A stretch of 30,113 nt of DNA from an uncultured Hippea sp. (GTDB lineage Bacteria > Campylobacterota_A > Desulfurellia > JAADFJ01): assembly GCA_913009315.1 (NCBI GenBank), contig CAJVZA010000017.1, positions 1 to 30,113 on the forward strand, given 5' to 3'. A program made the position numbers and the translations under genes. Of this stretch, positions 1-30,113 are shown one piece after another. Under the pieces are notes generated by a model that made no database searches, had not been told where the DNA came from, and worked only from the letters and a program-made list of their open reading frames with translations. The first letter of the stretch is position 1. Every line of letters begins with the position of its first letter.

Positions 1-1
1 C

Positions 2-142
2 AGGATTATTTCACAAGGCTCAAGAAACCATCTTGCCAATGAATGGATAAAAGGAGAAGCTGTAGAGCAAATATTCAAGCTGGATAGCTTTACCGAAGAT
101 ACATTGTATGCTAATCTTGATTGGTTATTCCCCCTTCCGTAA
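2..142 (+). pseudogene. IS1634-like transposase fragment (5' part, truncated)
   Basis: An open frame enters from the left window edge and stops at a TAA at 140-142. It reads RIISQGSRNHLANEW and then a segment ending ANLDWLF, which resembles the N-terminal third of IS1634/IS4-group transposases (typically RIISQGSR, a 'FDEDDLYAALDWL'-like segment). The catalytic DDE core is absent, so this is a remnant, not an active element. The part upstream of the window is unseen. Recognition is from remembered family sequence, not a search. Confidence 0.6.
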
Positions 143-415
143 ATGATGAGATTTATTATCTCCATTTCGGAAGGAAATATTATCGGAAGGGTGGCTCAAT
201 TTATTGTGCCTTATACAAATATTTCTGATAAAGATGGGTTAAGAACAAAAAGAACAAAGGGAAGCGGATCAAGGATTGCTGCTCTTACAATGACTTTCAA
301 ACTTGCATTGGAGGCTCAGAAAACATGGAAAAGACTTTAAGGCTACAGATTCATTCCTCTTGCATTGGAAGGAAAGATATTTATTGATGGAGAGTTAAAA
401 GAAGATGCTGCATAA
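143..415 (+). pseudogene. IS256-like transposase C-terminal fragment with internal stop
   Basis: Directly after the first relic, the same frame encodes a segment containing TKRTKGSGSRIAALTMTFK, followed by an alpha-helical tail with LEAQKTWKRL. This resembles the C-terminus of IS256/Mutator-type transposases. A TAA at 338-340 interrupts it, but the frame continues with GYRFIPLALEGKIFIDGE up to a second TAA at 413-415, which is also family-like. The stop at 338-340 therefore looks like a disabling mutation. No DDE residues are present and the exact left boundary is uncertain. Confidence 0.5.
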
Positions 416-508
416 CATGCATAGTATCTTACCGGAAGATATGCTTTGTCGTACACAAGATTTGACAATATCTCTATGTTATTGTGTAGTGGTCTCATAA
501 TGCTGCGT

Positions 509-997
509 TTACGAGGTATCGGAGTTTTTTTCAATAAGCTCGAATACTTTCAGCCATTCATCATCTAAAGAATGATCAAGTGAGCTATCTGCCATTGGAA
601 ATAGCATTTCTTCTTCCATTTTTATATGCTGGCGAAGCAAACCTGTAAAGTTTCTTGCTTCACTTGTAAAAATATTGCTGTCAGTTTCAAAATCTTTATA
701 CGCCGACTGCATTCTTTTATTAGATTCTCTCAGCACTTGATGTTCATTGAGCATGACAACAACAGGACCGGAGGGTTTGCCGCCTCCGCCTATATACATT
801 GAGAGTTCGGGGAAAACCGTTTGTTCTTCTTTGTCAAAATGGAGCCAAAATTTCGAGTTAAAAAAACGAAGAATATTCTCGATGTTTCTCCGGTCGGTAG
901 CTTTGCCGTCTTCAATTTTTTCTATGGTTTGATAAAAGGTTTCAAGTATTTCCAACACTTCATTATGATCTTTCGATAAACTGTTCAGGCTTTTCAA
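509..997 (-). CDS. hemerythrin-like (HHE domain) protein
   Basis: A 162-residue protein that fits a single hemerythrin/HHE cation-binding four-helix bundle. The expected di-iron ligands are visible: H11 (KDHNEV), H53 and E57 (FWLHFDKEE), H86 (NEHQ), H124 and E128 (RQHIKMEEEMLFP). Such proteins bind O2 or NO or take part in iron and redox sensing; the exact role cannot be read here. The start is TTG at 997, preceded by GGAGG six bases upstream, which is a good ribosome site. It follows pyrB by about 70 bases on the same strand, so it may be the last gene of that operon or have its own promoter. There is no signal peptide, so it is cytoplasmic. Confidence 0.85.
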   Translation of the reverse strand: MKSLNSLSKDHNEVLEILETFYQTIEKIEDGKATDRRNIENILRFFNSKFWLHFDKEEQTVFPELSMYIGGGGKPSGPVVVMLNEHQVLRESNKRMQSAYKDFETDSNIFTSEARNFTGLLRQHIKMEEEMLFPMADSSLDHSLDDEWLKVFELIEKNSDTS

Positions 998-1068
998 AGT
1001 AACCTCCAGCTGCTAAGTAGGATGATGTTGAATATAGGTTTTTGGGAATAGATTTCAATCCACAGGAG

Positions 1069-1980
1069 TTATTTCTCTTTGCGACCGCCCGATATTATCC
1101 ACCAGAATATGGCCATACGAACAAAAACACCGTTTTCAACCTGATTGAATATTTCGATATTATCTAATTTCAGTATGTCAGACGACAATTCAACTCCTCT
1201 GTTGAATGGACCCGGGTGCATAATAATTGTTTTTCTCTCTATCAATTTTTGATTAATTCCAAAATGTTTGTGATATTCATTAAGCGAAGAGATGTTGCCT
1301 CCGCTGTTTCTTTCAAGCTGAATTCTAAGAAGTATTATAACATCTTTTTCACTCATCGCCTCTTTCATGCTGTCTGCTATTTTTACATTAGGCATATATG
1401 AACGCTCGGGAAGCATTGTGGCCGGTCCAAACAGCGTTACATTGCATCCCATTTTTGTCAGCAGTTCGCTGTCCGATTTCGCTACTCTGCTTGATAATAT
1501 ATCCCCGATAATAGACACATTAAGACCTTTAGCAGTGCCTTTTTTTTCCAATATGGTAAAAAGATCGAGCAATGCCTGAGATGGGTGAGCATGAGTTCCG
1601 TCTCCGGCATTTACAATCGGGATATCTGTAATATCCAACAATCGGCAGCAGATACCGGAATCCTGGTGTCTTATAACAAATGCAGACGGATGCATCTTCG
1701 ATAGATTCAAAATAGTATCTTCAAGCGTTTCTCCTTTTGTTATGCTTGAAAAACTGCCGTATATATTTATCGGTATCATACCAAGACGCTTTATCGCCAT
1801 TTCAAAAGAACATCTTGTGCGTGTTGACGGTTCTAAAAACAGCATAAAAACGGTTTTACCGGAAAGTTCAGGCCGAAGTCGCCCATTTATGAAGTCGTTC
1901 TTGTAATTTGCAGCCTTTTTCATAATTCTTTTTATTGTATCTTTTGTTAATGACCGGCAGTCAAGTAGATTATTGCTCAT
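1069..1980 (-). CDS. pyrB: aspartate carbamoyltransferase catalytic subunit
   Basis: Catalyses carbamoyl phosphate + L-aspartate to N-carbamoyl-aspartate, the committed step of pyrimidine synthesis, in the cytoplasm. The 303-residue length is normal. Carbamoyl-phosphate motif S-T-R-T-R at residues 52-56, catalytic loop lysine at K82 (TKGE), R104-H105, HPSQ at 132-135, and the late HPGPFNRGVE motif are all present, followed by QVENGVFVRMA. The ATG lies inside the 3' end of rapZ (11-base overlap), indicating translational coupling. No regulatory subunit (pyrI) or dihydroorotase gene is next to it. The ornithine transcarbamylase alternative is disfavoured by the PyrB-type C-terminal motifs. Confidence 0.95.
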   Translation of the reverse strand: MSNNLLDCRSLTKDTIKRIMKKAANYKNDFINGRLRPELSGKTVFMLFLEPSTRTRCSFEMAIKRLGMIPINIYGSFSSITKGETLEDTILNLSKMHPSAFVIRHQDSGICCRLLDITDIPIVNAGDGTHAHPSQALLDLFTILEKKGTAKGLNVSIIGDILSSRVAKSDSELLTKMGCNVTLFGPATMLPERSYMPNVKIADSMKEAMSEKDVIILLRIQLERNSGGNISSLNEYHKHFGINQKLIERKTIIMHPGPFNRGVELSSDILKLDNIEIFNQVENGVFVRMAIFWWIISGGRKEK

Positions 1981-2827
1981 AATTTTTGTCTATATCCTTA
2001 TGGTATATGTCAACTTCGTATTTCTTGCTTTCCAGGAACTCTTTTATATAGGTTGCAATAAACGGCGATCTGTGTCTTCCTCCCGTGCAGCCGATTGAAA
2101 TAGTTAAATATTTTTTCCCTTCCTGCTTGTATTGCTCAATCAGATAACTGATAAAAGCGGACAGTTTCTGTTTCAGCTGATCGGTAAGCGGAGATCGCTG
2201 CATCCACTGCTGAACGGATTTGTCAAGCCCGCTTTTCTTTCTCAACGATTTTTCAAAGTATGGATTAGGCAGAAACCTTACATCAAATACCAGGTCACTT
2301 TCCGGAGGAATGCTAAACTTATAACCGAATGATATTATTGATATCCGAAACAGAGTATTTTTGTAGCTGAAAAACTGCTTCTTGACCCATCTTTTAAGAT
2401 CGGGCAGATCCATTAAAGACGTATCAAGTGATATATCAGCCTTTTTTTGTATAGGGCTTAGCAGCTCCCGTTCTTCTTTTATTGCGTCCTTTAGATTGAG
2501 GTTTTTAAGTACCGTAAGGGGATGTATTCTTCTTGTTTGTCTGAAACGTGATAAAAGTACATCTGATCTCGTTGTCATAAACAGAATTTTTCCGCTAAAT
2601 TTTCCAATAAGATCATTGAGTCTGTCGCTATCTTCAATAAATGCAAGATCGCGAATGTCGCTTACAACGGCCACAGGAGCATCTCTGTAATCTTTTATGC
2701 TCAGGAAATTTATCATTGAAAACGGTAAATTCTCTATTGTAAAAAAACCCGTATCCTCAAGCAGGCTTATTAAGCTGCTTTTGCCGGATCCCGATAAACC
2801 GGTGATAAGAATAAGTTTATCAGACAT
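1970..2827 (-). CDS. rapZ: RapZ / YvcJ-family nucleotide-binding protein
   Basis: A 285-residue P-loop protein. Walker A is GLSGSGKSS at residues 10-18, a Walker B-like VVSDIRD is at 54-60, and the conserved C-terminal half contains SIGCTGGRHRSPF. In enterobacteria RapZ is an RNA-binding adaptor that controls GlmZ decay and so glucosamine-6-phosphate synthesis; in Bacillus YvcJ binds nucleotides. The precise role here is unknown. It lies downstream of hpf and overlaps pyrB by 11 bases. The hpf-rapZ neighbourhood is common in Proteobacteria (usually with rpoN and ptsN), but here neither rpoN nor ptsN accompanies it. Confidence 0.92.
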   Translation of the reverse strand: MSDKLILITGLSGSGKSSLISLLEDTGFFTIENLPFSMINFLSIKDYRDAPVAVVSDIRDLAFIEDSDRLNDLIGKFSGKILFMTTRSDVLLSRFRQTRRIHPLTVLKNLNLKDAIKEERELLSPIQKKADISLDTSLMDLPDLKRWVKKQFFSYKNTLFRISIISFGYKFSIPPESDLVFDVRFLPNPYFEKSLRKKSGLDKSVQQWMQRSPLTDQLKQKLSAFISYLIEQYKQEGKKYLTISIGCTGGRHRSPFIATYIKEFLESKKYEVDIYHKDIDKNYEQ

Positions 2828-2886
2828 AATATAGCAAAATCATATTTTTACCAATTATCTTATAAATATTTTGCCTGTTAGTATCA

Positions 2887-3387
2887 TTATACCGTCTCTA
2901 TAATACAGATTCTTTCATTTTTATCTTTGTATAGTATTGATGTTTTAAGTGTTTCTGCATTTTCGAATACAACAAATGGTTTATCATCCGAGTCCAGTTT
3001 CATTAAGGCGTCTTCGATATGCATCGGCTTTATTGTATAAGATTTATAAATTAACCTGTTGTCTGCAGCCTTTTTATTCGGTTGCGGGTTTGGAATATTT
3101 TTGCCGCTTGAAAGTTTTTCCTTAAACCTTCTGATTTTTCGTTCAAAAAGATCGTATGCCATATCAACAGAGCTGTAAATATCTTTTGACTCCTTACTTA
3201 TCTTTATGGTTTCCTGTCCTAAACTTGTAACTGCATCAACAATCTGCCTATATTTTTCTACTCTGAAATTTATCTTAATTTCAGATATTCTCGGGCAAAT
3301 CTTTTCGATTTTACCAAACTTTTTTGCGGCATATTGCTTCATTGCCTCTGTAAGTTCAATACCCTTGCTGCTAAAAATTAAATTCAC
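2887..3387 (-). CDS. hpf: ribosome hibernation promoting factor, long form
   Basis: A 166-residue protein with an N-terminal S30AE domain (about 1-100) and a C-terminal dimerisation domain (about 112-166, with KPMHIEDALMKLD and a FVVFENAET segment). The long form binds the 30S decoding site and pairs ribosomes into 100S dimers during stationary phase or stress. The start is GTG at 3387 with a near-perfect AAGGAGG at about 3392-3399 that overlaps the TAA stop of the upstream ubiD-family gene, so translation is probably coupled. The slightly short length (usually 180-190) reflects a short linker. Confidence 0.93.
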   Translation of the reverse strand: MNLIFSSKGIELTEAMKQYAAKKFGKIEKICPRISEIKINFRVEKYRQIVDAVTSLGQETIKISKESKDIYSSVDMAYDLFERKIRRFKEKLSSGKNIPNPQPNKKAADNRLIYKSYTIKPMHIEDALMKLDSDDKPFVVFENAETLKTSILYKDKNERICIIETV

Positions 3388-3397
3388 TTTTGCCTCC

Positions 3398-4831
3398 TTA
3401 TTTCAGGCCTATTTTATACTCTTTCCATCTTTTTTGAACAAGCTTTGCGATCGATTTATCCGGTTTAACTTCAGGAGGTATAAACCTCGAAAGCCCTTCT
3501 TCCGGAAGCTTTTTGGTTGCATCAAGTCCCATTTTTCCTCCATAAAGAGCATTCTCAGATGCATTCTCCAGTGCATCAAGAGGACCTTTCAAAAAGAATG
3601 AATCTCTAACCGGATCGCTATTGTTGCCGATTCTCCATATCACCTCATTTATATTGTGAATATCAACGTCTTCATCCAAAACAACTATCATCTTTGTGAG
3701 AGACAGCATTCCCATTCCCCATAATCCGTATGCTACCTTACGCGCCTGCCCGGGAAATCTTTTTTTTATCGAAACAAATGCAAGATTATGAAATAAGCCG
3801 TATGGCGGAAGATGAAGATCGACAATTTCCGGAATTATCTTTTGCAGCATAGGAAGAAAAAGTCTTTCTGTAGTCAGTCCCAAAAATGCATCCTCCATAA
3901 TTGGTTTTCCTACAACCGTTGCAGGATAAATCGCATCTTTTTTTCTGTATACCGCTTTTATTCGAAATACGGGATATTTGTCTTTCCACGAATAATATCC
4001 TGTGTGATCACCAAAGGGTCCCTCTTCTCTCAGATCATTCAGCGACACCTCGCCTTCTATTACAATTTCAGAGGACGCAGGAACGGCGAGATCGGAGTTT
4101 TCACATTGAACAAGCCTGACAGCCTCATTTCTCAGGAACCCGGCAAAAAGAAATTCACCTGTATCCTCAGGAAGAGGAGCTGTGGCTGTATATGTCAGGA
4201 TAGGATCTCCGCCCAATGCTACCGCAACATCAATTTTGTCTTTGCCCATCTTTTTTGCGATGGCAAAATGCGAGGCTCCGTTTTTATGAATCTGCCAATG
4301 CATGCCGGTTGTTCGATTGTCGTAAATCTGCATTCGATACATTCCGCAATTAAGTTTTCCCGTGATCGGATTTTTTGTTATTACAAGAGGCAGAGTCACA
4401 AAGGCTCCGCCATCCAGCGGCCAGCTTGTAGTAACGGGAATATCTTTGATGTTATCTTTGTGTATCTGTTTAAAATCTGCCCTTGAAACCATTTTCGGAG
4501 TAAAATCTGCTAATTTTTTAAGCTTATATGCCATTCGCATTTTATCAAGCATTCCCGATGGCGGCGAAAAAGAGAGGAGTTCTCTAATTCTTTCCGCTTG
4601 ATGCTCAAGATTTCCGCGCATAATTATACTCATCCTTTCTCTGCTTCCGAACAGATTCATTGCAACCGGAATTTTGTAGCCTGACGGATTTTTGAAGAGC
4701 AGCGCCTTTCCGCCTTTTTTTACTGTTTCAGATGCTATATAAGGGATTTCCTGATTGACAGAAGCCGCGGCGTCTATAACTGCAAGATCATTCTTTTTAT
4801 CTAATATGTCAAGATATTGATGAAGGTCCAT
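3398..4831 (-). CDS. UbiD-family prenylated-FMN decarboxylase
   Basis: A 477-residue UbiD-type (de)carboxylase of the prenyl-FMN family. Conserved parts seen are DGGAFVTLPLVITKNP (140-155), the MYRMQ arginine at about 166, the GMHWQIHKNGASHF segment at 176-189, a glutamate in SSEIVIEGEV, and REEGPFGDHTGYYS at 268-281, which carries the catalytic E-R-E system. These enzymes decarboxylate aromatic or polyprenyl-aromatic acids; in this kind of organism menaquinone synthesis by the futalosine route or ubiquinone-like steps are the usual guess. No ubiX (flavin prenyltransferase) is in the window. It appears to head the minus-strand cluster ubiD-hpf-rapZ-pyrB. Substrate is not assignable, so no symbol is given. 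Confidence 0.9.
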   Translation of the reverse strand: MDLHQYLDILDKKNDLAVIDAAASVNQEIPYIASETVKKGGKALLFKNPSGYKIPVAMNLFGSRERMSIIMRGNLEHQAERIRELLSFSPPSGMLDKMRMAYKLKKLADFTPKMVSRADFKQIHKDNIKDIPVTTSWPLDGGAFVTLPLVITKNPITGKLNCGMYRMQIYDNRTTGMHWQIHKNGASHFAIAKKMGKDKIDVAVALGGDPILTYTATAPLPEDTGEFLFAGFLRNEAVRLVQCENSDLAVPASSEIVIEGEVSLNDLREEGPFGDHTGYYSWKDKYPVFRIKAVYRKKDAIYPATVVGKPIMEDAFLGLTTERLFLPMLQKIIPEIVDLHLPPYGLFHNLAFVSIKKRFPGQARKVAYGLWGMGMLSLTKMIVVLDEDVDIHNINEVIWRIGNNSDPVRDSFFLKGPLDALENASENALYGGKMGLDATKKLPEEGLSRFIPPEVKPDKSIAKLVQKRWKEYKIGLK

Positions 4832-4895
4832 TACTCTTATGATAACCTATTTTTTCTTCTTGACAATGACGATTTCAAATTCAACTTCTTGATAA

Positions 4896-4923
4896 ATGAC
4901 ACATTGAGCAGTAATCTTATAAT
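4896..4923 (+). promoter_or_regulatory. sigma-70-like promoter for tatD
   Basis: ATGACA at 4896-4901, 16-base spacer, and a perfect TATAAT at 4918-4923, predicting a start near 4930. This leaves an unusually long leader of about 200 bases before tatD at 5133. The interval 4832-5132 contains no gene that I can recognise. It holds this promoter, an 18-base palindrome at 4939-4956, and imperfectly self-complementary sequence between about 4960 and 5090. Confidence 0.5.
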
Positions 4924-4938
4924 TGCTTCCTAATTGGT

Positions 4939-4956
4939 AACGCATTATAATGCGTT
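4939..4956. repeat. 18-bp perfect palindrome in the tatD leader
   Basis: AACGCATTATAATGCGTT is a perfect 9+9 inverted repeat beginning about 10 bases after the predicted transcription start. It could be an operator for a dimeric regulator or the first hairpin of a structured leader RNA. No regulator can be named from sequence alone. Confidence 0.5.
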
Positions 4957-5132
4957 GTTTAAGGTACCTCTATTTATATTAGGTCCCGAATTTTGGCAAT
5001 CGGCTATGGTGCGTCTGTAATCTATACCTTACCGGCGGGTTTGAACTTTCAATTTAAATCGTTCATAATCAACAGAGGTGCAGCTTAGTTTAATTGTTCG
5101 AAAAATAAATTAAAGGAGCTGGGTGGATTGCT

Positions 5133-5924
5133 ATGACTATCAAAGTTCATTCTACTATGATTATTGATACACATACACATTTGGATTTAGAAGAATTCGA
5201 TGATACGGATGAGGTAATCATCAGAGCAAGAAGTGCCGGAGTAAACCGGTTCATTCTACCGGGAACAACTGCTGCGAATCTCAGAAAAGCTGTTAAGATT
5301 GCAGAAATACCCGGTATATGGTATCTCGTTGGGATACATCCTGAGGATGCCGATGGTTATAAGGAACATTTTGACTACCTTACTAAGATGGCTGAACATC
5401 CGAAATGTGCCGGAATAGGAGAAATCGGATTGGATTATTATCATTCGGATATTTCCAAATCTGTTCAGAAAGACTGTTTTGAAAAGTTTCTCAAGATCGC
5501 ATCGGATCTGTTTCTGCCGGTTGTTATTCATACAAGGAATGCTGCAGCTGATACTCTGGAAATTTTATCAAACTATAAAGATAGTTTAACGATAATTTTT
5601 CACTGTTTTACAGGTGATAAAAAGATTTTTGAATTTGGAGTTAAAAATGGAAGCTATTTTTCCATAGGCGGTATCGTTACATATCCTAAAGCCGGCAATC
5701 TGCAGAATATGGTATCTGAGATTCCAATAAATCGACTAATTTTTGAAACTGACGCGCCGTACCTTGCGCCTGTTCCGTATAGAGGACGCAGAAACGAGCC
5801 TGCATTTATCGTTGAGACGATCAGATATGTTTCAAAATTGCTCGACATAGACTATAGCTGCCTTGTTGAAATTTCGACAAATAATGCTTTTAACGCTTTT
5901 AAGATTAGTGTCGTTTGTAAATAA
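5133..5924 (+). CDS. tatD: TatD-family metal-dependent deoxyribonuclease
   Basis: A 263-residue TIM-barrel metal hydrolase. Metal ligands are visible: H14 and H16 (DTHTHLD), E97 (GEIGLDYYH), H133 (VIHTRNA), H157 (FHCFTG) and D207 (ETDAPYL). TatD enzymes are Mg-dependent 3'-5' exonucleases implicated in DNA repair and RNA turnover, in the cytoplasm. The chosen ATG follows GGGTGG six bases away; an in-frame ATG eight codons later (MIIDTHTHLD) is where most homologues begin and is a credible alternative start. It is the first gene of the plus-strand cluster and is followed by a separate promoter for the cytochrome gene. Confidence 0.92.
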   Translation: MTIKVHSTMIIDTHTHLDLEEFDDTDEVIIRARSAGVNRFILPGTTAANLRKAVKIAEIPGIWYLVGIHPEDADGYKEHFDYLTKMAEHPKCAGIGEIGLDYYHSDISKSVQKDCFEKFLKIASDLFLPVVIHTRNAAADTLEILSNYKDSLTIIFHCFTGDKKIFEFGVKNGSYFSIGGIVTYPKAGNLQNMVSEIPINRLIFETDAPYLAPVPYRGRRNEPAFIVETIRYVSKLLDIDYSCLVEISTNNAFNAFKISVVCK

Positions 5925-5930
5925 AGCGGG

Positions 5931-5958
5931 TTTACAATAATATACAGTTTGCTATGAT
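5931..5958 (+). promoter_or_regulatory. probable promoter for the dihaem cytochrome gene
   Basis: TTTACA at 5931-5936, a 16-base spacer, and TATGAT at 5953-5958 lie in the gap between tatD and the cytochrome gene. The predicted start is near 5965, about 45 bases before the start codon. Confidence 0.45.
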
Positions 5959-6009
5959 TGACCTGGTCGAATTAGAGAGCAAAAATAGACAATGCTTAGG
6001 AGGCGTTTT

Positions 6010-6966
6010 ATGGGAAAAGTAAGATTGAGTTTGATTGGAATAACCGGAGCAATATTAAGTTGTTCTTTTGCCGTAGGTTCATTAGCGGTAACCTATCCAA
6101 AGGTTCCAAATCCGCCTGCAAAATACCCATCCGGCGAGCTTGGAAAGATGGTAAAACTTGGTGAAAATATTATAATGCACACCAACACAAACCCACTGAC
6201 AAAAAATTTGGTCGGCAACAAACTAACCTGCACAAGCTGCCATATAAACGGCGGTAAAACCAAGGCGCTGGGAACATTTATCGGAACCGCATTATCTTTC
6301 CCTGCATATTCAAAACGGGAGAAGACCGTTCAAACGCTTCAGGATCGTATAAACAATTGTTTTATGAGAAGCATGGATGGAAAACGACCCATCATCGATA
6401 CGAAGGCTTCTATTGCAATGGCTGCTTATGTAACATGGCTTTCAGAAGGATTGCCGATAAAGATGAATCCTAAAAAGCCTGTCAATCCATACTATACAAA
6501 CTTATGGCCTAATAAAAAACTTAATCCTATTATAAAATCTGCGACTCATAGAAACTATGTACTGGGTAAGGGAATCTATGAAAGCAGATGCTCATCATGC
6601 CATGGTGCAGACGGGCAGGGAATCGGTAATTTTCCTCCTTTGTGGGGCAAAAATTCATATAATACCGGTGCCGGAATGAGCAAGATAGGTAAGATGGCAA
6701 GCTGGGTGCTTTACAATATGCCGCTTGGCAACCCCAACTTAAGCGAAAAAGATGCCGTTGATGTTTCTATCTACGTTGACGCTCAGCCACATTCGGATTT
6801 TGACCTGACTAAACATCTTTTTCCGAGATCTGAGATGGGGTACTATAACTCTAAAGTATTGCATGAAAGGCATAATGTCAGAAGTAACTTTGCAAAACCG
6901 TGGGGGCTTGACATAGATGCAATAAGAGGAGATCATAAGATAAAGGGTGCTTCTATTAATCCATGA
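6010..6966 (+). CDS. dihaem cytochrome c, TsdA-like (thiosulfate dehydrogenase family)
   Basis: I place the start at the ATG at 6010, because TAGGAGG at 5997-6003 sits six bases before it; an upstream ATG at 5992 lies before that ribosome site. The 318-residue product has an N-terminal signal segment (to about residue 27), so it is exported to the periplasm. Haem 1 site CTSCH at 74-78, haem 2 site CSSCH at 194-198, with YNMP (M237) as probable distal ligand for haem 2. The RINNC motif before FMRSMDGK carries C117, which matches the position of the distal cysteine ligand known for haem 1 in TsdA. TsdA oxidises two thiosulfates to tetrathionate or runs in reverse. Close relatives with other substrates exist, so the substrate is inference. 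Confidence 0.78.
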   Translation: MGKVRLSLIGITGAILSCSFAVGSLAVTYPKVPNPPAKYPSGELGKMVKLGENIIMHTNTNPLTKNLVGNKLTCTSCHINGGKTKALGTFIGTALSFPAYSKREKTVQTLQDRINNCFMRSMDGKRPIIDTKASIAMAAYVTWLSEGLPIKMNPKKPVNPYYTNLWPNKKLNPIIKSATHRNYVLGKGIYESRCSSCHGADGQGIGNFPPLWGKNSYNTGAGMSKIGKMASWVLYNMPLGNPNLSEKDAVDVSIYVDAQPHSDFDLTKHLFPRSEMGYYNSKVLHERHNVRSNFAKPWGLDIDAIRGDHKIKGASINP

Positions 6967-7034
6967 ACAATCGCTTTGAATTTCAATTTGAAACACTTAA
7001 AATTAATAGAGACACTCTGAAATAACAGATCATT

Positions 7035-7565
7035 ATGAATGTGATAGGCGGATCGTTAAAAGGAAAAAAACTAATCGCTGCAAAGTGGAAATGGCTTCGC
7101 CCAACCCGACAGATTGTAAAGAAGTCCCTTTTTGATACACTTGGAGTAATTAGCGGACTGAAATTTCTGGACCTTTATGCAGGAACGGGCTCTATAGGCA
7201 TTGAAGCGGCAAGCAGAGGAGCAGTTGTTACAATGGTTGATTACAGGAGAGAAGCTGTTAAAATAATTGCAGAAAACAGGGATAGGTGTAATCTATCCGG
7301 CTGCGTTAAGATAGAGCACGAGACTGCAGAGCAGTTTTTGGCAGCCGGCAGAGAGAAGTATGATATTATATTTATAGATCCGCCCTATGACATGCCTGCT
7401 GAAAAGATTGACTGTATTATAAGAGATACGAGACAGAGCATAACAGATATTGAAAGCGGCATAGTTGTTTTAGAGTATAAAGAGGTTTTTAAAACTAATT
7501 TTGCAAAAAATTTGAAGGTGAGGTTGCATGGTATGACAGTATTAAACTATTTTTCCTTTAGCTGA
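7035..7565 (+). CDS. rsmD: 16S rRNA (guanine-966-N2)-methyltransferase
   Basis: A 176-residue SAM-dependent methyltransferase. The RsmD-specific N-terminal segment (IGGSLKGKKL, then LRPTRQIVKKSLFDTLG) precedes motif I LDLYAGTGSIGIEAASRG (45-62) and the catalytic DPPY at 115-118. It methylates G966 of 16S rRNA during 30S assembly. It sits eight bases before coaD, a classic bacterial pairing, so the two are almost certainly co-transcribed with the downstream aminotransferase. Confidence 0.94.
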   Translation: MNVIGGSLKGKKLIAAKWKWLRPTRQIVKKSLFDTLGVISGLKFLDLYAGTGSIGIEAASRGAVVTMVDYRREAVKIIAENRDRCNLSGCVKIEHETAEQFLAAGREKYDIIFIDPPYDMPAEKIDCIIRDTRQSITDIESGIVVLEYKEVFKTNFAKNLKVRLHGMTVLNYFSFS

Positions 7566-7573
7566 CAGCTGAT

Positions 7574-8074
7574 ATGGTCGCAATATATCCCGGAACGTTT
7601 GATCCGATAACAAAAGGGCATATAAATATCATAAAGCGCAGTCTTAACGTTTTTAATGAACTGATTGTAGCAGTAGCAAAAAATTCCCAAAAGGAGCCGC
7701 TCTTTTCAGCCGAGGAACGTTTAATGATGGCAACCGAAAGTCTAAAAGAAGAAGGTCTTAAAGAAGTTAAGATTGAGTTGTTCGACGGGCTGCTTGTTGA
7801 TTTTGTCAAAAGGCATAATTCCAAAATTGTGATACGGGGATTGAGAGCGGTTAGTGATTTTGAGTTTGAACTGCAAATGGCGTTTATGAATAGGGAGCTT
7901 GATAATTCTATCGAGATGATGTTTCTGATGCCCTCTATCAAGTACTCGTTTTTGAGCTCAAGCATTGTAAAGAATGTTTTTTTGAATGATGGGTGTATAA
8001 AGAACATGGTGTCAAAAATTGTTGCAGAATCTATGAGAGAAAAATTAAAGATAATAAAAGGAGAAAGAAAATGA
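7574..8074 (+). CDS. coaD: phosphopantetheine adenylyltransferase
   Basis: Catalyses ATP + 4'-phosphopantetheine to dephospho-CoA + PPi, the fourth step of coenzyme A synthesis. The 166-residue length is typical. The nucleotidyltransferase signature GTFDPITKGH at 7-16 contains the (T/H)xGH motif, and the C-terminal Y-SFLSSSIVK segment matches the ISSS(x)VR motif of the family. The stop codon overlaps the ATG of the next gene (ATGA), which indicates translational coupling. Confidence 0.95.
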   Translation: MVAIYPGTFDPITKGHINIIKRSLNVFNELIVAVAKNSQKEPLFSAEERLMMATESLKEEGLKEVKIELFDGLLVDFVKRHNSKIVIRGLRAVSDFEFELQMAFMNRELDNSIEMMFLMPSIKYSFLSSSIVKNVFLNDGCIKNMVSKIVAESMREKLKIIKGERK

Positions 8075-9261
8075 AATTGTCGGAAAGAATCGGGTTGATT
8101 AAGCCTTCGGCCACGCTTGCGGTCAGCACAAAATGCAAGCAGCTCAACGCACAGGGGATTAGAATCATAAATCTTTCGGCAGGTGAACCCGATTTCGATA
8201 CACCGGATAATATCAAGCAGGCTGCAATCCGTGCTATAAATGACGGGTTTACCAAATATACCGCTGTCGGAGGAATAGACGAACTCAAATCAGCTATAGT
8301 AGATAAGTTCGGGAAAGACAATAATATCAGTTACGGCAAGGATAACATTTGTGTGTCTGACGGTGCAAAACACACACTTTTTAATCTTTTTCAGGTACTT
8401 CTTGAAAAGGGCGATGAGGTAATACTTCCGGCTCCATATTGGGTAAGCTACGAGGCCGGAGTAAGATATGCCGGTTCAACCCCGATAATAATCTCAACCG
8501 CGCCCACCGATTACAAGATTTTGCCGGAAACGCTGAAAGAGAGTATAACCGCCAAAACAAAAATGATTGTTTTAAATTCTCCGTCAAATCCTGTAGGTTC
8601 GGCATACGACAGCAATGAAATAGAGGAACTTACAGAAATTGCTCTGGCGCATAATCTTTATATTGTGTCTGATGAAATATATGAGAAGATTACTTACGAC
8701 GGATTTAAACCGGTGAGCCCGGCAGCACTATCGCCGGAAGCGAAGAAAAAAGTATTAACTGTTAACGGTGTTTCAAAGACATATTCTATGACCGGATGGA
8801 GAATAGGATGGATAGGAGCGGATGAGCAAATTGTCAAGGCGATGACCAAACTTCAAAGCCAAAGTACATCTAATCCCTGCTCAATAGCTCAGGCTGCAGC
8901 AGTAGAGGCTTTGAACGGATCTCAAAAAAGCGTTGAGACAATGGTTGACGCATTCAAAAATAGAAGAGACTATTTTTATAATGCGATTATCAACATAGAA
9001 GGAATAAGCTGCTTTAAACCGAAAGGTGCATTTTATCTGTTTCCGGATATAAGCGATTTGTACGGGAAACGGTTTAATGGTAAGGAGATAATCTCATCGA
9101 TTGATTTTTCCAACCTGCTTATAGATGAGGCAAAAGTTGCAAGTGTTCCGGGAATTGGATTCGGAGATGATAATTTCATTCGTTTTTCTTTTGCAGCATC
9201 CATGGAGGATCTTAAAGAGGCCGCTGACAGCATAACGAATATTGTAAGTCAATTAGAATAG
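8071..9261 (+). CDS. class I PLP aminotransferase, aspartate aminotransferase-like
   Basis: The start chosen is the ATG at 8071: AAAGGAG at 8057-8063 precedes it at good spacing, it overlaps the coaD stop, and the product then begins MKLSERIGLIKPSATLAVS as in family members. A longer frame from 7993 only reads through coaD. The 396-residue fold-type I enzyme shows N174 (SPSNPVG), D201 and Y204 (SDEIYEKI), the PLP lysine K236 (GVSKTYSMTGWRIGW) and the C-terminal substrate arginine in FIRFSFA. It probably moves amino groups between aspartate or aromatic donors and 2-oxoglutarate; aspartate/prephenate aminotransferases belong to this group, so the exact substrate is open. Confidence 0.88.
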   Translation: MKLSERIGLIKPSATLAVSTKCKQLNAQGIRIINLSAGEPDFDTPDNIKQAAIRAINDGFTKYTAVGGIDELKSAIVDKFGKDNNISYGKDNICVSDGAKHTLFNLFQVLLEKGDEVILPAPYWVSYEAGVRYAGSTPIIISTAPTDYKILPETLKESITAKTKMIVLNSPSNPVGSAYDSNEIEELTEIALAHNLYIVSDEIYEKITYDGFKPVSPAALSPEAKKKVLTVNGVSKTYSMTGWRIGWIGADEQIVKAMTKLQSQSTSNPCSIAQAAAVEALNGSQKSVETMVDAFKNRRDYFYNAIINIEGISCFKPKGAFYLFPDISDLYGKRFNGKEIISSIDFSNLLIDEAKVASVPGIGFGDDNFIRFSFAASMEDLKEAADSITNIVSQLE

Positions 9262-9302
9262 TTGATAGACTGTGAGAATTAAATTGCTGCAGAGAGAATA
9301 GA

Positions 9303-9320
9303 ATCGGGAAGGAACCCGAT
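9303..9320 (+). promoter_or_regulatory. hairpin carrying the PBP1A ribosome binding site in its loop
   Basis: ATCGGG-AAGGAA-CCCGAT is a perfect six-pair stem with the purine-rich AAGGAA in the loop. It lies just before the TTG start at 9328. The linear distance from AAGGA to the start is long (14 bases), so the hairpin may be a presentation or regulation device. Confidence 0.35.
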
Positions 9321-9327
9321 AAATCAA

Positions 9328-11253
9328 TTGATTAGAAAATTTTTTATCCTTTTGAGCTTTATTGTTTTTTTTATGGTGGTTGCGGCAGCAATACTCTTTT
9401 TTATGATAAGCGTCGCAACAGAAAATAAATTTGCCGATATTTCAAGTTATAGAATGCCGTCCTCATCAATTATATATGCATCAGACGGTGAAATAATAGC
9501 CAGTTTCGGATATCATCAGCGAAAAATAATTCCCCTTAAATCCGTTGCCAAGATTGCGATTGATGCAGTTGTCGCAACCGAGGACTCGCGTTTTTTTGAG
9601 CATGGCCCTATAGATTTCAAAGGCATATTAAGAGCATTAGTCAGCGATATAATATCAGGGAAATTTAGTGAAGGCGGAAGTACAATCACTCAACAACTTG
9701 TAAAGAATATTTTTTTATCCCCGGAAAAGAGTATTTACCGGAAAACTGTTGAGGTTGTGCTTGCGTATAAGATGGAGAATCGTTATTCAAAGAAAAAGAT
9801 TCTTGAACTGTATCTTAACGAGATCTATTTCGGCAACGGTTCATACGGAATAGAGGATGCTGCTGAACGATATTTCGGCGTAAGTGCCAGCCACCTTAAT
9901 CTGCTGGAATCCGCCGCTCTTGCCGGAGTTATAGAGGCTCCTTCAAGATATAATCCATACAGGCATCCCAGGCTTGCAAGAGAAAGAATAAGCCATGTGC
10001 TGAAAAGAATGTATGAACTTGGTAAAATTACTGAGAAACAATACCAAAATGCATTAAACGGCAATCTTAAACTTAGATCAAAATCGATACCGAGCTGGGC
10101 ATACGGCTATTTTACCGAATATGTAAGACAAAAGGTAATAAGAATGTTCGGAGAAAAAGTACTCTACAACGGAGGCCTGAGAGTTTACACAACGCTGAAT
10201 CCGCTATATCAGAAGATTGCAACAACAGAGATCAAAAAAGGATTGATAAGACTTAGAAGAAAAGGTTCGATGCCTCAAGGGGCAGCTTTGGTTATCAGGC
10301 AGCATACCGGAGAGATTCTGGCAATGGTAGGCGGATTCAGTTTTAGAATAAGCCCGTTTAACAGGGCATATCAAGCAAGGAGGCAAGTCGGATCTGCATT
10401 CAAACCGATTGTTTACACAGCGGCCATAGCAAACGGGTTTTCACCCAATGATATGCTTCTGGACGAACCTATCAGTTTCAAATTTCATAATAAAGTGTGG
10501 ACTCCTGAGAATTACGAAAGAAAATATCGCGGAAATGTGACATTGAGATATGCTTTGGCGCACTCAATCAATATTGCAACCATAAATTTGATTGCCCAAA
10601 TCGGCATAAATGAAACGATAAAATATGCCAGAAAGCTTGGTATAACCTCTAAATTACCAAGAAACTATACGCTGGCGCTGGGCTCGGCCAGTTTAAGTGC
10701 ATTTGAATTGGCAACCGCATACGGCACAATTGCCAATTATGGCATAAGAAAAGAACTATATGCCATTAAAAAAATAACAGGTCCTAACGGAAGAGTCTAT
10801 TATAGTCACAAAGACAATTCAAAGAGAGTGCTCAAAGTGTCAACCGGATTTATAATGACAAAAATGCTTCAGGATGTTATAGAAGACGGAACTGGACGCG
10901 CCGCAAAGGTATTGGGGGTTCCTTTGGCAGGAAAGACCGGAACGACGAATGGCTACAAAAATGCATGGTTTGCGGGTTATTCACCTGACTATCTAACTGT
11001 TGTTTGGACAGGATACGATAACGGCAAAAGTCTCGGCTGGGGAGAGACCGGTGCAAAAGCAGCTTTGCCTATTTGGATAGGAATTATGAGAGGCATAATG
11101 AGAGGCAGCGCAAGCGGAAGATTTCCAATTCCTCCCGATTTGCCGCCGGAGACTTTGAAAATGCTGAACGGACAACCGCAGCTGTCGGAGAATGTTGAAG
11201 GCAACAGTTCCGATATGCAAAATGAAAATGGATTTTGGAAAGAAATAAGGTGA
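9328..11253 (+). CDS. penicillin-binding protein 1A, bifunctional transglycosylase/transpeptidase
   Basis: A 641-residue class A PBP anchored by one N-terminal membrane segment (about 4-29). Glycosyltransferase domain (GT51) at about 60-230: catalytic E85 in ATEDSRFFEHGPID, GGSTITQQLVKN at 117-127, KILELYLNEIYFG at 157-169. Transpeptidase domain at about 310-600: active-site S356-x-x-K359 (GSAFKP), S413-I-N415, and KTGTT at 536-540. It polymerises lipid II and cross-links peptidoglycan in the periplasm. It is shorter than E. coli PBP1A (850), lacking the inserted OB-like region. The start is a TTG with the ribosome site on a small hairpin. It follows the aminotransferase by 66 bases. Confidence 0.93.
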   Translation: MIRKFFILLSFIVFFMVVAAAILFFMISVATENKFADISSYRMPSSSIIYASDGEIIASFGYHQRKIIPLKSVAKIAIDAVVATEDSRFFEHGPIDFKGILRALVSDIISGKFSEGGSTITQQLVKNIFLSPEKSIYRKTVEVVLAYKMENRYSKKKILELYLNEIYFGNGSYGIEDAAERYFGVSASHLNLLESAALAGVIEAPSRYNPYRHPRLARERISHVLKRMYELGKITEKQYQNALNGNLKLRSKSIPSWAYGYFTEYVRQKVIRMFGEKVLYNGGLRVYTTLNPLYQKIATTEIKKGLIRLRRKGSMPQGAALVIRQHTGEILAMVGGFSFRISPFNRAYQARRQVGSAFKPIVYTAAIANGFSPNDMLLDEPISFKFHNKVWTPENYERKYRGNVTLRYALAHSINIATINLIAQIGINETIKYARKLGITSKLPRNYTLALGSASLSAFELATAYGTIANYGIRKELYAIKKITGPNGRVYYSHKDNSKRVLKVSTGFIMTKMLQDVIEDGTGRAAKVLGVPLAGKTGTTNGYKNAWFAGYSPDYLTVVWTGYDNGKSLGWGETGAKAALPIWIGIMRGIMRGSASGRFPIPPDLPPETLKMLNGQPQLSENVEGNSSDMQNENGFWKEIR

Positions 11254-11258
11254 GACCG

Positions 11259-11296
11259 CTGCACAATAAAAAGCTGTGAATTTGTTTATTATGCAG
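11259..11296. terminator. hairpin between convergent PBP1A and livF
   Basis: CTGCA-c-AATAAA on the left and TTTATT-a-TGCAG on the right form an eleven-pair stem with one mismatch around a 14-base loop. It sits exactly between two convergent genes. T-runs on either side are weak, so a bidirectional terminator is likely but not certain. Confidence 0.45.
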
Positions 11297-11303
11297 AGAT
11301 TTC

Positions 11304-12017
11304 TTAATGAGTAATACCAAAATACGTTTCTCTTATAATATTATTTGATTTCAGTTCACTGACGCTGCCCTCAAATGTTATTTTACCCCCGTCTAATATA
11401 TATGTTTTTTCGGCAAAATCTAAAAACGAAACATTCTGTTCTGCTATGAGCATAGCAACCTTTTCTTCTTTATGAAACATGTCCAACACTTCAATTGCTC
11501 TCTTAACAAATTTCGGAGATAGTCCGCTTGACGGCTCATCCATGATAACCAGTTTTGGATTGGACATAAGTGTTTTCGCTACTCCAAGCATCTTGCGCTG
11601 CCCTCCGCTCAGAGAGCCGCCCATTTTATGTTTGTATTCTTTTAAGTCAGGAAAGTATTGATACAGCTTTTCCATACGTTTCTTATTTTCTTTATCACTT
11701 TTAAAATATCCGCCCAATTTTAAGTTTTCTTCAACTGTAAGATTTGGAAATATTGCAAGCTCAGACATATAAGCTATGCCATTCGCTATTCTTATGTCAG
11801 ATCTTAAATGCGTTATATCATTTGAATTAAAAGTTACTTTACCTTTCCATGCTTTTAACAATCCCACCACTGTTTTTAGTAATGTCGTTTTTCCTGCGCC
11901 GTTAACCCCTAACAGCACGACGCACTCATTTTGTTTAACCGCTAAATTTACGCCCCATAAAACCTTAATCAAACCGTACCCTGCTTCTAAGTTTGAGATT
12001 TCTAATAACCTCTGCAC
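11304..12017 (-). CDS. livF: branched-chain amino-acid-type ABC transporter, ATP-binding protein LivF
   Basis: ATPase subunit that powers the LivHM permease. The start is placed at GTG 12017, because GGGGAG (12023-12028) precedes it by five bases and it follows the livG stop by one base; an upstream ATG at 12041 lies inside livG. The 237-residue product has Walker A GVNGAGKT at 37-44, signature LSGGQ at 136-140, Walker B LVIMDEPSSGLSP with D160-E161, and the LivF-typical IFPNLTVEENL segment. Last gene of the livKHMGF operon. Confidence 0.93.
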   Translation of the reverse strand: MQRLLEISNLEAGYGLIKVLWGVNLAVKQNECVVLLGVNGAGKTTLLKTVVGLLKAWKGKVTFNSNDITHLRSDIRIANGIAYMSELAIFPNLTVEENLKLGGYFKSDKENKKRMEKLYQYFPDLKEYKHKMGGSLSGGQRKMLGVAKTLMSNPKLVIMDEPSSGLSPKFVKRAIEVLDMFHKEEKVAMLIAEQNVSFLDFAEKTYILDGGKITFEGSVSELKSNNIIRETYFGITH

Positions 12018-12018
12018 A

Positions 12019-12738
12019 TTATCTCCCCAAAAAAACCTCAACGACTTCTTCGTTCATGGAAGCTTCTTTTATTGAACCCCTGAATAGATTAACACCCGCA
12101 TTCATAACAACAACATCATCAGTAAGTATATCCAAAAAACTCATCAAATGCTCAACCACAATCATTGTTATTCCAAATTTATTAAGTTTAATAAGCATAT
12201 CTGCAATCCGTTTTAGTTCATGCTGATTTAATCCTGCAGCTATTTCGTCAATGAGAAGCATTTTTGGATTTGTAGCCAAAGCTCTTGCAAGGCCTAATAA
12301 TTTTTGCTGAGCAGATGTGAGACTTGACGCTTCTTTATGTTTCACATTATCCAGCTCAACGCTGTTCAATGCACTATTTATTTTATCTTTTACGTTGCCC
12401 TCTTTCGAACCATATACCGCAGCTACCTTAACGTTTTGTTCCACCGTTAATCCTGATAATGGTTTAGGAACCTGAAATGTTCTGTTGAGACCTAAATGAA
12501 CAATTGTATGCGGTTCTAACTTATATATGGATTTACCATTAAAAAATATTTTACCGCCGTTGGGTTTATAAACTCCTGAAACAACATTTATAAACGTTGT
12601 TTTACCTGAACCATTCGGTCCGGCTAATCCTAAAATTTTGCCTTCTTTTACAGATATATCTGCACCATCAAGCGCTCTAAAATTCCCAAATTTCTTTACA
12701 AGTCCTTCGACATTTAACATAAGGTTATCAAGGGACAT
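12019..12738 (-). CDS. livG: branched-chain amino-acid-type ABC transporter, ATP-binding protein LivG
   Basis: Second ATPase subunit, 239 residues. Walker A GPNGSGKT at 40-47, Q-loop in RTFQVPKPLSGLTVEQN (Q89), Walker B MLLIDEIAAGLN with D164-E165, and the switch histidine in VVEHLM. The ABC signature is unusual: LTSAQ at 140-144 instead of LSxGQ, with the conserved glycine replaced by alanine. LivF keeps a canonical signature, so the heterodimer may have one weakened ATP site; this is inference. It overlaps livM by 11 bases. Confidence 0.92.
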   Translation of the reverse strand: MSLDNLMLNVEGLVKKFGNFRALDGADISVKEGKILGLAGPNGSGKTTFINVVSGVYKPNGGKIFFNGKSIYKLEPHTIVHLGLNRTFQVPKPLSGLTVEQNVKVAAVYGSKEGNVKDKINSALNSVELDNVKHKEASSLTSAQQKLLGLARALATNPKMLLIDEIAAGLNQHELKRIADMLIKLNKFGITMIVVEHLMSFLDILTDDVVVMNAGVNLFRGSIKEASMNEEVVEVFLGR

Positions 12739-13648
12739 ATATTTTTCTTTTTTGCAAAATGGATGTTATGCCGTCGGGCAGGAACAGTACCAATACTATT
12801 ATCAGTATTCCGTAAAGCAGCTGGAAATATTCAGGAGCAGATATGCCTATGAAATTGTAAAAGCTGTATAAAATAAGTGCGCCGACGAGAGGCCCTGCGA
12901 TTGTTCCTATTCCGCCGAACAAAGCAAAAACTATTACAATTACGCTTATATTTAAGCTGAATACCGTGCCCGGATAAAAAACAGATACGTACCATGCAAA
13001 ACATGCACCTGATAATCCGGCAACAAATGCACTTAAGCCCCATGCAATCGCTCTTGCCTTCGCAACATTTACACCTGCGAGTGATGCCGTAATGTGATCT
13101 TCTTTTATTGCAAGGAGTGATAATCCGAAATTCGATGTACGAATAAAAAGCACAATTATCATGGAGAGCACCAAAACGGCAAGCATGGTATAATAGCTTG
13201 CATGGGGATTATAAATAGAAGCCAGGCTTATTCCATAAGGGCCATGTGTAATACTTTCTAAATTGGGATTTGCAACTATATAATACAGAGCCTGAGAAGC
13301 TGCTAAATTTGCTATTGCAAAATATGCACCTGAAAGTTTCAGCAGCGGCATAAGAATAATTCCTACAAGAAATGCGCCTGCACCACCAATAAATATAGAT
13401 AAGAGCGGTGGAAAATGTAAAAAAAGAATAGCGAGTGATGCACTATAAGCACCTGCCCCAAAAAAACCGACATACCCAAATGGCAGATAACCTGTAAAGC
13501 CGTATATTATATTTAAACCTTCGGCAAGTGCTATATAAAGCATCATATTAAACAAAAAAGACTGGTTATTATAAACAAAGGGCAGAAATATAAAAATTAA
13601 TGCAATAATCAATATTATGCCAAAACTGCCTATTCGTTTTTTAAGCAC
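12728..13648 (-). CDS. livM: branched-chain amino-acid-type ABC transporter permease LivM
   Basis: A 306-residue inner-membrane permease with about eight to nine hydrophobic helices. The LivM features YGFTGYLPFGYVGFFGAGAY near residue 50 and the cytoplasmic EAA-like loop (LAIKEDHITASLAGVN) that contacts the ATPases are visible, as is the late GGIGTIAGPLVGA segment. It overlaps livG by 11 and livH by 8 bases. It forms the translocation pore with LivH. Confidence 0.92.
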   Translation of the reverse strand: MLKKRIGSFGIILIIALIFIFLPFVYNNQSFLFNMMLYIALAEGLNIIYGFTGYLPFGYVGFFGAGAYSASLAILFLHFPPLLSIFIGGAGAFLVGIILMPLLKLSGAYFAIANLAASQALYYIVANPNLESITHGPYGISLASIYNPHASYYTMLAVLVLSMIIVLFIRTSNFGLSLLAIKEDHITASLAGVNVAKARAIAWGLSAFVAGLSGACFAWYVSVFYPGTVFSLNISVIVIVFALFGGIGTIAGPLVGALILYSFYNFIGISAPEYFQLLYGILIIVLVLFLPDGITSILQKRKIYVP

Positions 13649-14516
13649 TGCGCACCGTCTTTCCTATTAATCCCTCCGGTTTAAACAACATTATAGCTAT
13701 CAACAAAAGATATGGCAAAAGATTTGACCATGATGATAAATATGTTTGCATAAACATTATAGCAAGACCGTATATAAGGCCTCCTATAATAGTGCCCATT
13801 GGATTACCCAATGCGCCGAGTACTATTATTGCAAAAGAAATTACTGTTAAATTTGTACCCATAGAGGGATATGCGGCGCCTATCATAAAAAAGCTAAAAA
13901 TACCGGCAATGGATGCCAATATGAGGCCTATACTAAACGCAAAAGCAGAAACCCTGTTAACATTTATACCGCTGACTAAAGATTCGTCTCTGCTTGCCAT
14001 TATTGCTCTTGTAGCATAGCCCAGTTTTGTATGATAAAAATACCAGTATACTGCTATGAAAACGAGTATTGCAACTATAGTCACAATAAGCCAGGATATC
14101 GGAAATCGGTTACCCAAAATAGAAAAAGTAGAATGCCCAAAAGTGCTTGAAGGTACGGAACGTTGATTGTTGCCGAATGACAAAATGATAATTGCTTCAA
14201 TTACTTGCGAAAGCCCGAAAAACAATATAAAGGAAAGCATTTCCGGATCTTTTGACTGCAGCAGTCTCGGCACAAAAATATAGTAAAACGCAATACCTAA
14301 AAATAGAAATACAACGCACGATATTGCAATAGCAATCAGAGGATTTATACCAAAAAGATGAAAAAGCCAATATGCTAAAAATGCGCCGAGCATAATGAAG
14401 TCCCCATGTGCTAAATTTATCATACGCATAACGCCGAATATTAAATTTAACCCAATGCCCACAAGGCCAAAATACAAACCATACATTATGCCGGCTAAAA
14501 CAGTATATTCAAACAT
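13641..14516 (-). CDS. livH: branched-chain amino-acid-type ABC transporter permease LivH
   Basis: A 291-residue inner-membrane permease with about eight hydrophobic helices. Diagnostic segments are NLIFGVMRMINLAHGDFIML near the N-terminus, the cytoplasmic AIMASRDESLVSGINVNRV loop, and the late GALGNPMGTIIGGLIYGL. It is the partner of LivM. It is separated from livK by about 80 bases that contain a strong hairpin, as often found where a binding protein must be made in excess. Confidence 0.92.
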   Translation of the reverse strand: MFEYTVLAGIMYGLYFGLVGIGLNLIFGVMRMINLAHGDFIMLGAFLAYWLFHLFGINPLIAIAISCVVFLFLGIAFYYIFVPRLLQSKDPEMLSFILFFGLSQVIEAIIILSFGNNQRSVPSSTFGHSTFSILGNRFPISWLIVTIVAILVFIAVYWYFYHTKLGYATRAIMASRDESLVSGINVNRVSAFAFSIGLILASIAGIFSFFMIGAAYPSMGTNLTVISFAIIVLGALGNPMGTIIGGLIYGLAIMFMQTYLSSWSNLLPYLLLIAIMLFKPEGLIGKTVRSA

Positions 14517-14551
14517 ATAACTTTATTTCTACTCCCTGTAACAGAATAGAC

Positions 14552-14588
14552 TTAAGAGGCGCTATGTAGAGTTTAGCGCCCCTCTTAA
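14552..14588 (-). terminator. intercistronic hairpin between livK and livH
   Basis: TTAAGAGG-CGCTA and TAGCG-cc-CCTCTTAA form a 13-pair stem with a two-base bulge. In the direction of transcription (minus) it is not followed by a T-run, so I read it as an mRNA-stabilising or attenuating hairpin that lets livK be expressed above livHMGF, rather than a full terminator. Confidence 0.6.
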
Positions 14589-14595
14589 ATAATTT

Positions 14596-15828
14596 TTAAG
14601 GTGCCGGATAAACGGCATCGGCAGTTTTCATCTTTTCAGGATACACTATATTCATTTTCAATTTGCTGTCTTTCATCACAAATTGTGCAATAGGCAGTAT
14701 TTCACCAATTTGCGCACCTTTTTTATTAACCATAAATAAACCATTTAATGTAAACACCTTTCCTGAAAATTTACCTATGGCTCTTCTGAATGAAAGCTGA
14801 TTATATCGATTTGCCGTCTCTAACGTCTTTTTAATTATCAATCCGACATTATAACCTGCGACGTTTAAAAAGTTTGGAGATTTTCCTGAATACGCTTTAA
14901 ACGCAAGTTCAAATTCATCTATGCCCACGCCGAGATTAACTTTATTGTATCTTAAAAGCGGAGGAGTCGGATATGTGTATGTGTACGCTAAACCCTGTTC
15001 GCCTACATTGCTTTTTAGGAGTTTAAACAATTGTCCCGGAAAAACCGTAAATACCATGTTAAATTTTAGACCGCTTGAGCCTAAATTTTGTAAAAACGCT
15101 ATGTCGTTATTGGGATATCCGAATTCTATAACGGCATTAGGATTTTTGGCTTTTATGCTGTGAAGCAAGACAGCATAGTTGGATGTGCTCGACGGAACGG
15201 CATTATAATAAACAATATCAACTCCAGCTTTTCGAAGCTTGTTGTGCAATGTTATGGCCTGTGATTGATCAAAATCGTTGGATGAATAAATAATGGCAAT
15301 TTTATTGATCTTGTGCTTAATTATAAAATCAGCCAGCGTATATGGCCATCTGCCCGATGTTGGCAGGCTGGTTAACACTACATACGGGTTATCGGGTGTA
15401 AAAAACTTTGCACCTGTACCGGTTACATCGAAAAGCAGCCTTCTGTGCTCCTTTGCCAACGGTACAGCCACAGAAGTTAATACAGAACCAAAATCCGCAA
15501 CAAGAATATTTGCATGGTCCTGTGTTATAAGTTGATTGTACATAGCGGCAGCCGTTGCAGTGGAACTTTGATCATTGTAGGCTACAAGTTTAATAGGAAT
15601 TTTTTTCTTAAACGCTTTGACAAAAACTCCGCCTTTACTATTTACATTATGAACCCAAAACTTTAACCCTTTGAATTGAGACTCCGACGCTTTTGCGAAT
15701 GGACCGGTTGATGCATACAGCGTTCCTATTTTGATAACACTCGGAATACTTTTCCCAAAAGTCGAAGTAGCCGAAAATATCAAAATAAACATTAGCGATG
15801 AAAAAAACAAAGACCGTAATTTAAACAT
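14596..15828 (-). CDS. livK: ABC transporter substrate-binding protein, LivK type
   Basis: A 410-residue periplasmic binding protein of the leucine-binding (type I) fold, with an N-terminal signal peptide (hydrophobic core SSLMFILIFSATS, cleavage near residue 25). The mature protein begins with the family start IKIGTLYASTGPFA. It delivers a ligand to the LivHM pore. Branched-chain amino acids are the default guess, but this family also binds amides, urea and aromatic acids, so the ligand is open. A strong GGAGG precedes the ATG. It is the first gene of the operon and is driven by the promoter at 15858-15885. Confidence 0.9.
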   Translation of the reverse strand: MFKLRSLFFSSLMFILIFSATSTFGKSIPSVIKIGTLYASTGPFAKASESQFKGLKFWVHNVNSKGGVFVKAFKKKIPIKLVAYNDQSSTATAAAMYNQLITQDHANILVADFGSVLTSVAVPLAKEHRRLLFDVTGTGAKFFTPDNPYVVLTSLPTSGRWPYTLADFIIKHKINKIAIIYSSNDFDQSQAITLHNKLRKAGVDIVYYNAVPSSTSNYAVLLHSIKAKNPNAVIEFGYPNNDIAFLQNLGSSGLKFNMVFTVFPGQLFKLLKSNVGEQGLAYTYTYPTPPLLRYNKVNLGVGIDEFELAFKAYSGKSPNFLNVAGYNVGLIIKKTLETANRYNQLSFRRAIGKFSGKVFTLNGLFMVNKKGAQIGEILPIAQFVMKDSKLKMNIVYPEKMKTADAVYPAP

Positions 15829-15857
15829 GTTGCACCTCCTTTAAATTACTAATTAAT

Positions 15858-15885
15858 AATATAATATGAAAAATTTATTTGTCAA
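15858..15885 (-). promoter_or_regulatory. sigma-70-like promoter of livKHMGF
   Basis: Read on the minus strand: TTGACA (15885-15880), 16-base spacer, TATATT (15863-15858). The predicted start lies about 20 bases before the livK ATG, with GGAGG in between. Confidence 0.65.
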
Positions 15886-15942
15886 TTTTCCGCTGTTTTT
15901 CAGAGAATTTTTTTGGAGAGGCGCTTTTTTTGAATCTATCTC

Positions 15943-16074
15943 TTAATTTTCCGATATTAACACCAATACAATCCGAGGCTGATTGATTTTGCCGTCTTTG
16001 GAGTATCCATCTTTCTTAAAGTTATTTTCGGTGAAATTATAGAAATAAAGTATTTCTGCATCGATAATAAGCAA
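15943..16074 (-). pseudogene. IS1634-like transposase relic
   Basis: In the gap between the Hyf-like operon and livK, one minus-strand frame of about 43 codons reads AEILYFYNFTENNF and then KKDGYSKDGKINQPRIVLVL before a TAA at 15943-15945. The RxxGYSKDGK.(x)QPQIVLGL pattern is a hallmark of IS1634-type transposases just before the DDE core. Nothing else of the element remains. The stretch 15841-16086 otherwise contains only the livK promoter and A/T-rich runs. Confidence 0.6.
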
Positions 16075-16086
16075 TTAAGCAAACGT

Positions 16087-17964
16087 TTATCCAAATACTA
16101 CGAAAATAAGTATGAACATGATAAGAATATACAAAATGTAAAAATATACCTTGCCGTTCATGACAAACCTACTTACGGAATAGCTTATTTTTTTAATAAA
16201 TGTCACTATCTGTTTATAGAAAGATTCAAAAACATCACTGATTGCAACATAAGATCTGTTTTTGTTTGTTCTTTCTTTTGTCATATATACAAATCTCAGT
16301 ATATGTTCGATGGTAAACGAAAATGCATTTGCCGTGAAATATTCTTCTTCCTTTAATGCCAAACCGCCGTTCCATGAGGCAACTTTTTTTGTTGTCAACT
16401 TACTTCTAAAATAAATAAGAAATGGAACGACAGACAAAGCGGTAATAACCAGCACAAAGAACGCAGGCGATATCACACCGAACACAGGCTCTGCGCTTGC
16501 CAGGAGCCATCCCTGCGGTATACCGAGAGCACCTATAACAAACTTTGAATAGCCAAGTCCCAAAAACAGATCTGAAGCAAAAAAACTTATTCCGAATATC
16601 ATAGCGATTAAAAACAGTTCAGCCACATTCATAAAGAACGTCGGCATAGGTTCAGCCTTTTTTTCATGGTGGTAGCCCAAAGCGGAATACCCTATAAGTT
16701 TGATCATTGAAAATGATGCAAACCCCATGGCTAATGACAGCAATACTCCGCCTGTTAAGCTTACAACCCTATCCAGAATGCTGGAGAACTGGTAGGACTG
16801 AAAAATAGATTCAAGCAGCATCCATTCTGCCACATATCCTAAGAGCGCCGGAAAAGCACTGAATGATAAACCGGAGATTAGAATACCCAAAGCCGGAATT
16901 TTACCGACACTTTTGTGTATGCCGCGCACGTTATCTATGTTTTCTGCATGAAGTTGTTCTTTCGCCTGTCCTATGGACAAAAACAGGAGCGTTTTTGCTA
17001 TAGTATGCGTTATGGATAAAACAACAGCTGTTAGAAATGCAAATTCGTACAGGGTTGATTTTGTTGAGAATGAATATGCAACCGCAGATAAACCGAGAGC
17101 GGCAAGTATCATTCCGTTGTTTTCGACGGTTGAATATGCAGGCAGAACTTTTAGACCTTTGGCGGCTGCAGCTTCCATTGCTCCCCAGAAAGCTGATACG
17201 CTCCCCAATATTATCGCCAACAATCCCCATACGTGAGTGTATCCTGTTATGTTTATAACTCTTGCAAGACCATATACACCCATAAGCGTAACAGGCGCGC
17301 TCAGAAGAGCAGATGCATTTGAAGGAGCTTTAGAATGCGCTTCCTTAAGCCATGTATGAAACGGCACTATGCCCATCTTTATAATAAAAGCCAAAGATGC
17401 AAATACCAAAAATACAACGCTGTTAGAATCTGCTTTTATTAACACGAATGAGCCGTCTGAGGCGTTTAGTCCTACAAAAGCCAGAATAAGTGCTATTGTC
17501 GATAATTCACCGAAAGCTAAGAATTGAAAAGCTTCTTTGTATGCACCTTCGTGCTCTGTTATCAGAAAATAAGATGCAATGGTCATTATTTCCCACCCGC
17601 TCAAGAACGTCAATGCATCGTAGGCTGTAAGTATCAAAAACATTCCCAGCATAGACAAATTTAAAAATACAGCCATTCTTTTTCTGTAGTGGTTTCCAAA
17701 ATCCAGAGAAAATATTGATACGGCCGTCCATGATATTGCAGCTATCATCAAGAATAAACCGCTTAGACCATCTATATTGATTCCGACAGTTATGTTGGGT
17801 AAAAAACTGAATACAGCCGATAAGGTATTTCCCATAAACTTAGCTTCAAACCCCGCTATAAAAGAGAAAGCAGAAGCAATTATGGCCATCGAATAACTTA
17901 TTTTTCTGCCTATGAATCCTGTAAACGAACCTAAAATATACAAACCTATAATGGTATATATCAT
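16087..17964 (-). CDS. hydrogenase-4/complex I-like antiporter subunit (HyfB / NuoL type)
   Basis: A 625-residue membrane protein with about 14-16 helices, homologous to HyfB, HycC and the Mrp/NuoL antiporter family. Charged residues of the ion path are kept: E125 in LSGWEIMTIASYFL, K196 in FIIKMGIVPFHTWLKEAH with H203, AYSTVENNG, and an ITHTIAKTLLFL lysine. A hydrophobic C-terminal helix follows an amphipathic stretch. It is the last gene of the operon and overlaps the small-subunit gene by four bases. Because the partner hydrophilic subunits have lost their cofactor ligands, ion movement here is probably not driven by hydrogenase chemistry; this is inference. Confidence 0.88.
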   Translation of the reverse strand: MIYTIIGLYILGSFTGFIGRKISYSMAIIASAFSFIAGFEAKFMGNTLSAVFSFLPNITVGINIDGLSGLFLMIAAISWTAVSIFSLDFGNHYRKRMAVFLNLSMLGMFLILTAYDALTFLSGWEIMTIASYFLITEHEGAYKEAFQFLAFGELSTIALILAFVGLNASDGSFVLIKADSNSVVFLVFASLAFIIKMGIVPFHTWLKEAHSKAPSNASALLSAPVTLMGVYGLARVINITGYTHVWGLLAIILGSVSAFWGAMEAAAAKGLKVLPAYSTVENNGMILAALGLSAVAYSFSTKSTLYEFAFLTAVVLSITHTIAKTLLFLSIGQAKEQLHAENIDNVRGIHKSVGKIPALGILISGLSFSAFPALLGYVAEWMLLESIFQSYQFSSILDRVVSLTGGVLLSLAMGFASFSMIKLIGYSALGYHHEKKAEPMPTFFMNVAELFLIAMIFGISFFASDLFLGLGYSKFVIGALGIPQGWLLASAEPVFGVISPAFFVLVITALSVVPFLIYFRSKLTTKKVASWNGGLALKEEEYFTANAFSFTIEHILRFVYMTKERTNKNRSYVAISDVFESFYKQIVTFIKKISYSVSRFVMNGKVYFYILYILIMFILIFVVFG

Positions 17965-18419
17965 TTTTTGTCTCCTGTTATGTTGAGGAGAACAGACAAT
18001 ATCTCACCTGCTTCAAGTTTTTTGTCGTAATAAGCTATAACATTAGGAAGACTCAAATCTCTTGCACTTATGCCGAAATCAGTGCCGTCTTCTACTATTA
18101 TAATGTTAAACGGCTTGGGTAGTTGATTTACCGTTTCCTTTAGCGGTCCAACCATCTTTTCGGAACATCTTCCCAAAACAAGCAAAACATCTGCGTGTCT
18201 CGGTGAGTCTGCAAAAAATATTCCAAATCTATGTATATTATATTGAGGTGCGGCAAGTGCTGCCATCTCAAAATTCAAATCCCCGTTATTGCCTACATCG
18301 ATAGGATATATATTCAAAGATCTGCGGAATATTTTATCCATTTTTCCTGTATTCTCTTCTAATTTTTTAAATGGTTCCGTTAGTTTTCTTGTTATTCCGT
18401 ATAATGCCCACGATTTCAT
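17961..18419 (-). CDS. small-subunit homologue (HyfI / NuoB type) lacking all Fe-S ligands
   Basis: The start is placed at ATG 18419, since GGGG in AAGGTAGGGG lies seven bases upstream; a longer frame to 18449 would overlap the large-subunit gene. The 152-residue product keeps the NuoB/HyfI fold signature, including RFGIFFADSPRHADVLLVLG at 64-83. The canonical first motif DTGSCNGCDIE is DVGNNGDLNFE here (41-51), so cysteines 1 and 2 are N45 and L48. The third (GDCA) is EDGT, and the fourth (PGCPP) is missing with a shortened C-terminus. C85 is the only cysteine. A proximal [4Fe-4S] cluster cannot form by the known pattern. It is probably a structural bridge between the large subunit and the membrane arm. 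Confidence 0.85.
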   Translation of the reverse strand: MKSWALYGITRKLTEPFKKLEENTGKMDKIFRRSLNIYPIDVGNNGDLNFEMAALAAPQYNIHRFGIFFADSPRHADVLLVLGRCSEKMVGPLKETVNQLPKPFNIIIVEDGTDFGISARDLSLPNVIAYYDKKLEAGEILSVLLNITGDKK

Positions 18420-18429
18420 AACAGCACCC

Positions 18430-19659
18430 CTACCTTGCGCAATCCGCAAAATTTATACCGAAAGAATCGAACGAGAAACTAAAATCAGTAAAAATATAAC
18501 CGACAAAAGAATCGGCAAATGCCTTAAATCCAAAAACAGACGGTGTTGAAATATAAACATCCTGAACAATGCCTTTGTTCATATTCACAAAATAGAGAAC
18601 AAGACCGCTTGGAGATTCGCAATATCCCATACCAAAGCCTGAAATGGAAGGCTCGTCTATTTTGCTGTTATTTTGCTGCATTTTTTTGATTTTATCTATT
18701 TGATCTATTACCATATCACATGATAACATTATCTCTTCTGCTCTAACCTGCATCCTTGCAAGCACATCACCTTTATCTTTTGTTATAATCTTAAAATTAT
18801 CGTAAAACTTTTCATACACTCTTAAATCTTCTCTGCATCCTGCAGCCCTGAGAGTAGGGCCTGTAACGCCTATTTCCAAAGCCTTTTTTTGATCCAATAC
18901 GGCAGTTTTATAAAGTCTGTCTATAAAATTCCAGCTTGCGAGACTATGCTCATAAAGTTCCTCAAACTTTTCTTTTATATTCTTAGTTTTCAGAGCCGCT
19001 TCATCCAATTTTTTAAAGTTATTTTTATCTATAAATAAATCGTTTGTATGCTTCAAAAATCTTGAGTTTGAAAACAGCTTATTTGTCCTCAGTGCTTCTT
19101 CAAAAAGTCCTTCCAAATGAGAAGCCAGAACATTTTGGGAGGCTCCTTTTGAAAGACGAGATATAACATACAGATGATTATATATTCTCTCCAGTTCAAT
19201 GCCTATAATTCTTATTCTTTGAGTAACCTCGTCGGACCTGAAACTGCCTGCTTTTTCGACGGCTCTTAAAAAAGCACAGGAGTGCGAGAAAGCAAAGTTT
19301 GAGCATACATTCTCGCTCCAATTTACAGCTTGGTGCAAAGCGGTATTTTTAATCAATGTTTCTATGTTTCTTTTTTTATATCCCGGATCAATATCAACGG
19401 ATAAAATTCTTTCTCCATACGTATATATATTGAATACACCGGCGTCGCCGACACCGCCTGTTACAGGACCGTATCTAAAGTTGAATACCCCGTTTCCTTT
19501 AACTGCTTTAGAGCCTATATGTTTGTCTCTATTTTTGAGCATAGTGTAATTTGCAAACTTTTCTTTTATATTATCGATACTCTCAAGAGAAAGTTGATTC
19601 CTATCCTGCAGAATCAGCAGCTCTTTTGAATCTTTTTCAAGAACGCCAAGCAATCTCAT
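18430..19659 (-). CDS. NiFe-hydrogenase large-subunit homologue (HyfG / NuoD type) without a complete metal site
   Basis: A 409-residue protein resembling group 4 NiFe hydrogenase large subunits and NuoD. It has no fused NuoC-like domain, unlike E. coli HyfG. The N-terminal ligand motif that should read C-G-x-C is C119-S-N-F122 (before AFSHSCAF), and the C-terminal D-P-C-x-x-C is I-N-F404-A-D-C407 just before the end. Two of four NiFe cysteines are therefore phenylalanine. Such proteins are described as Ehr, energy-converting hydrogenase related. No maturation gene (hyp) or C-terminal processing extension is seen. It overlaps the HyfF-like gene by four bases. Confidence 0.86.
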   Translation of the reverse strand: MRLLGVLEKDSKELLILQDRNQLSLESIDNIKEKFANYTMLKNRDKHIGSKAVKGNGVFNFRYGPVTGGVGDAGVFNIYTYGERILSVDIDPGYKKRNIETLIKNTALHQAVNWSENVCSNFAFSHSCAFLRAVEKAGSFRSDEVTQRIRIIGIELERIYNHLYVISRLSKGASQNVLASHLEGLFEEALRTNKLFSNSRFLKHTNDLFIDKNNFKKLDEAALKTKNIKEKFEELYEHSLASWNFIDRLYKTAVLDQKKALEIGVTGPTLRAAGCREDLRVYEKFYDNFKIITKDKGDVLARMQVRAEEIMLSCDMVIDQIDKIKKMQQNNSKIDEPSISGFGMGYCESPSGLVLYFVNMNKGIVQDVYISTPSVFGFKAFADSFVGYIFTDFSFSFDSFGINFADCAR

Positions 19660-21029
19660 CCTGTAATCCCCTTCAAAATATTGTTAATGGCCGGTATTGC
19701 AAATAAAACGCAAAACGACAGAGTAAGATTAATCAAAGGTATTAGTGCGCTTACCCATTCATCCTTTGTCTTTTGAGTAGATTTCCTTTCAGAAAACGAC
19801 ATTTTGGCAACCTTATAGTTTATAGAAAGAAAAGCTGTCAACAGAGCAAGGAGTATAATAATTACATAGGCAAATCCATATATATGATAAACAGCCGAGA
19901 TTATAAAAAATTCACCTATAAATATGGCAAACGGAGGAGCGCCTGTTACAGCCAGCGATGATAGAATTAATCCGTATGCAGTGTACGGCATATTCTTAAC
20001 AAGTGAATAAACATGAGCGATTTTTCTTGTTTTATACGCACTAAGTATATTGCCTGTTAAATAAAAAACCGATGATTTGGCAAACGCATGTGATATTAAA
20101 AGTATCATAGCGCCGAGCAGGCCGGCTTTTCCAAGCGATATACCTATCAGAATCATACCCATATTTTCCATCGAAGAATAGGCAAACATTCTCTTATAAT
20201 ACTTTTGATTGATCATAAATATTGATGCAAATACAATAGTCAAAATACCCAGAATAAACATAAATTGTTTAATATCTTCAAACGGCGCAATTTGAGATAT
20301 ACGTATTATTCCAAACAGGGCAGACGGCAAAAGTACGGACGAAAAGATGGCGCTGACAGGTGCAATGGATCTTCCGTGAACATCCGGAAGCCAGGTATGC
20401 ATGGGGAATATGCCTGCCTTTGTGCCGAAACCCACAATAGCCATAGCTGATCCTATTAAGATTATTCTGCTCTCACTCGCATGATTTTTCAACATATTTG
20501 CAATATTGAGTGTATGTGTCTGGTCGTATATAAAAATTATACCGACAAGTGAAATAACAAGACCGACGGAAACAATAATAATATATCGCCATGATGCCTC
20601 TATAGACGGGAAATTGTTGTCTATTGCAACAAGCAGTGCACTTGTTATTGTCGTGGCCTCTATGCCGATCCAGATTAAGCCTAAGTTGTTGACCATGACA
20701 CTAAAGAACATACTCAGCACAAACAGATTTAAAAAAGCCCAATACAGATTTTTTTTCAAAAGCGGCTTCGGTATATGTTTGAAATAACTGCTGCTGAAAA
20801 TGGATGTGGTTAAATAAATAATGGAAATGGTAACAAGCATTATTTTTGAGATAGCGTCTATGTATAAAAACTGCGTGGATACACTGTTTAAAACCCATAT
20901 ATACAAAGAAACCGGTATGCTTACGGAAGCCGATATCAGCGTCAATATTTTTGATATTTTGTCATTAGCGGCAAAGCATATTACAGCAGCCGAAACCGTA
21001 ACGATAAGCGGAAGGTAGTATAAAAACAT
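19656..21029 (-). CDS. hydrogenase-4-like antiporter subunit (HyfF / NuoN-NuoM type)
   Basis: A 457-residue membrane protein with about 13-14 helices. The proton-path residues of the family are conserved: E124 in IWIGIEATTITSA, K204 in FGTKAGIFPMHTWLPDVHG with H211, YSSMENMGM, and ISHAFAKSSVFYLTG. It would be the second antiporter-like channel next to the HyfB-type subunit. It follows the HyfE-like gene after six bases and overlaps the large-subunit gene by four. Confidence 0.88.
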   Translation of the reverse strand: MFLYYLPLIVTVSAAVICFAANDKISKILTLISASVSIPVSLYIWVLNSVSTQFLYIDAISKIMLVTISIIYLTTSIFSSSYFKHIPKPLLKKNLYWAFLNLFVLSMFFSVMVNNLGLIWIGIEATTITSALLVAIDNNFPSIEASWRYIIIVSVGLVISLVGIIFIYDQTHTLNIANMLKNHASESRIILIGSAMAIVGFGTKAGIFPMHTWLPDVHGRSIAPVSAIFSSVLLPSALFGIIRISQIAPFEDIKQFMFILGILTIVFASIFMINQKYYKRMFAYSSMENMGMILIGISLGKAGLLGAMILLISHAFAKSSVFYLTGNILSAYKTRKIAHVYSLVKNMPYTAYGLILSSLAVTGAPPFAIFIGEFFIISAVYHIYGFAYVIIILLALLTAFLSINYKVAKMSFSERKSTQKTKDEWVSALIPLINLTLSFCVLFAIPAINNILKGITG

Positions 21030-21035
21030 GAATTA

Positions 21036-21674
21036 TTACCCCTTGAATTCCTTAAATTCATCTATAATATTTGAAACATTTTCTTCTCTGAGTCTCATAA
21101 TAATACCGGAAATCATAACTATACCTATTAAATCCAGAAGTATGCCGCCTTCTATAACAAGCGGCAGCTCGGGAAACAGATATCCGCCAAACAAAAACAG
21201 ACTGTTTTCCATAACCATATATCCTATCAACTGAACAAACGCATTATTGCGTGACATAATTAAAAATATGCCTTGAAACAGCAGCGCTATAGGAATAGAC
21301 CCACCCGGCAAGCCTATCGAATTATAAAGCGTGGCGTGATAAACAATATAACCCACAACAACAAAGAAAAGGGATAATACTATAGACATGGCTGTGGGCA
21401 CAACGGATTTTATTTCCCGTTCAAGATAGTATTCTTTCCTGAATTTTTTTCTTATGAAAAAGGGAATAAAAAATCCTCTGACAACAGCAGTAAGAGCGGA
21501 TAGTATAAGCAGATTGATATTATTCAGAATAGCGCCGTCAACAAAAAGAAAGATTGAAATAGCGTACGATGATAAAGAAAATGTATCAACTATCTTTTTC
21601 AGGTAAACCTGCCATTGCATAAAAATTACAAGCGTTATCTCAAGAAATCCAACCATAACAAAAGCTTCTTTCAT
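21036..21674 (-). CDS. hydrogenase-4-like subunit HyfE (NuoK-containing)
   Basis: A 212-residue membrane protein with about six to seven helices, matching HyfE in size and in the central segment MENSLFLFGGYLF, which carries a conserved membrane glutamate seen in NuoK. It links the antiporter-like subunits to the HyfC-type anchor. It overlaps the HyfC-like gene by four bases (ATGA), so translation is coupled. Confidence 0.83.
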   Translation of the reverse strand: MKEAFVMVGFLEITLVIFMQWQVYLKKIVDTFSLSSYAISIFLFVDGAILNNINLLILSALTAVVRGFFIPFFIRKKFRKEYYLEREIKSVVPTAMSIVLSLFFVVVGYIVYHATLYNSIGLPGGSIPIALLFQGIFLIMSRNNAFVQLIGYMVMENSLFLFGGYLFPELPLVIEGGILLDLIGIVMISGIIMRLREENVSNIIDEFKEFKG

Positions 21675-22621
21675 ATAGAGCCTCCGGTTGTGAAATATAC
21701 CAAAATGGCCAGGAATGCAAAAGTAAACGCCACTGCTACATATTCAAAGTTTTTAAACAGTTTGTATTTTGAAACTGTTGATTGGATTGCCGCAAATACA
21801 ACAACAAGAATCAGCATCTTGAGCATATGTATAAAACCATAGATTAAAACACTGCCTAACCCGACCTTCATAGGCACCCAAAACGGAATAAGAAAATCGT
21901 TCAAGAATATGCTCATCAGCAGGAATTGTTTTATATATCCGCCCCATTTCATAAATGCAAGTTCGCTGCCGGAATATTCCATCTCTATTGCCTGATCTAT
22001 CATGCCGAATTCATTGTTTGAATGTGATTCTATAGGTAATTTGCCTGTTTCAATAAGCAGAGCCATGAAAAATGCAAAAACAACAAACCAATGTACTAAA
22101 GAAAAGTACCATTGAGAGGACGTCTGCATAATATTGTTTACCACATATGGATTGTTGGTATGCGAGATAACGCCGAATGTTATAAATATCAAAATGATTA
22201 TGGGTTCGGATAATGCACCTATACTTGACGCTCTCGATGTCCCTAAATGAGAGTAGTTGCTTCTGCTGTCCAGCGATGCTATTTTTTTTAACACTCCTAT
22301 CGCTCCAAAAATAAGACCTCCTCCTATAAAATCGACGATAGGCCCAAAAGACAGCGGAAAAGCGGTAATAATAGGCAATACGAGAGTCAAAATGAGATAC
22401 ATTGAAAATGTTACATAAGGAACTATTTGAAATATAGCCGATGCAGTCTTTGGTACGACGCTCTGTTTGTGAAACAGTTTGTATAAATCATAATAAGGCT
22501 GGAATATGGATGGTCCTTTTTTTGATTCAAATCTTTCCGTAAGTTTAATAAATATGCCTATGATTAAAGGGGACAAAAAAACTACATAAACTAATTGTAG
22601 ACCATTTAAAAGATAAAGCAT
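21671..22621 (-). CDS. hydrogenase-4-like membrane anchor (HyfC / NuoH type)
   Basis: I choose the ATG at 22621, giving 316 residues starting MLYLLNGLQLVYVVFLSPL, the usual HyfC start. A longer frame to 22678 would run through the riboswitch. About eight helices. Family motifs: ESKKGPSIFQPYYDLYKL near 32-49, SLDSRSNYSHLGTSRASSIG on a cytoplasmic loop, and GKLPIESHSNNEFGMIDQA (the region facing the large subunit). It anchors the hydrophilic arm. GGGAG at 22634-22638 is its ribosome site and is part of a switchable hairpin. First gene of the six-gene operon. Confidence 0.87.
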   Translation of the reverse strand: MLYLLNGLQLVYVVFLSPLIIGIFIKLTERFESKKGPSIFQPYYDLYKLFHKQSVVPKTASAIFQIVPYVTFSMYLILTLVLPIITAFPLSFGPIVDFIGGGLIFGAIGVLKKIASLDSRSNYSHLGTSRASSIGALSEPIIILIFITFGVISHTNNPYVVNNIMQTSSQWYFSLVHWFVVFAFFMALLIETGKLPIESHSNNEFGMIDQAIEMEYSGSELAFMKWGGYIKQFLLMSIFLNDFLIPFWVPMKVGLGSVLIYGFIHMLKMLILVVVFAAIQSTVSKYKLFKNFEYVAVAFTFAFLAILVYFTTGGSI

Positions 22622-22633
22622 TTTTTTCAACAA

Positions 22634-22664
22634 CTCCCTGCAGTAAAATAAATTATTGCAGGAG
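22634..22664 (-). promoter_or_regulatory. riboswitch expression platform: Shine-Dalgarno-sequestering hairpin
   Basis: CUCCUGCA (22664-22657), which contains the 3' pseudoknot strand of the aptamer, can pair with UGCAGGGAG (22642-22634), which contains the ribosome site of the HyfC-like gene; one G is bulged. The two pairings are mutually exclusive. Ligand-bound aptamer would release GGGAG (translation on); without ligand the site is hidden. No T-run follows, so the control is most likely translational. Confidence 0.65.
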
Positions 22665-22706
22665 TCGTCGGCTCTCAAAGAGCGATTTCAGGCAAACTCC
22701 ACTGCC
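22658..22706 (-). ncRNA. fluoride riboswitch aptamer (crcB motif)
   Basis: Minus strand, about 23 bases after the predicted transcription start. Stem P1: GGCA (22706-22703) with UGCC (22694-22691), closing the loop GUGGAGUU. Linker UGAAAUC. Stem P3: GCUCU-UUG-AGAGC (22683-22671). Then CGACG and ACUCC (22665-22661), which pairs with GGAGU of the loop as the characteristic pseudoknot. This follows the Thermotoga petrophila fluoride aptamer nearly base for base. From memory of that structure, the A40-U48 pair is kept and the A6-U38 reverse Hoogsteen pair is replaced by G-C, a compensating change. The CGACG in place of UGAUG is less usual. Confidence 0.75.
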
Positions 22707-22735
22707 TTATGTAGATGTAATTTCTATCAAACAGG

Positions 22736-22764
22736 TTTATATACGCCAAATGTGTCAAAGTCAA
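22736..22764 (-). promoter_or_regulatory. sigma-70-like promoter of the riboswitch-controlled Hyf-like operon
   Basis: Minus strand: TTGACT (22764-22759), 17-base spacer, TATAAA (22741-22736). Start predicted near 22729, giving a leader of about 108 bases that contains the fluoride aptamer and its hairpin. Confidence 0.6.
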
Positions 22765-22857
22765 TTAGAAATTTTCACTTTATGAGACCGTTATACAATA
22801 AGCAGATTTACAGTTTCATAGCCCGTTGATAAATGTCATTACGCCGCGAACTTATCT

Positions 22858-22890
22858 CGTCATTGCGAGGCCGAAGGCCGCGGCAATCTC
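22858..22890. repeat. dispersed palindromic repeat (REP/BIME-like)
   Basis: CGTCATTGCGAGGCC-GAA-GGCC followed by GCGGCAATCTC contains the inverted repeat ATTGC/GCAAT and GGCC/GGCC. The CGTCATTGCGAGG...GGCAATCT type is a familiar dispersed repeat between genes in many Proteobacteria and Nitrospirota. It marks the boundary between the chromosomal backbone and the accessory region. Confidence 0.6.
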
Positions 22891-22949
22891 AGCTTCTTCG
22901 CGTACCTCAGGCATCCTGCCTGTAGGTTTAAATCAGGGAGTTTTGTCAA

Positions 22950-23450
22950 ATGCAAAGACACGACCCCGAGGTCACCTCGGATAAAGCCTGTGAGAATGCA
23001 AAACTTCTTTTAGACAAATTTAGAGCAGAGACATTACCCGTAATTTTTATTCAGCATATTGCAACAAGACCTGATGCAACCTTCTTTTTACCAAATACAG
23101 AAGGAGCAGGAATTCATAAGACAATAAGTCCTTTAAAAAGTGAGAAGATTGTAGTTAAAAATTATCCAAATAGTTTTAGAGAAACAGACTTAATGGAATA
23201 TCTTAAAGAAACACAAATAACGGATTTAGTAATATGTGGTATGATGACCCATATGTGCGTTGATGCAACGACAAGAGCAGCAAAGGATTTTGGTTTTAAT
23301 ATTTCTGTTATTGGTGATGCTTGTGCAACAAAAAATTTAGAATATAACGGAAAAGTAGTTGACGCTAATGAAGTTCAAAATAGTTTTTTATCAGCATTAA
23401 ATTATTTTTATTCAACAGTTCAAACCACAGAAGAGTATTTAAATCAATAA
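22950..23450 (+). pseudogene. isochorismatase-like cysteine hydrolase, 5'-truncated
   Basis: A 166-residue frame of the isochorismatase-like family with the nucleophile region GMMTHMCVDATTRAA (Cys in HMC) and the conserved VIGDACAT segment. The usual N-terminal beta strand with the catalytic aspartate (LLIIDVQNDY) is absent: the frame instead begins MQRHDPEVTSDKACENAKLL, with homology starting near SDKACENAKLL. Sequence upstream does not encode the missing strand in any frame. The ATG has GGGAG nearby, so a protein may still be made, but without the Asp of the Asp-Lys-Cys triad it should be inactive. It is paired with the YciI-like gene ten bases later. Confidence 0.72.
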
Positions 23451-23460
23451 TGGAGATACT

Positions 23461-23751
23461 ATGTTTATAATATCATTGACATATAAAGAAACACTTGAAA
23501 GAATTGACAATCAATTGGAAAATCATGTCCAATATTTGAAAAAACAATATGCTTTAGGAAATTTTATAGCATCAGGTAGAAAAATTCCGAGAACCGGAGG
23601 GATTATCTTATCGCAAGTAAAAGACAAAAGTGAACTTGAAAAAATTATCCAAAATGACCCTTTTTACAAAAATGATTTGGCAGACTATGATATAACTGAA
23701 TTTATTCCATCTATGACGAGTGATGAATTTAAATGTCTTTTAGAAAATTAG
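23461..23751 (+). CDS. YciI-like protein
   Basis: A 96-residue protein of the YciI family: a ferredoxin-like fold of about 90 residues that starts MFIISLTYKETLE and contains HVQYLKKQYALGNFIASG and NDPFYKNDLADYDITEFIP. Family members are small dimeric enzymes or auxiliary proteins with a conserved His-Asp pair (H22 here; D in NDPF). GGAG precedes the ATG. It sits directly downstream of the isochorismatase-like frame, and such pairs travel together in many genomes. Function unassigned. Confidence 0.8.
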   Translation: MFIISLTYKETLERIDNQLENHVQYLKKQYALGNFIASGRKIPRTGGIILSQVKDKSELEKIIQNDPFYKNDLADYDITEFIPSMTSDEFKCLLEN

Positions 23752-24037
23752 AAAAGTACGACCACACAACAATGTATATACAAAATAGGCGTGATAGCAG
23801 TAAATTATAGGCTTGTAACTCGTATCAACTTTATTGTAATTTGAAAGATTAGTACCCCGCAATCGACAACTATTCATAGCTCAACCGTTGAGCCCAATGC
23901 ATAGAGACCGATATTGCGATGAAAAAACAATTGTAGCAAATAAAAAATAAAGAAGATTAAAGCGGATATTATACGAAAAGCTATTGTACAAGGGTTGATA
24001 ACTTTTAATAAAAAAAATATAGAACCTGCCATTCATA
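23752..24037. other. non-coding stretch with a 15-bp palindrome
   Basis: No gene is recognised in this 338-base gap up to 24089. It contains GCTCAAC-C-GTTGAGC at 23879-23893 (a perfect 7-1-7 palindrome) and a sequence around 23770-23900 that resembles, from memory, intergenic segments found downstream of genes in Bacteroidota. The right end carries the promoter of the toxin-antitoxin pair. Confidence 0.4.
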
Positions 24038-24065
24038 TTGACATTGCTAATTTTATACGTATTGT
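24038..24065 (+). promoter_or_regulatory. promoter of the MazEF-type operon
   Basis: TTGACA at 24038-24043, a 16-base spacer and TATTGT at 24060-24065, followed by GGAGG at 24079-24083 before the antitoxin ATG. Confidence 0.55.
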
Positions 24066-24089
24066 TGTAAGTGTAAATGGAGGTGCAAT

Positions 24090-24311
24090 ATGAGAAGAAA
24101 GCTTACTATCACTATTGATGAGGAAATATATAAAGGGCTGCACAAATTCATAGGAAAAAGAAAAATCAGCAGGTTTATCGAAGAGGCAACAAGACCTTAT
24201 ATTACAGAGAAGCTTTATGAAAAAGGATATGCCGAAATGGCCAATGACAAGGATAGAGAAAAAGAGGCTTTAGAGTGGTCTGAAGCTTTCATTGAGGATA
24301 TCAACAGATGA
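24090..24311 (+). CDS. ribbon-helix-helix antitoxin (MazE-like)
   Basis: A 73-residue protein. The N-terminus (RRKLTITIDEEIYKGLHKFI) fits a ribbon-helix-helix DNA-binding domain, followed by KISRFIEEATRPY and an acidic, helical C-terminal tail (KEALEWSEAFIEDI) that would wrap the toxin. It represses its own promoter and neutralises the downstream MazF-like toxin. It overlaps the toxin gene by four bases. Strong GGAGG. Confidence 0.88.
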   Translation: MRRKLTITIDEEIYKGLHKFIGKRKISRFIEEATRPYITEKLYEKGYAEMANDKDREKEALEWSEAFIEDINR

Positions 24312-24637
24312 GTTTTCCCAAAAAGGGGGAGGCATGGTGGATTAATTTTAATCCATCAATAGGCGGAGAGATTAAAAAGAAAAGGCCGGCTGTAATTGTA
24401 AGCAATAATACCTCAAATAAATACCTGAATAGAGTGCAGGTTGTGCCTTTGACCTCAAAAACAGAGAAGGTATATCCCAGTGAAGCTCTAATTGATATAA
24501 ATTTGACAAAAGCCAAAGCTATGGCCGACCAGATAGCCACGGTAAGCAAGGAAAGACTTATAGAGAAAATGGACAGTTTGTCGGTAAAAGATATGAATAA
24601 AATTGAAAAGATTATTAAAATACAGCTCTCGGTGTAG
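24308..24637 (+). CDS. MazF/PemK-family mRNA interferase toxin
   Basis: A 109-residue MazF-type endoribonuclease. Family features: GEAWWINFNPSIGGEIKKKR at 7-26 including the catalytic arginine, PAVIVSNN, VQVVPLTSK with the catalytic threonine, and the helix ending MNKIEKIIKIQL. It cleaves mRNA at short specific sites to halt growth when the antitoxin decays. It starts inside the last codons of the antitoxin (ATGA overlap). It forms the intact part of the accessory region next to several broken genes. Confidence 0.9.
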   Translation: MSFPKKGEAWWINFNPSIGGEIKKKRPAVIVSNNTSNKYLNRVQVVPLTSKTEKVYPSEALIDINLTKAKAMADQIATVSKERLIEKMDSLSVKDMNKIEKIIKIQLSV

Positions 24638-24684
24638 ATATTTGTTCGGCAAGTCAACTAATCCTGATGGAATGGAGTTCTGAT

Positions 24685-24753
24685 ATGTCTAAGTTCCTTT
24701 TGAGAGAATTTTTGAGCGTAGTACAGAAGTTAAACTATCAACAAAAAAACTAA
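24685..24753 (+). pseudogene. duplicated 5' end of a nuclease gene
   Basis: Begins with the same 33 bases as 25443-25475 (MSKFLLREFLS), then diverges and stops after 22 codons. It is a copy of the start of the thermonuclease-like pseudogene that lies 758 bases downstream, truncated at the recombination point. Confidence 0.6.
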
Positions 24754-24772
24754 ATCATTTAAGGCGGTGTTT

Positions 24773-25123
24773 ATGAGCTGGAACAAGGCATTGATGCTAA
24801 TTTTAGGATTTGCATTTGTTGGTTTGTTGGGATTGAGTACCCCGGCAAACGCAAGTGATGTTAGTAGAGGATTGCAAGCTGCTAATAATGGAGATTATAA
24901 GACGGCAGCCAAGCTATACAAGAAAGCCTGTGATGGAGGAATTGCCGAGGGATGCAACAAGCTGGGAGATTTGTATGAACATAACCAGGGGATAGAACAA
25001 AACAAACTTGCGCAGCCGCTGGTACAACCAACTGCACTATGTAGAGACGGAACCGATAGCTATTCTGCACATCATAGAGGTTCTTGTTCACATCATGGTG
25101 GAGTAGCAAAATTCTATCAGTGA
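24773..25123 (+). CDS. chimeric secreted protein: Sel1-like start, DUF3761-like end
   Basis: Start at ATG 24773, preceded by AAGGCGG. The 116-residue product has a signal peptide (hydrophobic core LMLILGFAFVGLLGLSTPANA), then one Sel1-like repeat (AANNGDYKTAAKLYKKACDG, then GIAEGCNKLGDLYEHNQGI). After residue about 74 it switches to CRDGTDSYSAHHRGSCSHHG, the signature of DUF3761-type domains that often follow thermonuclease-like domains in exported proteins. Sel1 proteins normally hold several repeats, so this looks like a fusion of two gene pieces. Whether it is functional is unknown. Confidence 0.55.
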   Translation: MSWNKALMLILGFAFVGLLGLSTPANASDVSRGLQAANNGDYKTAAKLYKKACDGGIAEGCNKLGDLYEHNQGIEQNKLAQPLVQPTALCRDGTDSYSAHHRGSCSHHGGVAKFYQ

Positions 25124-25219
25124 TATTTCTTGAATTTTGTGAATACAATTTAAATAGATGGAAGGTCTTTTGAGAACAATTTTACGTTATAATCAAACAA
25201 GATGTTCAGATGGTGAGAA

Positions 25220-25450
25220 ATGGGGAAACATGACTTGCATAGATGTATATCCGAACTATTCGGATATGAACAAGTTAAACAGATTGAGATTAACATTGAT
25301 TATATACTCAAATTGATTAAGCAATATCATGATGGGCATACCAAGGATAAGGAAATTTTAGCTGATATTAACAAGGCGATTGATTCCAGCATTGAGCTTC
25401 GCAACAAAAAGGAACTCATCAACCAGTTTATAGGAGATAACCATGTCTAA
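25220..25450 (+). pseudogene. C-terminal fragment of a type I restriction R subunit (HsdR)
   Basis: A 76-codon open frame whose second half, QIEINIDYILKLIKQYHDG followed by TKDKEILADINKAIDSSIEL and RNKKELINQFI, matches the extreme C-terminus of HsdR proteins. No ATPase or nuclease domain, and no hsdM or hsdS, lies nearby, so it is a remnant of a former type I restriction system. It overlaps the next nuclease frame by eight bases. Confidence 0.6.
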
Positions 25451-25757
25451 GTTCCTTTTGAGAGAATTTTTGAGCATATTATTGGCGATAATAATTTCCC
25501 CATCAGTCTTTGCAGCCACCTATCAGGCTACCATCACCAAGATCACCGATGGCGATACGTTGTGGGTCCGAATGCACGGGCAGCCGGGTCAAACTGCGCC
25601 TGCTTGGCATAGACGCACCTGAGGAATACTACAGTAAGAAGATTCTCAAAGATGTTAGGATGTGTGCGACACCACTTGCAACCAGATGAAGCAGCTCGGA
25701 CTGGCGGCCACCAGGCACGCCGGGACAATACCGTAAGGAAGTTACATAGCAATGAAA
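25443..25757 (+). pseudogene. thermonuclease (SNase)-like gene with multiple frameshifts
   Basis: The first frame encodes a signal peptide (MSKFLLREFLSILLAIIIS, cleavage after VFA) and ATITKITDGDTLWVR, the start of an SNase domain. An extra G near 25586-25588 shifts the frame; the next frame continues with KLRLLGIDAPEEYYSKK (the conserved catalytic R-x-x-GIDAPE stretch) to a stop at 25687-25689. A third frame gives MKQLGLAATRHA. A further shift follows before a degenerate KEVT. The intact ancestor would be a secreted Ca-dependent nuclease. It is clearly broken. Confidence 0.75.
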
Positions 25758-25759
25758 AA

Positions 25760-25900
25760 ATGCTATCGGCAGTAGTTTTGATCCTTTGTGCGCTGTTAGA
25801 ATTAAGCACTTTGGCAAAAATGCTTACAGAAGATATCCATGCTTTGATAACAAAGTTACAAAAATTCGATTTTATACCAAAAACTTTTCAAACATGCTAA
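25760..25900 (+). CDS. short unrecognised open frame
   Basis: 46 codons from an ATG at 25760, hydrophobic at the start (VVLILCALLELSTLA) and then soluble (TEDIHALITKLQKFDF). No ribosome site and no recognised family. It directly follows the broken nuclease and may itself be a fragment or chance frame. The gap 25901-26010 holds A/T-rich sequence with no recognised feature. Confidence 0.2.
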   Translation: MLSAVVLILCALLELSTLAKMLTEDIHALITKLQKFDFIPKTFQTC

Positions 25901-26010
25901 TCCACATATCATAAAAACGAATGTGTGTTTTGCTAACAAGCTTTTTTCTTAATAGAAAATCATGAAAAGAAATAACCAAACTCCTCAATTATAATGATTA
26001 TGCATAAATA

Positions 26011-26110
26011 TAATTATGTAAAATTCAAGCATAATATCGATACTCTGTAGACTATAGACCCTGCTTCGTTTGACAAATACTTATTATCAATATATAAGCG
26101 TAATATGGAT
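26011..26110 (+). repeat. 100-nt direct repeat, left copy, carrying a promoter
   Basis: 99 of 100 bases are identical to 28943-29042, including an 81-base exact core (26030-26110). Similarity extends more loosely left to about 25981 and right to about 26123, with small indels. The two copies frame the TIR, methyltransferase and endonuclease genes (unit length 2,932 bases). Confidence 0.95.
26070..26098 (+). promoter_or_regulatory. promoter within left repeat, leaderless start predicted
   Basis: TTGACA at 26070-26075, a 17-base spacer and TATAAG at 26093-26098. The start of transcription, about seven bases on, coincides with the A of the ATG at 26105, so the mRNA may have no leader. Confidence 0.55.
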
Positions 26111-27097
26111 AAAATGGATGTTATACGTAATGGGAAAGTTATGACACGTCCAAAGGTATTCCTAAGTCATGCCTCTGAGGATAAAGAACGTTTTGTAAAT
26201 GAATTTGCTTTAAAGCTTAGGCAGAACGGGGTGGATGTTTGGCTAGATAAATGGGAAATGTTGCCTGGAGATAGCCTTGTAGACAAAATCTTCGAAGATG
26301 GGCTGAAAGAGGCAGAGACGGTAATAATTGTTCTCTCGAAAAACAGCGTAACAAAACCATGGGTTAGAGAAGAGCTAAATTCTGCGATAGTAAATAAACT
26401 TCAAAAAGGAACTAGAGTTATACCTATTGTTATTGATAAGTGTGAGGTTCCTGAGTCGTTAAAATCTACCCTATGGGAATCCATTAAAGATGTATCTTCC
26501 TACGAAGATAGTTTTGAGAAAATCTTGGCATCAATTCTTGGCGCATCAATTGAGCCAAAAATTGAGGTCGGGCCATCTTATACAGCCTCGGTAATCCATC
26601 AAATTGATGGTCTGGAGGCCGTTGATAACTTAGTTCTAAAGATATCTTGCGAGTCTCTAACTGAGTGGCCTGACGATCCAATAGAACCAGAAAAAATATT
26701 TACAGAAGATAATAGGGAGTCACCGCCAAAATCACAAGTCATGGAATCATTAGAGATTCTCGAAGATCAAGGATATCTTAGTTTGTCCCACTATATGGGA
26801 GGTGGTCCGGAAGCGTGGGGATGCCACTATAGAGTAACGTTGTTTGGATACGAAAAATACTGTAAAGCATACATACCTAATTATGCTGAAATACAAAACA
26901 CAATAGTAAGTGCAATCGTTAATGAGCAAATTTATACCAACCAAGAGCTGAGTAGTAAGTTGGATATTCCTGTAGTTATAACAACGCACGTAGTCAAATT
27001 ACTGGAGAACAATAGTTATATTAAGGCTAGTGGCGAATTGGGAGGAAGGATAGCGATTTATTTTGTTTCAGCTAAACTACGAAGGGCGTTAATATAA
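26105..27097 (+). CDS. TIR-domain protein with winged-helix C-terminal region
   Basis: A 330-residue protein. A TIR domain at about 15-140: KVFLSHASEDKERF at 17-30, WLDKWEMLPGDSL at 47-59, and KPWVREEL at 84-91, where E90 occupies the position of the catalytic glutamate in NAD-cleaving TIR enzymes. The remainder has two probable winged-helix segments (about 211-260, with VMESLEILEDQGYLSLSHY; and 268-325, with ELSSKLDIPVVITTHVVKLL). TIR proteins in bacteria act in anti-phage defence by destroying or converting NAD. The first seven codons lie in the repeat; the ATG at 26141 (MTRPKVFLSHA) is an alternative native start. Its partner genes are a methyltransferase and an endonuclease. Confidence 0.82.
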   Translation: MDKMDVIRNGKVMTRPKVFLSHASEDKERFVNEFALKLRQNGVDVWLDKWEMLPGDSLVDKIFEDGLKEAETVIIVLSKNSVTKPWVREELNSAIVNKLQKGTRVIPIVIDKCEVPESLKSTLWESIKDVSSYEDSFEKILASILGASIEPKIEVGPSYTASVIHQIDGLEAVDNLVLKISCESLTEWPDDPIEPEKIFTEDNRESPPKSQVMESLEILEDQGYLSLSHYMGGGPEAWGCHYRVTLFGYEKYCKAYIPNYAEIQNTIVSAIVNEQIYTNQELSSKLDIPVVITTHVVKLLENNSYIKASGELGGRIAIYFVSAKLRRALI

Positions 27098-27102
27098 TTA
27101 CG

Positions 27103-27149
27103 TATAACAATGCAAATTCACTCGGACAGTCAAAAGTGGCGTTATGTGT
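27103..27149 (+). other. attC-like inverted structure after the TIR gene
   Basis: ATAAC-aat-GC-aaatt-CACT, a 12-base loop, then AGTG-GC-GTTAT. The arms pair perfectly apart from extrahelical bases on one strand, which is how integron attC sites are arranged, and the ends (TAAC...GTTA) match Vibrio-type sites. At 47 bases it is shorter than known attC sites (about 57 or more), and no integrase is present. It may be a shortened relic. Confidence 0.3.
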
Positions 27150-27169
27150 AAAATGGCGCATCCAAATAT

Positions 27170-27997
27170 ATGAGTAAACAAATGAGTAAATCGAAAAAAT
27201 TAAGTTTTCCCGAAGATTTCATAGACAAATTTATCTGTGGAAACGCTGTGGATGTAATGACACAGATACCTGATGGTGCTGTTGACTTAGTTGTTACTTC
27301 TCCACCATACAACCTAAAAAATTCAACTGGAAACGGGATGAAAGATGGTAGAGGTGGCAAGTGGTCAAATGCCGCGCTTATTAACGGGTATTCGCATTAT
27401 GATGACAATATGCCTCATGAAAAATATGTTGAATGGCAAAGAAAATGCCTTTCTGAAATGCTGAGGATTATTCCTGATGATGGTGCTATTTTCTATAATC
27501 ATAAGTGGCGAGTTCAAGCAGGTTTATTACAAGATCGTCATGATATTGTTTCTGGCTTTCCTGTCAGGCAGATAATTATTTGGAGAAGAAAAGGTGGAAT
27601 AAATTTTAATCCCGGATATTTCTTGCCAACCTATGAAGTGATATATCTAATAACAAAACCAAAATTCAAATTGGCAAAAAAAGCAAATGCTCATGGCGAT
27701 GTATGGGAATTTGGTCAAGAGAGTAAAAATAAGCATCCTGCACCATTTCCTCAAGAGTTAATAGAAAGAGTTATATCGTCAACTAATGCAAACATTATTC
27801 TTGACCCTTTTATGGGCTCGGGTACAACGGCAGTTGTAGCAAAAAAACTGGATAGAAAATTTATAGGCATAGATATTTCCCCTGAATATTGCAAAATGGC
27901 AGAAGAACGCCTCATTGACCCACTTTCAATAATAAAGAGAAATAACAAAAGCCAAACAAAACAACAAACATTGTTTGATGTCATAGAGAGCCGATGA
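27170..27997 (+). CDS. type II DNA methyltransferase, beta class (N4-C or N6-A)
   Basis: A 275-residue site-specific amino-methyltransferase. Catalytic motif IV TSPPYN at 43-48 comes before the SAM-binding motif I DPFMGSGTT at 212-220, which is the beta-class order, followed by FIGIDISPEYC. It protects host DNA from the endonuclease encoded immediately downstream. As MvaI/BcnI systems usually use N4-cytosine methylation of CC(N)GG-type sites, N4-cytosine is the likelier product; this is inference. Overlaps the endonuclease by four bases (ATGA). ATG at 27182 is an alternative start. Confidence 0.9.
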   Translation: MSKQMSKSKKLSFPEDFIDKFICGNAVDVMTQIPDGAVDLVVTSPPYNLKNSTGNGMKDGRGGKWSNAALINGYSHYDDNMPHEKYVEWQRKCLSEMLRIIPDDGAIFYNHKWRVQAGLLQDRHDIVSGFPVRQIIIWRRKGGINFNPGYFLPTYEVIYLITKPKFKLAKKANAHGDVWEFGQESKNKHPAPFPQELIERVISSTNANIILDPFMGSGTTAVVAKKLDRKFIGIDISPEYCKMAEERLIDPLSIIKRNNKSQTKQQTLFDVIESR

Positions 27998-28767
27998 AAA
28001 CATATACTAAAGAGAGTTTAATTGAGGCACTTATAGATATTCGCAACCAAGGTTGGGTTCCGACGGGTAGAAAAAATAACGATGGTGGTGTTGGTAATAC
28101 ATTAGAGGATTTATTGGGGATTGAAGAAAATAATTTACCTATTCCTAATGCTGCCGAATGGGAGCTTAAAGCTCAGAAAAAAGATACTACTTCACTGATT
28201 ACACTATTTCATATGGAACCGTCTCCTCGTGCTTATAAATTTGTTCCATCTATTTTATTGCCTGAATTTGGCTGGAGGCATCAAGAGGCAGGCCAAAAAT
28301 ATTCAGATGATGAAAAAAGTTTTCGTCAAACTATCAATGCTTTAAGTTGCAGCAATAGAGGGTTCACCATTAAAGTGGATAGAGGTGACAGGAAAATTTT
28401 AGTCGATTTTGATCCCAATCAAATTGTAAGTGTTGACCATCCCGAATGGATACAATCCGTTTCCAATAAAACACTTGAGCCAAAACCATATTGGGGGTTT
28501 GATGATTTGTATCATAAAGCTGGAACAAAATTACATAACTGCTTTTTCGTATGGGCTGAGTCAAAAAGAATAAATGGAACACTTCATTTTCATTATCAAG
28601 ATATATACATGTTGAAAAAATTTGACCTAAACAAGTTCATTGATGCTATAGAATCAGGTAATGTTTATATCGATTTTGACGCAAGAACCGGACACAATCA
28701 CGGAACGAAATTTAGGCTAAAAAGGGAGTCATTAATCAATCTGTATGCAGAAGTCAAGCGATATTAA
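27994..28767 (+). CDS. MvaI/BcnI-family restriction endonuclease
   Basis: A 257-residue restriction enzyme of the MvaI/BcnI family, monomeric nickase-like enzymes that cut CCWGG or CCSGG. Features: GWVPTGRKN at 20-28, GNTLEDLLGIEENNLPIPNA at 34-53, AEWELKAQKK at 54-63 with E57 and K59 of the catalytic site, LFHMEPSPRAYK, and a late TGHNHGTKFRLKRESL. N52 stands where MvaI has its catalytic aspartate. Translation is coupled to the methyltransferase. The recognition sequence cannot be read from sequence. Confidence 0.85.
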   Translation: MKTYTKESLIEALIDIRNQGWVPTGRKNNDGGVGNTLEDLLGIEENNLPIPNAAEWELKAQKKDTTSLITLFHMEPSPRAYKFVPSILLPEFGWRHQEAGQKYSDDEKSFRQTINALSCSNRGFTIKVDRGDRKILVDFDPNQIVSVDHPEWIQSVSNKTLEPKPYWGFDDLYHKAGTKLHNCFFVWAESKRINGTLHFHYQDIYMLKKFDLNKFIDAIESGNVYIDFDARTGHNHGTKFRLKRESLINLYAEVKRY

Positions 28768-28783
28768 ATCACATAACAAAAAA

Positions 28784-28806
28784 ATGCACCTGACCGCTAT
28801 GTGCAT
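28784..28806. repeat. small inverted repeat after the endonuclease gene
   Basis: ATGCAC and GTGCAT frame an 11-base loop just after the endonuclease gene, preceded by CATAAC. Possible weak terminator or recombination-site remnant; no T-run follows. The gap 28768-29036 also holds the short frame at 28821 and the right repeat copy. Confidence 0.35.
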
Positions 28807-28820
28807 AAGAGGAAATTCAA

Positions 28821-28913
28821 GTGGCAATACCAATAAGGCAAAAAATATATAGTGACATAAACAGAGTCGCGGAAACGCAGTTTTATCTAAGATCAAGCTG
28901 GCTGACTCCTTGA
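28821..28913 (+). pseudogene. truncated 30-codon frame ending at the repeat junction
   Basis: GTG start with AGAGGA ribosome-like sequence upstream, encoding MAIPIRQKIYSDINRVAETQ then ten more residues, and stopping two bases into the region that matches the left repeat flank (from 28906). It looks like the 5' end of a gene that was cut off when the repeat-bearing segment arrived. Family unknown. Confidence 0.35.
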
Positions 28914-28942
28914 TTCTTATGATTATGCATAATACATATAAT

Positions 28943-29042
28943 TAATTATGTAAAATTCAAACATAATATCGATACTCTGTAGACTATAGACCCTGCTTCG
29001 TTTGACAAATACTTATTATCAATATATAAGCGTAATATGGAT
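28943..29042 (+). repeat. 100-nt direct repeat, right copy, carrying a promoter
   Basis: Matches 26011-26110 with one mismatch. Both copies end in the same ATG and first codons of the gene that follows. Right of the core this copy has an additional ATGGAT unit. Sequence about 28906-28942 is also similar to 25981-26010 with small indels. Confidence 0.95.
29002..29030 (+). promoter_or_regulatory. promoter within right repeat
   Basis: TTGACA at 29002-29007, 17-base spacer, TATAAG at 29025-29030; predicted start at 29037, the A of the leader-peptide ATG. Confidence 0.55.
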
Positions 29043-29114
29043 ATGGATAAAATAGATGTTAGCTTTCCGGCGTGGTATTTGACATTAGCTAATATATGTA
29101 AGATGAAGGGATAA
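29037..29114 (+). CDS. 25-codon leader frame, probably coupled to the nuclease
   Basis: ATG at the predicted transcription start, encoding MDMDKIDVSFPAWYLTLANI and five more residues. The stop (29112-29114) lies two bases before the TTG of the nuclease, and the nuclease ribosome site (AAGGG, 29106-29110) is inside it. The frame could be a leaderless leader peptide whose translation feeds the nuclease. Its first codons are shared with the TIR gene through the repeat. Confidence 0.4.
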   Translation: MDMDKIDVSFPAWYLTLANICKMKG

Positions 29115-29116
29115 TT

Positions 29117-30113
29117 TTGCAGAAATATAAAAAAATTGTCGAAAGAATAAATGAATTGAAACGTCCAAAGGTTGAAACTAATATTTTCTCAATTGGTGGT
29201 AGGGGGCATTATGAAAATCCAATTAGCGATATATTGGCATTTTTTGTTGACCCGAAAGAGGATCATAGTTTTGGCGGGTTATTTCTTCAATCATTCTTCA
29301 AAGGAGCGGGAAAAGAGTCACCGCTACTTGAGTTAGTTGATTCCCCGATAAGAGAGGTTTGCACTGAAACTGGAAATAGAATTGATTTGATCGTTGAAGG
29401 TGATAATTGGGTATTGGTGATTGAAAACAAAATAAGACATGCAGTTATAAATCCATTCGAAGACTATGAGAAGTATGCGAATAAAGTGTATAATCAAAAA
29501 ACGATCATATATATTTTATTAACGGTCAAAGAAGAAATAACTCCACCATGCTGGATAAATGTTACATATGAAAATTTAATATCTCACCTTAAAAAAGATA
29601 TCGGTGAATACTTTGTATCCGCTACTAATACCAAGTGGCACATGATTTTAAGAGAATTCATTTTAAATTTAGAAAATGAATATGTGGATAAAAAAATGAT
29701 GAAAGAACGTATAGAATTTGTTAGAAATAATTATACTGAAATTCAAGAAATGAAAGACATGCTAGGTGAATATGTCAGCTATATGAAAAGTATGGTCGTA
29801 TCTTTGTTAAAATCAGAGGATAAATCTGAAGAAAATTCAATAGCAATAAAGCAGCATGACTGGGGTAAAGAAGGTGTTGCATTGAGGTTTATTTCTAATA
29901 AGTGGGGAAGTAAAACAAATATTACGCTTTTATTGAGGAAAGATGGATTACTAAGAATACAGCTATATTTTCATGACATAGAAGAAGACAAATTTTCCTT
30001 AATAAAATCAAAAGTAGATAAAAGTAAATATAGGAAAGTATGGACGGAATCAAAGACAATTAGATGTTTCGGTTTTTTTGACAGCTCCGATCAAAACCGT
30101 ATATTCCATGAAA
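29117..30113 (+). CDS. PD-(D/E)XK nuclease family protein (incomplete at right edge)
   Basis: Open from TTG 29117 to the window end (332 codons seen), with AAGGG six bases before the start. N-terminal part matches the PD-(D/E)XK superfamily group often annotated PDDEXK_4: NPISDILAFFVDPKEDHSFG at 34-53, GGLFLQSFF, and the catalytic core RIDLIVEGDNWVLVIENKI at 88-106 with D90, E103 and K105. Such proteins occur in defence islands and are thought to be nucleases; target unknown. The helical middle and C-terminal parts are unrecognised. Confidence 0.78.
   Translation, partial: MQKYKKIVERINELKRPKVETNIFSIGGRGHYENPISDILAFFVDPKEDHSFGGLFLQSFFKGAGKESPLLELVDSPIREVCTETGNRIDLIVEGDNWVLVIENKIRHAVINPFEDYEKYANKVYNQKTIIYILLTVKEEITPPCWINVTYENLISHLKKDIGEYFVSATNTKWHMILREFILNLENEYVDKKMMKERIEFVRNNYTEIQEMKDMLGEYVSYMKSMVVSLLKSEDKSEENSIAIKQHDWGKEGVALRFISNKWGSKTNITLLLRKDGLLRIQLYFHDIEEDKFSLIKSKVDKSKYRKVWTESKTIRCFGFFDSSDQNRIFHE

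Follow-up and report, generated by a model that had tools for sequence, protein, structure and literature searches.

Introduction

Why should a fluoride-sensing RNA stand in front of genes that resemble those of a hydrogenase? The question is raised by a stretch of 30,113 nucleotides from an uncultured Hippea sp. (the window), for which the initial annotation had proposed a crcB-motif aptamer followed by a six-gene Hyf-like operon and had mentioned a link between this motif and formate hydrogenlyase genes. This link is real: an association of the fluoride riboswitch with "formate hydrogen lyase" was reported in 2010 (Weinberg 2010, PMC2864571), and a review of 2024 explains it by formic acid oxidation and metabolism (PMC11139923).

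A fluoride riboswitch in front of six hyf-like genes

The RF01734 model aligns over its full length (1–64) with the leader of the operon and scores 40.3 bits against a gathering threshold of 34 (E 4.9e-08); it is the sole Rfam match within the window (Table 1). In an alignment of 33 hyf-linked aptamers, that of the window included, pairing of the pseudoknot is complete (100% of cells), and both partners vary in four of its five pairs (GGAGU/ACUCC, GACAU/AUGUC, GACGU/ACGUC, GGCAU/AUGCC and others). Stem P1 is paired in 99.2%, with both-side changes in three of four pairs. When the partners were shifted by one to three columns as a control, pairing fell to 40–53%. The proposal of a fluoride aptamer was to stand or fall with a covariance-model match and with covariation among relatives, both of which were found. 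Score and covariation thus confirm a genuine fluoride riboswitch, whose ligand response is predicted; a chance resemblance is ruled out by the covariation together with the conserved linkage described below.

Downstream of the aptamer the genes follow in the order hyfC, hyfE, hyfF, hyfG, hyfI, hyfB, in agreement with the six-gene operon first described. Translation of hyfC probably begins at the ATG at 22621, the listed TTG at 22678 falling within the aptamer.

Table 1. Positions of the riboswitch, the operon and neighbouring features in the window.
Feature	Positions	Strand	Evidence or remarks
Possible promoter	22736–22764	-	TTGACT 22764–22759, 17-nt spacer, TATAAA 22741–22736; by eye
Fluoride riboswitch aptamer (RF01734)	22652–22715	-	covariance model 40.3 bits, covariation
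Alternative hairpin, expression platform	22629–22670	-	fold z -4.2; same design in relatives
hyfC-like (NuoH/HycD-like) membrane subunit, 316 aa	21671–22621	-	7z0s_D, E 2.4e-30
hyfE-like membrane subunit, 212 aa	21036–21674	-	NF008556, E 5.9e-10
hyfF-like antiporter-type subunit, 457 aa	19656–21029	-	E124, K204, K279, K318, E373 conserved
hyfG/NuoD-like large subunit, 409 aa	18430–19659	-	without NiFe cysteine ligands
hyfI/NuoB-like small subunit, 162 aa	17961–18449	-	without the four FeS cysteines, without ferredoxin domain
hyfB-like antiporter-type subunit, 625 aa	16087–17964	-	E125, K196, K272, K324, E380 conserved
PemK/MazF-like toxin gene	24308–24637
Likely defence cluster	26105–30112		TIR/SEFIR protein, N4/N6 DNA methyltransferase, MvaI/BcnI-type restriction enzyme, PDC-S26/PDDEXK_4 protein running off the window end

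Upstream of the aptamer lies a plausible candidate promoter. The "good promoter" of the initial annotation is supported in so far as both hexamers can be read by eye; it is absent from the list of a consensus promoter scanner, which demands a T at the end of the second hexamer.

The expression platform, overlooked in the initial annotation, can be interpreted as a switch acting on translation. Two partners are open to the 3′ strand of the pseudoknot (GACUCC): GGAGUU in the loop of the aptamer, and the ribosome-binding site GGGAGUU of hyfC (Shine-Dalgarno region at 22634–22638, minus strand). The hairpin formed with the second partner excludes the fluoride-bound fold. This hairpin is present in the minimum free energy fold of the leader, calculated without the pseudoknot (-34 kcal/mol versus a mean of -21.4 for shuffled sequences). 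In relatives from Desulfurellales, Thermotogae and Bacteroidetes the Shine-Dalgarno partner is likewise the pseudoknot 3′ strand, with one exception among those in which a Shine-Dalgarno sequence was recognised by the script (in five relatives it recognised none). As this strand is able to cover the ribosome-binding site, a translational ON switch is predicted, with translation turned on by fluoride. A transcription terminator was also considered as expression platform and was dropped, as none was found.

Recognisable redox centres are lost and the ion-channel residues are kept

HyfG aligns with the large subunits of membrane-bound hydrogenase (6cfw) and of E. coli formate hydrogenlyase. The AF2 model of HyfG (pLDDT 92) finds its best PDB match in the latter (7z0s_E, TM 0.82), and that of HyfI (pLDDT 82) in membrane-bound hydrogenase (6cfw_J, TM 0.67). 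Within this fold, however, the metal ligands are missing. CSNF takes the place of CGIC in HyfG, so that the first NiFe motif retains a single cysteine, and the second motif, a C-terminal cysteine pair, is absent; none of the full-length relatives that were read shows the NiFe ligand motifs. HyfI aligns with NuoB/MbhJ and has none of the four cysteines of the proximal FeS cluster. Related bacterial operons, here called cysteine-poor, retain one or two of these positions in some cases (e.g. L044, L050, L054), and all four occur in none of the members scored, a set without L046 and L048. No genes for formate dehydrogenase or electron-transfer subunits were found among the window reading frames adjoining the operon, and none for a ferredoxin domain within it.

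The glutamate and lysine residues of the HyfB and HyfF channels, on the other hand, are kept in at least 95% of the members of the cysteine-poor clade and in nearly all other relatives, and many invariant charged residues are retained in HyfG. The electron-carrying part thus appears to be lost and the ion-carrying part kept. Judged from the sequence, all recognisable redox centres are gone from the window complex, which can therefore be neither a hydrogenase nor a formate hydrogenlyase, a point missed in the initial annotation; a true enzyme of either kind was ruled out on these grounds. Nor do the sequences read here support the formic acid explanation (PMC11139923).

Linkage to the riboswitch across phyla and two domains

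When genomes were scanned with HyfG, 80 loci were obtained. The closest described systems are the Ehr (Ech hydrogenase-related) complexes, NiFe-less relatives of group 4 hydrogenases of unknown function (PMC12342949). In a quick tree with long branches outside the cysteine-poor clade, the C-E-F-G-I-B operons for the most part branch apart from operons that have the canonical Ehr order, B-C-E-F-G-I. The cysteine-poor bacterial operons form one clade (SH-aLRT 100), which spans Campylobacterota, Thermotogota, Bacteroidota and unplaced bins; its neighbours are Thermoplasmatota with the HyfI cysteines kept.

A riboswitch is located upstream of all 19 assessable cysteine-poor operons, of 15 of the 23 other C-E-F-G-I-B operons and of one of the 26 canonical-order Ehr operons, counts that apply to homologues of a NiFe-less seed and say nothing on true hydrogenases elsewhere. 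For the first against the last group Fisher's test gives p 8e-12, a value that overstates the evidence because related sequences are not independent. Four of the 19 riboswitches score below the Rfam cut-off and were recognised by a custom model, R1, together with sub-threshold Rfam matches at the same place. R1 was trained on hyf-linked aptamers, and its additional matches (L034, L046, L050, L052, L061, L066, L068) lean on this training; all except L061 also have sub-threshold Rfam matches in whole-genome searches, paired by contig coordinates.

The linkage is found in Desulfurellales (the lineage of the window), Thermotogae, Bacteroidetes, Thermoplasmata, some Nitrososphaerota and Burkholderiaceae. 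Its conservation across phyla and two domains was missed in the initial annotation. The archaeal and Burkholderiaceae versions retain their FeS cysteines, from which it follows that a shared function may originally have been redox-driven.

The single canonical-order case is an Elusimicrobia Ehr operon with a riboswitch directly upstream of hyfB (L088, 2367–2445). The linkage is hence not confined to the C-E-F-G-I-B group.

Association with fluoride genes

Several operons are found in the company of known fluoride genes. Two Bacteroidetes loci (L047, L048) show the series riboswitch, crcB, DUF190, hyfC in one direction. In Paraburkholderia (L102) the hyf operon is situated amid riboswitch-preceded genes for DUF190, pyrophosphatase, enolase and a CLC protein, whose best match is the solved fluoride/proton antiporter 6d0j (E 7e-59). 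At L045 and L049 divergent mutS-like genes, named by eye, have a riboswitch of their own. DUF6062-like genes recur near hyf operons (L041, L043, L045, L047, L048, L052); in two of these loci, L047 and L048, they follow a fluoride riboswitch distinct from that of the hyf operon.

Among 25 genomes of the window's class, 20 have both riboswitch and complex and five have neither; for three of the 20 the assignment rests on the hyfC end or on the riboswitch located at the edge of a contig. CrcB was found in none of the 25; it is present in 10 of 33 genomes with the complex. About 30 of the 90 CLC matches in the class were inspected; they have the GREGP motif of Cl-/H+ exchangers, in contrast to the GREGT of the L102 CLC-F. 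The better-scoring CLC of the window genome matches Cl- exchangers only.

Apart from hyf, the sole target recognised for the riboswitches of these 20 genomes is a gene for a dynamin-like GTPase. In the window genome a second fluoride riboswitch (47.5 bits; L001 1501–1561, corresponding to 51441–51501 of contig C3 of G000) is followed by a gene of the dynamin family (PF00350; L001 1580–3061). Similar genes follow a riboswitch in L012, L017, L020 and L031, and one lies farther downstream in L008.

A proton-coupled ion transporter as the probable function

Taken together, the riboswitch probably governs a six-subunit complex stripped of its redox centres that would act as a redox-independent, H+-coupled ion transporter, either a pH-restoring antiporter or a fluoride exporter. 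Fluoride binding would let the pseudoknot form, which would free the ribosome-binding site and turn on hyf translation. The complex would then run without electron transfer, with the passage of protons or cations through HyfB and HyfF coupled to the movement of another ion, whose identity is a guess. Either the cytoplasmic pH would be restored after HF entry by an Mrp-like antiport, the more likely outcome, or fluoride would be driven out of the cell. A further electron path or a separate redox protein may serve the complex. The suggestion of the initial annotation that the complex helps the cell to cope with fluoride or HF stress by moving ions holds up and is still to be read as a suggestion.

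Na+/H+ antiporters are the commonest class linked to fluoride riboswitches after the exporters. This favours the pH-restoring antiport, as does the fact that in some genomes the complex occurs alongside known exporters. The Mrp antiporters (e.g. 7qru, 7d3u) are likewise redox-free and possess two antiporter-type subunits with conserved Glu and Lys (MrpA/D-like). However, they lack the HyfC/HyfG/HyfI module, and genes for MrpB, C, E, F and G were not recognised here.

It is possible, although unlikely, that the complex itself is the fluoride exporter, with H+ influx via HyfB/HyfF expelling fluoride through HyfC/HyfG/HyfI, the former quinone/redox chamber of this module having been turned into an anion site. 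The main argument for export is the missing CrcB in the class; moreover, 20 class genomes carry fluoride riboswitches, yet only Cl-type CLCs occur among those inspected, a check that reached about a third of the matches. Four basic HyfC residues specific to the cysteine-poor clade (K131, K132, R139 and H144 in TTG-start numbering; 21671–22678) point the same way. From general knowledge of NuoH, we take this stretch to lie near the old quinone chamber, where the four residues form a possible anion site. On the other hand, Bacteroidetes and Burkholderiaceae have the complex alongside CrcB or CLC-F, which argues against its being simply the exporter, and we know of no precedent for anion transport in this superfamily. 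CrcB/Fluc and CLC-F share the riboswitch family and sometimes an operon or island with the complex, but as proteins they are unrelated to Hyf-like subunits. That a redox-stripped relative of complex I and hydrogenases constitutes a third type of fluoride exporter, driven by the proton-motive force, is a rather improbable proposal.

Persisting redox chemistry is very unlikely. Here the complex would be a formate hydrogenlyase/hydrogenase-4 or a ferredoxin-driven Ehr pump, induced to rebuild the proton-motive force or to adjust metabolism. The overall Hyf subunit set and fold, the FeS cysteines of archaeal and Burkholderiaceae relatives and the name used in the literature (PMC2864571, PMC11139923) speak for it; the missing NiFe motifs and HyfI cysteines and the operon without formate dehydrogenase or ferredoxin-domain gene speak against it. 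Compared with E. coli formate hydrogenlyase/hydrogenase-4 (7z0s), the window complex shares the subunit folds and the membrane arm and lacks the NiFe site, the FeS cysteines of HyfI and a formate dehydrogenase in the operon. With Ehr it shares Hyf/complex I-like subunits without NiFe ligands and differs in gene order, in a shorter HyfG N-terminus, in the riboswitch and in the FeS cysteines, which are lost in the bacterial clade and present in canonical-order relatives.

Least probable of all is that ion flux is coupled to some other non-redox reaction, of the kind exemplified by CO2 hydration in DabAB or NDH-1MS-Cup complexes: NuoL-like subunits do couple to non-redox modules and the invariant charged residues of HyfG would fit, but no metal-site motif was identified and we know of no link of fluoride to such a reaction.

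Implications

In a literature search that covered only a minority of subscription papers, no paper was found that ties Ehr to fluoride or describes missing FeS cysteines; the redox-dead nature of the complex and its clade-wide linkage to the riboswitch appear to be new. If these complexes are incapable of redox chemistry, then a conserved element of the fluoride response has been misinterpreted, and the list lacks one type of transporter. They would also represent a natural relative of complex I whose membrane machinery works without electrons, and would help with a question still open for complex I, namely how it links its chemistry to the pumping of ions.
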